Source: Candidatus Saccharibacteria bacterium HGW-Saccharibacteria-1
GTDB taxonomy: Bacteria > Patescibacteriota > Saccharimonadia > Saccharimonadales > Saccharimonadaceae
Direction of reading: 5' to 3'
Assembly (NCBI GenBank): GCA_002839415.1
Contig: PGXZ01000001.1
Span: 1 to 57,258, forward strand
DNA: 57,258 nucleotides
The translations under genes and the position numbers were made by a program. The notes under the pieces are model-generated. The model had not been told where the DNA came from. It saw nothing but the letters and a program-made list of their open reading frames with translations, and searched no databases. Positions 1-57,258 of this stretch are shown here, in pieces; the first letter of the stretch is position 1; every line of letters begins with the position of its first letter.

Positions 1-86
1 GCTGGTATGCCTCGGGGCATGGTTAATTCTCCTTATTTAGATTTATTATACTGCCTTTTTTGGAATAGACAGTGTGTCTAGTATAA
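1..86. other. Window edge with a small hairpin, no gene
   Basis: This stretch has a short dyad near 6-20 (TATGCC, TCGG loop, GGCATG) followed by AT-rich sequence. It may be the end of a transcript from outside the window. No coding region or known RNA was recognised. Confidence 0.2.
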
Positions 87-221
87 GGGGAGCCTGACAC
101 AAATCTTAGCGAAGATAAAGAGATAGATTCACTTAAATACAGTATCTATAAAGACATTATTATATTCACGGCTTCCATAGTCGAGAGTCTGCTGCAATAT
201 ACTATTGAACGACAGGTTCTT

Positions 222-581
222 ATGGGTAGGGCGGAAAAGAAGGTTATGGGATATAGCAAAAAATCAGTGCAAATTGGAAAAGTGTCACACGATTGCAACG
301 AGATGCATGACGAAATTATTGAAGTTGTAAAAACTAAAAGATATTTAAAATTGGGATCTGGCGATAGGGTTGACTTTAAAGATATAAATGCTGGCGCGAA
401 GCAAGCTGGGATTCTTACGGAGAAGCTATTTAGGCAAGCCGAAGGTCTTAGGGGTAAAAGAAATACGATTCACTTATCTACTTTAACGAAGTCATCAGAC
501 GATTATTTTGATAAATCTGACGTTCAAGAGGCTTTTGACTGTGCACACGATATTATTATAGCTGTCGAAAAATTATATTAA
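222..581 (+). CDS. Hypothetical protein, HEPN-like, possibly 5'-truncated
   Basis: The 119-residue product is not confidently recognised. It is helical and carries R-G-K-R-N-T-I-H at about residues 77-84, reminiscent of the R-x(4-6)-H motif of HEPN RNase folds. The same frame stays open upstream from 87 to 222 and reads like helical protein (for example ESLLQYTIERQV just before the first ATG), yet it contains no ATG, GTG or TTG. The usable ATG at 222 therefore probably lies inside an older, longer gene whose start is lost, or the true start is unusual. No clear ribosome binding site precedes 222. A HEPN assignment is inference from one motif; a decayed toxin or defence gene is possible. Confidence 0.45.
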   Translation: MGRAEKKVMGYSKKSVQIGKVSHDCNEMHDEIIEVVKTKRYLKLGSGDRVDFKDINAGAKQAGILTEKLFRQAEGLRGKRNTIHLSTLTKSSDDYFDKSDVQEAFDCAHDIIIAVEKLY

Positions 582-826
582 ATTATTTTACTTATCATCC
601 ATTATGTATGTGATATATTTTCGTATATTTTTTAATGGTTGGCGAGCCTAAGAGTTGCGATCTTTTTGCGTAAAAGTAGACTAATAAATAATAATTGTGT
701 ATTTTACTATAAACTACTTGATCCAATGAAATATAAAAAATAATTATATAATTACCTCATTTTTATATAAAAAGAGAATTTATGTACAACTGGGGGCGCG
801 GATGCTCTAGCCAAGCGTATTGATGT
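582..826. other. AT-rich intergenic region
   Basis: About 245 bases lie between the HEPN-like fragment and the end of the reductase gene. The sequence is very AT-rich apart from a GC-rich patch near 791-806. No tRNA cloverleaf, clear terminator or coding region was recognised. Confidence 0.3.
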
Positions 827-1531
827 TTAAAAAAACGCTTCCGTAAAAATATCATCTTCGTCGATATTCATCGATTTTAGAGTTCGCCACATATCGCTTG
901 TGAATTTAATTGATCCACAAATGTAGTAATTATTATTTTTTAGATATGGGTTGTATTTATTTATTATATCTGGGTCAATTCGTTTGAATTCATTAATATT
1001 TGGGTCGGTTGCTTTTTCCTGAGTTAGGCAATAGACAATTTCTAAATTCGGGTTATTGTCGGCTAGTTTGTTTAGGCTGTCAAAAAAGGTAATATCGTTT
1101 TTGGTTTTGTTGCTGTAGATCAATGTTGTTTTAGCGTCACTGCCGGATTTAATCGTGTTTTTGATTATGCTGAAAAATGGCGTTATGCCGATGCCGCCGG
1201 CAAGCATGACAATATTGCGCCCCTGGTTTTCGGGATAAAAGTTACCGTGCGGGCCATCAAATATTACTTTGTCATTTATTCGCATATCCAACATTGCCGA
1301 TGATATGGTTCCGTTTTTTTTGATAGTTAGGCTGACAAACTCATCGCTTGGAATGCTGGAAATTGTATAAGATTTGCCATGACCATAAACCGATGATGGT
1401 TTGATATCGACATATTGACCTGGCTGATAATCGTATTCTAGGCCATCGGTTGGTTTGAAAAATAGCGACGTAACATCAGCCGCTTCGGGCTTTTTATCAA
1501 CCAAAATAAACTCTCGTTTATTATTTTGCAT
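827..1531 (-). CDS. FAD/NAD(P)H-binding ferredoxin reductase-like oxidoreductase
   Basis: A 234-residue member of the ferredoxin-NADP reductase superfamily. The N-terminal half is an FAD-binding beta barrel with the flavin motif around KSYTISS (compare RxYS/T). The C-terminal half is a nucleotide-binding domain beginning with AGGIGITP and ending with a GS-x(5)-T-x-D-M-W type tail. Such enzymes move electrons between NAD(P)H and ferredoxin, flavodoxin or Fe-S proteins. It is the last gene of the minus-strand iscS-iscU block and overlaps iscU by 11 nt, so translation is probably coupled. A single-cluster ferredoxin is encoded divergently at 4486, and the two may be redox partners (inference). 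No fused 2Fe-2S domain is present. Confidence 0.85.
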   Translation of the reverse strand: MQNNKREFILVDKKPEAADVTSLFFKPTDGLEYDYQPGQYVDIKPSSVYGHGKSYTISSIPSDEFVSLTIKKNGTISSAMLDMRINDKVIFDGPHGNFYPENQGRNIVMLAGGIGITPFFSIIKNTIKSGSDAKTTLIYSNKTKNDITFFDSLNKLADNNPNLEIVYCLTQEKATDPNINEFKRIDPDIINKYNPYLKNNNYYICGSIKFTSDMWRTLKSMNIDEDDIFTEAFF

Positions 1532-1961
1532 ATTCTAAATAATTAAGTACTGCATTACGCAAGGCTTTATGTCCCAAGACTGAACAGTGAAATTTTCTAT
1601 CAGGCAGGCCGCCTAAACGCTCGACAATTTGTTGTGGTTTTAGATTTTGGGCGGTTTTTAAATCCATGCCGCCATTCTCGGTGGCCATTACGGACATCAT
1701 AGAAGCTGACGCTATAGCCGAGGCGCAGCCGAATGTTCGCCATTTACATTCTTTGATGCGACCGGTCTTTTTATCGACCTTTATCCATACATACATGACG
1801 TCGCCACATTCTGGGCTGCCAACGGTTCCGACGCCATCGGCTGCGTAGTTAGCTTCGTCATATAAAACATTTTTAGGCGAAAAGAAGTGATCTCTAACTC
1901 CTTCACTGTAGATCCAGTTTTCTCCGTCGGTGCTGTGATTTTGTTTATTATCTTTGGTCAT
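1521..1961 (-). CDS. iscU: IscU/SufU-type Fe-S cluster scaffold
   Basis: A 146-residue scaffold on which Fe-S clusters are built from sulfur supplied by the cysteine desulfurase. The three conserved ligand cysteines are visible: C52 in PECGD, C79 in FGCAS and C126 in KFHCSV, with D54 next to the first. An extra C72 is present. The gene starts 2 nt after the iscS stop codon without a recognisable Shine-Dalgarno sequence, which implies coupling to iscS. It overlaps the reductase gene downstream. Length and motif order match the IscU/NifU N-terminal family; the SufU loop insertion was not evident, so IscU-like is preferred. Confidence 0.93.
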   Translation of the reverse strand: MTKDNKQNHSTDGENWIYSEGVRDHFFSPKNVLYDEANYAADGVGTVGSPECGDVMYVWIKVDKKTGRIKECKWRTFGCASAIASASMMSVMATENGGMDLKTAQNLKPQQIVERLGGLPDRKFHCSVLGHKALRNAVLNYLEYAK

Positions 1962-1963
1962 AA

Positions 1964-3127
1964 TTATTTTATTGAGGATAAACTCCGTATTTTTTTAACG
2001 CACTCGGCCAAGATGGTAATTGTATTATCTAGGTCTTTTTTGCTAGCATATCTTCCTAGCGTAAAACGGACGCTGCAATGAGCGAGCTCTAGTGGTGTGC
2101 CGATTTGCATTAGGACATGAGATGGATTGAGGTCGGTTGACGAGCAGGCCGAGCCGGTAGAGCAGGCGACGCCTTCGTTATCTAGTAGTAAAACCAACGA
2201 CTCACCCTCAACGCCTTTGATCGAAACGTTAATATTATTCGGTAGGCGGTTATCCATGTCGCCATTAACTGAAACGTCGTTTATATTTTTTAGGATTTTA
2301 GATAAAAAATAATCACGAAGCTTTTGTAATCTTAGGCTTTCTGATTGTCGTTCACCCTCCGCAATCGATAAAGCCTCTGCCAAGCCAACAATAGCTGCGA
2401 CGTTTTCTGTGCCAGGTCTGATGTGTCTTTCTTGGTCGCCACCAAAAGTAATTGGCTCAATTCGACATTTATCGCTTATATATAAGCACCCTATTCCTTT
2501 TGGTCCATATATTTTTGATGAACTTATCGTTAAGGCGTCTACGCCCAACTTGTCAATGTCGATCAGTAGGAAACCGGCAGCTTGACAGGCGTCTGAGTGG
2601 AATACAGGTGTTGACACCATCGAATCCTTTATAATTTTAGCGATTTGATTGATCGGTTGAATTGTGCCTATTTCATTGTTCGCATACATAACTGACACTA
2701 ATATAGTGGTCGGCTTGATGCTAGATTTAAGTTGTTCGAGTGATACTAATCCATTGCTGTCGACATCTATATAGGTTATCTCAAAGCCTTCTGCCTCTAA
2801 TTTTTTACAAGAATTTAGTATTGCCTTGTGCTCGATACAAGATACGATTATGTGATTGCCCTTGTTTTGATTAGCCCTGGCAATACCTAATATAGCGAGG
2901 TTATCCGACTCGGTTCCTCCACTAGTAAATACAATTTCACTTGGTTTAGCGCCGACAATTTCAGCAATTTCAGCTCTTGATTTTTCAATCGCACTTTTGG
3001 CTAGTCGCCCTTCGTAGTGTAAAGATGACGGGTTACCAATCGTATCTTTTAGATAGGGTAGCATAGCGCTTAGGACTTTTGCGTCAATTGGCGTCGTTGA
3101 TGCATTATCTAGATATATTCTCTTCAT
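1964..3127 (-). CDS. iscS: Cysteine desulfurase, NifS/IscS family
   Basis: A PLP-dependent class V aminotransferase-fold enzyme that takes sulfur from cysteine and passes it to IscU for Fe-S assembly, and possibly to tRNA thiolation. Visible features are the N-terminal LDNASTTP, the TSGGTESDN motif, the PLP lysine in SSSKIYGPKG and the mobile catalytic cysteine in STGSACSS. The ATG at 3127 gives a 387-residue protein beginning MKRIYLDN, as in homologues. An upstream in-frame ATG at 3163 would add 12 residues unlike the family. An extended -10 box lies 10 nt upstream of 3127 and no Shine-Dalgarno sequence is seen, so the message is probably leaderless. It heads the iscS-iscU-reductase operon. 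Confidence 0.94.
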   Translation of the reverse strand: MKRIYLDNASTTPIDAKVLSAMLPYLKDTIGNPSSLHYEGRLAKSAIEKSRAEIAEIVGAKPSEIVFTSGGTESDNLAILGIARANQNKGNHIIVSCIEHKAILNSCKKLEAEGFEITYIDVDSNGLVSLEQLKSSIKPTTILVSVMYANNEIGTIQPINQIAKIIKDSMVSTPVFHSDACQAAGFLLIDIDKLGVDALTISSSKIYGPKGIGCLYISDKCRIEPITFGGDQERHIRPGTENVAAIVGLAEALSIAEGERQSESLRLQKLRDYFLSKILKNINDVSVNGDMDNRLPNNINVSIKGVEGESLVLLLDNEGVACSTGSACSSTDLNPSHVLMQIGTPLELAHCSVRFTLGRYASKKDLDNTITILAECVKKIRSLSSIK

Positions 3128-3137
3128 TGTTATGTCA

Positions 3138-3146
3138 ATTTTAACA
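3138..3146 (-). promoter_or_regulatory. Extended -10 promoter of iscS
   Basis: TGTTAAAAT reads on the minus strand (TGn plus TAAAAT) and ends 10 nt before the iscS ATG. The predicted transcript would start at or within a few bases of the start codon. Confidence 0.55.
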
Positions 3147-3194
3147 TCAATGCGACTGTTCATGAACTGTTAGCGCACATCGGTTGTTGATTTA

Positions 3195-3203
3195 TGTTAA
3201 AAT
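3195..3203 (+). promoter_or_regulatory. Extended -10 promoter of the U32-family gene
   Basis: TGTTAAAAT lies 10 nt before the ATG at 3214, with no Shine-Dalgarno sequence between. It is the same nonamer as the divergent iscS promoter 50-60 bp away, suggesting the two halves of the Fe-S block are fired by equivalent promoters. Confidence 0.55.
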
Positions 3204-3213
3204 ATAGTTCGAT

Positions 3214-4485
3214 ATGAATAAACATTTAGTTGAAATAATGGCACCTGCGGGCAGCTTTGAATCGCTTGAGGCGGCCATAAAAGCAGGTGCGGATTCAGTT
3301 TATTTTGGGGTAACTCAATTGAATATGCGAGCGCGAGCTTCGGCTAATTTTACGATTGAAGACATGGGTGAGATTGTGGCGCGAGCAAAAAAGGCAAGTG
3401 TTTTAACATATTTGGTTGTGAATACGCTATTATACGATCACGATATGGGCATTGTTCGTAAATTAATTGATGCCGCCAAGCAGTACGGTGTTGATGCAAT
3501 TATCGCGTTTGATTTTGCAGCGATAAATTATTGTAATGAAATTGGCATGCCAGTTCATGCAACTATTCAATTTTCGATATCTAATTATGAAGCGGTCAAG
3601 TTTTTTTCAAAGATGACAAATCGGGCGGTATTGGCGCGCGAGCTTACCCTTGACCAAATCAAGGCGATTTATAACAAGATTGTTGAAGAAAATTTAATCG
3701 GCAATGAAGGTCGATTGATGGAGATCGAAGTGTTTGGTCACGGTGCACTATGCGTGGCTCAATCAGGGCGATGCTGGATGAGTTTGTATACGCAAAACGC
3801 CTCTGCGAATCGTGGTGCGTGTCTGCAAAACTGTCGCCATGCATACAAAGTAACAGACATGAGTACTGGAAAAGATTTGGTTTTGGATAATCAATATATT
3901 ATGTCAGCCGCTGATATATGTACGATCGATTTTTTGGATAAATTTGTCGATGCGGGTATATCAGTGCTAAAGATTGAGGGCCGAGGGCGAGCTCCTGAAT
4001 ACGTTTATACCGTTGTTTCGACTTATAAAAAAGCCTTAAAGGACATCGAAGAAGGAAATTATACAAAAGAAAGAATTGATGGCTATTTTAAAGACCTAGA
4101 AACGGTATTTAATCGCAAACTCTCACACGGTAACTTTTTCCTTGGCAAAGAAATTGGCGAATACTCAAGCGTTTATGGTTCGGCAGCTACCGAAGAGAAA
4201 ACATATAAAGGTAAGGTTACTAACTATTTCTCCAAAATCGGTGTAGCTGAAATCTCCTTGGACGCTGGTGAGCTGAAAAAGGGCGAAAGAATATTATTTA
4301 CTGGCGAAAAAACGGGCATCGTGTTTGGCGTGGCGAATGACATTAGAATTGATGGAAAGTCAGTTGATGTAGCCCCTCAAAGGAGTGTTATTTCGGTAAA
4401 AGTCGATGAAAGAGTTAGGCGAAACGACTTGTTTTATATTGTGTCTGAAAAAACTAATCTACAAGATTACGGTTACGGAGAATAA
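3214..4485 (+). CDS. Peptidase U32 family protein (RlhA/TrhP-like RNA hydroxylation enzyme)
   Basis: A 423-residue U32-family protein. It begins with the typical AGSFESLEAAIKAGADSVYFG barrel start and has the family signature at about residues 171-190, E-x-F-x-x-G-A-L-C-x(4)-G-x-C-x-M-S, followed by two more conserved cysteines in RGACLQNCR. Members once called collagenase-like are now known in E. coli as RlhA (23S rRNA hydroxylation) and TrhP (tRNA U34 hydroxylation), which depend on an Fe-S cluster. Protease activity is doubtful. The ferredoxin gene follows with no gap, which supports a redox-dependent reaction. Leaderless start at 3214. The substrate RNA cannot be told from sequence. Confidence 0.88.
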   Translation: MNKHLVEIMAPAGSFESLEAAIKAGADSVYFGVTQLNMRARASANFTIEDMGEIVARAKKASVLTYLVVNTLLYDHDMGIVRKLIDAAKQYGVDAIIAFDFAAINYCNEIGMPVHATIQFSISNYEAVKFFSKMTNRAVLARELTLDQIKAIYNKIVEENLIGNEGRLMEIEVFGHGALCVAQSGRCWMSLYTQNASANRGACLQNCRHAYKVTDMSTGKDLVLDNQYIMSAADICTIDFLDKFVDAGISVLKIEGRGRAPEYVYTVVSTYKKALKDIEEGNYTKERIDGYFKDLETVFNRKLSHGNFFLGKEIGEYSSVYGSAATEEKTYKGKVTNYFSKIGVAEISLDAGELKKGERILFTGEKTGIVFGVANDIRIDGKSVDVAPQRSVISVKVDERVRRNDLFYIVSEKTNLQDYGYGE

Positions 4486-4722
4486 ATGGCTAATCATAAA
4501 TTTATTATTTCTCAACAAAGAAAAAACTGCATTGGTTGCGGTTCTTGCGCAATGTATTCACCGGAATGCTGGAAAATTAACGACCAAGACGGGAAAGCTG
4601 ATTTGGTTGGCGGCGTTCAAAAAGGTACGGTTATAGTCGCCGAAGTTGGGATGGAATATTTAGAAGAAAATAAAAAAGCTGCCGATGTCTGTCCGATGCA
4701 AATTATTAAGTTGAATAAATAA
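4486..4722 (+). CDS. Single [4Fe-4S] ferredoxin
   Basis: A 78-residue ferredoxin with ligands C15-x2-C18-x2-C21 and C69 followed by proline, the pattern of monocluster ferredoxins. C28 is an additional cysteine. The ATG directly abuts the TAA of the U32-family gene, so it is almost certainly translated by re-initiation and made in proportion to that enzyme. It probably carries electrons from the reductase at 827-1531 to the U32 enzyme or to Fe-S assembly (inference). Confidence 0.9.
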   Translation: MANHKFIISQQRKNCIGCGSCAMYSPECWKINDQDGKADLVGGVQKGTVIVAEVGMEYLEENKKAADVCPMQIIKLNK

Positions 4723-4924
4723 TTTTAGTTTGCCTGCCTTGTGTTGGACATTTTGCCTAGCAAAAGCAATAATAGTTAGATGTATCAAGCTGGGTATTCT
4801 TGAATAAACTAGGATGTTCGCTAGTCTAGGTTATTTGTTGTCAGTTCTTTTCTATAGCTGACGCCTGAGATGAGACTTATCAATCGTTTTAACAAGTGCT
4901 ATTGCTTGTTGCGGCTGAAATTAA
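4723..4924. other. Convergent intergenic region with imperfect inverted repeats
   Basis: About 200 bases between two convergent genes. An imperfect hairpin lies near 4804-4834 (AATAAACTAG paired with CTAGGTTATT), and a weak long-range inverted repeat joins about 4759-4774 with 4899-4912. These could act in transcript ending for either strand. No gene was seen. Confidence 0.25.
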
Positions 4925-5179
4925 CTATCCTTGTTTTCGAAATAATAAGCTACCAACAAATAGCACCAGTAATGATCCGACAACTGCAACTATAAATGAG
5001 CTTAAATTAAATCCGGTGACACCTACCCCGAAAATCATTTGGCCTAAATAACCACCAATAACTGCACCGACTATGCCTAAAACAATAAGGCCCAAGATTC
5101 CACCCTTTGCGCCGGGCATTATAAAACTTGCTATAGCCCCAGCTATTAATCCAAATATTATCCAATATACTATACTCAT
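4925..5179 (-). CDS. GlsB/YeaQ/YmgE family stress membrane protein
   Basis: A small 84-residue, very hydrophobic protein with three predicted membrane segments separated by glycine-rich turns (GAIASFIMPG, GIVGAVIGGYLG). This is the transglycosylase-associated/GlsB family, linked to envelope stress; its biochemical role is unknown. The start at 5179 is preceded by AAAGGAG about 9 nt upstream; a longer in-frame extension to 5263 lacks such a site. It follows the YggT-like gene by 29 nt, and both are probably on one transcript. Confidence 0.82.
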   Translation of the reverse strand: MSIVYWIIFGLIAGAIASFIMPGAKGGILGLIVLGIVGAVIGGYLGQMIFGVGVTGFNLSSFIVAVVGSLLVLFVGSLLFRKQG

Positions 5180-5208
5180 ATTTATTAACTCCTTTAAATT
5201 TGAAAAAA

Positions 5209-5601
5209 TTACTCTGTTTGTTGACGTCCCGATATAACTTTTATTAGGGTAACAATTCCCCATGCTATAACGGCGTATACGGCTATTGCTACTAATGTGG
5301 CAGGTTCGAATATTGATGTGGTTACATTGCCGCTAGACATACTCGTGTTGAATATACCAGTAAAAGGCGCTACAAATATTGCAGATAGACTGTAAACAAA
5401 ATCTACAAAACCTGTTGATGGATTGGCGCCTAAAAGCTTGAGTACAAACCGAAATGCTAATAATATTTCTAGTAAGCCAAAAATTAAATATACAAAATAA
5501 CCAGCCTTTTGGTAGCTGGTTGAATTTTGCCTGCTTGGCGTTTCTTTAGATGTGTTGTTGTCTTCGCTTGTGGTGATCGTTTCTTTTGTTATATCTGGCA
5601 T
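5209..5601 (-). CDS. YggT-family-like integral membrane protein
   Basis: A 130-residue protein with a polar Ser/Thr/Asn-rich N-terminus of about 30 residues, then a membrane segment around YLIFGLLEILLAFRFVLKLL, an amphipathic stretch with S-x-x-F-x-x-PF, and a final membrane helix. This layout fits the YggT family, implicated in osmotic or turgor protection. The start at 5601 is supported by GGGAGG a few bases upstream; the longer frame to 5715 is not. It probably heads a two-gene envelope-stress operon with the GlsB-like gene. Confidence 0.7.
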   Translation of the reverse strand: MPDITKETITTSEDNNTSKETPSRQNSTSYQKAGYFVYLIFGLLEILLAFRFVLKLLGANPSTGFVDFVYSLSAIFVAPFTGIFNTSMSSGNVTTSIFEPATLVAIAVYAVIAWGIVTLIKVISGRQQTE

Positions 5602-5634
5602 ATTGCCTCCCTTTATTAACGTTCCACTACTTAT

Positions 5635-5640
5635 ATTATA
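5635..5640 (-). promoter_or_regulatory. -10 box for the YggT/GlsB-like operon
   Basis: A perfect TATAAT on the minus strand, 33 bp upstream of the start at 5601, leaves room for the GGGAGG ribosome binding site. No convincing -35 box was found. Confidence 0.45.
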
Positions 5641-5775
5641 CGCTTTGTTGGTTGAAAAATATATGGGACAATATTTTTTGATTGTTATCAAATGTTCAAT
5701 GATGAGAAATTGCATCTACTGCATGGCGAAAATAACATATCTATTTTCTAAATAGATTGATATGGTGTATAGCGC

Positions 5776-5822
5776 TATAATAAATAAGATATAATCGAGA
5801 TAAAAACTAGCCGATTAGTTTT
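5776..5822 (+). promoter_or_regulatory. Promoter region and leader dyad of the restriction-modification operon
   Basis: Two perfect TATAAT hexamers lie at 5776-5781 and 5790-5795. A 7-bp perfect dyad (AAAACTA, 6-nt loop, TAGTTTT) follows at 5803-5822 in the predicted leader. It could be an operator or leader hairpin tuning methylase/nuclease expression (inference). Confidence 0.4.
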
Positions 5823-5855
5823 ATGGCGATAAGGGAAGTAGCAAATAGTTAAATC

Positions 5856-7589
5856 ATGATGCAAAAAATATCAAAAGCAACTCAGCGGAATTGGGACAAG
5901 CTAGGCGTCAGCAATACAGACGGCAAGCTTGTTTCGCGGGCCAATAAAAAGTTATCAACCAAGAATATCACACCCGTTGAGTATTTTGATAATAAAAACA
6001 ATATAAAAACAGTTGAGAATATTGTTATTAAGCTGCTCGCTTCTGGTGGGTCAATTGCTGATATTTTATATAGTGTAGGTATTGGGCTTTTTAAACGCCA
6101 GGGTATTATAGCTAGTGATGGTAAGGTTGATAATTTAAATATTGATAATTTTATAAAATCCAACGAGTGCCGATTGATTGAAGATGTCTGCGATTGTGAT
6201 CTACCATCTGATGAAACTGATATTTTAGGTATTATTTATCAGAGTTTACTGACTGAGGGTGTGAAAAATATTCAAGGTTCATACTACACTCCAAAAGACG
6301 TAATAAGAGATATGACTCGCGATATTCAGACGGATGATAGTCAAAAGGTTTTAGATCCTTGTTGTGGTAGTCTGGCTTTTTTGCTAAATATACCTAATAT
6401 AAAATCTGAACAGATTTATGCAATAGATATTGATCCAATAGCAGTTATGATTGCAAAATTCAATTATTTTATTAAGTTTCCAGGCGCAAATCAACCAAAT
6501 ATATTTTGTTGCGACTACTTAAATGACGAAACGGAAATTGATGGACAAGAGTTTGATTATGTAATAACGAACCCACCTTGGGGCGCTTCGGCTACAAACA
6601 CTCAAAACTACCATGAAATATTGTCCGGTGAAACGTTCTCTTGTTTTTTAGTTAAGGCGCATAAGTCACTGAAAAAAACAGGCCAACTAAGGTTTTTACT
6701 GCCCGAATCGATATTGAACGTTAAGGTTCATCGGGATATTCGCGACTACTTGCTTGGCAGTGCCGACCTATTATCAATAAAAATGTATCCAGACCTGTTT
6801 AGTGGTGTAACCACTAAGTATGTGGCAATAAAAGCAAAGCATACTGGCGACACTAGTAAAGTCGAGATTGATATCGCAGACCGTACCTGGGATGTTGAAA
6901 AAAACGTTTACAGATCAAATTCTAATCTTGTTTTTCGCTTATCAGACTCAATCGATGAGTCGATTATAGAAAAAGTATTGGAACGAAAGCGTTATGATCT
7001 GAGTAATAGTATCTGGGCTTTGGGTATAGTTACGGGTAATAATAAAGACAAACTACTCACAGAGTCGGCTATGAATTTGGAGCGAATATATACGGGCAAA
7101 GAAATTGCTCCGTACAAGCTAAAGCCCTCAAAATACTTTATAGATTATGATAGATCTCAACTTCAGCAAGTTGCCAAGGATGAAATTTATCGCGCAAAAC
7201 CCAAGCTGGTATATAAATTTATTTCTAAAAAGTTAGTGTTTGCTATTGATAGTTCAGCTAATTTATTTCTTAATAGTGCAAACATTTTAGTGCCCAAAAT
7301 ACCCAATATGTCAGTCAATACGGTCGCGGCTTTCCTAAATTCCGAGCTTTATCAATATCTATATATAAAATTATTCAGAGAAGTTAAAATTCTAAAAGGT
7401 AACTTGATACAGCTTCCGTTTCCAGAAATAGATGAAACACTAAATATTAAAATTGATAGCATGGTTGGAAATATTATAAATGCAAATACAGATGACAAGG
7501 AGCTTCAGGATTTCGTTTATAAGTATTATGGATTGACGGTTGCTGAGATTAAGTGCGTAAAAAAGGAGTTATATGGAACTATTGATTAG
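5856..7589 (+). CDS. Type II N6-adenine DNA methyltransferase
   Basis: A 577-residue N6-adenine DNA methylase. It has the YYTP segment (about residue 141) found before the SAM domain in HsdM/Eco57I-type enzymes, the SAM-binding motif I DPCCGSLAFL (about 167; the usual G-x-G is replaced by G-S) and the catalytic NPPW (about 239). The C-terminal 250 residues probably form the target-recognition part. It protects host DNA at the site cut by the downstream nuclease, with which it overlaps by 17 nt. Two adjacent ATGs (5856, 5859) are possible. A type IIG fusion is excluded by the absence of a nuclease motif here. Confidence 0.9.
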   Translation: MMQKISKATQRNWDKLGVSNTDGKLVSRANKKLSTKNITPVEYFDNKNNIKTVENIVIKLLASGGSIADILYSVGIGLFKRQGIIASDGKVDNLNIDNFIKSNECRLIEDVCDCDLPSDETDILGIIYQSLLTEGVKNIQGSYYTPKDVIRDMTRDIQTDDSQKVLDPCCGSLAFLLNIPNIKSEQIYAIDIDPIAVMIAKFNYFIKFPGANQPNIFCCDYLNDETEIDGQEFDYVITNPPWGASATNTQNYHEILSGETFSCFLVKAHKSLKKTGQLRFLLPESILNVKVHRDIRDYLLGSADLLSIKMYPDLFSGVTTKYVAIKAKHTGDTSKVEIDIADRTWDVEKNVYRSNSNLVFRLSDSIDESIIEKVLERKRYDLSNSIWALGIVTGNNKDKLLTESAMNLERIYTGKEIAPYKLKPSKYFIDYDRSQLQQVAKDEIYRAKPKLVYKFISKKLVFAIDSSANLFLNSANILVPKIPNMSVNTVAAFLNSELYQYLYIKLFREVKILKGNLIQLPFPEIDETLNIKIDSMVGNIINANTDDKELQDFVYKYYGLTVAEIKCVKKELYGTID

Positions 7590-8310
7590 TGCGTTAGCGG
7601 AAGACATAAAGCGGTTAAAAGATAAATGTGGTGATAAATATGATTTAAGTGACGAAGCTTTAGATAAATTGAATTCAGTTTTCCCTTTTAACAAATTCGA
7701 ATATATTATTTGTCACCTAATAGCCGAGGATATAATAACGCTTGATCGATATATAGAAATTCGCAACGCATATTTGGATAAAAATAAGTATTTAAATGTT
7801 TTTGAGATTACAGCGCCAAGGACATTTGGTGAGACTTGGGCGCAATGCCACCTAAATGAACTTGTGCCAGAATTAAAAAAACCTTCTAAAAAGCTTCATG
7901 AAGAGTATTCTGGTGAGTATGATTTTTGGTACGATGGTATTAGGATTGAAGTCAAAGCCTCGCGGGCAGTTAAGCGCTCAAGTGGTGATTCTCTTATTAG
8001 TAAAGCTCTATCTAGCGATTCGCTGTGTAATTTTGATATGAACTTTCAACAGATTAAACCAAGATATTGTGATGTTTTTGTGTGGATTGGGGTTTGGCGT
8101 GACACTATTAGATATTGGGTGCTATCAAGCAGTGATGTTGAGAATAATAAGTATTTTTCAAAAGGCCAGCACCGTGGCAATGTTGGCGAAGGTCAGCTTT
8201 GGATTAAGAACACTAATATCCAAGAATTTGATCAGTATCTGGTCAATCCAGGGGAAGTGTTAGGCAAGATCAAGGAAAAATCACTTGTGCAAGAGCGCTA
8301 TTCGGCCTAA
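7573..8310 (+). CDS. Type II restriction endonuclease, PD-(D/E)xK fold
   Basis: A 245-residue protein whose central part contains a PD-(D/E)xK-like active site: D117/D121 in YDFWYDG and E126-V-K128 in IEVKAS. This is the nuclease fold of most type II restriction enzymes. The gene overlaps the 3' end of the methylase by 17 nt, a standard coupled arrangement in which methylase is made first. The recognition sequence cannot be read from the protein. The low GC matches the neighbourhood, so recent transfer is not obvious. Confidence 0.82.
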   Translation: MELLISALAEDIKRLKDKCGDKYDLSDEALDKLNSVFPFNKFEYIICHLIAEDIITLDRYIEIRNAYLDKNKYLNVFEITAPRTFGETWAQCHLNELVPELKKPSKKLHEEYSGEYDFWYDGIRIEVKASRAVKRSSGDSLISKALSSDSLCNFDMNFQQIKPRYCDVFVWIGVWRDTIRYWVLSSSDVENNKYFSKGQHRGNVGEGQLWIKNTNIQEFDQYLVNPGEVLGKIKEKSLVQERYSA

Positions 8311-8348
8311 AGGCTGATATGCATTTTATAAGTTGATGCGCTATTCGG
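8295..8348 (+). repeat. 11-bp direct repeat at the end of the R-M operon
   Basis: GCGCTATTCGG occurs at 8295-8305, covering the last codons of the nuclease gene, and again at 8338-8348, 43 bp later. It may mark a small duplication or the scar of an insertion event. Confidence 0.45.
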
Positions 8349-8359
8349 ATTATAAATTA

Positions 8360-8393
8360 TGCTAGAATAGCCTTAGTCTATTTTTAAGAAAGG
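8360..8393 (+). promoter_or_regulatory. Promoter and ribosome binding site of the serine hydrolase gene
   Basis: An extended -10 box TGCTAGAAT lies at 8360-8368, and AAGAAAGG at 8386-8393 is 8 nt before the ATG. This gene uses a conventional leader, unlike many neighbours. Confidence 0.5.
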
Positions 8394-8401
8394 TCGTATC
8401 T

Positions 8402-9787
8402 ATGGACAATCTGAATTCAAAAAAATTAAAAGCCGCAGTTAAATATATAAATTCGTGGTTGGATATAAATTTCAAGAACAGCCCTAAATTTCCAGGCATG
8501 CAGGTGGCGATTTTACACCAGGATAAAATTGTTTATTCAAAAGCTTTTGGCTTTTCAAGTTTAGAAAATCAAACTAAGATGACGACAGAAAGTACTTTTA
8601 GGATTGCATCTCATTCAAAAACTTTTACGTCGACGGCAATTATGCAACTCTATGAGGCTGAAAAACTAAGTTTAGATGACAAGGTTAGTAAACGCTTGAA
8701 TTGGTTTAAGTCCAGCAAAGATGAACGCGTTGCCAATATAACTATTCGACAGCTATTAAATCATACATCGGGACTTGCCCGGGATGGTGATAATTCTGAT
8801 TATTGGCAGCTATTATGCGATTTCCCAGATGAAGATTATTTAAAAAACTATGTTTCAAAGTGTGAGTTGTTTTATGATAGCGATGAAAGGTTTAAATATT
8901 CGAACTTTGGTTATGGTTATTTAGGGTTACTTATTAAAGCGGTTAGTGGTTTAGCTTATCGTGATTATATGGCAAAAAATATTATTGAAAAGTTGGGGCT
9001 AAAATCTACGCAACCAGACTTAATCAATGTAGCGGCCAACACTTTAGCTGCTGGCTATGACTGGGGTCCGTTTGGTAAAAAACAAAAGCCATACGCAAAT
9101 ATGGACACTCATGCGCTTTCATCTGCTACGGGCTTTTGCAGTAATGCCGAGGATTTGTGTAGGTTTTTTGCGGCTCATTTTTATGGCAATAACGTACTAA
9201 TAAGCGATTATTCAAAACGAATTATGCAACATGGTAGCTGGAAAACTAATCATGATGATTGTTATGGTCTAGGTATGGATGACGTTGAAAAAAATGGCTG
9301 GAAACTATATGGTCATGGCGGTAGTTTGTGTGGATTCAAGACTAACACTAGGTTTGATCCAAAAAAGCAGCTGGTTGTCTCTGTTATGTTTAATACTGAC
9401 TCGGTTGACGCTCGGGAAATTTGCAGCGGGATTATTGATCTAGTTGATAGTTTTCAGCAGGATAATTATTGTTCGAACAAGGAACTGGCAAAGTTAAAAA
9501 AGTTTGAGGGTAGATTTTATTCGAACGAAGGTGGGCTTGTCGATATTATATGCGTTGGCGGCAAACTTTTAGCATTTGATCCGCTTTGGTGGAATAATCT
9601 CAATCGAGCTGAGCGGCTAGTCGTTAAGGATGATAAAACGCTTCGTATTGAACAAGCTGTTGGATACGGTTCGCCTGGCGAATATATCTGTTATAGCTTT
9701 GATGCTGCCGGCAGGGCAGAAAAGATTAAATATGCAGGCTATACTATGTCATCAAAAACTATTACAAGCAATGGTTTAACTAGTTAA
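8402..9787 (+). CDS. Serine beta-lactamase-like hydrolase (class C/AmpC-type family)
   Basis: A 461-residue penicillin-recognising-fold hydrolase. The three catalytic elements are present: S70-H-S-K73 (SxxK), Y166-S-N168 (YxN) and H-G-G at about 309 (equivalent of KTG). A C-terminal region of about 110 residues resembles the small accessory domain of PBP4*/D-aminopeptidase-like members. No signal peptide or membrane segment is seen, so it appears cytoplasmic. Likely substrates are peptides, D-amino-acid amides or esters; a true beta-lactamase role is not supported. Its 3' end overlaps the convergent Nudix gene by 8 nt. Confidence 0.85.
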   Translation: MDNLNSKKLKAAVKYINSWLDINFKNSPKFPGMQVAILHQDKIVYSKAFGFSSLENQTKMTTESTFRIASHSKTFTSTAIMQLYEAEKLSLDDKVSKRLNWFKSSKDERVANITIRQLLNHTSGLARDGDNSDYWQLLCDFPDEDYLKNYVSKCELFYDSDERFKYSNFGYGYLGLLIKAVSGLAYRDYMAKNIIEKLGLKSTQPDLINVAANTLAAGYDWGPFGKKQKPYANMDTHALSSATGFCSNAEDLCRFFAAHFYGNNVLISDYSKRIMQHGSWKTNHDDCYGLGMDDVEKNGWKLYGHGGSLCGFKTNTRFDPKKQLVVSVMFNTDSVDAREICSGIIDLVDSFQQDNYCSNKELAKLKKFEGRFYSNEGGLVDIICVGGKLLAFDPLWWNNLNRAERLVVKDDKTLRIEQAVGYGSPGEYICYSFDAAGRAEKIKYAGYTMSSKTITSNGLTS

Positions 9788-10202
9788 AAATAACCGGTTC
9801 GGTGATTGATTCGATATCGCCTTGATAGAAATCATAAATTAGCTTTATTACATCTTGGCCGCGTACTAGATTACTGTCAGCTAATTTGGTAAACTCAGCT
9901 TTATTAAAATATTTATAATCAAGTTCAGCTTGGCTGGATTCCTTAATGATATGTGCTTTGTAGATAAACCGAATAACTGTGTTGCCTTCGTGCGTTTTCG
10001 GTTTTTCGGTTATCATAATTAGATTGTCGATTTCTATGGCGGCACCCATCTCCTCGAGGCATTCACGCTTTGCACAGTTCCGTAACGTTTCGCCCTCTTC
10101 GAGCTTGCCGCCGGGTAGCCCATATTTATCCACTTTACTTTCGTGAATTAGTAAGATGGTATCCTTATAAGTAATTAGTGCAGAACAAGTGACTCTTATC
10201 AT
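9780..10202 (-). CDS. Nudix hydrolase
   Basis: A 140-residue Nudix hydrolase with a perfect Nudix box, G-x5-E-x7-R-E-x2-E-E-x-G, within GKLEEGETLRNCAKRECLEE and the following MGA. Members hydrolyse nucleoside diphosphate derivatives, often damaged nucleotides or signalling compounds; the substrate is not predictable. The start at 10202 (MIRVTCSALI) fits where Nudix domains begin and lies 6 nt from a TATATT -10 box, suggesting a leaderless message. An in-frame ATG at 10250 would add 16 residues. Confidence 0.88.
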   Translation of the reverse strand: MIRVTCSALITYKDTILLIHESKVDKYGLPGGKLEEGETLRNCAKRECLEEMGAAIEIDNLIMITEKPKTHEGNTVIRFIYKAHIIKESSQAELDYKYFNKAEFTKLADSNLVRGQDVIKLIYDFYQGDIESITEPVIFN

Positions 10203-10203
10203 A

Positions 10204-10237
10204 TAGACAATATAGTCTAGTTCGATTGTCAATACAA
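10204..10237 (-). promoter_or_regulatory. Nudix promoter with inverted repeat bracketing the -10 box
   Basis: On the minus strand a TATATT -10 (10209-10214) is flanked exactly by the arms TAGAC and GTCTA (10204-10208 and 10215-10219). A weak -35, TTGTAT at 10232-10237, is 17 bp away. The dyad would let a dimeric protein block the promoter. Confidence 0.4.
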
Positions 10238-10329
10238 TAACTTTAAACATTAACTTGCTTGGTTTTTTATTTACTCAATAATTAAGGCATGAACATAAGT
10301 TTCGAAAAGTATGAGCTTCGATCCGTATC

Positions 10330-10338
10330 TGTTATAAT
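10330..10338 (+). promoter_or_regulatory. Extended -10 promoter of proS
   Basis: TGTTATAAT is a perfect TGn-TATAAT and ends 8 nt before the proS ATG, with no Shine-Dalgarno sequence possible in the gap. Confidence 0.65.
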
Positions 10339-10346
10339 TATCATAT

Positions 10347-11765
10347 ATGGCAAAAGAACAATTAGTGAAAAAATCAGAAAATATTTCCCAGTGGTATACT
10401 ACGCTTATTCAACTAGCTGACCTGGCAGACTACGGACCAGTTAAAGGTACTATGATTATAAAGCCGTATGGCTATGCCTTGTGGGAGCAGATTCAAAAAT
10501 CACTTGATGTTCATATTAAGCAAAAAGGTGTTGGAAACGCATATTTCCCGCTATTTATTCCTATGTCTTTTTTGGAAAAAGAAGCAAGTCATGTCGAGGG
10601 TTTTTCGCCCGAACTAGCAGTCGTAACCCACGCTGGTGGAGAGAAACTAGAAGAAGCTTTGGTTGTTAGGCCAACTAGTGAAACTATAATTTATGATGCA
10701 TATTCAAAATGGATTCAATCTTGGCGCGATTTACCGATGATGATGAATCAATGGTGCAACGTTGTACGCTGGGAAAAACGTACCATGCCATTTATGCGTA
10801 CAAGCGAATTTTTGTGGCAAGAGGGTCACACGGCGCATGCTACTTTAGACGAAGCTATCGAGATGCAAAATTGGGCGATGGATACTTATGCCAAGGTTTA
10901 TCGTCAAGATTTGGCGATTGATGGTTATGTTGGTTATAAATCTGTATCAGAACGATTTGCCGGTGCTGATACGACTTTGACATTTGAGTCATTGATGCCA
11001 AGCGGTAAGGTTTTGCAGTCATGTACTTCTCATAATCTAGGACAAAACTTTTCAAAAGTTTTTGATATATCTTTTCAAAATCAACAGGGTGAGAATGAAT
11101 TTACCTGGCAGACGAGTTGGGGTCTGAGTACTCGTTCGATTGGAGCGCTAATTATTGCTCATGGCGATGATAACGGACTTTGCCTGCCTCCAAAAATGGC
11201 ACCTACTCAGGTTGTAATTGTTCCGGCCAAAGCCACTGATTTGGTTGTTGCATATTGTAAAGGTCTATTCAGTGAATTAACCAAAGCTGACATTAGAACT
11301 GAGTTTGACGATGGTGACAATGAATCTTTTGGGTTCAAGCTTAATAAATGGGAAGTCAAGGGCGTTCCAGTAGTTATCAAGGTGGGTCCAAAAGAATTTG
11401 ACAATAACAATCTAACTTGTCGACGAAGAGATACTCTGACGGATATTGTCATGGGGCGTGAAAATGCCAACAATTCTGTCAAAGATTTGCTAGACACTAT
11501 TCAAAAGGATATGTTAATTTCCTCAACAAAATATCGTGATGAAAATACCCGCGATGCAAATAACTATGATGAATTTAAACAATTATTAGATGAGCACAAG
11601 GGCTTTATTAGGGTCTATTGGAATGATGATGCAGAAATCGAAAAATTGATCAAAGACGAGACAAAAGCTTCGACCCGTTGTCGCATTGCTGAAAATGTAG
11701 TTGGCACAGATTTTTACACTGGCAAACCGGCGACTGAAGTGTGGCTATTTGCTAGATCTTATTAG
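10347..11765 (+). CDS. proS: Prolyl-tRNA synthetase, archaeal/eukaryote type
   Basis: A 472-residue class II synthetase that charges tRNA-Pro. The start (QWYTTLIQLADLADYGPVKG) and the lack of the large editing insertion of typical bacterial ProS place it in the short archaeal/eukaryote-like (ProS type 3) group. Motif 2 is around VRPTSETIIYDAYSKW and NVVRWEKRT, with the proline pocket near TSEFLWQEGHTAH, and motif 3 around GLSTRSIGALIIAHGDD. The anticodon-binding domain follows (PTQVVIVPA), and the C-terminus has the usual aromatic ending (WLFARSY). The gene has a leaderless promoter and is a solid phylogenetic marker. Confidence 0.97.
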   Translation: MAKEQLVKKSENISQWYTTLIQLADLADYGPVKGTMIIKPYGYALWEQIQKSLDVHIKQKGVGNAYFPLFIPMSFLEKEASHVEGFSPELAVVTHAGGEKLEEALVVRPTSETIIYDAYSKWIQSWRDLPMMMNQWCNVVRWEKRTMPFMRTSEFLWQEGHTAHATLDEAIEMQNWAMDTYAKVYRQDLAIDGYVGYKSVSERFAGADTTLTFESLMPSGKVLQSCTSHNLGQNFSKVFDISFQNQQGENEFTWQTSWGLSTRSIGALIIAHGDDNGLCLPPKMAPTQVVIVPAKATDLVVAYCKGLFSELTKADIRTEFDDGDNESFGFKLNKWEVKGVPVVIKVGPKEFDNNNLTCRRRDTLTDIVMGRENANNSVKDLLDTIQKDMLISSTKYRDENTRDANNYDEFKQLLDEHKGFIRVYWNDDAEIEKLIKDETKASTRCRIAENVVGTDFYTGKPATEVWLFARSY

Positions 11766-11800
11766 TCTAGTAGGAATGTATTTACAAATGTACTTTTTTG

Positions 11801-11809
11801 TGATATTAT
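11801..11809 (+). promoter_or_regulatory. Extended -10 promoter of the 207-residue hypothetical gene
   Basis: TGATATTAT ends 9 nt before the ATG at 11819, consistent with leaderless transcription. Confidence 0.5.
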
Positions 11810-11818
11810 ATAGTTAAT

Positions 11819-12442
11819 ATGGAAAATGAAATTGAATTAAAAACAAAAACAAGTACTGAGATAATAGAAACTAACGAAATTGAGCGCTCTAATGAAACGC
11901 TTGATATATCTCCACGCGTTGTCATCTATGGTCAAATGAGTCCATTTTATGGCGGTGCTATTGAACTGAAGGATGCCTTGAAGACTTATTTAGGTGATCA
12001 TGGCATGTCTGATGAACGTGTAATATTTTCTAGGGTGGCAGGTAATATAAATGAAGCTTTTTACAAGGGTCGTCGTAAGGCCGAATCTGTTGAAGCTGCT
12101 GTGATGCCGCTTACAAAAAGGGAAAAGATACGAAATTTATTAGGCTCTATCTCATTGCGTCTTAGTGGAAAAGAAAGCACGTCTATTACAGAAACGACTT
12201 CAGATAATATGCCAGCAGTAATTGAAGACACTCTTCCTACGGCTGTCTTTGTCTTTCCTAAAATGCGTCATTATTCGGAAAATGGCCAGGGCATGACTGT
12301 TGATACTCCCGTAGAATACATCAAAAGACTCTGTTCGGAACATGACGTTCCTATGGTAATGATTGACGAAAATACGACTCAAAGTGAACTTGTCAGTTCT
12401 ATTGGTGAGTTGCCTCAGCCAGCTTCGATAGAATTGGAATAA
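11819..12442 (+). CDS. Conserved-looking hypothetical protein
   Basis: This 207-residue soluble protein was not recognised. The first 30 residues are acidic, Thr/Glu-rich and probably disordered. A compact alpha/beta part starts with RVVIYGQMSPFYGGAIELKD; a low-complexity linker lies near 125-150; and a second short alpha/beta part contains TAVFVFPKMRHYSENGQGM and VPMVMIDENT. No signal peptide or membrane segment is present. It has its own leaderless-type promoter and lies between proS and the cell-wall carboxypeptidase gene. No function is assigned. Confidence 0.75.
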   Translation: MENEIELKTKTSTEIIETNEIERSNETLDISPRVVIYGQMSPFYGGAIELKDALKTYLGDHGMSDERVIFSRVAGNINEAFYKGRRKAESVEAAVMPLTKREKIRNLLGSISLRLSGKESTSITETTSDNMPAVIEDTLPTAVFVFPKMRHYSENGQGMTVDTPVEYIKRLCSEHDVPMVMIDENTTQSELVSSIGELPQPASIELE

Positions 12443-12540
12443 AATTGTCGTCTAACTAAACCGTTGCGTTTTTAGTTTAATTCTCTTTTCTATGGTCTTG
12501 GCGCGTTATTAGGCAGATGGAGTGTTTATGATTCAATAAG

Positions 12541-13821
12541 GTGGTAAAATATCTAAAGAAAGCTACAAATAATTTGAGCGAAAAGATGAAAGATATACCA
12601 AATAGATATCGTTTTAGGCCTGAATATATACGTCGACGTCGGTTAATTGCTGCTGGGATAGTCGCAGTTATTTTGACGGTTGTAATAGTAGTTGCTAGTT
12701 TAGTATTAAGTTCGACAGCGCCGACAACTTCACCCAATCTAACAAATTTAAAGTCATTAGCTCAGTCTGCTACAAAGCCGGTTTGGCCAAGTTATGGCAG
12801 TGGCGCAATTGGTGCGATTGGTTTTGATGGAGTGCTGGCGGAATATGGTGGTCAGTCGACGCGTCCAATCGCAAGCATTACTAAGATAATTACGGCACTG
12901 GTAGTTCTTGAAGCTAAGCCCTTGAATGGTAATGAATCGGGCCCGAGCATTACTTTAACTCAGAATGATCAGCGAATCTATGACTTGGCTGTCGCGGCAG
13001 GTGCAGCTGTAAAACCGGTTACGGTCGGTAGCTCTATGACAGAGCGAGAAATGATTGAAGCCATGTTATTGCCGTCGGCTGCGAATTATTCGGAGACTTT
13101 GGCAATGTGGGCTTATGGATCAGTTGATGAATATTTGAAAGCGGCCGATAATTGGTTGGTTACGAATAATTTAATACAGACAAAGGTAGTCGATACTAGT
13201 GGGTTGCTACCCGAAAATATCAGCAATCCAAGTGATTTAATAAATTTAGGCAAATTAGTGGTAAAAAATCCGTCACTAGCTTCGATTGTGTCGCTGAAAA
13301 AGGCGACTATTTCTGGTGTTGGTGAAGTATCTAACTCGAACCAGTTATTGGGTGTTTTAGGTGTCGATGGCATTAAAACCGGTACAACATCTGAAGCCGG
13401 AGCGTGTATGTTGTTTTCGAGTGTCATAAATGTTGGAAATGAAAAAATTACTATAATTGGAGTACTATTAGGGGCGGACGATAGGGGTGGTCAAAATACT
13501 GACATCAAAGCCTTGTTAAGTAGCGTACAGCCTGGGTTCAAGTCGGTTAAACTAGTGTCCCGCGGACAGGAATTTGCTGAATATAAAACCGCCTGGGGTC
13601 AGACGAGTAAGTTGATTAGCAATAAAGACACTAGCTCTGTTATTTGGTCTGATACGCCAATCTCAATTACGGTTCAGGCCGATAAGGTTAGTACATTGAA
13701 ATCAGGTGAACAGAAGGGTGAGGCGACAATTAAAGTTGGTGCAAAGGTACTTAAGCAGCCGTTAATAACAGACGGTTCAATTACGTCTCCAAATATTTTA
13801 TGGCGCTTAACGCACTTTTAG
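12541..13821 (+). CDS. D-alanyl-D-alanine carboxypeptidase-like protein (S11/PBP5-like)
   Basis: A 426-residue membrane-anchored serine peptidase homologue that would trim D-Ala from peptidoglycan stem peptides outside the membrane. A single membrane anchor lies at about residues 36-58. Catalytic motifs are S112-I-T-K115 and K279-T-G281. The middle motif reads S179-A-A-N182 instead of the expected S-x-N, so the asparagine appears displaced by one residue. Start: GTG at 12541 has weak RBS support; an ATG at 12586 is an alternative that keeps the anchor. A C-terminal beta domain of about 110 residues follows, as in PBP5-type enzymes. Confidence 0.82.
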   Translation: MVKYLKKATNNLSEKMKDIPNRYRFRPEYIRRRRLIAAGIVAVILTVVIVVASLVLSSTAPTTSPNLTNLKSLAQSATKPVWPSYGSGAIGAIGFDGVLAEYGGQSTRPIASITKIITALVVLEAKPLNGNESGPSITLTQNDQRIYDLAVAAGAAVKPVTVGSSMTEREMIEAMLLPSAANYSETLAMWAYGSVDEYLKAADNWLVTNNLIQTKVVDTSGLLPENISNPSDLINLGKLVVKNPSLASIVSLKKATISGVGEVSNSNQLLGVLGVDGIKTGTTSEAGACMLFSSVINVGNEKITIIGVLLGADDRGGQNTDIKALLSSVQPGFKSVKLVSRGQEFAEYKTAWGQTSKLISNKDTSSVIWSDTPISITVQADKVSTLKSGEQKGEATIKVGAKVLKQPLITDGSITSPNILWRLTHF

Positions 13822-13858
13822 AATACATTAAAAACAATTGATAATGTTCATGTTTTAT

Positions 13859-13896
13859 GTATAATGATAGGTAACACTAAGGGTCCAACTGAAAGG
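13859..13896 (+). promoter_or_regulatory. Promoter and ribosome binding site of the 220-residue membrane protein gene
   Basis: TATAAT at 13860-13865 and GAAAGG at 13891-13896 precede a GTG at 13903. The ATG at 13864 overlaps the -10 box and so cannot be on the mRNA. Confidence 0.5.
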
Positions 13897-13902
13897 TTGA
13901 CA

Positions 13903-14565
13903 GTGAAAAATAAAAACAACAACAAAAAACAACTCGGCGGCGTATATATCGCCGCGGTAACTATAATATCTATAATGATCATAGCAGTGCTTGGTTTTAT
14001 AGTTTGGCAAAATTTTATACAGCCTAAAACATCGGTTGACAGTAATGACTCGGCTAGCATAAAATCTGACTCTGTTAAATCAAAAACTAAAACTGATGAT
14101 AGCGCATTAGATGATTCGACCGATTCAAGTGTGAATGAGGCCGATTTGAACTATGATAGCAGTACTGCTAATTTCGCGATTGATTATTGGAATATAAAAG
14201 GAACTTATAGTAGTTCCCATAAAATCGATTACTCGATTTCGAATGATCAAATCCTTTTCATTGATTCCGAAGAACTTCCGGCTAGTTGTACTAGTGGCAT
14301 CGCTAGAATTAAGCGATTTGCAGCAGACGATTATACGCATGGTTATCCGGCTTCGGCTAAAGATGAAAGTTACGTTGATAAAAAAGCTAGCGTCGAGTTT
14401 GCAAAAAATAAATACAGCTCAACAGGTGGCAATAAAAAGGTTGGTGATTATTATTATGTTTTGACTACACCGATGCAATATTGCGTGGAAACTGGTGCTG
14501 AAGGTCTACAAAAAACAATTTTTGGTGATATCTTGAGCTATTTTAAAACTCTAAGTGTTAAATAG
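13903..14565 (+). CDS. Hypothetical single-pass membrane protein
   Basis: A 220-residue product with a short basic, Asn-rich cytoplasmic start, one membrane helix (IAAVTIISIMIIAVLGFIVW) and an extracytoplasmic domain. The first 50 residues outside are Ser/Asp-rich and probably disordered; the rest contains two cysteines (ASCTSG and QYCVET) that could pair. The family was not recognised. The GTG start is chosen because GAAAGG is spaced correctly and the upstream ATG lies inside the predicted -10 box. Confidence 0.68.
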   Translation: MKNKNNNKKQLGGVYIAAVTIISIMIIAVLGFIVWQNFIQPKTSVDSNDSASIKSDSVKSKTKTDDSALDDSTDSSVNEADLNYDSSTANFAIDYWNIKGTYSSSHKIDYSISNDQILFIDSEELPASCTSGIARIKRFAADDYTHGYPASAKDESYVDKKASVEFAKNKYSSTGGNKKVGDYYYVLTTPMQYCVETGAEGLQKTIFGDILSYFKTLSVK

Positions 14566-14574
14566 CTCTGGTAA

Positions 14575-15666
14575 TTATTTATTGAGCGCTTTCATATATA
14601 CTTCATGAGTTTCTTGGGCCATTTTTTCCCAAGAGTATTTGTTGAATTGTTGATAGCCTCGTTCGATTAGGTCTGATCGAAGTTTATCGTCGGACAAAAC
14701 TAAATCAATTTTAGCCGCCATATCATCAACATCAAGTGGGTCGAAGTAGATTGCGCCGTCGCCATAAACTTCTGGTAGGCAAGTTGCATTACTGCTGATG
14801 ACTGGCGCGCCAAGTCCCATTGCCTCGATTCCTGGTAAGCCAAAACCTTCCATTAGTGATGGAAAGACGTAGCAAGCACAATTTGAATATAGCCAGGCCA
14901 GGTTCTGGTCATCAACTCGGCCAGTGAAGTGAATATTTTTGAAATTATTTTTATTAAAAAAAGTTTGATTCATTAAAGCGGCCTTGTCTATTGAGCCCAC
15001 TAGCACGAGAACAAGTTCGGGGTTTGTTTCGAGTAATTTTTGATGCGCTTCGCCAAGCCTGCGTATGTTCTTGTAGCTGCTTTGTTTTCCAACGTAAAGT
15101 ATGTATTTATCAAAAGGTAACTCTATAGGTTTAGATTCTTCTTTTTTGATGTCAGCGGATTCATATGTTACTGAGATTTTTTCATCTGGTATTTTCGCAA
15201 AATTGATAAGCTCTTGTTTGGTAAAATTTGTTGGGGCTATAATTTCGGTGCTTTTATGGGCAACTTTTCTAAACATCCATTTACCGATTGCTTGTTTAAT
15301 ATGATAAATGAACCAATTTTTATCAACATTATAGGTTTTTAGAAGTGTTAGGTCATGGAATGTAGTAACGGTTCTGCCTTTGTAATATATGGGCTGTTGT
15401 GGCATGCAAAAATGTACCAAGTCAACTTCTAAATCTTTAATTATAGTTTTAAATTTAGTCTGTTCGGCAATTGAGTAATTGCCGATATCACAAGGCACTA
15501 ATTTGAAATTGTTTGTTGAAGGTTTCCAGTGGCCTAGATCTTTCGTAGGGATTAAAATGAGATATTCGCTAGTCCTGTCAATTTTTTCAAGATAGCTCAA
15601 AAGTCTTTCGACATATCGCCCGGTCGAAGAATTGATTATTCGTGCGTCAATTGCGATTTTTGTCAT
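14575..15666 (-). CDS. Glycosyltransferase family 4 (GT-B), mannosyltransferase-like
   Basis: A 363-residue GT-B glycosyltransferase. It begins KIAIDARIINSSTGRYVERL, has an N-terminal acceptor domain with HFCMPQ and FHDLTLL, and a C-terminal nucleotide-sugar domain with ILYVGKQSSYKN and the E-x7-E signature in EGFGLPGIE. It probably adds a sugar from a nucleotide-sugar donor during polysaccharide or glycolipid synthesis; the sugar is unknown. The start at 15666 overlaps the upstream glycosyltransferase gene by 20 nt, so the two enzymes are translationally coupled and probably act in sequence. A longer frame to 15720 lies inside the upstream gene and is not supported. Confidence 0.9.
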   Translation of the reverse strand: MTKIAIDARIINSSTGRYVERLLSYLEKIDRTSEYLILIPTKDLGHWKPSTNNFKLVPCDIGNYSIAEQTKFKTIIKDLEVDLVHFCMPQQPIYYKGRTVTTFHDLTLLKTYNVDKNWFIYHIKQAIGKWMFRKVAHKSTEIIAPTNFTKQELINFAKIPDEKISVTYESADIKKEESKPIELPFDKYILYVGKQSSYKNIRRLGEAHQKLLETNPELVLVLVGSIDKAALMNQTFFNKNNFKNIHFTGRVDDQNLAWLYSNCACYVFPSLMEGFGLPGIEAMGLGAPVISSNATCLPEVYGDGAIYFDPLDVDDMAAKIDLVLSDDKLRSDLIERGYQQFNKYSWEKMAQETHEVYMKALNK

Positions 15667-16780
15667 AATAATGATCCAGAGTAACCTTTTTAATTTTATT
15701 AACAAAAAGACCGGCGTCAAAACGTTTTGCTCGCATATTTAATAATTTTGGATCAAATTGGATAGTTTCAGCCTTTTTTATAGCGGTTATTACTGATTTT
15801 GTGGTTTGCTTGTTGAAATATACGCCCGTTTCTCCATCTCTGATGATATCTAGCGCGCCGCCTTTTCCATAACAAATAACTGGCGTGCCTGATGCTAATG
15901 ATTCAGCTTGGACAATGCCAAAATCTTCCATAGCTGGAAATATATAACCTTTGGCGCTATTGAAGGCCTTGGTGATTGCATCGTGATCGCCAGGATAAAA
16001 TTTAACAGTAGGGCCGGCCATGTCAACCAGCTTTTGATGTTCGCTTCCGTCGCCGTATACTCTAAGTGGTAGCTTGAGTTCGTTTGCGGCCGAGATGGCA
16101 AGGTCGATTCGCTTGTATGGAATTTGGCGGCTAAATGCCATATAATAATCGCCACGTTTTTTTAGTGAGGTAGGAGTAAAGCGCTTAACGTCAACTGGCG
16201 GATTGATTATTATAGCTGGTTTTTTGTAATACTTTTCAATTCTAGCCTTAACTTCACTGCTATTTGCAATGAAGAAGTCGATTTCTTGGGCTGCTTTAAA
16301 GTCAGTATTTCGTAGTGGCGGTACGAATAGGGGCATTGTTAATCGGACTAACCAATTAAGTTTGCCAAAGCCTGGATTCTTGCGGTATTCATCATAATGG
16401 CTCCAGTAGTAGCGTATTGGAGTATGGCAGTAACAGATGTGAATTTGGTCTGGGCGAGTTTTTTTAACTTGTTTAGCCTCGGCACTGCAACTTGATAAAA
16501 TAATGTCATATTCGCTTAAGTCTAACTTTTGAAAAGCTCTAACCCGCAGTATTGGGAAGAATTTATGTAGCTTTCTAAGAATTTTGGGAAGGTCTTGAAG
16601 ATACGTCGTGCGCACGTCCATGCCGTCGAACCAATCGATATTTTCTGGTGTATAGACTGATGTAAATATGGGTGCATCTGGAAAAGCATCGTGAAAGGCG
16701 AGTACTACTCTTTCGGCGCCACCCTTATTTGTTATCCAGTCATGAACGATGGCGATTTTGGGTTGTTTTTTGTTAGTCAT
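15647..16780 (-). CDS. Glycosyltransferase family 4 (GT-B)
   Basis: A 377-residue GT-B enzyme. The N-terminal domain starts with IAIVHDWITNKGGAERV, typical of GT4 mannosyl/glucosyltransferases. The C-terminal domain has AFSRQIPYKRIDLAI and the donor motif EDFGIVQAE followed by SGTPVICYGKGG. No membrane segment is present, so it probably works at the cytoplasmic membrane face on a lipid-linked acceptor (inference). It is the first gene of a two-gene operon with the 14575-15666 enzyme and has a leaderless-type promoter. Confidence 0.92.
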   Translation of the reverse strand: MTNKKQPKIAIVHDWITNKGGAERVVLAFHDAFPDAPIFTSVYTPENIDWFDGMDVRTTYLQDLPKILRKLHKFFPILRVRAFQKLDLSEYDIILSSCSAEAKQVKKTRPDQIHICYCHTPIRYYWSHYDEYRKNPGFGKLNWLVRLTMPLFVPPLRNTDFKAAQEIDFFIANSSEVKARIEKYYKKPAIIINPPVDVKRFTPTSLKKRGDYYMAFSRQIPYKRIDLAISAANELKLPLRVYGDGSEHQKLVDMAGPTVKFYPGDHDAITKAFNSAKGYIFPAMEDFGIVQAESLASGTPVICYGKGGALDIIRDGETGVYFNKQTTKSVITAIKKAETIQFDPKLLNMRAKRFDAGLFVNKIKKVTLDHYYDKNRN

Positions 16781-16790
16781 ATTATTAGTT

Positions 16791-16799
16791 ATTATAACA
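16791..16799 (-). promoter_or_regulatory. Extended -10 promoter of the glycosyltransferase operon
   Basis: TGTTATAAT on the minus strand ends 10 nt before the ATG at 16780. It is identical to the proS promoter nonamer. Confidence 0.6.
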
Positions 16800-16800
16800 T

Positions 16801-17186
16801 TTTTATTTAGTTGTTATAATTTTAAGTTATTAGTATTATACGTACTTGTTGACAGTGAAGATAATTTATGATATTTTCAGTTTAACGGTTTAAATAAAAA
16901 AATGAATATTGAAAATAGACACTTGAAGTCAATATTATAAACACGTATGATTTGATTGATAAAATCTAAATTACTTAAAATGATATCAATATTGAAAGCG
17001 CAATCAATATATATAGGTGTTTGTAGTTTGGTCTTAATTTCATAGTAAAATTATATAATCTGGATGCTTTCATTTAGCTTAGCAAAGGTTAATCACAAAA
17101 GGTGTATAATATAGTTATAGATTTATTTTCGAATTGGATTTCGAGATAACTTACTTGCTGAGTAGTTATTTAAAAGGAGGAGATTG
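16801..17186 (+). promoter_or_regulatory. 386-bp intergenic region with promoters for the ABC transporter operon
   Basis: TTGACA (16849-16854), a 17-bp spacer and TATTTT (16872-16877) form one promoter. TATAAT also occurs at 17054-17059 and 17105-17110, the last giving a leader of about 70 nt with AGGAGG at 17175-17180. A 12-codon ORF (ATG at 16901) could be a leader peptide but is not otherwise supported. TCAATATT-like words recur around 16930-17010. No larger gene was seen. Confidence 0.45.
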
Positions 17187-18287
17187 ATGTTTCTTGCGAT
17201 AAATGAAATTAGGTACGCCAAGACAAGGTATCTTTTGATTGTCGGTGTAGTGGCTTTGATTTCGTATTTGGTTTATTTCCTAACAGGCCTCGCCTACGGT
17301 TTGGCGTGGTCGAATCGGACGAGTGTTGATGATTGGAAGGCTAGTGGTATAGTTTTGGCGGACTCGGCTAATAAGAGTTTGGCGGTTTCGGCTTTTGATG
17401 AGTCACTGTCTGCGAGCATTAAAGCGTCGGATAAAGCTGATTTGTATGCCCTCCAGACGGTTGTTTTTAAATCAGGTAATGATAGTGAATCGGGTAAGAT
17501 AAATGCAGCCTTTTTCGGAACTGACAAAGCGTCCTTTCTATATCCTGAGGTTGTGGAGGGTAGGAATGCAAGTAAAAGTTCAGAGGTTATTGCGAGCATT
17601 AGTCTAAAGAAAGAAAATGGCTTGCGTCTGGGTGATGCCATTCAGATTGCCGGTAATAAAGAATCCTATGAAATTGTCGGTTTCACGAAAAGTCTTAAAT
17701 TTAATACCGCACCAGTTGTGTATGTGAGTATTGACACAGCGCGTGATATTCGGAGTAATATGATGGTCGGTCAGGTAGTTAATAACAGAAAGTCGAATTT
17801 GATTAGCGCTGTAATTGTAAGGAATGGTGAGGCCGGATTTGAGTCAAAATTAGATAAAAGTTTGAAATATTATCAAATTGAAGATTTTATAATGTCGATA
17901 CCGGGTTATAAGCCGCAATTGCTAACATTTGGGATTATGATTGGCTTTTTAATAGCAATTGCCGCGCTGGTAATTGGGATTTTTATGTACGTTCTGACCA
18001 TTGAAAAAAAGAGTGTATTTGGAATCATGAAAGCCCAAGGTATTTCAACAGGTTATATTAGTCGTTCGGTAATATTTCAGACAATAATTTTAACGGCGTT
18101 AGGGCTGGCTATTGGTCTAGCGTTGACGCTGTTAACTAGTGCTTTAATACCGACGGCTGTGCCATTTTTGAATAATTGGTTGTTTTATCTGGTGATATCG
18201 ATGCTACTGGTATTTATTTCAGTGCTAGGCACGTTGTTTTCGGTTTTAATAATTTCAAAGATAGATCCGTTAAAGGCGATAGGTTGA
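17187..18287 (+). CDS. ABC transporter permease, MacB/FtsX type
   Basis: A 366-residue permease with an N-terminal membrane helix (about 12-35), a large extracytoplasmic domain of about 200 residues (MacB_PCD-like), and three C-terminal helices (about 250-365). This is the four-helix layout of the FtsX/LolCE/MacB superfamily, which powers periplasmic or extracellular mechanics or exports peptides and lipids rather than importing solutes. A strong AGGAGG lies 6 nt before the ATG at 17187; a TTG one codon earlier is too close to it. The ATPase gene follows after 4 nt. Confidence 0.87.
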   Translation: MFLAINEIRYAKTRYLLIVGVVALISYLVYFLTGLAYGLAWSNRTSVDDWKASGIVLADSANKSLAVSAFDESLSASIKASDKADLYALQTVVFKSGNDSESGKINAAFFGTDKASFLYPEVVEGRNASKSSEVIASISLKKENGLRLGDAIQIAGNKESYEIVGFTKSLKFNTAPVVYVSIDTARDIRSNMMVGQVVNNRKSNLISAVIVRNGEAGFESKLDKSLKYYQIEDFIMSIPGYKPQLLTFGIMIGFLIAIAALVIGIFMYVLTIEKKSVFGIMKAQGISTGYISRSVIFQTIILTALGLAIGLALTLLTSALIPTAVPFLNNWLFYLVISMLLVFISVLGTLFSVLIISKIDPLKAIG

Positions 18288-18291
18288 TGGT

Positions 18292-18981
18292 ATGAGTTTA
18301 GTTGAATTAAAAAATGTATTCCAAGATTATAGCGACGGAAATGATGTTATCCATGCATTGAAAAAAACAAATTTGTCGATAAATGCGGGTGAGTTTGTAG
18401 CTATTATAGGGCCAAGCGGATCGGGTAAAAGTACGTTGCTAACAATAATGGGTGGACTGCAAAAACCAAGCGGCGGTAGTGTGACCTTGAATAAAAAAAG
18501 TTTTAGTCGGGCGAGCCCTAAAAGACGAACAGAACTGAGATTTCAAGAGATTGGTTTTATATTGCAAGCGTCAAACCTGGTGCCATATTTGACAGTCGAA
18601 AAGCAGTTAAAGCTGATTGATAAAGTGGCAAAAAAGCCGTTTAACATTAAAAAAGCTGACGCGCTTTTAGGCAGTTTGGGTATTCTTTCGCTGAAAAATA
18701 AATACCCTAGCGATTTGTCAGGTGGCGAGAGGCAGCGCGCATCAATTGCTCGGGCGCTATACTCGAATCCGTCATTGATTTTAGCTGATGAGCCAACGGC
18801 TAGTTTGGATACCTCAAGGGCTTTTGAGGTAGTACAGATTTTAGCAGAAGAGACTAAGAAACTAAATAAAGCTACGGTAATGGTGACTCATGACGAGAGG
18901 CTGCTGTCATATTGCGATAAAGTTTATGTTATAAATGACGGTGTATTGACCGATAGAACAAAACAATATTTGAACAAATAA
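18292..18981 (+). CDS. ABC transporter ATP-binding protein, MacB/LolD type
   Basis: A 229-residue ABC ATPase with Walker A GPSGSGKST (residues 40-48), a Q-loop (about 86), the signature LSGGERQRAS (about 140), Walker B LILADEPTA and the switch histidine in VMVTHD. It drives the permease encoded 4 nt upstream. Sequence style and pairing fit the LolD/MacB/FtsE group. The substrate is unknown; the two membrane proteins downstream could be partners but have a separate promoter in between. Confidence 0.92.
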   Translation: MSLVELKNVFQDYSDGNDVIHALKKTNLSINAGEFVAIIGPSGSGKSTLLTIMGGLQKPSGGSVTLNKKSFSRASPKRRTELRFQEIGFILQASNLVPYLTVEKQLKLIDKVAKKPFNIKKADALLGSLGILSLKNKYPSDLSGGERQRASIARALYSNPSLILADEPTASLDTSRAFEVVQILAEETKKLNKATVMVTHDERLLSYCDKVYVINDGVLTDRTKQYLNK

Positions 18982-18994
18982 CAAATATGTTCGA

Positions 18995-19023
18995 TTGATA
19001 AGAGATATCTCTTATGCTATTAT
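18995..19023 (+). promoter_or_regulatory. Promoter with an 18-bp perfect palindromic operator
   Basis: The -35 TTGATA (18995-19000), a 17-bp spacer and the extended -10 TGCTATTAT (box 19018-19023) form a good promoter. A perfect palindrome, ATAAGAGATATCTCTTAT at 18998-19015, fills the -35 half and the spacer. This is the typical position for a dimeric repressor; the regulator is not identified. It has no T-run, so it is not a terminator. Confidence 0.6.
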
Positions 19024-19060
19024 TGAAGCAACGAGAATGTTGATATGGGGGTAGAAGTTT

Positions 19061-19585
19061 ATGAACGAGGCGACGCCAGTCCACAAGAATAATTCGAATT
19101 CTGCTGGGAGAAATTCGGGACACAAAGGCGATGGTCAAAAGCGCCATGGTAAATTCAAGATAAATAAGATGAGGCTAATACTGGCTTCGGTTGGGGCGAT
19201 ATTGCTATTTGCGCTAATTTCGCTGGGCTGTTTATTGATCTATAAATCAAATACCAATTCAAGCATTGACAGCAGTCGCTATCAGGCGGTTTTCTTGTCG
19301 AATGGACAGGTCTATTTCGGCAAATTGCATACTTATAACAGTGAATATATGAAATTGAACGATATTTATTATTTACAAACAAAAACTACCCAGGATACGT
19401 CAAGTAATCCACAGGAGACCAGTACCTCGGATCAATCCAACGTCCAATTGATCAAATTAGGTAGTGAAATTCATGGTCCAGATGATGAGATGATCGTCAG
19501 TAAGAATCAGATCCTATTTTTCGAAAACTTGAGTAAGGATAGTCAAGTGACGAAATCAATTGCTAAATATAAGACTCCTTCGTAG
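19061..19585 (+). CDS. Single-pass membrane protein, CPR-type hypothetical
   Basis: A 174-residue protein with a 36-residue basic Asn/His/Lys-rich cytoplasmic tail, one membrane helix (about 38-62) and an extracytoplasmic domain containing AVFLSNGQVYFGKL and YYLQ, followed by a Ser/Thr-rich loop and HGPDDEM. The AVFL-x-NGQVYFGKL pattern is, from memory, common in CPR membrane proteins of unknown function; no named family was identified. It is expressed from the palindrome-containing promoter just upstream, with a GGGGGT-type ribosome binding site. Confidence 0.75.
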   Translation: MNEATPVHKNNSNSAGRNSGHKGDGQKRHGKFKINKMRLILASVGAILLFALISLGCLLIYKSNTNSSIDSSRYQAVFLSNGQVYFGKLHTYNSEYMKLNDIYYLQTKTTQDTSSNPQETSTSDQSNVQLIKLGSEIHGPDDEMIVSKNQILFFENLSKDSQVTKSIAKYKTPS

Positions 19586-19602
19586 TTAGTTCGGATTATT
19601 AA

Positions 19603-20100
19603 ATGAATCGTGCCGCTAAAATTGCAATTAGGTTGGGAGTGTCGGCTGTTGTTCTGTTAATTATAATAGTAGGCGGTGGGATATTTTATATTTGGTACTC
19701 GGGTCAGAATAGTGCGCCGGTTACGATTGAAGCCGAGCCGACTCCGATAAAGACCTCGGTACAGGCCAAACCTGCGAAGATAGATGAAAATGCAAATGTT
19801 GGTGTTGTTACGCAATCGTTGACGTCGCCGGTTAAGCCTGGTTCAAACTCGTCAATTATTATCAAAACTAACCCCAAGGCTGATTGTGTAATTTCGGTTA
19901 TATACAATAAGGTGGCAAGTACTGATTCTGGTTTGGTGGCAAAGGTTGCGGATGAATACGGCGTAGTTAGTTGGACTTGGACTGTTAGTAATACTGTCCC
20001 GCTTGGAAAGTGGCCAGTAAAAGTAACTTGTTCGCATAACAAAAAGTCAGGTGTTGGCGGTGGTGACTTGGTTGTTACGGACGCTATTGTAGAGGAATGA
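19603..20100 (+). CDS. Membrane-anchored hypothetical protein with an Ig-like extracellular part
   Basis: A 165-residue product: basic start, one membrane helix (about 13-33), a Pro/Lys-rich spacer and a beta-rich domain of about 100 residues with two cysteines (ADCVIS and VTCSHN) that could form the core disulfide of an immunoglobulin-like sandwich. The family was not recognised. It follows the 19061 gene by 17 nt and is probably in the same operon. Its stop lies 3 nt from that of the convergent gene. Confidence 0.7.
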   Translation: MNRAAKIAIRLGVSAVVLLIIIVGGGIFYIWYSGQNSAPVTIEAEPTPIKTSVQAKPAKIDENANVGVVTQSLTSPVKPGSNSSIIIKTNPKADCVISVIYNKVASTDSGLVAKVADEYGVVSWTWTVSNTVPLGKWPVKVTCSHNKKSGVGGGDLVVTDAIVEE

Positions 20101-20103
20101 TTC

Positions 20104-20766
20104 TTATTGTAGCGAGTTGATGTACTCGGCCCATTTGTCGCTACTAATCTGTACGCTAGACTTAATGAGAATTAACAGATTATCCTTGTTGAAAATTATT
20201 GATTGAGGACCTTTGGCGGACGTACCTATGTATACGGTTGTGTTCCCGACGGTGATTTTTTCAGTAGCTTTAAAATCGGAAGCCAGAGTTTCAATTTGAT
20301 CGCTATTGTCATCTTTAAATTCCTCGGGTAGTTGTTGCTGGCTGACGTTAATAGGAACGTTGCCGATTTTATCAACATAGGCATAGGCTGGGGCGACATT
20401 AGAGGGGCTGACTCTTGTCCATCCGCCGAGCTCTTTTATGGTTTTTCCGGATGGAAGTAGTGTTTTGTAAGTTGGCGTGCCCTTGGTTAGTACACCAGCT
20501 TTACTGGATGATTTGTCGTTAACGCTCGCTGTGGTCTGAGCGGTCTCTTTTGGCTTTGGAAAGAATATGAACAATAAAACAATCGCAATAATTGTAGCGA
20601 TAATTATAACCGACATTTCTTTGCGGGTTAGATTTGTTATCTTTGCTAGTTTATTGATTAGCTTTTGTGTTATATTTTTGATAGCAATAAAAAATTTAAG
20701 TGCTTTTAACCTTAGTTTCTTTAGGAGAATACTCATAGATATTTTAGCGTTATTTTGATTAGCCAT
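20104..20766 (-). CDS. Single-pass membrane protein, hypothetical
   Basis: A 220-residue product with an unusually long, strongly basic cytoplasmic segment of about 50 residues, one membrane helix (SVIIIATIIAIVLLFIFF), a Ser/Thr-rich spacer and a compact alpha/beta extracytoplasmic domain ending in SSDKWAEYINSL. It contains no cysteine. The family was not recognised. A TGATATACT box 7 nt upstream suggests a leaderless message. It lies downstream of the kelch gene but has its own promoter-side gap. Confidence 0.7.
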   Translation of the reverse strand: MANQNNAKISMSILLKKLRLKALKFFIAIKNITQKLINKLAKITNLTRKEMSVIIIATIIAIVLLFIFFPKPKETAQTTASVNDKSSSKAGVLTKGTPTYKTLLPSGKTIKELGGWTRVSPSNVAPAYAYVDKIGNVPINVSQQQLPEEFKDDNSDQIETLASDFKATEKITVGNTTVYIGTSAKGPQSIIFNKDNLLILIKSSVQISSDKWAEYINSLQ

Positions 20767-20773
20767 TAGTATT

Positions 20774-20782
20774 AGTATATCA
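20774..20782 (-). promoter_or_regulatory. Extended -10 promoter of the 220-residue membrane protein gene
   Basis: TGATATACT on the minus strand ends 7 nt before the ATG at 20766. Confidence 0.5.
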
Positions 20783-20796
20783 GATTAAACTGCTAG

Positions 20797-23700
20797 CTAT
20801 TGTGTATAGTAAGGGGTATCGATTGGTTGTTGTAGGCCGCCGGTAAATGTACGGCCATGCATTAAACGCTTACTTGGGTCGGCTGTGAATTGCAGGGTAA
20901 GGTCAGTAATAGTTGGGCCGCGTGATACGTCATCAGGATAGCCAAAAGCTTGTGAACTGTCGACGGTAACGTTAAAATAATAGAACCTGGCGCAATTAGT
21001 GCTGGTACCGCTACTATTCCTTGGCGTGTATATGCCAGGCAATCCTAAAGTAACATCACCGAATATTGTCTCTTGACCCCAAGTCGTCATGGCCGGTGAC
21101 GTACAAGAGGTCGTAGTATTGGTCATAGAACGATATTTTAATCTCCATTTTGCGCCGATTGAATTGTCTATTCCGTTTAGTAGCCAATTATTTGGAAAGA
21201 CATCAGAATCGGTATCTATCATGATTGAGTATTTTGCTACTTGCGGTTGGGCTAGTAAGGTTGTTTGCTGCGTAACTGGGCTAGCGTACGTTAGTGTGCT
21301 ACCACAAGCGCCACCTATTATATACGCCTTTCCGTCGGAATATGCGGCCGAACTGCCATATCGACTACCGGTAAAGCGTTGATTAGTCTCGTACCATTCA
21401 CCGATACCAGTTGGGTTGTTACCGCTTGATATTGTCGTGTTGGCGCTGATAGGTGCCACCAGAGTAGTTGGATTACAGACGTTAGCTGATGAGCGACCAC
21501 CTAAAAGGTATACGTAACCATTAGCCGCAAAGCCATCTGAATTTGAAATTGGCTTTGGTAGGCTAGCGGAGAATGTCCAACCACCAACTAGCCCTGTTGT
21601 GCTGTTTATCTGTGCGTATTGGCTGTCGCTTAAGTAGTTTATGCCGTCGTAGCCGCCGAAAATGTAAATATTATTTGCGTACGAAACGGCGGTTAGCCCA
21701 CTTCTGGCAACATCAAATGAAGTACTAGCCGAAGACCAGGCTGCGGTGATGTCGCCGCCAGAGTTTAACTGAGGGCTAACGTAAATAGTGTTACAGACAT
21801 TATTGGCAGTACAACCTGTTCCGGTACCTTCGCCGCCAACTATATATATTCGGTTATTCCATACGGTTGCGCCGAACTTAGTTCTTGCTGCAGGGATAGG
21901 ATTGCTAGCGGTACCCCAAGACGATACATTACCTGATGATGGCGTGCCGTAATAAATCTCGGTTCGCCTGTCGGTTGCGGTATTGCTCTGTCCGCCAATG
22001 TAGTATAGCGTACCGCCGGACGCTTCAAGTTTTCCCCACGTTCGATTGGCGGGGAGTGCGGCTGCTGTGCTGGCCCAAGTACCAATATTGCCGTTGACGT
22101 CAATTGGCGCGTAGGACACATTGTTGGTTGCGGAGGTGCAATCTGTTGCGCTGATGCAACCTCCGGCGGTATAAATAAAGCCGTTTAAGATTACACTGCT
22201 TGCTCCAATTCGATTTGGATTAGTTGTATAAGTATTGGCCGACGTTGTATATCCAGCTGGGGCGCCACTGTCGTTATTGTATATTTGAAAAGTCTGAACA
22301 ACATCCGTTCTGGTGGTGCATCCGCTAGGGCTTGACCCGATGGTACAGCCACCAATGACGTAGGCGAATGAGTTTGATATTGGGACGCTAAGACCCCAGC
22401 GTTGATTAATTGTTACAGCTGAAATATGGAATCCATCCGTGGCGCTGCCCAAGCTTCCATCGCTGACGTTAACTTTGATAAATTCAATATCCGCCAAGAC
22501 TCCAGCTGTGCCATCATAGCCACCGACAACATATATATATCCGTTATAGCCAAAGGCGGCTGCACGTCGGCGACCGACTATCATGTGATTTGATGATTCA
22601 ACCCATGATCCACTACCGTTTGCTGATATGACGTTATTACTGTCGTCGAACTTTGCATAGCGCAAACTAGTGAGGTCGACTAGGTTTGGTGAGACTCCAC
22701 CGATTAAATAGATATAATTTGCATAAACTGTTCCGCTCATAATACCGAGTCCAGCCGAGCTGTCACCTGGAATTATTCCAATTTGTTGCTGACCACTAGT
22801 CGAGCAGTTTGCGATAGCTCCGGTCGCTGCCTGGATACTGCATTTGTAGACGTTTTGGCTATAAGCCGTGCAACCTGCACCTGAACTTGTAGCACATCCA
22901 CCAAAGATATATAAATTTCCTGGTGAAGTGCTGGCGGCAGAAGGGTTGGCGCGCGTGTAGGCGAATAGGAATGAAACTGAGTTGACGCCTAATCCCGTCA
23001 TTGATTGTGAAGTCCAGGCGCCAATGCTACCATCGCTATTGATAGTTGTGCGATTTATTTCATTTATATTACCCGATCCGTCTAGTCCTCCGACGAGATA
23101 TATTTGACCTCCAAATACAACAGGACTCGCCGCACCAATTCCACCGGCTATGGTGTGGGTAGTGTCTACGCACCATGATCCGCCTCTATAAGTTCCGGAC
23201 GGGCAGGTGGCTGGTTTGGTCATTTCCCCTGTTGAGGATATGGCTACGTAAGCTACATTACCGAGAGTTGTTGAACATGAATTATTAGTGCAACCTCCGA
23301 TGACGTATAAAAACCCGTTTGCAATAATCGATGAGTTTAGCATATTTCCTATGTATGATGTTCCTGGTAGATTGCAATCTGTCGGTGAGATTCCACTGCA
23401 CGGGTCTTCGCCACTTGCAACCGACTGTGCGACTGTCGAGGCATCGCCATCTTGATTAACTTTGCCGTAAATAATACTATTTAGCATGGCAGAATTACAA
23501 CTACCGTCAGTGCTGTTTTGGGCCGAACAGCCACCAATTTCATAAATATGGTCGCGCCAAGAAACCATGCTAAATCCCATGCGCTGGTCGCTGACCGTGC
23601 CTATATTATTCCAAACATCTAGGCTGCCATCAGCATTGATACTTGCAACTTGAGTATCGGCTTGAACGGTAGTACAATGTCCGCTGGCATTTACAGTACT

Positions 23701-26433
23701 GCACCCACCAGAAATGTAGATATAAGCACCCCATACGACAGAGAAGTTGCCGCCGCCGCTAAGCCGACCAGTCGAGAAGCTGGTAGTCTGAACCCAGTTA
23801 TTCAAAGTTCCATTACTGTTAATTTTTATATAATAAACTGAATTTGTCGGTGCAGCTCCAACAGCTGTTGATCCGCCGATTATATACAAACGATCGTTAT
23901 AAACTTGAACGCCATGACCGTATAGATTAGTTGGTAGTGAAGTTGATGATGTCCATGTTCCTAGCGTACCGGTTGGTTTAACGTCGGCTATTTCGACAGT
24001 GTTAGTGGATCCACCTGCAGTTCGGCCGCCAAGTAAATACATACGATTATTATAAGCAACCATTGCAGTATCCGACCTTGCCGAACTAATGTTTGTATCT
24101 TGATACCAATAAACCCAATTATCTTTATTGGTATCTGTCGGGTGCCAGAGTTGAGGTTCGCCGTTAGCGCCTAGCTTGGCTATATATACGCTATTTTGTC
24201 GCGTTCCACTACTGTCCACGCCTCCAACTGCGTACAAAAAACCATTGTAAGCGGTGAGTGAAAAGTTCGTTCTGGCTGATGGCAGATTATAGTCTGCAGT
24301 CGTACACCAACCGCTACACGCACCGCTGCCTGGGTTGGCACTGTCAACAGAGCCGCTAGTTGAATTAAATTTAGCCCAACTAATAGATGAGGATACGGTA
24401 GTGCCGCCACTCGTCCCATACGTAATAGCAATAAGCCCGTTATCGCCGGATGCGCCAACGCCAGAAATAGACCCGCCAGTACCTCCAGTTCCCGCACCGT
24501 TTCTGTATGAATCACTTGGGTTTCCCGGTGCTGTTCCGCTTCCGGCGGCATTCGTTGTTGATGTTGCGGCCGGTATGATATAGCTTGAACCACCACCTCC
24601 GCCACTACCACCGGTTGTTATTGTTGTGCCAGTAGAGCTCGAGCCACCACCACCACCAAAGTATCCGGCACCACCACCACCACCGGCTGCATAGGTGGTT
24701 GTGGTAACTGAACCGCCACTACCTCCAGTTGCTAGTCCGCCATTAGCAGCCCCGCCGTCTGCGCCTGCGTTGTTCCGGCCATTTCCACCGAGGCCTCCGG
24801 TAAGTGATGTCCCAGCTGTACCAACATTTCGCCCGCCAGTACCAGCTGCGCCGCCAGCAGAGGCGGTTCCGCCTCGGCCACCGGTTACTGTGCCAGTGCC
24901 TCCGGCGTTCGAACCGGCAATACCGCTTTCTCCACCGCCAGCTCCACCAGCTCCGCCAGTGTGTGTCGAGGTAGCTCTACCGCCACCACCGCCACCACCA
25001 CCGGCGACTATGGCAAGCAAAGTTGATCCGCGATAAATAGTAGAAGATCCACCACCACCGCCACCACCACCGGCGGTGTTTCTTGTGCCACCACCACCAC
25101 CACCACCAACATAAGTAGTGAGTGTTTCTCCGGGTGTAACGGGGATTGTTCCGTATATAGAGCCGCTGCCGCCGCCTGCTGCGCCCGCTGCTGCCGAGCC
25201 ACCAGCGCCGCCGCCACCACCACCGCCCCACATTTTGATAGTTAAGCTTGTAATACCATCTGGAACAACAAATGTGTCAGAGCCTTGAGTGTTAAAGACT
25301 TGTCCATTAAAAGTGGTTCCTCCAACGGAGTATATATATCCACCAGCCGCAACTGAGCTACCGCCCCAAGCTGAAGTCGGTAATGTAGTAGTGCTTGTCC
25401 AAGAGTCGATACGAGCTCCAGTTGTTCGGCCTTTTTCAATTAGTTTATTGTCAACATTAAAGTTGATATTGGTTTCATTGTTACCGTTCATAAATTGTTG
25501 AGCTGTTACAACGTAAATGCTTGGGTCTATCGATAGTGGAAAGTTTGCTTTTTTAAGGCCACTTACTGCTACTTTTAGATTGTTGCCCTGAAGTGAATAG
25601 GCTGCCTTGACGCTGGATTGTTTTTTATTAGTTTCAATTACTGTCGGTTTTGGAATGCTAAATATCAATGTATTTTTTTTGGCATTTTGTTTGGCCTTTA
25701 GTAGCAGCGCAGAATCTGCGTCGGTAGATGCCGTAATATTGCCACTTAATATAGTATTACCATACACGCCAATGCTTCCGTCAGATTCGATGCGAGCTTC
25801 AAGGCCATCCCCAAGCCCAAGGGTGTATTCATATACGGCAGAATCATTATTTGATTTGTTAAGTAGTATATCTTCTTTGACGCCTGCGCCCTGCATTGTA
25901 TAAACTGCCCAGCCAGTTCCATCTGTCATTGGATAAATTATACGGTCGCCGTCCTGCCTACCGTTGAATAAATTAAATTTTGGTTTTAAACTAAAATCAA
26001 TTTTATTAATTGGGTCAGTCACCGATACTCCCTTAGAAGGGTCTGCGTAGGCGACGGCAGTTATATGTTGAGAATTCGCAGAAGCTGATTCTGAACCGGA
26101 AGCGCCCTTACTACTATCAAAGTTGTATAGTTGTTTTTTAGTATCGTATTTAATTTTATCTGCCATAGATTGATTGATTGGAGTGATCAAAGAGCCTGCT
26201 TTGCCGATTGAATACGATTGTTTTATTATATTAAGCCTAACGATATAGAATGAAGTGGTCGCAAGCATTATAACTAATACTAATCCGGTCGTAATCCAGA
26301 TTTTTGGATGGTTATTCCTAAAGTAATTAAATAGAGAAGTGAGACTAGTCTTAGCCCTTTTAAAAAAGCTAAATTTAGCATAATTTGATTTATGGGTAGA
26401 ATCTTTTTTGGTTTTCTTTCTATATTTTTTCAT
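20797..26433 (-). CDS. Giant membrane-anchored kelch-repeat surface protein with a glycine-rich insertion
   Basis: A 1878-residue protein: a lysine-rich cytoplasmic start, one membrane helix (about 46-68), a beta-rich stalk to about 340, then repeated kelch motifs of the form [LI]-Y-x-x-G-G. Eighteen such motifs were counted by eye, enough for three six-bladed propellers. Between the GG hairpin of the first motif and its closing strand sits a glycine-rich segment (about residues 400-670). Seven or more loops carry GGC-x(3-12)-C cysteine pairs. A C-terminal domain of about 140 residues follows. The role is probably adhesion or sugar/protein binding at the cell surface (inference). It starts 14 nt after the upstream surface-protein gene, so the two are one operon. 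Confidence 0.85.
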   Translation of the reverse strand: MKKYRKKTKKDSTHKSNYAKFSFFKRAKTSLTSLFNYFRNNHPKIWITTGLVLVIMLATTSFYIVRLNIIKQSYSIGKAGSLITPINQSMADKIKYDTKKQLYNFDSSKGASGSESASANSQHITAVAYADPSKGVSVTDPINKIDFSLKPKFNLFNGRQDGDRIIYPMTDGTGWAVYTMQGAGVKEDILLNKSNNDSAVYEYTLGLGDGLEARIESDGSIGVYGNTILSGNITASTDADSALLLKAKQNAKKNTLIFSIPKPTVIETNKKQSSVKAAYSLQGNNLKVAVSGLKKANFPLSIDPSIYVVTAQQFMNGNNETNINFNVDNKLIEKGRTTGARIDSWTSTTTLPTSAWGGSSVAAGGYIYSVGGTTFNGQVFNTQGSDTFVVPDGITSLTIKMWGGGGGGGAGGSAAAGAAGGGSGSIYGTIPVTPGETLTTYVGGGGGGGTRNTAGGGGGGGGSSTIYRGSTLLAIVAGGGGGGGGRATSTHTGGAGGAGGGESGIAGSNAGGTGTVTGGRGGTASAGGAAGTGGRNVGTAGTSLTGGLGGNGRNNAGADGGAANGGLATGGSGGSVTTTTYAAGGGGGAGYFGGGGGSSSTGTTITTGGSGGGGGSSYIIPAATSTTNAAGSGTAPGNPSDSYRNGAGTGGTGGSISGVGASGDNGLIAITYGTSGGTTVSSSISWAKFNSTSGSVDSANPGSGACSGWCTTADYNLPSARTNFSLTAYNGFLYAVGGVDSSGTRQNSVYIAKLGANGEPQLWHPTDTNKDNWVYWYQDTNISSARSDTAMVAYNNRMYLLGGRTAGGSTNTVEIADVKPTGTLGTWTSSTSLPTNLYGHGVQVYNDRLYIIGGSTAVGAAPTNSVYYIKINSNGTLNNWVQTTSFSTGRLSGGGNFSVVWGAYIYISGGCSTVNASGHCTTVQADTQVASINADGSLDVWNNIGTVSDQRMGFSMVSWRDHIYEIGGCSAQNSTDGSCNSAMLNSIIYGKVNQDGDASTVAQSVASGEDPCSGISPTDCNLPGTSYIGNMLNSSIIANGFLYVIGGCTNNSCSTTLGNVAYVAISSTGEMTKPATCPSGTYRGGSWCVDTTHTIAGGIGAASPVVFGGQIYLVGGLDGSGNINEINRTTINSDGSIGAWTSQSMTGLGVNSVSFLFAYTRANPSAASTSPGNLYIFGGCATSSGAGCTAYSQNVYKCSIQAATGAIANCSTSGQQQIGIIPGDSSAGLGIMSGTVYANYIYLIGGVSPNLVDLTSLRYAKFDDSNNVISANGSGSWVESSNHMIVGRRRAAAFGYNGYIYVVGGYDGTAGVLADIEFIKVNVSDGSLGSATDGFHISAVTINQRWGLSVPISNSFAYVIGGCTIGSSPSGCTTRTDVVQTFQIYNNDSGAPAGYTTSANTYTTNPNRIGASSVILNGFIYTAGGCISATDCTSATNNVSYAPIDVNGNIGTWASTAAALPANRTWGKLEASGGTLYYIGGQSNTATDRRTEIYYGTPSSGNVSSWGTASNPIPAARTKFGATVWNNRIYIVGGEGTGTGCTANNVCNTIYVSPQLNSGGDITAAWSSASTSFDVARSGLTAVSYANNIYIFGGYDGINYLSDSQYAQINSTTGLVGGWTFSASLPKPISNSDGFAANGYVYLLGGRSSANVCNPTTLVAPISANTTISSGNNPTGIGEWYETNQRFTGSRYGSSAAYSDGKAYIIGGACGSTLTYASPVTQQTTLLAQPQVAKYSIMIDTDSDVFPNNWLLNGIDNSIGAKWRLKYRSMTNTTTSCTSPAMTTWGQETIFGDVTLGLPGIYTPRNSSGTSTNCARFYYFNVTVDSSQAFGYPDDVSRGPTITDLTLQFTADPSKRLMHGRTFTGGLQQPIDTPYYTQ
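24420..25230 (-). repeat. Glycine-codon low-complexity tract inside the kelch gene
   Basis: Runs of GGT/GGC codons (CCACCACC on the plus strand) make a GC-rich block in an AT-rich genome. It encodes the glycine-rich insertion at about residues 400-670. Such tracts are prone to slippage, so its length may vary among strains. Confidence 0.75.
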
Positions 26434-26447
26434 TTCTTTGTTCTATT

Positions 26448-29400
26448 CTACCTGTTGCTAAATATAAAGTTAAGGTTGCCTACATATGCGTTGCCATTTA
26501 ATCTGGATATAACATCTATTTTAAATACGATGCTATTGCCTGGTGCAAAACCACACGTTGATGGGTCGGCTGCGCCGTTGGCTGGCTTTGTTTGCCAAGC
26601 TGACATAGCTCCGGTTGATACGGACGTAACTCCGCCACACGTAAGTAATCCTGCTGTGGAATCATTTCTGAATATTTGGTATTGCACTGTTGCGTTTGCG
26701 CTGTCGGTTCTTCCCATGACAGAGGTTTGGCCAGATGCAAAGCTCTTAAACGTACTGGGTAGCTGGTATGTCACGTAGATACTATAAGTTTGGTTACTGG
26801 CCTGAGGCGATGTCCATTTATAGAAGTTATATGTTTCGTTTGTTCCGCAAATTTGATTGGGTGCATTGTCGTTGATATTTAATGTATCTGAACATAAATC
26901 AGAGGTCATGGTTCCAACGCCAGTTCCGTGCATCACAGCATTTGTGTATTCTGGTGAGATCGTTACTACGTTATCTGGTGACGAACCGCAGGCACCCCAT
27001 CCGTCTGCTTCGTAACATTGTAGCTTGCCCAGCGATGTATCATAATACATTGAACCAAGCAGGGCATCGTTGTCGCTCGCAATTGGAGCTGAAGCGCCTC
27101 GATCGAGGGTTAATAGAGTTACTGGACCACCGTTAATACCGCCTCCAATTTGAACGTTAGGGGTACTGTTTGTTGACAATGTCATTGAGAATGTATCGAT
27201 AAAGAAAGTCCGAGCAGTAGCGTCAGATTGAGTGAAGTATATGTAGGAGCTAGTTGGCGCTATGCCGTCGGTTGTAATGTAGCAAGTTATTTTTGTAAAG
27301 TCGCTTGTTGATGAAGAGACGGTTTGAGTATTATAGTCAGCACAACTAGTGAAATTAGTACCACCATTTCGAGAATATCGAATATTAAAGTTGTTGAAAC
27401 CTGAGGTTGTACTGGCTACGTACACTGTTATGCGATACAAGGTGTTTGCGAGTGGATTGATTGATAACTTGTTGCGAACCCCTTGGCCGGCACCTGTTGT
27501 TATTACTTGGGCACTATCACTGGCGTCGTTACCGACAGAAGTGCTTCGTGATATTCCGGCAGATGCGACGGTCGTCCAGTTTGTAGTAAAATTGGCAATA
27601 TCGGTAACGTTTCCATCAGTTGCGTAGTTATAGTCGGCGGCGATGGTAACGCTGAGGTTATCAACATAGAATGTTCTAGCTGTGCCAGCTGAGGTTTGTC
27701 TAATCATAATTGCATTAGCTGCAGTTATTCCTGAAGCCGGAGCAGTAAAAGTACAGTTTACCTTTGTCCATACACTAGTGTTTACGGCTTTGCTGGTGAT
27801 GCATGGCACCGATGTAGCTGTTCCGTCTATCGAGTAATAGACATCCATATCAGTAAATGCGCCACTGAGTAATCGAGTTGTAAAAGAAACGTTATAGTTT
27901 GTATTAGCGCTAAGAGCTGTGCTGAGCGTGTCTTTAACTCCGCTGCCGGCAGTTGTGTTGGTTGTAACTCCAATCGAAGCTTGACCGGTTGCAATATAAT
28001 TTCCAGCAGTAGTGTAACGAGTCACGGTTGATCCGTTTATTAAGCTCCAGGTATTAGCTGGAAAGGTGTTGGCTGATGCGCCGGCGGTTTCAGCACCGCT
28101 ATCAGAAGAATACTCAGTAACATTACTGTTGACCGAGAACAAACCAGCTGCTGATGCGGTTTGTACTGACAATAGCGTGCCGTCAACAGGATTCGTTGAA
28201 CTGTCTCGTATGGTTAATCCGTCGGTTGTGCCGGTATGGCTAACGACGAGTTCGGCGCCACCAGCGCTTTGCATAGTATTGTCATAGGCGGATTGAAGGG
28301 TGGTTGAACTTGAGGCGCCGGCCGCAGTCCAGTCAGCTCCGTTCCAGATCATAGTCGCAGTTGTATTTTGGCGCATTGCAATTGTGTTTCCCATGCCACC
28401 GCCATTAACTGATAATATAAAATCGCTTGAACTATTAGCGGCGGTAATGTAAACAACTCTTCCAGCGGTAGAGATAGTTGGGTCAGGTAGAATTGATGTT
28501 TTACCGGTGACGCTAAAGCCAACCAGTATTGCGGATGAGTTATTGATTGAGCTTGCGGAAATTGTACAATCAGCTGCGACCAATGCACCGCTAGCATAAC
28601 AGTTAGGGTCGTTGGCGGTTGTTGAAAAGGTAGGTGTGGTGATGACTACTAGGCCATTAGCGCCTGTTCCAAGGCCCGTACCGCCGCTAAGTGTCAATGT
28701 GCCGCCATTTGCATTACCAACTGTAGCGTTTCCACCTTGGACTGTAAGGGCGCCGCCAGTTACGCCAGTAGTACTACTGCTGGTCCCGCTAATTTTAAAA
28801 CTATTAGGAGCGGCTGCGGTTACACCGTTACCAAGATATAGGCTATTAGAAGTGTCAAAAGTGGCCCGGATTGTACCATTAGTACTGATAGTTGTATTAG
28901 TTTTACTACTTAAGTCGACCGAGCTGTTGGTGCTTGTTAGTAACGTGTTGCTATATCCACTTAAGCTTAATGTTCCAGCCACGCTAGTTACGCTAGTGTT
29001 TCCATTTCCACTTACGGCTGCTGTTCCGGCGCTACTAGTTAGGTTTGCATTATTACTACTGCTAAGGCTGAGCGTGCCGTTAGTGCTTGATACAATTGTA
29101 TTTCCTGCCGAGCTGTTTAATGTTACGCCACCGCTACCAGTCAAACCCAATGTTCCGGCTGTGCTTGATACGGTTGTATTGCCAGAAGCGCTATTCAAGC
29201 TCGTATCGCCGCTACCGCTAAGAGTTAGTTTTCCGCCAGAACTACTAACCGAGGTGTCGCCACTACCACTAACAGTTGCTGTTCCGCCGCTGGTTATGTT
29301 CATTGCACCCTTTGATTGAACTGTAGTTGTGCCGCCTGCCGCGCTACTGCCAGCGCCGATACTAACATTTGTTGTACCGCCGGCCGTATTGTTATTACCA

Positions 29401-30386
29401 ATGTTGATATTTTGAGTTCCACTAGCAAGTGTGGAGCTGCCAATTTGAATAGTACTTGCGCGACTAACGCCAATACTGATAGTGCCATCGTTGCCTGTGC
29501 CGATTTTACCGCCTGCGTTTATTGCGACATTACCGCCATTGCCATTAGTTCCGCCGCCATTGCCACCTTGTAAAACTAAATCACCACCAGCTAACGCGGA
29601 AGCGCCGGTTCCAGCCGCGCCGGCCGTTAAAGTCATTGATTTACCTGCAACAGTTGCCGCGGCGGTTGTCACTGATATAGTGTGATTGGCTGCGGCGCCA
29701 AATAATATATCACCACTGTTATTTAACGTAAAAGCATCGCTACCGGCTGATTGTAGCGTTAATAAATTACCAGTGCCGGTTTTATTTACAAAAATACTAC
29801 TAGTGTTGGTCGAGGCGTCAGTTTGTACGCCTTGGGCGAGTTGTAGAAATTGAGCACTAGTCAGGCCGTTGAGTAATCCTGAGTTTAGCGAGTATGGTGT
29901 AGCCGATAATCGTTTCATTGGTAACATTTCACCATCTGGCACGCAGGATGAAAATGGCGTACAGGATACGTTAGTATTGCCGATATTAACGGATAGCCAA
30001 AGCGTATTTTGATTCCAGTCGATGTTACTTCCAAACGGGTTGATAGAGCCAAGTGAAACTGACATGTAGCCATTTTTTACCATGACGCCTTTGCCACTGT
30101 TGTTTAGGTATGTTTCGGTCCATTCTGGAGATCCAAGTGGTGAACCAGTTGAAGCAACAGTTTGACCGTCACCATCTTGATATATTTTAAATTCAACATT
30201 GTAATAGCCATCAGGTACAGTTGCACCTTGGGCATTTAATAAACGACCTTGAAAATTGAGTTGTGAGTTAATGCCAGCAACAGCGTGAGCTTTTGAGTTT
30301 ACAAAAAGTGCGCAAACAACTAAAACGCCTAATAATAAGACGAATGCAATTAGTTTTTTGCTAACCCTTAGTACCCCAGAATTCAT
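26448..30386 (-). CDS. Large secreted surface protein: fibre-like head, beta repeats, CBM-like modules
   Basis: A 1312-residue exported protein. It has a type I signal peptide (hydrophobic run then AHA, cleavage about residue 37) and an N-terminal domain beginning INSQLNFQGRLLNAQGATV, of the kind seen in many fibre-like bacterial surface proteins. A Gly/Ser/Thr-rich part contains about 15 short units of 8-9 residues (about 365-505) that look like a beta-helix. Two jelly-roll-like modules of about 150 residues follow, each ending in R-T-F-[YF]-[VI]-D-[NT]-[LF]-S, resembling CBM4/9-type carbohydrate-binding modules. A cysteine-containing C-terminal domain closes the protein. ATG 30386 is preferred over TTG 30395. 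It is in an operon with the kelch protein. Confidence 0.8.
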   Translation of the reverse strand: MNSGVLRVSKKLIAFVLLLGVLVVCALFVNSKAHAVAGINSQLNFQGRLLNAQGATVPDGYYNVEFKIYQDGDGQTVASTGSPLGSPEWTETYLNNSGKGVMVKNGYMSVSLGSINPFGSNIDWNQNTLWLSVNIGNTNVSCTPFSSCVPDGEMLPMKRLSATPYSLNSGLLNGLTSAQFLQLAQGVQTDASTNTSSIFVNKTGTGNLLTLQSAGSDAFTLNNSGDILFGAAANHTISVTTAAATVAGKSMTLTAGAAGTGASALAGGDLVLQGGNGGGTNGNGGNVAINAGGKIGTGNDGTISIGVSRASTIQIGSSTLASGTQNINIGNNNTAGGTTNVSIGAGSSAAGGTTTVQSKGAMNITSGGTATVSGSGDTSVSSSGGKLTLSGSGDTSLNSASGNTTVSSTAGTLGLTGSGGVTLNSSAGNTIVSSTNGTLSLSSSNNANLTSSAGTAAVSGNGNTSVTSVAGTLSLSGYSNTLLTSTNSSVDLSSKTNTTISTNGTIRATFDTSNSLYLGNGVTAAAPNSFKISGTSSSTTGVTGGALTVQGGNATVGNANGGTLTLSGGTGLGTGANGLVVITTPTFSTTANDPNCYASGALVAADCTISASSINNSSAILVGFSVTGKTSILPDPTISTAGRVVYITAANSSSDFILSVNGGGMGNTIAMRQNTTATMIWNGADWTAAGASSSTTLQSAYDNTMQSAGGAELVVSHTGTTDGLTIRDSSTNPVDGTLLSVQTASAAGLFSVNSNVTEYSSDSGAETAGASANTFPANTWSLINGSTVTRYTTAGNYIATGQASIGVTTNTTAGSGVKDTLSTALSANTNYNVSFTTRLLSGAFTDMDVYYSIDGTATSVPCITSKAVNTSVWTKVNCTFTAPASGITAANAIMIRQTSAGTARTFYVDNLSVTIAADYNYATDGNVTDIANFTTNWTTVASAGISRSTSVGNDASDSAQVITTGAGQGVRNKLSINPLANTLYRITVYVASTTSGFNNFNIRYSRNGGTNFTSCADYNTQTVSSSTSDFTKITCYITTDGIAPTSSYIYFTQSDATARTFFIDTFSMTLSTNSTPNVQIGGGINGGPVTLLTLDRGASAPIASDNDALLGSMYYDTSLGKLQCYEADGWGACGSSPDNVVTISPEYTNAVMHGTGVGTMTSDLCSDTLNINDNAPNQICGTNETYNFYKWTSPQASNQTYSIYVTYQLPSTFKSFASGQTSVMGRTDSANATVQYQIFRNDSTAGLLTCGGVTSVSTGAMSAWQTKPANGAADPSTCGFAPGNSIVFKIDVISRLNGNAYVGNLNFIFSNR

Positions 30387-30514
30387 TTTTTCCAAACTTA
30401 TGTTTTAGCGATAAAAATTATTTGTCTCACACATATTTTTTACCTGCTTCAATCATAACCGTAATTAAATGTTTTTACAAGGGTTAATCAGGTGTTTTTG
30501 GAGTGTGATCTTAG

Positions 30515-31471
30515 CTATGAATGAAGCATTATATTGCGTGTTCTGAGGACTCGTTTTTCGCGTTGTTCGCCGAGCCAAAAACTTATTACAACAGCCACTG
30601 CGGCTGCGTAGAGTGGCCATAGGACTAATAATTGATTAACGGTCGTAGTTGACACTGTGCTGCCGCTATCAGTGCTGACCTGGCCGTTAATTATCACTGC
30701 AAATGTTAAAAAGGCGACGCGTCCGGTCGAATCGCTGGCTTGTAAATTAACTTGAAAAGTTCCAGCCTTGGCGTAGGTATGTGGTGCATTAAATTCGGTA
30801 TTGTCGTTACGTGAAATAACGCTATTGGTCGAATCACCCCACTGGATGTTGACAGCATAAGGTGGTGTGCCACCTAGGATGTCAATTGGCACGTTTAGCT
30901 CTTGGCCGGGAAATGATCCACGGAAAACCGCATTAGTACTAAGTAGCATTTGGGTGCTAGTGAAGCTTAGAGAGGTGATGCCGCTAGATTGGGCTGGCGA
31001 GGCGTTGTAGTAGATGTTTACGATATTAGAATCAGGCCCTGCTTGATTGAGAGCGTCGTAAACTTTGGCGACTATTTTATTCTGGCCATTCAATAGGTCA
31101 ATTTGAAGTGAATATGTTCCGGTGTCGTTGCATGGCGTCGAGCCGGCAAAAATATCGTTCTTAAATAATTCAACAAGGGTAGTCTCTGGACAGGTACCAG
31201 ATATGGTGATGGGCGAGGTTGTAAAGCTTTGTTGATCGGTCGGTATTTTTATGGTTGCAGCAGTTGTTGGTGCTTTGCCTGGCATGGTGCCACTAATACC
31301 AACTGAGCCAGCGGCCGGACCTGGCCTTTCGCCCTCCGCGTTAGCAGTGTAAACAATCAAGGGCAGGACTGCAAGCAGCAAGATGACACCTAGTCCGATA
31401 TAGGAGGTATGCTCGTGTTGGCGAATACGCCCGGTATGGCGATGCTCGATTATTTTTAACCGCTTTAACAT
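30515..31471 (-). CDS. Ig-like/PKD-domain membrane protein
   Basis: A 318-residue protein with an N-terminal membrane helix (about 24-44), a bacterial Ig-like domain (FTTSPITISGTCPETTLVEL, with a cysteine pair), a PKD domain (PYAVNIQWGDST to HTYAKAGTFQVNLQASDS) and a C-terminal membrane helix followed by a basic tail. Both ends are therefore anchored, with the domains displayed outside. PKD and Ig modules usually mediate protein or sugar contacts. A leaderless promoter lies at 31479-31487. It is the first minus-strand gene upstream of the two giant surface proteins and may be co-regulated with them. Confidence 0.83.
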   Translation of the reverse strand: MLKRLKIIEHRHTGRIRQHEHTSYIGLGVILLLAVLPLIVYTANAEGERPGPAAGSVGISGTMPGKAPTTAATIKIPTDQQSFTTSPITISGTCPETTLVELFKNDIFAGSTPCNDTGTYSLQIDLLNGQNKIVAKVYDALNQAGPDSNIVNIYYNASPAQSSGITSLSFTSTQMLLSTNAVFRGSFPGQELNVPIDILGGTPPYAVNIQWGDSTNSVISRNDNTEFNAPHTYAKAGTFQVNLQASDSTGRVAFLTFAVIINGQVSTDSGSTVSTTTVNQLLVLWPLYAAAVAVVISFWLGEQREKRVLRTRNIMLHS

Positions 31472-31478
31472 AAGCTAT

Positions 31479-31487
31479 ATTATATCA
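31479..31487 (-). promoter_or_regulatory. Extended -10 promoter of the Ig/PKD gene
   Basis: TGATATAAT on the minus strand ends 7 nt before the ATG at 31471. Confidence 0.6.
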
Positions 31488-31539
31488 TGCCACAATCCGC
31501 TATTTATTCAAAATATGCTAATTATTGTTGGGTTGCTTT

Positions 31540-32592
31540 TTACTTCTTGATTTTATTATTCTTATTTTTCTTTGGTTTTTTAACTTTTTTTACACCTTGG
31601 GCTTTGTTGATTATAAATTGGTTGTATTGTTTAACCATAAAGACAAGGAGTGTGATTGCGCCAATAAGAACTAAAATTATTGCTGCTATGATTTTGTAGG
31701 GTATAATCCAAAAAGCAATAGTCTTGGTTAATGTATCGTTACTTGAGCCGTACTTAATCTTGATACTCGCAGTGTATTTGCCGAATAAGATTCTGTTGCC
31801 AAGTGAAGTTTTATCAAGCGGCTGTTCAAATTTACGTGTACTATTAGGTAATATATTCTTTGGCGGCATATTTATATTTACACCGGCAACAACTTTGCCA
31901 AACATATCAGTGATAGTAATTTGGCCAGTTGGCTGTTCATGTATGTTACCGTCATTTTTAATTCTCTCGTAAAAAGTTATAGGTGTAAACTCAAACAGTG
32001 AACCGGTTTTGCCGTATTGGCTAGTACCAAATTCAACCAGGGACATTTTTTCAGTTACGGCACCATTGACGCGTAACATAACTAACGCACCAAGGCTAGC
32101 TGACAACGATACTCCAGTGTCCGTTAGTTCAGGGGCTTTACCGCTGAAACGAATAACGCCGTAGTAGCCACCAGGAGCGGCATCTGCGGGTACTTTTATG
32201 GTAATAGGTATTTGCTTAACTTGTTTTGGAGATAGGGTGAGCTGGGCGATTGGGCTAATCCACGCCTTGAGCGAATAAGGGCTAGTTTCGGTACTATCAA
32301 TTAAAAGTTTTGGAGTACCATCTTCACCGTTGGCGACAAAATCATCAATCTGGTTGCTGACAATCAACTTGTTATTTGATATATCGCGTAAACTAAGCTG
32401 AGCTTTTATAGTTTGACCAGGATCGGCTGTTAGATTTAGTACAGGCGGCGCTATTTCAAGAGCTTGGCCATTGCCAGAAACTGTATCAGTTGATGCGGCT
32501 ACCGCATTAGCACTTGCAGTATTTGATACCGATACGATCGCAACGGACATTATTGCGAGTAATATGGCGAATAAAAAATTTGATTTCTTCAT
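31540..32592 (-). CDS. DUF916/WxL-interacting-like exported membrane protein
   Basis: A 350-residue protein with a signal peptide (about 1-30), two beta-sandwich domains, a C-terminal membrane helix (about 300-322) and a very lysine-rich tail. The first domain has EIAPPVLNLTADPGQTIKAQLSL and PGGYYGVIRFSG, which resemble DUF916 proteins that partner WxL-type surface proteins in Gram-positive bacteria. The gene follows by 3 nt the end of the 32596-33741 secreted protein gene, so the two probably work together as a displayed complex. The DUF916 assignment is by pattern memory only. Confidence 0.72.
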   Translation of the reverse strand: MKKSNFLFAILLAIMSVAIVSVSNTASANAVAASTDTVSGNGQALEIAPPVLNLTADPGQTIKAQLSLRDISNNKLIVSNQIDDFVANGEDGTPKLLIDSTETSPYSLKAWISPIAQLTLSPKQVKQIPITIKVPADAAPGGYYGVIRFSGKAPELTDTGVSLSASLGALVMLRVNGAVTEKMSLVEFGTSQYGKTGSLFEFTPITFYERIKNDGNIHEQPTGQITITDMFGKVVAGVNINMPPKNILPNSTRKFEQPLDKTSLGNRILFGKYTASIKIKYGSSNDTLTKTIAFWIIPYKIIAAIILVLIGAITLLVFMVKQYNQFIINKAQGVKKVKKPKKNKNNKIKK

Positions 32593-32595
32593 AGA

Positions 32596-33741
32596 CTAGA
32601 ACGTTGGCGTACAAATATAAGTTAAGGTTGTAGTGTATAGACCGGCAGTTTGGCTACCGGGTACATTTACTATGTATGATACGGTATAGATTTGAGCGTT
32701 GGTTGCTCCGCTACTCGTTGCTACCGATTCACCGGTTGTAAATTTAAATTCATCAACTACGTTATAATTTGCTGTTGCAGCACCTTTACGATCTGTACCA
32801 TTCGATGCAAGCGAAAGCTCTGCACCTACTGCTAAGGTCGAGGTTGCGGTTGTATTAAGTTTTAAGTTTAATCCAAATTGCCCAGTACCTCGTGCGCCTG
32901 GAAGGCGTGAGTTCATAGGTGCGACTTCATTAGAGCCTGACTTTAGTGTTGGTCCGTTTACCGTTATGCTATAACCTCCAGTTGCGTTGGTCGACGCAGC
33001 CATCTGCGACGTAGCTGTTGCGGTATCAGTAGGTGAGAATAGCTGATTGAAGGTAACTGCTGATTCTGTCGCCGAGCTACAGTCTGGAATACTATCAGGT
33101 GCTATTGCGGTAATAGTCTTAGCTGCGCAAAACACTAGTGACTCGGGCATGGTACCGCTCAGGACAATTTGCGTTGATGTGCTAGCGGCAACAGTGCCTG
33201 CATCGATTGGAATGCCAGTCGTGTCAGTACTGGCGTAGGTTGAAATACGAACAAAGAAAGTCATCTTTGTTGGATCGGTGATGCTAGGGTTCACGACACC
33301 ATCAAATCGATACGAAACAGGTGTATTAGCGGGGACGGATACAGCAGATGCACGCGAAATATACATGACGCCAGCAGACGGTTTAGTTAATGTAATAAAA
33401 CCAGTAGCGCCGGTTTCGTTTTCTTGGGTGGCGCCAGCAAGACTGAGACCAGTAGGTACGGTACAGGCTTCGGATGCAGTCGTACAGTACTCGAATTTAA
33501 TCGAACCAACACTGGTATTGCCAGTAGACGGCAAGGTAAAGCTAAAGTCATGTCTAACGTTTCCACTTACTTTTGCGCCAGCATCGCCAGCTCCGCCAAC
33601 GCCACCAGCTTTCAATGTCAAGCTACGCTGCGTTATTTGATCAGCAGCTTTTGCATTCTGTGCATTAAATATTGGACTGACAATCGTCGCTAATAAAACT
33701 ATACATACAAGTACTCTAAATAATTTGGCGTCTGCCCTCAT
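32596..33741 (-). CDS. Secreted surface protein, paralogue 1
   Basis: A 381-residue exported protein with a signal peptide (cleavage near AKA, about residue 32) and a beta-rich body. Its second half shares long near-identical stretches with the 33834-35054 product: PESLVFC, FNQLFSPTDTATATSQM, SITVNGPTL and a C-terminus of YIVNVPGSQ then TYICTPTF. The two arose by tandem duplication. Conserved cysteines may pair. ATG 33741 has GAGGGG at good spacing; ATG 33759 is an alternative leaderless start, because an extended -10 lies just upstream. It is coupled to the DUF916-like gene. Confidence 0.75.
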   Translation of the reverse strand: MRADAKLFRVLVCIVLLATIVSPIFNAQNAKAADQITQRSLTLKAGGVGGAGDAGAKVSGNVRHDFSFTLPSTGNTSVGSIKFEYCTTASEACTVPTGLSLAGATQENETGATGFITLTKPSAGVMYISRASAVSVPANTPVSYRFDGVVNPSITDPTKMTFFVRISTYASTDTTGIPIDAGTVAASTSTQIVLSGTMPESLVFCAAKTITAIAPDSIPDCSSATESAVTFNQLFSPTDTATATSQMAASTNATGGYSITVNGPTLKSGSNEVAPMNSRLPGARGTGQFGLNLKLNTTATSTLAVGAELSLASNGTDRKGAATANYNVVDEFKFTTGESVATSSGATNAQIYTVSYIVNVPGSQTAGLYTTTLTYICTPTF

Positions 33742-33765
33742 ACTGCCCCTCACTCTCATATGAGG

Positions 33766-33774
33766 ATTGTAGCA
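33766..33774 (-). promoter_or_regulatory. Extended -10 promoter of secreted paralogue 1
   Basis: TGCTACAAT on the minus strand ends 6 nt before the ATG at 33759 and 24 nt before the ATG at 33741, which has its own GAGGGG. Confidence 0.5.
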
Positions 33775-33833
33775 TAAGCATCAAATGCTAGTCAATGAGT
33801 TTGAACTATTTAGTTGTTTTATCCACAGCCTTA

Positions 33834-35054
33834 TTAAAACGTAGGTGTGCAGATGTATGTCAAGGTAGTTGTGTATGATCCGGCAGGTTGGCTACCAGGT
33901 ACGTTTACGATGTATGAAACTGTGAATATTTGTGCGTCGCTTCCGCCGAGGGTTTGGGTTGTACCGTCTACATAAGCGCTATTTGCGACATCATTCTGAC
34001 CGGCAGCTGTGTTGAACTTGAATCTATCAACGGTATTATATCCAGCTAGGGCTTGGCCTTTGAAATTTGTGCCGTTTGAGGCTGATGCGACTTCGGTACC
34101 GACTGCAACAGTTGACGTAGCGACCGTATTAGCACGCAGGTTAAGCCCAAATTGGCTAACTCCGTGCAGCGTCTGTTCCATGTTGGTCATGGCTGATATG
34201 GAGTTTGTACCTGACATTAAGGTTGGTCCGTTTACGGTAATTACATAGCCAGAGCCGGCATTTGTTGATGCGGACATCTGTGAAGTGGCAGTGGCAGTGT
34301 CGGTAGGCGAGAATAATTGATTGAAACGGACTTCACTGTCATCTGCGGCCGTACAATCTGGTACATTCGGTACAGTAACGGTTAGTGGAACTGTCTTACC
34401 GGTACAGAAGACGAGAGATTCCGGCATGTAGCCCTGTAAGTCGATGCCGTTGTTCGTGCTGGCAGCAACTGTACCATTGTCGATTTGTCCGCTAAGGCTG
34501 TCTTCTGCAGTATAGGTAGTTATACGAACAAAGAATGTCTGGCTAAGAATAGTTGGGGTTGTTTCAGTAGGGTTCTTGATGTTTTCGAATTCAAAGGTTA
34601 ATGGGGTGTCTGCAGGAATTGCAGTTTCCGCAGCACGATTCAATCGCAGTGTACCATTTACGCTTTTATCTAGTGCAAAGCCGCCGCTTCCAGTGCCGGT
34701 AGCATTTAATAGGGCAGTGACTTTTGCGCCACTCAGGGTCGTATCAAGACCTGTTGGCATTACGCAGACATTTGCGCCAACATCAGCTGCCGTTAAACAA
34801 TATTGAAACTTAATTGATTTAATGACACCGCCGCCAACATTGGGCACTGTAAATGAATATGCGTGATTAACTACTGCGCCCGGCTCTGAGCCGGTTGTAT
34901 TACTATCGCCAGCTTTAAGTGTCAGGCTGCGGTTAACGATTTGGGTAGCGCCATTTGCATTGCTGACAGGAATAAACTGTACAAGCAGTACACTTATAAG
35001 TAGTGCGGTACTTATTAGTCGCTTTATAGAGGTGGTTTTAAGCTGTTTATTCAT
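33834..35054 (-). CDS. Secreted surface protein, paralogue 2
   Basis: A 406-residue exported protein with a signal peptide (hydrophobic core about 12-30) and the same body and C-terminal pattern as the neighbour at 32596. Shared segments include VNRSLTLKAG (QRSLTLKAG in the neighbour), PESLVFC, FNQLFSPTDTATATSQM and the final TYICTPTF. The family was not named. It is separated from paralogue 1 by 92 nt and has its own upstream promoter candidate (TTGACA at 35144-35149 on the minus strand, 18-bp spacer, TGC-TATTCT), so the copies can be expressed separately. Confidence 0.75.
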   Translation of the reverse strand: MNKQLKTTSIKRLISTALLISVLLVQFIPVSNANGATQIVNRSLTLKAGDSNTTGSEPGAVVNHAYSFTVPNVGGGVIKSIKFQYCLTAADVGANVCVMPTGLDTTLSGAKVTALLNATGTGSGGFALDKSVNGTLRLNRAAETAIPADTPLTFEFENIKNPTETTPTILSQTFFVRITTYTAEDSLSGQIDNGTVAASTNNGIDLQGYMPESLVFCTGKTVPLTVTVPNVPDCTAADDSEVRFNQLFSPTDTATATSQMSASTNAGSGYVITVNGPTLMSGTNSISAMTNMEQTLHGVSQFGLNLRANTVATSTVAVGTEVASASNGTNFKGQALAGYNTVDRFKFNTAAGQNDVANSAYVDGTTQTLGGSDAQIFTVSYIVNVPGSQPAGSYTTTLTYICTPTF

Positions 35055-35214
35055 TTTGGTGTTTTTCTTCTCTTTTTATTTTAAATGTGTTTTATTTTTT
35101 GCCCTATTTATTGGGTTAAGAATAGCATGAGCATCATTACCATGTCAACAATTATAGAGCATTTTGTTTGTTGTATGTGGATAACTGGTGCATAAATCTA
35201 TAAACAACAGATAT

Positions 35215-35946
35215 TTAATAAGTTCCTGTTACGACAATTGTTTGGTCGCTGGTATATTTTCCGCCAGGTGTTAAGCTGTCAACGTTCACTAAATAGGTAA
35301 TAGTGTAGGTCGTAATGCCCGAGCTTTTAACGGCCTGAGCGATGGTTTCACCGCTAACGTAGCGGTATTGGTTGGGCGAAGCATAATTGGGTGCGGCTGT
35401 GCCAAAACCGAACTGGCCTTGGTCTGGATTAGCACCGACCGAATTGGGTATAGTATTTGCGACTAGGTTAATACCGAATTGCTCCTTGCCCGTTTGAGAG
35501 GCTGCTGTCTCGGCCATAGTCTCGATAGTGTGGTTTCCATTGCTAGGGGCTTTGCCGATTATCTGAGCGACATAGCCGTAGCTAGTATAGTTTGAGATTG
35601 TGAATGTTGCGGTTGAAGTTGTGGCATTAGCTGTTGAAAAACTACCAAAATCAACGTTCGACCCATTAAGTGTAAACGATAGAGTTGGGTCGCGTGTGGT
35701 TTTGGTGCCGTTTTCGATCTGATAATTATTCGAAGACGAGTTGCCGATTGACAGTGCGCCAGTCGCAACGTCAGTTTTATAATTCAGCGAACTGGATTGA
35801 TTTGAATCTTCGACCCCAATAGAACTTTCCTCGAGTTGATAGGTGTTGGACTTGAGCGTTTCTGCAAGGGCGGTGCGAGGTAAAAAGACAGCGTAAAACG
35901 CCAATATAAACATCAACCCAACACACTTCGACAGCCTCTTAAACAT
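35215..35946 (-). CDS. Secreted surface protein, distant third paralogue
   Basis: A 243-residue exported protein with a signal peptide ending TALA (about residue 28). Its C-terminal ending TYTITYLVNVDSLTPGGKY then TGTY matches the layout of the two larger neighbours (YIVNVPGSQ-x-AG then CTPTF), and the central FGINLVANT resembles their FGLNLxxNT. The mature part lacks the paired cysteines of the others. The family was not recognised. ATG 35946 is chosen because the signal peptide begins there; an in-frame ATG at 35982 would add 12 residues. Confidence 0.7.
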   Translation of the reverse strand: MFKRLSKCVGLMFILAFYAVFLPRTALAETLKSNTYQLEESSIGVEDSNQSSSLNYKTDVATGALSIGNSSSNNYQIENGTKTTRDPTLSFTLNGSNVDFGSFSTANATTSTATFTISNYTSYGYVAQIIGKAPSNGNHTIETMAETAASQTGKEQFGINLVANTIPNSVGANPDQGQFGFGTAAPNYASPNQYRYVSGETIAQAVKSSGITTYTITYLVNVDSLTPGGKYTSDQTIVVTGTY

Positions 35947-35953
35947 AATCTCT

Positions 35954-35982
35954 ATTGTTGACGAAATGAAGCGATTTTGCAA
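35954..35982 (-). promoter_or_regulatory. Candidate promoter of the third secreted paralogue
   Basis: TTGCAA (35977-35982), 17 bp, then AACAAT (35954-35959) on the minus strand, ending 7 nt before the ATG at 35946. Both boxes are only 4/6 matches. Confidence 0.35.
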
Positions 35983-36065
35983 GTTGTTGATAAAATAAGC
36001 GCTAGATTATTGATAGTTATAAGGTTAAGCGCTATACTACTTATCAGTAAACCAAGGTAATATAA

Positions 36066-37115
36066 ATGGCCAAAGATAAACCTTCAGAAACAAAAATAAA
36101 ATCATCTGAACCGCCAACTCCTGAGACATTAAAGCCTCAAGATGAAACCGTGCCGCCCGCTCCCGTAGTCCACAGTACGATTGGCAAGGGCAAGGAGAGT
36201 CGGATGGCGCGTCATTTAAATTACCGTCCCAGTCACAAGTCGACCTTTATTGGTATCGGTATCGTTGTTTTGATACTGGCAGCTAATGCTGGTGTGATTG
36301 CCTTTATTTTAAGAGGTCAAACTGCAACTACGTCCGAAGTTAGTTTGGGCGGAGTCAAGATTAGCCCAGCCGTGCTGGATACTTTAGGGGTAAATAAGAC
36401 CTCAGTTGGCAACCTGGGCACTGAGCTAATAGTTAATCCAAATTCAAAGTTTAATGGAAAGGTGACTGTTGGCGGTGATGTGAATATTGCTGGTCAGCTA
36501 ACGTTAAACAGCAAGTTTTCAGCCTCCGAGGCGAGTTTGACTAAGCTTGAGGCTGGTGAAACGTCTTTATCAAAATTAAATGTTAATGGCGATGGTACAA
36601 TCTCTAATCTTAACTTGCGAAATAATTTAATTGTAGTCGGCTCGACGACACTACAAGGGGCGGTTACGGTTAGCCAACTGTTGACGGTTAATAATAACCT
36701 GAATGTAACAGGTAACCTGGCCGTTGGTGGAACTTTGTCTGCTAGGAATTTTCAAGCCAGCAGTTTAGTGTCAGATACCACCTTGACGATTGGTGGTCAT
36801 ATTATAACACGAGGCTCGGCACCATCTGTTAGTCCCGGTAATGGCATGGGAACTGGTGGTACAGTATCGATAAGTGGTAATGATGCGTCGGGAACGATTG
36901 CTGTTAATGTTGGCGTAAACAGTACTGGCGGAATGTTAGCCTATGTCAATTTTAGGATGGCATATTCTAACACTCCACATGTAATAGTAACTCTAGTTGG
37001 CGGCCCTGGCGTAGGCACATTATATGTTAATCGAAGCGCGGCTGGATTTAGTGTTGGTGTAAATGGTTCGATGCCGCCAGGTGGTTATGCGATTGATTAT
37101 GTTGTGATGCAGTAA
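36066..37115 (+). CDS. Membrane-anchored beta-repeat surface protein
   Basis: A 349-residue protein with a Pro/Lys/Glu-rich cytoplasmic part of about 58 residues, one membrane helix (about 60-82) and an exterior domain of short beta repeats (GKVTVGGDVNIAGQLTL, LQGAVTVSQLLTVNNNLNVTG). A compact C-terminal domain follows and ends YAIDYVVMQ. The repeat style suggests a trimeric or beta-helical stalk like those in phage fibres and adhesins. It is the only plus-strand surface gene in this island. TATACT at about 36033 and AAGG 8 nt before the ATG give a normal leader. No family name is assigned. Confidence 0.78.
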   Translation: MAKDKPSETKIKSSEPPTPETLKPQDETVPPAPVVHSTIGKGKESRMARHLNYRPSHKSTFIGIGIVVLILAANAGVIAFILRGQTATTSEVSLGGVKISPAVLDTLGVNKTSVGNLGTELIVNPNSKFNGKVTVGGDVNIAGQLTLNSKFSASEASLTKLEAGETSLSKLNVNGDGTISNLNLRNNLIVVGSTTLQGAVTVSQLLTVNNNLNVTGNLAVGGTLSARNFQASSLVSDTTLTIGGHIITRGSAPSVSPGNGMGTGGTVSISGNDASGTIAVNVGVNSTGGMLAYVNFRMAYSNTPHVIVTLVGGPGVGTLYVNRSAAGFSVGVNGSMPPGGYAIDYVVMQ

Positions 37116-37136
37116 GTGATATCTAAAAAATTCCAA

Positions 37137-37266
37137 TGTTGCACGTACCCGACGCAAGAGACTGTGAAATCGGTTGTAATAACCGATTTCAGCCGAACGC
37201 TCATTATATAGCTCCCTGCGGAGCTATATAATGAAAAGTGTGCTCCTTGCGTGGGTATGTGCAGCA
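37137..37266. other. Three-way-junction palindromic element
   Basis: A 17-bp closing stem joins 37141-37158 to 37246-37262 with one G-A mismatch and one bulged G, extending outward by a few pairs. Inside are an 11-bp perfect hairpin (37165-37175 with 37181-37191, loop GTAAT) and a 15-bp perfect hairpin (37201-37215 with 37220-37234, loop CTGC). It lies between two convergent gene ends. It has no T-run, so it is not a simple terminator. It could be a structured RNA, a REP/MITE-like element or a protein-binding cruciform. Confidence 0.7.
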
Positions 37267-37279
37267 GTAGGAACTATAA

Positions 37280-39766
<2,487 letters not shown>

Positions 39767-39767
<1 letters not shown>

Positions 39768-41233
39768 TATTTACCCTCGGCTTCTGTTTCAGCTATGACT
39801 GGCTCAAGCTTTTCAGCAGGTTTTGGAGTATGTTTTTTAAGTAATTCAACCTCTAGTTTGTCAAAATCTTTATCTTCTTTGGCCTGAACGGCAACTTTTT
39901 TGACAGACGCTTTTAATCCGGCAATATCAATTTCGGTTTCGCCGTCGCTAGACATAATTGTTTCAAGTAGTAACTGTTGCTCGGCGAGTGAATGTAGTTC
40001 CTCGGGCGGCTGCTGAAGGGCGTCATATAGATATTTGCCAATCTTTAGATCAATTGAAGTTTCCTTAGATAATTGAGTACTAAAGTGCGAGAATTCTTCG
40101 GCTTGGTGGTAACGGGCAAGGGCTTTGAATAATTCACTAGAAAGTCGTTTTTGACGAACTGTCTGTGCTTGACCGCCGACGCGCGAAACTGAAAGTCCAG
40201 CGTTGACGGCTGGCTTGATGCCAGTTCGAAAAACGTCAAGGTCAAAGACAATCTGCCCATCGGTAATCGACATAATACTGGTTGAAAGATAGGCTGTAAT
40301 GTCGTTGTTTGGCGTCAAAACAACTGGCAGGGCAGTTAAAGTTTTGCCGCTGTCGAGCAACTTTCCAGCGCGCTCCAATAAACTAGAGTGTGAATAAAAC
40401 GTATCACCAGGGTATGAATCGCGACCTGGGTCGACTTCTTGCAGCAAAGAAAGCTGGCGATAAGCTTCGGCGTGACTACTGAGGTCATCATAAATAACAA
40501 TTACATCTTCGCCGTCATGCCAAAGGAATTCGGCCATTGAACAGGCAGCATAAGGGGCAAGGTATGACTGCGCCAGGGAATCAAAGATGTCCGCCAATAC
40601 CACGATTGTGTGCTCCATGGCGCCTGAAGCGTTAAGGTCAGACAATAATCTTTCAATATCGGTTTTGCGTTTGCCAATCAGTACGTATACAACTATGCGA
40701 TTAGTACCTTCTTGATTAGCGCTAAGTTGGTTCAAAAAGGCGCTTTTACCAGATTTGCTATCGCCCAGGATGGCAATACGCTGACCTAGAACGATTGGGA
40801 AAAAGCTATCAACTGCGGTTACGCCGCTAGTTAATTGCTCGTTTAAAACACGGCGGGCCATAATGCCGGGTGCTGGATTAAATACCCCCGAGGTTTTGGT
40901 GGTTTTAATCGCTCCTTTGCCATCAAGTGGCTTGCCCATTGGTGAAATAACACGGCCGATCAGACTTCGACCAACAGGAACATCCAGAATGTCACTTTCA
41001 ACTACGGCTAGTGTGCCAATCGAGATTCGCTCGGTGTCGATATTAAATAAAATAACTCGGTCGCCATAAGCTTCTCGAACCATGCCGCGTTGACCGTCCT
41101 CGAATAATACTTTAGCTCCCAGTCGAACACCCTCAAGGCCCTTAACTTCAACAATGAAGCTATTTACGGCGATAACTTCACCAGTTAAGTTATCGGCCTC
41201 GACTAGACGTTGAAAGTCTTGATTATCAAACAT
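39767..41233 (-). CDS. atpA: F1 ATPase alpha subunit, divergent
   Basis: A 488-residue non-catalytic subunit. The beta-barrel start (LTGEVIAVNSFIVEVKGLEGVRLG), the P-loop GDSKSGKS (usually GDRQTGKT) and the arginine-finger segment GLSVSRVGGQAQT are visible, so it can complete the beta active site. The SGVTAVDSFFPIVLGQ segment differs from the usual TGIKAVDxLxPIGRGQ. The C-terminus has an extra charged Lys/Glu-rich tail of about 40 residues. This divergence suggests a specialised F1-like ATPase or fast evolution in a small genome. Confidence 0.93.
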
Positions 41234-41711
41234 GGCGCAGTACCTCTGGGAAGTTACTACGTGCTGTCAGCAGTTGCCGTCTGAATGACCAGTCAAATAT
41301 ACGACTACCATAGCGAACGACCATGCCGCCCATAAGAGTGCTATTAAATTGAAAATCGACCAAAATATTTGATGAGATGTTGCTTCGGCACCATTTGACC
41401 AGGCTGGCTTTTATACTGCCGGTTGGTGGTGCGGCCAGGGTTATTGTAATTGACGGCGAGTTTTTAATGTAATCCTTTAATACCTCGGCCAGTTGGTCTA
41501 AGCTATGTTGGCTAATCGGGTTTTTGACTTCCCATTCACGTAAAATTTGCATGGTTATAGGTGACATAACTGGTGGTTCTGATTTGTGCCCGGCACTAAC
41601 ACTGGCTTTTATCGATTCGTGATTGAACCATTTGGCGTATTCGTGCACTTCTATTATGATACTGTTGATATCCTGCGACGAAGCGACACTGTCTGGCATC
41701 CTAAGCTTCAT
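41226..41711 (-). CDS. atpH: F-type ATPase delta-like stator subunit
   Basis: A 161-residue protein in the delta position, between b and alpha. The C-terminal segment STLMGGMVVRYGSRIFDWSFRRQL matches the delta ending pattern (lxGGxVVRxGxxxxDxSxRxxL). The N-terminal helical domain is weakly conserved and the total is shorter than the usual 175-180 residues. Delta clamps the stator stalk to the top of F1. It overlaps alpha by 8 nt and the b-like gene by 11 nt; an ATG at 41699 is an alternative start directly after the b-like stop codon. Confidence 0.75.
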   Translation of the reverse strand: MKLRMPDSVASSQDINSIIIEVHEYAKWFNHESIKASVSAGHKSEPPVMSPITMQILREWEVKNPISQHSLDQLAEVLKDYIKNSPSITITLAAPPTGSIKASLVKWCRSNISSNILVDFQFNSTLMGGMVVRYGSRIFDWSFRRQLLTARSNFPEVLRHV

Positions 41712-42348
41712 CGACTACTCCTTTGATAATCTCTTTTTTATGCTCGTCTAGCATGGCTGTTAAATATGCATTCTGAGCGCCTAAATCAACGTTATGACCA
41801 AGTGTCTCGGTTAGGAAAGAGGCGACAGCGTCGGCTAATTTAGTATCAAGTTGTTCAATTAAAGCTTTCTTTTCGTTTGCGACTTCCTCTAACATTTTAG
41901 CTTCAAGTTCGGCCTGGTTTTTGGCAAGTTGTTTTTTAATTTCGTCCTGGTGGCTGTCGATTTCGGTCTGCGCCTTTAATATGTTAGCCTCGGCTTGTTT
42001 GCGAAGTTCCTCGAGGCTACTATGATAAAGCTTCATTTCGTCATTTATCATTTGCAGTCCAAGTTTATCAAGTCGGCGGTTAATTTGTATGGCGGTGGCT
42101 TTTAAATCACGTTGCAATTCAGCTGCCGAGTGGTCCAACACATTTTGAAAATTAGTTTGAGCGGTTTTAAGTAATTGTTCTTTGACTTCACGTGGCAATT
42201 TGGCATTATTCTCGGCAGGATGAGCCGGTTTTGCTATTTCGGTCTTTTGCTTAAAGTGGGCGATAATATGTCTGATCGCCAGCACGATGAGTGCTCCGAT
42301 AAACAGAATGTTGATGATGAAAAATATTTCTAAAAATGTCAAACTCAT
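41701..42348 (-). CDS. atpF: F-type ATPase b-like stalk subunit
   Basis: A 215-residue protein with one N-terminal membrane helix (LEIFFIINILFIGALIVLAI) followed by about 180 residues of charged heptad-like coiled coil, the design of subunit b. It is longer than the typical 155-170 residue b. It lies between the exported-domain gene and delta, 3 nt from the former. The membrane helix has little specific b signature, so the call rests on layout and operon position. Confidence 0.75.
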   Translation of the reverse strand: MSLTFLEIFFIINILFIGALIVLAIRHIIAHFKQKTEIAKPAHPAENNAKLPREVKEQLLKTAQTNFQNVLDHSAAELQRDLKATAIQINRRLDKLGLQMINDEMKLYHSSLEELRKQAEANILKAQTEIDSHQDEIKKQLAKNQAELEAKMLEEVANEKKALIEQLDTKLADAVASFLTETLGHNVDLGAQNAYLTAMLDEHKKEIIKGVVDEA

Positions 42349-42351
42349 ATT

Positions 42352-43224
42352 CTATAACCTCGTTAATACTAAATAAATTGATATCAATCCGACTGCTAAG
42401 ATCGCTAGCACTAGTGCCGATAATTGAACAATGTCACGATAAATGGCGGATTGGGACATTGGGTTTCGGCCTACTGATATAATGCTACTGTTTATCATAG
42501 CAAAAATTATACTTACCACAACTATCAATGTAACGATAAAGATTGCGGCGCTAACTAAAATCGGCAATGTACTGACGCTTTTTCCGGCGACGGCATTAGC
42601 AACGTTTTGAATTGCGGCTGGAATGATGGTTTTATCTGGTTCTTTGAAAAAGTACGATACGTTGACTAAAACTGGCACTTGGCCCAGTTTGACTGTATGC
42701 TTCACGCCGGTTTTGTCTGTGTAGGTTTCGGATTTTGTGCTGCTAGAGGCTAGGTCTCCTTGGGATATTCCAATTACACGTGTGTTGTTTGTCGCTTTCA
42801 TGCCAACGCCGCTAATTTGCGAGGCTGTTATTTGACTGCCCCTGGTGATCGCACCATTGACGTCCGAGACGAGGACTTGGATGGTGCCAGTTGTCGCAAC
42901 TTGAACTTGGTTGTTTCCACCGCTAGATAATGACATTAGTGAATTTGTTGAGCTAATTACAACACCTAACAGGTTATCAACACTATTAGTGTCAGCGGCA
43001 ATAACCTCATCGGATGAATTGTTTTTAAGGCTGACAAGCGAGCCAAGCGAAAGTTTTTCAGTGGTTGCATAACTTTGTGAAATGTAAGTTACAGCCTTTA
43101 CTGAGGTGGTGGCGATTAGGCTAATTGTAGCGATTCCGCTAACTAAAATCGAGATAAATAGTAGGCAAGAAAATATCTTGGTAACTTTTGTTTGCCCCAG
43201 CTTTTTCACGGTGTTTTTTACCAC
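42352..43224 (-). CDS. Exported-domain protein with a c-like C-terminal hairpin, first gene of the F1 operon
   Basis: A 290-residue protein with a signal-anchor helix (about 18-40), a beta-rich extracytoplasmic domain of about 150 residues (LGSLVSLKNNSSDEVIAAD, QVATTGTIQVLVSDVNGAI), then two membrane helices (about 218-242 and 264-288). The loop between the helices, SVGRNPMSQSAI, recalls the polar loop of F-type subunit c (R-[NQ]-P). The position 18 residues after that proline, where c has its ion-binding Glu or Asp, is leucine, and no acidic residue lies in either helix. GTG start with AGGCG upstream. It sits 3 nt from the b-like gene, so it is probably part of the complex. Confidence 0.72.
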   Translation of the reverse strand: MVKNTVKKLGQTKVTKIFSCLLFISILVSGIATISLIATTSVKAVTYISQSYATTEKLSLGSLVSLKNNSSDEVIAADTNSVDNLLGVVISSTNSLMSLSSGGNNQVQVATTGTIQVLVSDVNGAITRGSQITASQISGVGMKATNNTRVIGISQGDLASSSTKSETYTDKTGVKHTVKLGQVPVLVNVSYFFKEPDKTIIPAAIQNVANAVAGKSVSTLPILVSAAIFIVTLIVVVSIIFAMINSSIISVGRNPMSQSAIYRDIVQLSALVLAILAVGLISIYLVLTRL

Positions 43225-43252
43225 TTATTTCGCCTGTTTATTATTATGCTTA

Positions 43253-43261
43253 AGTATAGCA
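43253..43261 (-). promoter_or_regulatory. Extended -10 promoter of the F1 ATPase operon
   Basis: TGCTATACT on the minus strand gives a leader of about 22-25 nt containing AGGCG before the GTG at 43224. All seven ATPase-type genes appear to depend on it. Confidence 0.55.
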
Positions 43262-43286
43262 AAAAAGCTTATGACAGGCCATTGGT

Positions 43287-44210
43287 TTACAAATTCAAGC
43301 CAACAAATTGAATAACCAGCCCAATCAGTACGCTAATTCCAAATAGCAAGCCGATTATTTTCAAGGCTTCTTTTCTATTTTTATCTTCCTTAAGTAGAAC
43401 TAATATTCCCAAGCCACCACTGGCGCTTAGTCCAGCAATAACGGCGCCGTAGGTAATTGAGCCCTTTAAATATAATTCAGTAATAACCACTGATGAGGCG
43501 CAATTAGGAATTAAGCCCACCAAGGCTGCTAAAACAGGTTGAATTGCCAGATTGTTGGCTAGCATGTCATTGAACGCTTTTTCGCCAATTACAAAAATAA
43601 TTGAATTTATCGCAACCGATATTAAAAAGATAAACAAAAATATTTTAACAGTGTGAATTAGTGGGTGTAAAAATACTTCTTTTGGATTAAATTTGACCAA
43701 ATTAGCGCTTGGTTTGTGGCCGCAACAGGCTGTTTTATCATTGACTTCACTGTGATTATGGGATTGTTTATCTTTACCAGTTTTATAAGCTTCGATATGC
43801 AGTAGTGTTTTTTTGCTATTTTTTCGAAATGCAAAGTCAATCACATAACCAGCGGTAATAGCGATAAAGATTTTAGTTAATATTATAGGTATTATTAAAT
43901 GCGCCTTATCAGGGTGTGACAAAATAACTGGGATTGCTTCGTCAGAAGTTGATAAATAAACAGCCAGTAATGTGCCGATTGTAACTAGCCGCTGGGTATA
44001 AAGGGCGGTAACGATGACCGAAAAGCCACATTGCGGCAAACTGCCGCCGATTGCGCCAACGCCTGGTCCGGCTTTGCCAGCTTTTTGGATACTGGATCTG
44101 ATTTTATTACCCCATTTATATTCGATTAGTTCGATACCAATATATACTATCAACAGTAGTGGTACCATCATCAGGCTGTCTTTTAGGGCGTCGATTATAA
44201 TCTCAAACAT
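43287..44210 (-). CDS. Putative heavy-metal exporter of the ArsP_2 (10TM) family
   Basis: A 307-residue integral membrane protein with roughly eight to ten hydrophobic segments in two similar halves. Each half has a G-x-[IL]-P-x-C motif: GGSLPQCGFSVIVTALY near residue 57 and GLIPNCASSVVITELY near 237. The central loop contains HNHSE and ACCGHK, a likely metal-binding stretch. This pattern matches the putative heavy-metal/arsenic/manganese exporter family. It follows a Fur-type regulator gene by 3 nt, supporting metal-responsive expression. The transported ion is not known. Confidence 0.85.
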   Translation of the reverse strand: MFEIIIDALKDSLMMVPLLLIVYIGIELIEYKWGNKIRSSIQKAGKAGPGVGAIGGSLPQCGFSVIVTALYTQRLVTIGTLLAVYLSTSDEAIPVILSHPDKAHLIIPIILTKIFIAITAGYVIDFAFRKNSKKTLLHIEAYKTGKDKQSHNHSEVNDKTACCGHKPSANLVKFNPKEVFLHPLIHTVKIFLFIFLISVAINSIIFVIGEKAFNDMLANNLAIQPVLAALVGLIPNCASSVVITELYLKGSITYGAVIAGLSASGGLGILVLLKEDKNRKEALKIIGLLFGISVLIGLVIQFVGLNL

Positions 44211-44213
44211 AAC

Positions 44214-44609
44214 TTACGCCTGACAAACCTTACAAGTGCCAAAAAACTCTAGCACGTGACTGGTAATTTTAAATTCGGTATTTTTTGCTATTTCTGCCTC
44301 TTGTTGGTGTAAATCTTGTATGATTTCAAAGCATTCGATTTTTTTGCATTGATTACAAACTAGGTGATGATGATGATTTTGTCTCAGTTCGTAGCGTTTT
44401 TTACCCTCGCCGAAGTCCAGCTCGGTAATTTTATTTTCAACCAGTAAAGTGTTTAGATTGCGATAAACGGTAGTTTTATTAACCTTTAATCCAATTTTGT
44501 CCAAATGTTCCATTATCTGACAATAATCCGCCGGTTGCGTCAGATTATTGAAAAAGAGGTAAGTCGCCTTTTGAATGGCTGTTAAATTATCTGTAATAAC
44601 AAGTTTCAT
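44214..44609 (-). CDS. Fur-family metal-dependent transcriptional repressor
   Basis: A 131-residue Fur/Zur/PerR-type regulator. The winged helix includes KVNKTTVYRNLNTL (recognition helix), the hinge is followed by the metal-binding NHHHHLVCNQC with C85 and C88, and C126/C129 in GTCKVC complete the structural zinc site. It is probably a sensor of zinc, iron or manganese controlling the co-transcribed exporter. The gene starts 6 nt after its -10 box, with a dyad in the promoter spacer, so it is likely leaderless and self-regulated. Which metal it senses cannot be decided. Confidence 0.93.
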   Translation of the reverse strand: MKLVITDNLTAIQKATYLFFNNLTQPADYCQIMEHLDKIGLKVNKTTVYRNLNTLLVENKITELDFGEGKKRYELRQNHHHHLVCNQCKKIECFEIIQDLHQQEAEIAKNTEFKITSHVLEFFGTCKVCQA

Positions 44610-44615
44610 AAATAA

Positions 44616-44644
44616 AATATACGCAACTGAGTTGCATTAGTCAA
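44616..44644 (-). promoter_or_regulatory. Promoter of the Fur/exporter operon with an operator in the spacer
   Basis: TTGACT (44639-44644), a 17-bp spacer and TATATT (44616-44621) on the minus strand. The spacer holds a perfect dyad, GCAACT-N-AGTTGC at 44623-44635, suited to a Fur-family dimer. The transcription start falls on the ATG at 44609. Confidence 0.6.
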
Positions 44645-44741
44645 TAATATGGTCTGCATAACTGGAAAATATAAGCGAAATGTAGTATATTTACAGAAAC
44701 ACTATGTGGGTGAAAATTGGTTATGAAAGAGGTTATAGCAA

Positions 44742-45269
44742 ATGCCAGATGACAACAATGTTTCGACTGACGATCGGGCTGAAACAATAGCGCCAACTGA
44801 AAATGAAATTATTGAAGACAAGGCCAGCGATGAGGCTGTCTTATTAGAGCCTCGTTCAAGGTTTAATAAATTCATTGACTTTATTAAAAAACACAAAATT
44901 GCCTTGTTGATAACTTTGGCTGTAATTTTGACGTTGGCCGCCCTATACGTATTTATACCAATTATCAATGTTGGCGAGACTAGTCTGACAAATGCTAATA
45001 CCTTGGTTAAAATCAAAGATGGTCAAACTGTTAAGCTAAAAATTAGTGATGTGTCGGTGAAGGTTACCCACTTTACGAATGATGCTTGCCCACAAGGTAA
45101 AACCTGTTTCGGTACTGGTCAAAAGGCGGTTGAGTACCAACTAATGATAAATGGTAAAAAATATGCCACCGGTAGTCAAAATCAAGCAAAAGGTGTCGAC
45201 TATAAGGTCGAGACTATCTCATCTGATTACAAGACTTATGCTGAAATCAAGATTGTAAAATTAAATTAA
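44742..45269 (+). CDS. Single-pass membrane protein, hypothetical
   Basis: A 175-residue product: an acidic cytoplasmic tail of about 50 residues, one membrane helix (IALLITLAVILTLAALYVFIP) and an extracytoplasmic beta-rich domain of about 100 residues with one cysteine pair in DACPQGKTCFG. AAGAGG lies just upstream of the ATG. The family was not recognised; the C-P-x(4)-C pair suggests a stabilising disulfide. Its stop codon overlaps the stop of the convergent SRAP-like gene. Confidence 0.68.
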   Translation: MPDDNNVSTDDRAETIAPTENEIIEDKASDEAVLLEPRSRFNKFIDFIKKHKIALLITLAVILTLAALYVFIPIINVGETSLTNANTLVKIKDGQTVKLKISDVSVKVTHFTNDACPQGKTCFGTGQKAVEYQLMINGKKYATGSQNQAKGVDYKVETISSDYKTYAEIKIVKLN

Positions 45270-45946
45270 CTAATCTTAAAGTGATTAACTAAGTATGGTT
45301 TATCAATTTTCGTTGAATTAACGTCCGGACTGACGCGAGTTACTTTGATCTTTTCCAGATCATAAGGTTGCATAACAGAGTAGATCGAGCTCATGTCGTT
45401 AATTTCTGGATTTAACCAAGTTGCTTCATCGCTAGGCAAAATAATAACAGGCAGGCGGCTAGGGGTCATGTCATCTGACGTTTCGCTGTCGATCGTTATA
45501 ATTGCGCACATTTTGTGCGTATTGCCGCCGCTATCCGTCCAATCGCTATAAACACCCGCAAGTCCAAACAAACTTTGATCGGTTGTTTGGATAATGAACG
45601 GATTTTTGCCATTAGCGGCGGTCTTCCACTCGTAAAAGCCGTTTACGGGCACGATACAGCGCCTTGATCGAATAGCGGTCATCCAGGTTGGTTTGTTAAA
45701 AACCGTCTCACTACGCGCATTAAAGGTTTTATAGCGAAAAATCGAATTATCGTCTTTGGCGCCAACTGGCAAAAAGCCCCATTTCATAAATTCAATTTGA
45801 TTTATACCATCTTTGTTTGTAATAACAGGTACAGATTGCGTGGGACTGATATTATAGTGCGGCTTGACACCCTTAGGTAGGCCATTCTCAATATTAAAAC
45901 GGTCGCGTATTTTATCAATTTCGTATAAGGCATATCGTGAAGTCAT
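45266..45946 (-). CDS. SRAP/YedK-HMCES family protein lacking Cys2
   Basis: A 226-residue SOS-response-associated (SRAP) protein. In canonical members the cysteine at position 2 (MCGR) forms a covalent link to abasic sites in single-stranded DNA, assisted by Asn, Glu and His. Here the start reads M-T-S-R-Y, so position 2 is threonine. N76 (FNARSE) and E106 (GFYEWK) remain, but the expected histidine in HDRMP is proline (T-P-S-R-L-P, P162). The start at 45946 is firm because a TATAAT box is 7 nt away. Cross-linking activity is therefore doubtful. It is divergent from the XTP pyrophosphatase gene. Confidence 0.88.
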   Translation of the reverse strand: MTSRYALYEIDKIRDRFNIENGLPKGVKPHYNISPTQSVPVITNKDGINQIEFMKWGFLPVGAKDDNSIFRYKTFNARSETVFNKPTWMTAIRSRRCIVPVNGFYEWKTAANGKNPFIIQTTDQSLFGLAGVYSDWTDSGGNTHKMCAIITIDSETSDDMTPSRLPVIILPSDEATWLNPEINDMSSIYSVMQPYDLEKIKVTRVSPDVNSTKIDKPYLVNHFKIS

Positions 45947-45953
45947 TACATCT

Positions 45954-45987
45954 ATTATACAGTGTGGCGGGTTAAATCGTTTATAAT
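45954..45987. promoter_or_regulatory. Divergent leaderless promoter pair (SRAP and rdgB-like genes)
   Basis: TATAAT on the minus strand (45954-45959) ends 7 nt before the SRAP ATG, and TATAAT on the plus strand (45982-45987) ends 7 nt before the rdgB-like ATG at 45995. Both promoters fit in a 48-bp gap. Confidence 0.6.
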
Positions 45988-45994
45988 GAAAATT

Positions 45995-46546
45995 ATGAAA
46001 TATATAACTTTTGCAACAACCAATCAAAGAAAAATTAACGAGGCCAAAGCCGCCCTGGCTGATTTTGGTATTACTGTTGAAACGAAAGGTCTTGAAATTG
46101 ACGAGATTCAAAGTCATGACCCAGTCAAGATTGCTAAATTTAAGGCGGCCGAGGCGTTTCGACTAACTGGCGCGCCAGTGGTTATAACAGATACATCGTG
46201 GGAATTTCGTGCCCTGAATGGTTTTCCGGGTGGATATATGAAAGATGTGGCAAGCTGGCTAAAACCGACCGACTTTATCAATTTATTGAGTGATTATGAC
46301 GACAAGACGGTTTCTTTTATCGAGTCAATTGTTTATCAGGACGAAAATCAGATTAAAATTTTTAGCCAGAAGTATGATGGTTTATGCGTTAATAAGCCAC
46401 GTGGTGAAGGTAACTCGATTGAGCAAGTGGCTGAATTTGACGGATTTACAATTGCCGAGCGTCATGACCAAGGGGGATTTAGTCACGATCCAAAGGAATA
46501 TGTATGGTATCAATTTGCTAATTGGTACTCAAAATTAGAGAAATAA
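45995..46546 (+). CDS. rdgB: XTP/dITP pyrophosphatase, RdgB/HAM1 family
   Basis: A 183-residue house-cleaning nucleotide pyrophosphatase that removes ITP/XTP and their deoxy forms before they enter DNA or RNA. It starts KYITFATTNQRKINEAKAAL, with the substrate-binding [ST]-x-N-x-x-K motif, and has VVITDTSWEFRALNGFPGG, matching the D-[ST]-G-L-x-V-x-x-L-x-G-x-P-G-x block (with S-W-E replacing S-G-L), and PKEYVW near the end. ATG 45995 is chosen because upstream ATG/GTG codons overlap the -10 box. It is divergent from the SRAP gene. Confidence 0.85.
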   Translation: MKYITFATTNQRKINEAKAALADFGITVETKGLEIDEIQSHDPVKIAKFKAAEAFRLTGAPVVITDTSWEFRALNGFPGGYMKDVASWLKPTDFINLLSDYDDKTVSFIESIVYQDENQIKIFSQKYDGLCVNKPRGEGNSIEQVAEFDGFTIAERHDQGGFSHDPKEYVWYQFANWYSKLEK

Positions 46547-46712
46547 AATTAGCATAAGTCAGCTGTTTTCTTAGTTGTATTTATTACATCTTAAAATTTG
46601 CCATAAACTACATTGATTGTTGTTATTTAAAGTATAAATACGGACTAAAATATATTGTAAATTTTCATACATTGCATTATGCTTTAAGTATTAAATAAGC
46701 AAGGAGCGCATT
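46547..46712 (+). other. AT-rich upstream region of the DUF4234 gene
   Basis: 166 bp without a gene. AAGGAG at about 46701-46706 is the ribosome binding site of the next gene. No confident -35/-10 pair was chosen because several AT-rich options exist. Confidence 0.3.
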
Positions 46713-47075
46713 ATGAAACAAAGAAGCCCCGTAGCCGTTTTATTATTGCCTTTTGTTACCTTGGGTATCTACTCATGGTACTGGGCAGTAAAAACAAAGG
46801 GTGAAATGAATAATCAGGGCCAGTCTATTCCAACGGCTTGGATTTGGTTAATACCTTTTGTAGGTATGATTTGGTGGTGTTGGGAATATTCAAAGGGCGT
46901 TGAAAATGTTACGCACGAGAAGCTTAGCGGCGTATTGGCGTTTATCTTGATATGGTTGCTTGGTTTTATTGGTCAAGCGATTATCCAAGATTATTTCAAT
47001 AAAGTAGTTGAAGGCGCTGATAAAAACGTAGCTCCTGCATACGTCCCAGAACAACCTACTACACCTGTTAACTAA
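46713..47075 (+). CDS. DUF4234-type small membrane protein
   Basis: A 120-residue protein with three hydrophobic helices. The start LLLPFVTLGIYSWYWAVKTKGEMN, with the G-I-Y-x-x-[YW]-W motif, and the later WWCWEYSKGVENVT fit the DUF4234 family, small membrane proteins of unknown function. It has a clear ribosome binding site (AAGGAG) and its own terminator 24 nt after the stop, so it is a single-gene unit. Confidence 0.78.
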   Translation: MKQRSPVAVLLLPFVTLGIYSWYWAVKTKGEMNNQGQSIPTAWIWLIPFVGMIWWCWEYSKGVENVTHEKLSGVLAFILIWLLGFIGQAIIQDYFNKVVEGADKNVAPAYVPEQPTTPVN

Positions 47076-47098
47076 TAATTGGTGATAGTTAATTATCT

Positions 47099-47132
47099 CA
47101 CCCAGAACCGCGAGTTCTGGGTGTTTTATTTT
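47099..47132 (+). terminator. Rho-independent terminator
   Basis: A perfect 10-bp stem CACCCAGAAC/GTTCTGGGTG (47099-47108 and 47114-47123) with a 5-nt loop, followed by TTTTATTTT. It ends the DUF4234 transcript. Confidence 0.9.
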
Positions 47133-47168
47133 GACCAGTATTATTATCGGGTGGAATAAAAACTAAGT

Positions 47169-47174
47169 TATAAT
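47169..47174 (+). promoter_or_regulatory. -10 box of the GT2 glycosyltransferase gene
   Basis: TATAAT ends 7 nt before the ATG at 47182; no Shine-Dalgarno sequence lies between. Confidence 0.5.
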
Positions 47175-47181
47175 AATACGT

Positions 47182-48009
47182 ATGAATGAGAAAAAAATGA
47201 ATCCAAGATTTAGTATTGTTATTCCGACACTTGATGAAGAAATTTGTTTACCCCAACTATTGAAAGATTTGTCATTGCAAAGCTGGACTGATTTTGAAGT
47301 TATCCATGTCGATGGCGGCTCAAAGGATAAAACGCTTGAAAAAGCCAAAGCCTGGGAAGGTAAATTAAATCTTCGAACAATTAGCCATGACGTTAAAAAC
47401 GTATCTGCCCAAAGGAATTGCGGCGCAACCGAGGCTAAGGGTGATTGGATTATCTTTATGGATGCTGATAACCGTGTGCCGAGTTATTTCTTGCTAGGTA
47501 TTGAATACAAGATTGAGCTTGCCGCTCGTCACCCTAAAAAGAATTTTGATGTATTTACGACGTTGTTGCATTTAAATGACGAGGACAAGAAAGACTCAAA
47601 AAGCCGCACCTCGGCAAACTTTATCAATGTATTTCTTCGTACGACTGGCAAGACTGAAAAACCAATGGTACTGGGTGCGATGATTGGCATTCGTAAGCAA
47701 ATTTTTAAGAAAATTAAGTTTAACGAAAAGAGTAAAGTTAGTGAAGATAGTATCTTTGTAAAGGATTGTATTCGGGCTGGATGGGAATATGTAGTTTTGA
47801 CAAGTCCTACTTATGCCTATTCGATGCGACGCGTCAAAAGCAATGGCATGATCAAGACGGCCACTAGTGGTTTTATTATGAATTTGCGCTACTCGATTGG
47901 CGATGATTTTAGCGAGAACGACTATGGCTATGAAATGCTAGGTGGTAGTTCGTACAAGATGGACGAATATGACGAGGATGATGACGAGGACGAAATTGAC
48001 GAAGTTTAG
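47182..48009 (+). CDS. Family 2 glycosyltransferase (GT-A)
   Basis: A 275-residue GT2 enzyme: FSIVIPTLDEEICLPQLLKDL at the start, VDGGSKDKT in the nucleotide-binding part, SAQRNCGA and the metal-binding IIFMDADNR. The C-terminus is strikingly acidic (Asp/Glu-rich, ending EDEIDEV). A hydrophobic stretch near the end is too weak to call a membrane anchor. The donor and acceptor are unknown, but proximity to the pilin-like gene makes surface glycosylation plausible (inference). Confidence 0.88.
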   Translation: MNEKKMNPRFSIVIPTLDEEICLPQLLKDLSLQSWTDFEVIHVDGGSKDKTLEKAKAWEGKLNLRTISHDVKNVSAQRNCGATEAKGDWIIFMDADNRVPSYFLLGIEYKIELAARHPKKNFDVFTTLLHLNDEDKKDSKSRTSANFINVFLRTTGKTEKPMVLGAMIGIRKQIFKKIKFNEKSKVSEDSIFVKDCIRAGWEYVVLTSPTYAYSMRRVKSNGMIKTATSGFIMNLRYSIGDDFSENDYGYEMLGGSSYKMDEYDEDDDEDEIDEV

Positions 48010-48060
48010 CTAGTTTCCATAGAGAAAACTTAAAGTATATACTTGATTTAATAACGTTTA

Positions 48061-48069
48061 TGCTATAAT
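48061..48069 (+). promoter_or_regulatory. Extended -10 promoter of the pilin-propeller gene
   Basis: TGCTATAAT ends 6 nt before the ATG at 48076. It partly overlaps an upstream in-frame ATG (48070), which therefore cannot be used. Confidence 0.6.
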
Positions 48070-48075
48070 ATGCGC

Positions 48076-50061
48076 ATGAATAGCATTTTGAAGAAAAGAT
48101 ATGCTGGACAATCTGCCTTTACGATAATTGAATTATTAGTCGTCATAGTTATAATCGGCATACTCGCTACGATAATTTTTATTTTTTATACAGGAACGCG
48201 CACCAGGGCTATCGATACTTCGTTGCAAGCCGATTTAAAATCAGCCTCAACTCAACTTGAATTAGATAAAACATCCAACGATTTATATCCATCAACTAAG
48301 GAAGAGGCGAATAGCGGCAAAGGTTTGAAGCCTAGTACCGGAACGACATTTGATTATATATACAGTGCTGGTAGTAATAGCTATTGCCTAACTGCAACCA
48401 AAGAAGACAGGTCGTATTATCTTGATTCTACTAATAGGTTTCCTCGAAACGGTAGTTGTCAGACCGGGTCATTTGCTAGGACTTGGGGTGGAACTGGCTC
48501 GGATTCGACTGAAAAAATAGTTAAAACTAGTGACGGTGGACATGCGGTTGCAGGCTTTACTAGCTTTGGTGCTGGTGGTATTGACGCCTATATAGCTAAA
48601 TACATTGCTGACGGGACTTTATCATGGAATAAAACTTGGGGCGGTGCTGGCGACGATAGTGTGAACTCAATTATTCAAACTAGTGATGGTGGTTATGTAA
48701 TAGCCGGCTTTACTAGTAGTTATGGCGCAGGCGACGATGATAGTTTTATTGCTAAATATACCAACGTCGGAGCATTATCTTGGAGTAAAACTTGGGGCGG
48801 CGCTGGCATAGATCGTGGAATTTCTGTAATCCAAACTAGTGATGGTGGTTATGCGATGACTGGATATACGGAAAGCTATGGTGCCGGAAGCGGAGATGCT
48901 TTTGTCGCTAAATATACTGACGACGGCATTTTATCCTGGAATAATACTTTGGGTGGTGTAGGTGAAGAATGTGGTTATTCTTTGTACCAAACTAGCGACG
49001 GCGGTTATATAATAGCCGGATATACGAACAGTTATGGTGCTGGTAGTAGTGACGCCTTGACGGCTAAGTACACCGCTGACGGAACTTTATCATGGAGTAA
49101 GACTTGGGGTGGTTCAAGTACTGAGCGTAGCTACACTTTGGCTCAAACTAGCGACGGCGGATATACAATAGCCGGATATACGAACAGTTATGGTGCTGGT
49201 GATATTGATGCTTTTATAGTTAAGTATACTGCCGACGGCACTTTGTCTTGGAATAAAACTTGGGGAGGTATGGATTTTGATGGCGCGCTTTCTTTGTCAC
49301 GGTCTAATGATAATGGATATGTGATAGCTGGTATCACCGATAGTTATGGCGCCGGGAATAAAGACGGATTCATAGCTAAGTACGCGAATGATGGAAATTT
49401 ATTATGGAGTCGAACTTGGGGTGGAGCAGCTTATGATGGGCTATACTCGCTTATTCAATCCGCGGATGGTGGATATATAGCAACCGGACAAACCATGAGT
49501 TATGGTTCTATGGATTACGATGGCTTTCTGGTTAAATTTGACCAAAGTGGCTATATTAGTAATTGTCCTGCTCAAATATGTCAATCACCGTCAGTAACCG
49601 CAACTAATCCAGCCGCAACCGTAACCAGTCCAATTCCAACCGTAACTAATCCAGCCGCAACCGTAACTAATCCAAGTGTTTCCGAATCAAGTCCATCAGC
49701 AACTATGGCAGATCCGATCGCTATCGAAACAACCGCAAAGCCGGCTATGACGGTTAGTTTTTCTAGCCAAGAATTATACGTTGCATACCCTGGGGTTAGT
49801 AAAAATATTTGTAAACAGTGGACTGTGCCAAATGGCAAACAAATAAAAGGATTTAAAGTATCTCAGGCGACAGAGGCAAATTACGATTTCTTTAGGGTGT
49901 ATTTGGATAATGTAATTAAATATAATATGTCAGGTGTATTAACTGACAAATATATCGACACATCGACCACGCCAGGTACTATTTTGAAAGCTTGCATAAC
50001 TACTGACGAGGCTGTTCAGGATGGTTATGGTGGTGAAGTTACAGGCGTTATATATAATTAA
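48076..50061 (+). CDS. Type IV pilin-like protein fused to a seven-repeat beta-propeller
   Basis: A 661-residue protein. The N-terminus is a class III (prepilin) signal: a short basic leader, then SA|FTIIELLVVIVIIGILATII with the essential glutamate at position 5 of the mature form; the residue before the cut is alanine rather than glycine. The usual pilin alpha/beta part reaches about residue 135. Seven repeats of about 52 residues follow (TWGG, then [QK]-T-S-D-G-G-Y, then AG-x-T, then SYGAG), consistent with a seven-bladed propeller. A Thr/Pro/Ala-rich linker and a C-terminal beta domain with two cysteines complete it. It is probably a pilus-tip or minor-pilin adhesin (inference). Confidence 0.85.
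   Translation: MNSILKKRYAGQSAFTIIELLVVIVIIGILATIIFIFYTGTRTRAIDTSLQADLKSASTQLELDKTSNDLYPSTKEEANSGKGLKPSTGTTFDYIYSAGSNSYCLTATKEDRSYYLDSTNRFPRNGSCQTGSFARTWGGTGSDSTEKIVKTSDGGHAVAGFTSFGAGGIDAYIAKYIADGTLSWNKTWGGAGDDSVNSIIQTSDGGYVIAGFTSSYGAGDDDSFIAKYTNVGALSWSKTWGGAGIDRGISVIQTSDGGYAMTGYTESYGAGSGDAFVAKYTDDGILSWNNTLGGVGEECGYSLYQTSDGGYIIAGYTNSYGAGSSDALTAKYTADGTLSWSKTWGGSSTERSYTLAQTSDGGYTIAGYTNSYGAGDIDAFIVKYTADGTLSWNKTWGGMDFDGALSLSRSNDNGYVIAGITDSYGAGNKDGFIAKYANDGNLLWSRTWGGAAYDGLYSLIQSADGGYIATGQTMSYGSMDYDGFLVKFDQSGYISNCPAQICQSPSVTATNPAATVTSPIPTVTNPAATVTNPSVSESSPSATMADPIAIETTAKPAMTVSFSSQELYVAYPGVSKNICKQWTVPNGKQIKGFKVSQATEANYDFFRVYLDNVIKYNMSGVLTDKYIDTSTTPGTILKACITTDEAVQDGYGGEVTGVIYN
48988..49200 (+). repeat. 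Near-identical 57-bp direct repeats inside the pilin-propeller gene
   Basis: 48988-49044 and 49144-49200 differ at 2 of 57 positions and are exactly 156 bp (52 codons, one repeat unit) apart. This points to recent blade duplication or gene-internal conversion. Confidence 0.85.
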
Positions 50062-50101
50062 TGTTTAAAGTCGAGCTAGTGATACATCTTGTAATAATCT
50101 T

Positions 50102-50135
50102 CATACTTGACATACATTTCATACGCGCGTACAAT
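50102..50135 (+). promoter_or_regulatory. AbrB-type gene promoter with CATAC repeats and a GC palindrome
   Basis: TTGACA (50107-50112), 17 bp, TACAAT (50130-50135), then 8 nt to the ATG. CATAC recurs at 50102, 50111 and 50120, each 9 bp apart, and the palindrome TACGCGCGTA (50122-50131) touches the -10 box. These are candidate binding sites for the encoded regulator. Confidence 0.5.
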
Positions 50136-50143
50136 TATTAAAT

Positions 50144-50377
50144 ATGCACAGTAAAAAATTATACGGTACAGCAACAGTTGGGACGAAGGGTCAAATCGTA
50201 ATCCCGGCGACGGCACGTGAAGAATTAGGAATCAATACATCTGATAGGTTGTATGTTGTAGGATCGCCCGAAAAAGGCGTAATTATGTTACTAAAAGAAG
50301 ATAAATTAGAACATTTTATTGAACAAATGAACCTTCAGGTTGAAACGTTCAAAGCAATAAAAGAATCAAATAGATAG
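50144..50377 (+). CDS. AbrB/SpoVT-MazE fold DNA-binding regulator
   Basis: A 77-residue protein with the swapped-hairpin beta-barrel motif GTATVGTKGQIVIPATAREELGI, as in AbrB, SpoVT and MazE. The C-terminal 30 residues are helical. No toxin gene is adjacent, so an antitoxin role is unlikely. It is the first gene of an operon with an MFS exporter (8-nt gap) and probably represses it until an inducer is sensed (inference). Leaderless promoter upstream. Confidence 0.88.
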   Translation: MHSKKLYGTATVGTKGQIVIPATAREELGINTSDRLYVVGSPEKGVIMLLKEDKLEHFIEQMNLQVETFKAIKESNR

Positions 50378-50385
50378 GAATAAAA

Positions 50386-52074
50386 ATGCATCATCATTTA
50401 AGCTTACGAAGTAAGATTATTATCATGTTGTCCGTCATGGCCAGCCTGTTTCTAGTCGCGCTTGACCAAACAATTATATCAACTTCACTTGGCAAAATTG
50501 TTGAAGAATTTAATGCTTTTTCATCACTAGGATGGGTAGTGACGGCGTATCTAATTACAACTACCGTAACGGTACCAATTGCCGGTAAATTATCCGACCT
50601 TTTTGGTCGACGTAGGCTATTGCTGATTGGCATTACTATATTTGTAGCAGGCTCTCTGATGGGTGGTATGAGTGGCGATATCAATCAGTTAATTCTGTGG
50701 CGTGCCTTTCAGGGTATTGGCGGCGGTATAATCACAGCTAATGCTTTTGCGATTGTGGGTGACCTGTTTGCGGCTCGCGAACGCGGTAAGTGGCAGGGTT
50801 TAATCGGCGCAGTTTTTGGCATATCATCTGTGGTTGGGCCGCTTTTGGGCGGCTACTTAGCTGATTCGAATAATTTCCTTGGTCTGATTACTAATTGGCG
50901 ATGGACATTATTTATCAATATCCCAATTGGGGTGGCGGCCTTTATTGTTATTGCAATCTTTTGTCCAACATTAAAACACGACAAACATCCAAAGATTGAT
51001 TATGCTGGTGCGGGACTACTGGCGGTTGGTTTGGCGACTCTAGTTCTGGCGATTGATAATACTGATGTGATATTCGCAGATTTTCTAAACTCAACAGGCC
51101 TAACACTAACGATGTTGCGTGTAATTATGTTCAGTGCTGTAGCGGTGGCATTGTCAGCATTTATAGCTGTTGAAAAACGAGCCAAAGAGCCAATTTTGCC
51201 GATTTACTTTTTCAAAAACCGTAACTTTGTGTTAATTATGGTTATTGCTACTTTGTTTGGCGCGGCGTTTATGGGTTCGATTCTGTACCTTACGCAGTTT
51301 AACCAGCAGGTTTTCTCGGCAACTCCAACCGAATCTGGGTTGATGCTACTACCGATGATGGCTGGTATGATGACGGCCAGTATCGGTTCAGGGCAATTGA
51401 TATCGCGTAGCGGTAAATATAAAATCTTCCTACAAATTGGCTTTGCAATGGCGACTATATCGGTATTTTGCCTGACATTACTTACGCCAGATTCACAATA
51501 TTTATATGAAGCAGTTGTGATGGCTTTCTTGGGATTAGGAATGGGCGTCGCAATGCCGGTTATCAATCTAGCGGTTCAAAATGAGTTCTCTCAGCACGAT
51601 TTAGGCGCTGCAACTAGTTCAAGCCAACTATTCCGCAGTTTAGGCTCGACAATCGGCGTGGCGGTCTTTGGATCGATTTTAACAGCTAGTATTGTTACAG
51701 GGTTAGGTGATATGAGCCAGAATGCATATATTCAAACGCTGAGTAAAAATCCAGTGGCTTCAAAAATCGGTGATTTGACTGATACAAATACTTTGTTGAA
51801 TTTAAATATGCCAGATATCAAAAAGCAGATAAGCGAGCAGTCTGACAAGGCTTTTGAGAAATTACCAAAGCCTATTAGCGAAAAAGTTGCAAAAGCATTC
51901 AAGGGCCAACAGGCTGAATTTGCATCAATTGTCGTTCAAGCTTATAGCGATGGAATGCACGTAATATTTATGTCAGCAGCAGTGTTGATGGCTGTTGCAA
52001 CGGCATTTACGTTTGCAATTAAGGAAAAGTTGCTTCGTTCGGCTAAATCTACTGATACGCCTGGCGAGGCTTGA
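50386..52074 (+). CDS. MFS multidrug-type exporter, DHA2 (EmrB/QacA) family
   Basis: A 562-residue protein with about 14 membrane helices. The DHA2 signature ALDQTIISTSLGKI lies in helix 1, the MFS loop motif GKLSDLFGRRRLLL between helices 2 and 3, and the exporter motif C-like segment GPLLGGYLAD in helix 5. It exports hydrophobic or cationic compounds using the proton gradient. A soluble loop of about 90 residues near the end (KNPVASKIGDL to QAEFASIV) precedes the final helix, as in EmrB-type proteins. Expression is coupled to the AbrB-type regulator. Confidence 0.93.
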   Translation: MHHHLSLRSKIIIMLSVMASLFLVALDQTIISTSLGKIVEEFNAFSSLGWVVTAYLITTTVTVPIAGKLSDLFGRRRLLLIGITIFVAGSLMGGMSGDINQLILWRAFQGIGGGIITANAFAIVGDLFAARERGKWQGLIGAVFGISSVVGPLLGGYLADSNNFLGLITNWRWTLFINIPIGVAAFIVIAIFCPTLKHDKHPKIDYAGAGLLAVGLATLVLAIDNTDVIFADFLNSTGLTLTMLRVIMFSAVAVALSAFIAVEKRAKEPILPIYFFKNRNFVLIMVIATLFGAAFMGSILYLTQFNQQVFSATPTESGLMLLPMMAGMMTASIGSGQLISRSGKYKIFLQIGFAMATISVFCLTLLTPDSQYLYEAVVMAFLGLGMGVAMPVINLAVQNEFSQHDLGAATSSSQLFRSLGSTIGVAVFGSILTASIVTGLGDMSQNAYIQTLSKNPVASKIGDLTDTNTLLNLNMPDIKKQISEQSDKAFEKLPKPISEKVAKAFKGQQAEFASIVVQAYSDGMHVIFMSAAVLMAVATAFTFAIKEKLLRSAKSTDTPGEA

Positions 52075-52217
52075 TAATTAAAAGGTTTACAATTAGTCTT
52101 TTGGTGCGATATTTCGTAGTGTTGTCATAACCACTATTTAATTTTATAAAAAGCTATTGCATAACCGCTACAACACCTTTAAAATAGATGACATGAGCGT
52201 TATCGGGTAGCGCTAAC

Positions 52218-52246
52218 TTGACGTATCAACCAAGCTTTGATACAAT
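52218..52246 (+). promoter_or_regulatory. Promoter of the small-ORF transcript
   Basis: TTGACG (52218-52223), a 17-bp spacer and TACAAT (52241-52246). The spacer contains the dyad TATCAA-N7-TTGATA (52224-52242), a possible operator. A second TATAAT lies at 52273-52278. Confidence 0.5.
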
Positions 52247-52252
52247 TGGTGG

Positions 52253-52510
52253 CACGTCTCGCGCCAAAACTATATAATGTAAAATAAAGGTCGAAGCGCG
52301 TGAGGCTGTACATAGTACAAGGAGTAAAATCACATGCCAATAGCCGTCGAATTTGTGTCTACAAGACGCAAAAAGATAGCCGTGGATGTGGTGCCTGCCG
52401 AATGGCAACTGTATATCGCACAGTAAGGATCGTTTGATCCAACAAATCCGAGTCTCGTCTTGAGACTTACATAAAAAGAAAACACCCCAAGGCACCGGGG
52501 TGTTTTTGCT
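52253..52510 (+). ncRNA. Candidate structured transcript carrying a small ORF
   Basis: Between a good promoter and a good terminator lies about 255 nt with several predicted stems: 52256-52264 with 52296-52306 (9 bp, 2-nt bulge), GTAC hairpin 52308-52318 directly before the ribosome binding site, GGATC/GATCC 52427-52440, AGTCTC/GAGACT 52451-52467, and the terminator stem. It matches no RNA family that I recognise (not tmRNA, RNase P or SRP by motif). It may be an mRNA leader rather than an ncRNA. Confidence 0.35.
52334..52426 (+). CDS. Small 30-residue ORF with a strong ribosome binding site
   Basis: AAGGAG at 52319-52324 is 9 nt before an ATG opening a 30-codon frame (MPIAVEFVSTRRKK then IAVDVVPAEWQLYIAQ). 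It is basic in the middle with no membrane segment. It is less AT-rich than its surroundings. Support comes from the promoter, ribosome binding site and terminator around it rather than from a known family. The function is unknown; it may be a leader peptide or a small stand-alone protein. Confidence 0.45.
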   Translation: MPIAVEFVSTRRKKIAVDVVPAEWQLYIAQ

Positions 52511-52512
52511 TT
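52479..52512. terminator. Bidirectional rho-independent terminator
   Basis: AAAACACCCC (52479-52488) pairs with GGGGTGTTTT (52497-52506) across an 8-nt loop, with a T-run on the plus strand and an A-run (T-run on the minus strand) on the other side. It serves the small-ORF transcript and the convergent DsbA-like gene. Confidence 0.9.
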
Positions 52513-52522
52513 TTAGGCTTAA

Positions 52523-53230
52523 CTATTTTTCTGATGCAGGTAGTTCAATGCCGGCTTTTTTGAGCTCGGTATTGATAGCGTCCTTTAGCTTGGCTTCGTC
52601 GCCCCAAACGTCTGAATCGAGTTTAGTGCCGTTTAGATAAAATGTTGGAGTTGCGTCAACTCCGGCTTTGACACCGAGTGCTTTGTCATAATCAAGTTTA
52701 TCGCCAATAGCTGACGAGGCGACGTCAGTATTGAATTTGGTAGTATCTAGTTTGAGTGATTTCGCGTAATTCGTAAAGAAATCGGCACGTTCGGTTCCGG
52801 ATAGATTTTCCCAGTCTGATTGTGATTCGTAAATTTTGTTATGCATTTCCCAATATTTGCCCTGTAATCCAGCGGCTTCGGCAGCTCCAGCGGCAGCTTT
52901 GGCGTTGGCGTGTATATCGGTAAGTACGAAATTACGGAATACGAATTGAATTTGTTCTTTGTAGAGTTCGGTAACGGTTTTAATAGTCGAATGAGCGCTT
53001 CCACAGCCTGGGCATTGGAAATCGCCATAGTTTATCAGGGTTACTTTGCTACCAGCTTTGCCAAATACTTGATCACCAATATTGCCGTTTTGTTTGTTGC
53101 CTGTTTGGACAGCCGTTAAATTGACTGAATCGACATTGATTTTTGTACTATTAGTGTTAGAAAAAAAGATTAACAGCCCAAAAAGTCCGGCGGTTACGAC
53201 TGAAAATATTATCCACGATGTTTTGTTCAA
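52523..53230 (-). CDS. DsbA-family membrane-anchored thiol-disulfide oxidoreductase
   Basis: A 235-residue protein with an N-terminal membrane anchor (about 6-24) and a thioredoxin-fold DsbA-like domain outside. The active site is F-Q-C73-P-G-C76 and the cis-proline segment VDATPTFYLNG. It should form or shuffle disulfides in exported proteins, and this window encodes many with paired cysteines. The start is TTG at 53230, supported by AGGAG 7 nt upstream. TGTTATAAT at 53259-53267 gives a leader of about 20 nt. No DsbB or VKOR partner gene is seen here. Confidence 0.9.
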   Translation of the reverse strand: MNKTSWIIFSVVTAGLFGLLIFFSNTNSTKINVDSVNLTAVQTGNKQNGNIGDQVFGKAGSKVTLINYGDFQCPGCGSAHSTIKTVTELYKEQIQFVFRNFVLTDIHANAKAAAGAAEAAGLQGKYWEMHNKIYESQSDWENLSGTERADFFTNYAKSLKLDTTKFNTDVASSAIGDKLDYDKALGVKAGVDATPTFYLNGTKLDSDVWGDEAKLKDAINTELKKAGIELPASEK

Positions 53231-53258
53231 AAGATTCTCCTCAATAATTACTTATCTG

Positions 53259-53267
53259 ATTATAACA
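53259..53267 (-). promoter_or_regulatory. Extended -10 promoter of the DsbA-like gene
   Basis: TGTTATAAT on the minus strand is followed by a short leader carrying AGGAG before the TTG start. It is the same promoter type as the leaderless genes, but with a real leader. Confidence 0.55.
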
Positions 53268-53311
53268 AAAAATAGCATTAGCTTGTAGTGTAATTTGCGC
53301 TAAAGATAAGT

Positions 53312-53317
53312 TACAAT
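53312..53317 (+). promoter_or_regulatory. -10 box of the CNNM/CBS gene
   Basis: TACAAT ends 9 nt before the ATG at 53327; no Shine-Dalgarno sequence is seen. Confidence 0.4.
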
Positions 53318-53326
53318 GGTGTTAAG

Positions 53327-54346
53327 ATGTTTATCTTTTTAACGATTTTAACGACAATTTTGTTTATACTGCTTCTAATTATTGCGGCAATTCAGCCTGT
53401 TCATAGTAAATTTAGTATTTTTGAGCTTCGACGTCGGTCGCAACTAGGCGATGAGATCGCTAGGCAAAACCTCGAGCGAGAAAGGTCTTTTAATGATATT
53501 CTATCACTAAGACAAGTTTTTACTTCTTTATTGTTAGTTATTGTTGTGTCGCTATGCGTGACTAATTTTGGTTGGATTGCAGGTATTTTTATGGCACTAG
53601 TTGTGACACTTGGTTTTGGTCCGATGTCAAATTTGGATTTTATAAAATCTTGGTCAAGGGGTTTTTATGGATACATTGAAGATCCATTACTAGATTTTAT
53701 GCAAAAAACTCCATTTATCGTTAAGCTGCTGCGAAGCATGCCTACGGATTACGAAATTCCTGATAAGCGTATTGAATCGCGCGAGGAGCTGCAATATTTA
53801 ATCTCAAACTCTGAGGGTGTTCTGACAACTGATGTAAGAAGTTTGATTGTGCATGGTTTGTCGTTTGGTGATGTGAAAGTTGATTCTATTATGACGCCAC
53901 GCAGTATGATTGCTTGTATTAGGAAAAATGACTTGTTAGGTCCATTAATGTTGAACGAGCTTCATAAAACTGGCCACAGTCGGTTGCCCGTAATTGACGA
54001 AGATATTGATCATGTTGTCGGAATACTACATATTAGTAGCTTGCTGTCGCTTGACATTAAAAGTTCGCCGACAGCCGAAAGGGCTATGGTGCCAAAAGTT
54101 TATTATATCCGCGAGGATCAGACATTGCGACATGCATTGGCGGCTTTTTTACGAACTAGACATCATTTATTTGTGGTTATCAATCAATTCCGTGAAACGG
54201 TTGGATTGTTGTCGCTAGAAGACGTAATTGAAGCCTTGATTGGTCAAAAAATAGTTGATGAATTTGATAAACACGACGATTTGCGGGCGGTAGCACTTCG
54301 AAATCCCGGATCTAATAATAAACCAGAAAAATGCCAGAACGTCTAG
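53327..54346 (+). CDS. CNNM/CBS-domain membrane protein (CorC/TlyC-like)
   Basis: A 339-residue protein with hydrophobic N-terminal segments (about 1-22 and 62-98) forming a reduced CNNM-like membrane part, then a CBS pair: VDSIMTPRSMIACI, HSRLPVIDEDIDHVVGILH, and the second CBS domain ending FRETVGLLSLEDVIEALIG. The family is linked to Mg2+/Co2+ transport or its control, with CBS domains binding adenosine nucleotides. The membrane part is shorter than in classical HlyC/CorC proteins and the C-terminal CorC domain is absent. Confidence 0.85.
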   Translation: MFIFLTILTTILFILLLIIAAIQPVHSKFSIFELRRRSQLGDEIARQNLERERSFNDILSLRQVFTSLLLVIVVSLCVTNFGWIAGIFMALVVTLGFGPMSNLDFIKSWSRGFYGYIEDPLLDFMQKTPFIVKLLRSMPTDYEIPDKRIESREELQYLISNSEGVLTTDVRSLIVHGLSFGDVKVDSIMTPRSMIACIRKNDLLGPLMLNELHKTGHSRLPVIDEDIDHVVGILHISSLLSLDIKSSPTAERAMVPKVYYIREDQTLRHALAAFLRTRHHLFVVINQFRETVGLLSLEDVIEALIGQKIVDEFDKHDDLRAVALRNPGSNNKPEKCQNV

Positions 54347-54461
54347 TCTTGATGGTGTGCAAATGTTAAAATAGTCTTGCTAAGATCAAAGGAGCTTACT
54401 TGTTCCTGTGCTATATTATTTACTTAATATCTTATAAAATAAAAAACAAGGAAAAACAAAC

Positions 54462-55082
54462 ATGAAACCCGAAACTAATCCTCATGTCGCAGTGGATGCC
54501 GAGTCGAACACCCGATTGCAGCCTGCACCACAGGTTCAACCGGTTGAGCAACTGCCGGTATCACCACAGTCGCAACCTCAACTTGAAACACAACCTCGGG
54601 TTCAGCCAGCTATGCAATTGCAAGCTCAAATTCAGCCTACGCCCAAACCTCAATCTCAGATTATTGCAACGGTCGCGCCCAAGGATAAACGTCGTCACTT
54701 TTTGGCAGTGTTCTTCTTTAGCTTTATGTGGGGAACCTTTGGGGCGGACAGGTTTTACTTGGGTAAATATGGTACGGGTTTTTTGAAGTTGATTACTTTT
54801 GGCGGATTTGGACTATGGACTTTGGTTGATTTAACTTTGGTCATGTATGGAGCGATGCGCGATAGCGACGGCAATGAGATGCTTGAGTATGAGCGTTATA
54901 AGAAGTTCGCCAATCGAACGGTTATGATATTTTCACTAGCTGTTGGTGCGCTGATTTTAGTTACAGGCGTGTCGTTAATAATGACGATTATGCAGTTTAT
55001 GCAGGGTGGTGGCATTACTCAGCTTTTGATGGGTGGTGGCCAGACATCTGAACTAAACCAAATTCAGAGTTTGTTAAAATAA
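54462..55082 (+). CDS. TM2-domain protein with a Gln/Pro-rich N-terminus
   Basis: A 206-residue protein. The first 70 residues are an irregular Gln/Pro-rich repeat (PQ, QPQ), probably disordered. It is followed by a TM2 domain of two helices with the conserved turn: FGADRFYLGKYGTGFLKLITFGGFG, then WTLVDL. A third helix lies near 165-190. TM2 proteins are small membrane proteins of largely unknown function. AAGGAAAA precedes the ATG. The Gln/Pro tail is unusual and may bind other proteins. Confidence 0.85.
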   Translation: MKPETNPHVAVDAESNTRLQPAPQVQPVEQLPVSPQSQPQLETQPRVQPAMQLQAQIQPTPKPQSQIIATVAPKDKRRHFLAVFFFSFMWGTFGADRFYLGKYGTGFLKLITFGGFGLWTLVDLTLVMYGAMRDSDGNEMLEYERYKKFANRTVMIFSLAVGALILVTGVSLIMTIMQFMQGGGITQLLMGGGQTSELNQIQSLLK

Positions 55083-55091
55083 TGTTAATAT

Positions 55092-55121
55092 TTGACCAAA
55101 TGAGTCTTTTTGTTGGATAAT
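55092..55121 (+). promoter_or_regulatory. Promoter of the secreted coiled-coil protein gene
   Basis: TTGACC (55092-55097), 18 bp, GATAAT (55116-55121), then 8 nt to the ATG at 55130, suggesting a leaderless message. Confidence 0.45.
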
Positions 55122-55129
55122 AGAACGAT

Positions 55130-55681
55130 ATGACAATTCATAAAAAGACAATTGGCTTTAGTTTGATCATTGCGGTCTGTTTGGCTGGCGCATCTTTTTT
55201 GAGTGTCTCGGCTCAAAATACTTCAATAACTGCCCAGCAAACTGAGAAAATTCACAGCAATTGTACTTCGCTAAAAAATACTCTAAACCAGCTTCATTCA
55301 AGTGATGCCCTGCTAAGAGTAAACATGGGTCAAACTTATGAATCGGTCCTAACGAAGCTAATTGATAGATTTAATAGTCGTTTATCGAACAATAAAATAA
55401 ATAACGACAATTTAAAATCGGCTACAAGCGAATACAATACGGCACTTGATGTTTTTAGGCTGGATTATAAAACTTATGAGGAGAGGCTTTCTGATGCCTT
55501 GAATACTGACTGTTCGGAGCAGCCGGCGGCTTTTTATGATGCGGTCGCCATTGCCCGAGGTGAAAGAATTAGGGTCCATGCCGATGTTGTTAGGCTTGAT
55601 CAGTTAATTGATAAGTACCAACAGTCGCTTGATCAGTTTGAAAAGGATTATCGGTCAGTTGTTCAGGGATTAAAGAAATAA
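55130..55681 (+). CDS. Secreted helical hypothetical protein
   Basis: A 183-residue protein with a signal peptide (FSLIIAVCLAGASFLSVSA, cleavage about residue 28) and a long, mostly helical mature part rich in charged heptads. Two cysteines (NCTSL and TDCSEQ) sit at the ends of the helical region and could pair. The family was not recognised. The next gene overlaps its stop by one base (TAATG), so the two products are probably partners at the membrane surface. Confidence 0.75.
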   Translation: MTIHKKTIGFSLIIAVCLAGASFLSVSAQNTSITAQQTEKIHSNCTSLKNTLNQLHSSDALLRVNMGQTYESVLTKLIDRFNSRLSNNKINNDNLKSATSEYNTALDVFRLDYKTYEERLSDALNTDCSEQPAAFYDAVAIARGERIRVHADVVRLDQLIDKYQQSLDQFEKDYRSVVQGLKK

Positions 55682-56046
55682 TGAGCCAGGCTAAAAAAAC
55701 ACCTTCTGGACGAAACAATTTCTTAGTGATGATTTCTGGGGCTGTTGTCATAACCGGGTTACTAGTGGTTGTTAGTATGTCGATGTATAGCAGTAGTGGC
55801 GCAGCCCAACTAGATCTCAGCCGCCCAGGTTATGTTAGCGTGCGCGATAAAGCGGTCAAAAACGATTCTGATTTCCAGACTTTTTCTAGCTCGGGTGAAA
55901 TCAACGAAAAAATAATTAGTGAATTTAAAATTTCATTTGCAAAGCAAGCCTTAAAAGTCAAATTAGTTGACGCTTTCGGCGGCGATCCACTCAGCCCGGT
56001 ATCACTTGGTATTGATGCGGTCGATCCTATCGAAACTACTCAATAG
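55681..56046 (+). CDS. Single-pass membrane hypothetical protein
   Basis: A 121-residue product: a short basic start, one membrane helix (about 14-36) and an extracytoplasmic part of about 85 residues without cysteines. The family was not recognised. Translation is coupled to the secreted helical protein by a TAATG overlap. Its 3' end overlaps the convergent murC stop by 11 nt. Confidence 0.7.
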   Translation: MSQAKKTPSGRNNFLVMISGAVVITGLLVVVSMSMYSSSGAAQLDLSRPGYVSVRDKAVKNDSDFQTFSSSGEINEKIISEFKISFAKQALKVKLVDAFGGDPLSPVSLGIDAVDPIETTQ

Positions 56047-57258
56047 ATTCGTTTAGTTTATTTCTAATCCAACCGTCAATTTCGCCTGCGCCCATGCACA
56101 AAACTAGTTTATTCTCGTTTAATGATTGTTGGATGATGTTCCATAAATCCTGGTTGAAATCGGCAATGATAATATCGTTTTTATTGGTGATATTTTGAAT
56201 CAGTTCAATTGGTTTTAAAATGGCCAGATTAGGATCTTCACGCGATAAATATGTCGGCAACCAGTAAATTGCTTCAGCTGATTTAAATTGATTAGTATAT
56301 TGATCTTTGATTTCGTGTTGTCTGATGTTTTGATGTGGTTGATAAATTAAAACAACGTGATCTGATAGCTCTCGGGCAAGCTGCAAGGTGGCTGCAATTT
56401 CGACCGGATGGTGGCCGTAATCGCTGTATAGATTATTGGCAAGTTTTTCGAATCGCCTGTCGGTACCTGGGAATTGGTTGATTATTTCGTCGGTTGATTG
56501 ATTGAAGCCAGTTTGTTTCAAGCCGGTTTGAACCAGGGTAGCGTTGCGGCGATTATGTATTCCGGCAAGTGTTAGTTGGGGGTTGACGTCGGTTGTGGAT
56601 AAAATGTGGATATTTTGCAAATCATTAAACAATTCAGCGTGTTGATCATCCCAGCTTATCGTGTGATTACTATTTTTGGCAAATTGGTAAAAAGCCGCCA
56701 GATAGTCATTTTTTGTTGGATAAGTATCGGGGTGATCATAATCAATCGAAGAAATTAGCGACAAATATGGTTTGTAGTGTAGAAAATTACGGTCAAATTC
56801 ATCACACTCATATACAAAATATTCACTGCCGGGTACAAATTTACCGCTTGGTCCAAATGATAGCGTGGTACCGACTGAATAACTGACTGGAATGCCCAAT
56901 TGTTGCATTGTCCAGACTAACATGCCAGAAGTTGTGGTCTTGCCGTGAGTGCCAGCGCAAGCAATTAGTTTGAGATTTTTCCGCTCGATAATATAAGCTA
57001 GCAGTTCATCTCGTTTGCCGGTTTTAATACCTAGCTCTCGGGCCATTACGAGTTCGGGGTGATCGCTGGGCAGGGCAGCGGTATAAATGAACCAATCGAG
57101 GGGTTTTTGCGCGTGATAGCCTTTTAAAAACTCACCGTCTTGGTTGTTGCAGATTGTTATATTTTTCTTGCGAAGTTCTTTGGTAATTAGCGATTCAACT
57201 GGATCCGAGCCAACGATATCGTATCCAGCATCAAGGGCAATTTCAGCCAGCGGCCCAA
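56036..57258 (-). CDS. murC: UDP-N-acetylmuramate--L-alanine ligase (MurC), partial at the window edge
   Basis: A Mur ligase, open across the window edge at 57258, so its N-terminus is missing. The last visible upstream codons read PLAEIALDAGYDIVGSDP, the start of the UDP-binding domain, so only a few dozen residues are absent. The ATP loop is ACAGTHGKTTTSGML; GxHGKTTT with histidine is typical of MurC/Mpl. The acceptor-domain part contains GTDRRFEKL and DYGHHPVEI. MurC adds the first amino acid to UDP-MurNAc in the cytoplasm. Mpl is a less likely alternative. Confidence 0.92.
   Translation of the reverse strand, partial: GPLAEIALDAGYDIVGSDPVESLITKELRKKNITICNNQDGEFLKGYHAQKPLDWFIYTAALPSDHPELVMARELGIKTGKRDELLAYIIERKNLKLIACAGTHGKTTTSGMLVWTMQQLGIPVSYSVGTTLSFGPSGKFVPGSEYFVYECDEFDRNFLHYKPYLSLISSIDYDHPDTYPTKNDYLAAFYQFAKNSNHTISWDDQHAELFNDLQNIHILSTTDVNPQLTLAGIHNRRNATLVQTGLKQTGFNQSTDEIINQFPGTDRRFEKLANNLYSDYGHHPVEIAATLQLARELSDHVVLIYQPHQNIRQHEIKDQYTNQFKSAEAIYWLPTYLSREDPNLAILKPIELIQNITNKNDIIIADFNQDLWNIIQQSLNENKLVLCMGAGEIDGWIRNKLNESIE

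Follow-up and report, generated by a model that had tools for sequence, protein, structure and literature searches.

Why are two convergent genes in a member of the Saccharibacteria separated by a long palindrome that folds into a three-way junction, and to what kind of element does this palindrome belong? The locus lies in the window, a 57,258-nt stretch of contig PGXZ01000001.1 of Candidatus Saccharibacteria bacterium HGW-Saccharibacteria-1 (genome G000). The initial annotation regarded such a fold as very unlikely to arise by chance, and this was borne out when positions 37130-37270 of the plus strand were folded: the predicted energy is -73.6 kcal/mol compared with -33.4 +/- 3.6 for 200 dinucleotide shuffles (z = -11.1), none of which (0/200) was as stable. 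The three helices were also recovered as described, with a closing stem of ~21 pairs including a mismatch, a first hairpin of ~11-12 bp and a second, perfect hairpin of 15 bp. The extent of 126 nt, in contrast, did not hold, since inverted-repeat alignment extends the palindrome to ~176 nt (37116..37291) with an outer stem that is interrupted in places. Its left limit at 37116 is the base right after the stop codon of the neighbouring gene, and its right limit at 37291 lies 12 nt within atpC. The locus is composed of the following features:

36066..37115, plus strand: convergent neighbour gene of 349 aa, syntenic in relatives, with its stop directly before the 5′ arm
37116..37291, plus strand (element strand): entire palindrome, bounded by P1, from the fold and from inverted-repeat alignment to 12 nt inside atpC
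37116..37160, plus strand: 5′ arm of P1, in which the outermost GTGATATCTA matches the 3′ end of atpC in inverted orientation
37161..37165, plus strand: junction J1/2, ACTGT, near-invariant across the family (alignment, pattern scan)
37166..37190, plus strand: P2 hairpin, GAAATCGG...CCGATTTC (fold, covariation count)
37191..37197, plus strand: junction J2/3, AGCCGAA, near-invariant (alignment, pattern scan)
37198..37242, plus strand: P3 hairpin with CGC/GTG, an A-rich bulge and a 15-bp perfect stem, 37201-37215/37220-37234 (fold, covariation count)
37243..37291, plus strand: 3′ arm of P1, whose final 12 nt are the native atpC 3′ end with its stop codon
37280..37543, minus strand: atpC-like ATP synthase epsilon gene, convergent, overlapped by P1

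Elsewhere in the window, tandem paralogous genes on the minus strand (32596-33759 and 33834-35054) encode putative secreted proteins with a common start, NRSLTLKAG, and a common end, LTYICTPTF. Moreover, two divergent ATP-synthase alpha/beta-type gene sets are apparent in this genome (contigs C27 and C11), one of which is in the window; their beta subunits are ~43% identical.

The palindrome is a member of a family. As had been noted, the window holds a single copy, and three more were found elsewhere in the same genome by DNA search and covariance model (contigs C6, C29, where the copy is decayed, and C15, where P2 is lost), which brings the total to four. The proposed covariance-model search of relatives, run with a model of the core, detected copies in 9 of the 28 genomes of the genus. 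The copies have a constant core, P1-ACTGT-P2-AGCCGAA-P3-GWGTGCT, in which the single-stranded junction bases are nearly invariant in the family alignment. The compensatory changes that the initial annotation had asked about are present as well: 17 of 34 pairs in P2, P3 and P1 have changed on both sides, a count that none of 500 shuffles reached (0/500). A spaced exact pattern of the three conserved strands (AGACTGTG, AGCCGAACGC and GWGTGCT) scanned against 84,980 genomes matched 35 stretches, all of them in Saccharibacteria, including oral taxon 348 and Nanosynbacter, or in MAGs without a taxon name. In a survey of the class, 21 of 295 genomes were positive; these fall into nine genera of one family and carry up to 14 copies in a single genome (14 in G004, 9 each in G044 and G208, 7 in G016 and 6 in G008). 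Such patchiness, combined with so strongly conserved a core, hints at a mobile element which has to be recognised. No match to the element was obtained in phages, plasmids or viral contigs, and no Rfam family (release 15) was reached at the gathering threshold. An Rfam identity was rejected after searches at gathering and permissive thresholds, as all matches were sub-threshold and caused by stable hairpins; the best of them, RT-5, scored 23.1 bits against a gathering threshold of 45.7 and lay on the opposite strand. No account of repeats of this kind in Saccharibacteria or CPR bacteria was found in the open-access literature, to which the search was confined.

Some copies (L029, L030, L032, L034, L037, L038, L041 and L066, in G016, G003, G043 and G017) are located within longer conserved non-coding repeats, with an A module that extends to -270 (TCAAACATACTCGGATAGC...ATTTTACGGCAACTC) and a B module (GGGTCCTGCCG...CACCGAACGTCACCCG). 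We considered these modules as a parent element and rejected this, as they are common to only some of the copies in these four genomes and no transposase is nearby. In addition, adjacent inverted pairs of elements occur in G044 (L108/L109 and L111/L091) and in G051 (L161), and one site carries a single element in G044 and a pair in G051.

The closing stem also carries information on strandedness. Among 30 distinct P1 stems, mismatches comprise 51 G.U and 17 A.C (P = 4e-5, shared ancestry not being corrected for); P2 has a slight trend in this direction (9:2), and P3 has none (3:5). An excess of G.U would follow from folding of the AGACTGTG strand, be it as RNA or as single-stranded DNA, and we infer from it that the element acts as a folded single strand of this one polarity.

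The element seems to insert at random with respect to gene orientation: according to automatic ORF calls, the neighbouring genes are in all arrangements (10 tandem +, 11 tandem -, 5 convergent, 5 divergent). Further copies are found in frame, several of them antisense, within tlyA, mutM, mnmA, dnaX, an ABC-F gene, methylase genes, the rnhB-yraN linker and others. At the site in the window, the stop-to-stop distance is ~0-20 nt in six relatives, ~65 in G010 and 164 nt in G000, while G004 carries a different copy there in reverse orientation. Empty orthologous sites were identified for the copies at atpC, mutM, tlyA and a methylase gene. Furthermore, G157 carries identical 144-nt units in dnaX and between rnhB and yraN; as their flanks are unrelated, these units show recent movement, and no direct duplication surrounds either of them. 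Separately, the rplU-parA intergenic site of genus g18 carries the element in six or more genomes, with both orientations represented, and may be an insertion hot spot or hold a long-retained copy. Split matches at the same position of tlyA in other genomes had suggested further copies; the one that was read, in G069 (L223), proved to be a different sequence: its TlyA has a non-homologous in-frame insert of ~47 aa at the same loop.

What the initial annotation could not see is that the closing stem changes completely from copy to copy, and that target sequence is often included in it in inverted form. P1 pairs over ~30 bp in each copy, and in G000, G004 and G044 its sequences are unrelated from copy to copy; L009 and L011, for example, differ at ~2 of 84 core positions and have unrelated P1 arms. 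The clearest case is tlyA of G044. Several relatives have a tlyA without the insert (DKPDIIVIDVSF), and the insert amounts to a net gain of 114 nt, whereas the hairpin measures 143 nt and its right arm is wholly native coding sequence. The tlyA palindrome contains an exact 25-nt inverted repeat of which one arm encodes the conserved native residues IDTPDIVLI and the other is the inverted copy. At the rplU site of the oral-type genus, three genomes have stems (L242, L238 and L247) that take in the last 8-14 nt of rplU, with the inverted copy beyond the core, and in a fourth (L235) it is the T-run of the rplU terminator that is copied in inverted form. The window copy has 12 nt of atpC within its stem. 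Thus P1 is templated on the target in many copies: tlyA demonstrates this, rplU and atpC give strong indications of it, and mnmA and L110 partial ones. These native-arm cases were picked by inspection rather than from a pre-set list, tlyA being the only fully conclusive one; a native arm is not assignable in L110 and most intergenic copies. Target templating is also not universal, because some copies carry their own stem: arms are common to the G016-type copies, the G157 units moved whole, and the mutM copy brings its stem with it. The sample consists mostly of MAGs, in which misassembly might conceivably create inverted copies; against this, unrelated assemblies show the same pattern, a good many stems are imperfect and the reading frames stay open.

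We therefore consider it probable that the palindrome in the window is a copy of a non-autonomous mobile element of Saccharibacteria which acts as a folded single strand and in which the target often serves as the template for P1. Among the possibilities originally listed (a structured RNA, a REP/MITE-like mobile element or a cruciform recognised by a protein), it is the MITE/REP-like one that gained support, from the many copies, the empty sites, the in-frame insertions and the two identical copies in unrelated genes. The recognised part would be the three-way-junction core, namely J1/2 ACTGT, J2/3 AGCCGAA and the base of P3 with its A-rich bulge. The element inserts between genes in any orientation or in frame inside genes, and many copies appear to have a stem whose outer 20-30 bp are native target flank on one side and its inverted copy on the other. 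As a possible route, the folded strand could join the target by one end, whereupon its free 3′ end, which is already paired where the core stem begins, would prime the synthesis of ~25 nt copied from the neighbouring target strand, and the second junction would form only afterwards. After insertion, template switching during replication may keep the inverted repeat perfect and sometimes flip the core in place, and in other lineages the finished hairpin moves as a unit with its stem, as shown in G157. The more specific proposition that only the folded core of ~100 nt is inherited, the stem being built at each insertion by inverted copying of ~25 nt of target so that the target is duplicated in inverted rather than direct orientation, is put forward tentatively, at somewhat less than an even chance. 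If the stem is indeed copied from the target at insertion, an inverted target duplication is left behind; to our knowledge, this signature is known in no other element.

One competing explanation, which we regard as unlikely and yet deserving serious attention, is that an RPE/MITE-like palindrome always moves with its own stem and that the inverted flank copies are made later, solely by template switching during replication at the inverted repeat, through homogenisation of the arms, extension outwards and inversion of the spacer. It is consistent with the identical complete units in G157 and with the arms common to copies of G016, G003 and G043. Moreover, published work has demonstrated both the homogenisation of arms and the inversion of spacers by replication template switching (PMC8604942, PMC8794818), and cores are inverted at shared sites: L098 in G044 and L172 in its sister G051 have cores that are 94% identical in opposite orientation between co-linear flanks of 82-87% identity, and each orientation has its own perfect stem. 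P1 also remains paired in copies whose core is decayed (L050) or deleted (mnmA of G051). Separately, in the orthologous copies L237 and L245, with flanks 82% identical, the stems appear on side-by-side reading to have changed in step at two positions. Template switching may be a source of the inverted target copies, as an alternative to a mechanism coupled to insertion. On the other hand, a unit moving with its stem does not explain why tlyA gained just 114 nt and yet holds a 143-nt hairpin with a native right arm, and near-identical cores whose P1s are unrelated almost up to the core would need full replacement of their stems.

It is improbable that the copies represent a conserved functional non-coding RNA family, trans-acting or cis-regulatory, whose copy number has expanded in some genomes. 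The near-invariant junction nucleotides, the covariation and the preference for G.U over A.C in P1 would suit an RNA, as would the retention of the element after rplU in six genomes of one genus. However, neighbour orientation looks random, in-frame copies inside genes are several times antisense, the core flips in place and most relatives lack the element, which is present in only 21 of 295 genomes. A functional RNA is not needed, because copies occur in every orientation to genes and their distribution is patchy.

A REP-type element moved by a Y1 (RAYT/IS200-like) transposase has still less to recommend it and is very unlikely. The strand-specific folded palindrome is reminiscent of such elements, and Y1 proteins of RAYT size (~210 aa) are encoded in many genomes of the genus, but the element has neither GTAG nor another fixed end, and no match to Y1_Tnp (PF01797) was obtained in G004 (14 copies, 99% complete), G000, G208, G044/G262 or G157, where an enzyme could have been lost after the spread. 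Likewise, RVT_1 reverse transcriptases (PF00078) were not detected in G004, G208, G262, G157 or G016. Both enzymes were rejected as mobilisers, as their presence does not correlate with that of the element. Because they are missing from several of the richest carriers, the element is non-autonomous, or relies on a different enzyme or the replication of the host, or no longer has its partner. As a separate observation, the Y1_Tnp proteins in many genomes of this genus measure 200-230 aa, and the B module is a possible target repeat for them.

Insertion into the loop of a pre-existing palindrome would account for a stem unique to each copy; it has hardly any probability, as the empty sites of L110 and tlyA contain no palindrome, which refutes it at both loci. 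A long bidirectional transcription terminator fits the position of the window copy between convergent genes, but is next to inconceivable and, as a general explanation, refuted by the in-frame copies inside genes: the initial annotation rightly saw more than a terminator, there being no T-run or terminator-like site, 0-20 nt suffice at the same place in relatives, and other copies lie between divergent genes.

Of the known systems, the nearest kind to this mobile element is the Rickettsia palindromic elements (RPE), palindromes of ~100-150 bp in the reduced genomes of host-dependent bacteria, which have no known transposase and are located between genes as well as in frame within conserved genes (PMC10969869, PMC3733652). 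The Saccharibacteria element resembles them in its size, palindromic structure, host-dependent reduced genomes, in-frame insertion and lack of a known transposase, and is itself an interspersed palindrome of 100-150 bp found in frame within genes. It differs in host range and, to judge by the exact-pattern scan, apparently in sequence, and also in its three-way-junction core and in a stem which varies between copies and is often target-derived. It is a new family with a different architecture. The Saccharibacteria, oral TM7 lineages among them, gain with it an element family that had not been described, and it provides a natural test case for the spread of bacterial palindromic elements without an obvious transposase. 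The mobile DNA of Saccharibacteria has been little studied.

REP and BIME sequences are likewise small repeated palindromes, some of them within replication and repair genes, but REPs measure 20-40 bp with a stem of 5-13 bp and a fixed GTAG or CGTC tag at one end (PMC3733652). The Saccharibacteria element, in contrast, spans 120-176 bp with a stem of ~30 bp, its ends differ between copies without a fixed tag, and, unlike GTAG REPs, it has no matching Y1 transposase (RAYT) in its richest carriers. MITEs, which have fixed terminal repeats and direct target duplications, are similarly short, non-autonomous, present in many copies and bounded by terminal inverted repeats. Here, the terminal repeats are common to the G016-type and G157 copies but unrelated in G000, G004 and G044, and the one identical pair, in G157, lacks a direct duplication. 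The attC sites of integrons are folded single-strand palindromes of variable sequence with conserved unpaired bases, which our element shares; attC sites also have R/L boxes and form cassette arrays. As judged by eye, the Saccharibacteria copies are single and lie outside cassette arrays, and the window copy shows no terminal RYYYAAC/GTTRRRY; their conserved part is an internal three-way junction instead of terminal R/L boxes. Finally, the hairpins generated by replication template switching also have perfect stems that are created or repaired and spacers that are inverted (PMC8794818, PMC8604942). The published examples are located in ordinary genes, whereas those described here are tied to a repeated conserved core. 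Comparison of sister species captures both the homogenisation of arms and the inversion of spacers at these sites, so that template-switch ideas can be tested on them directly.
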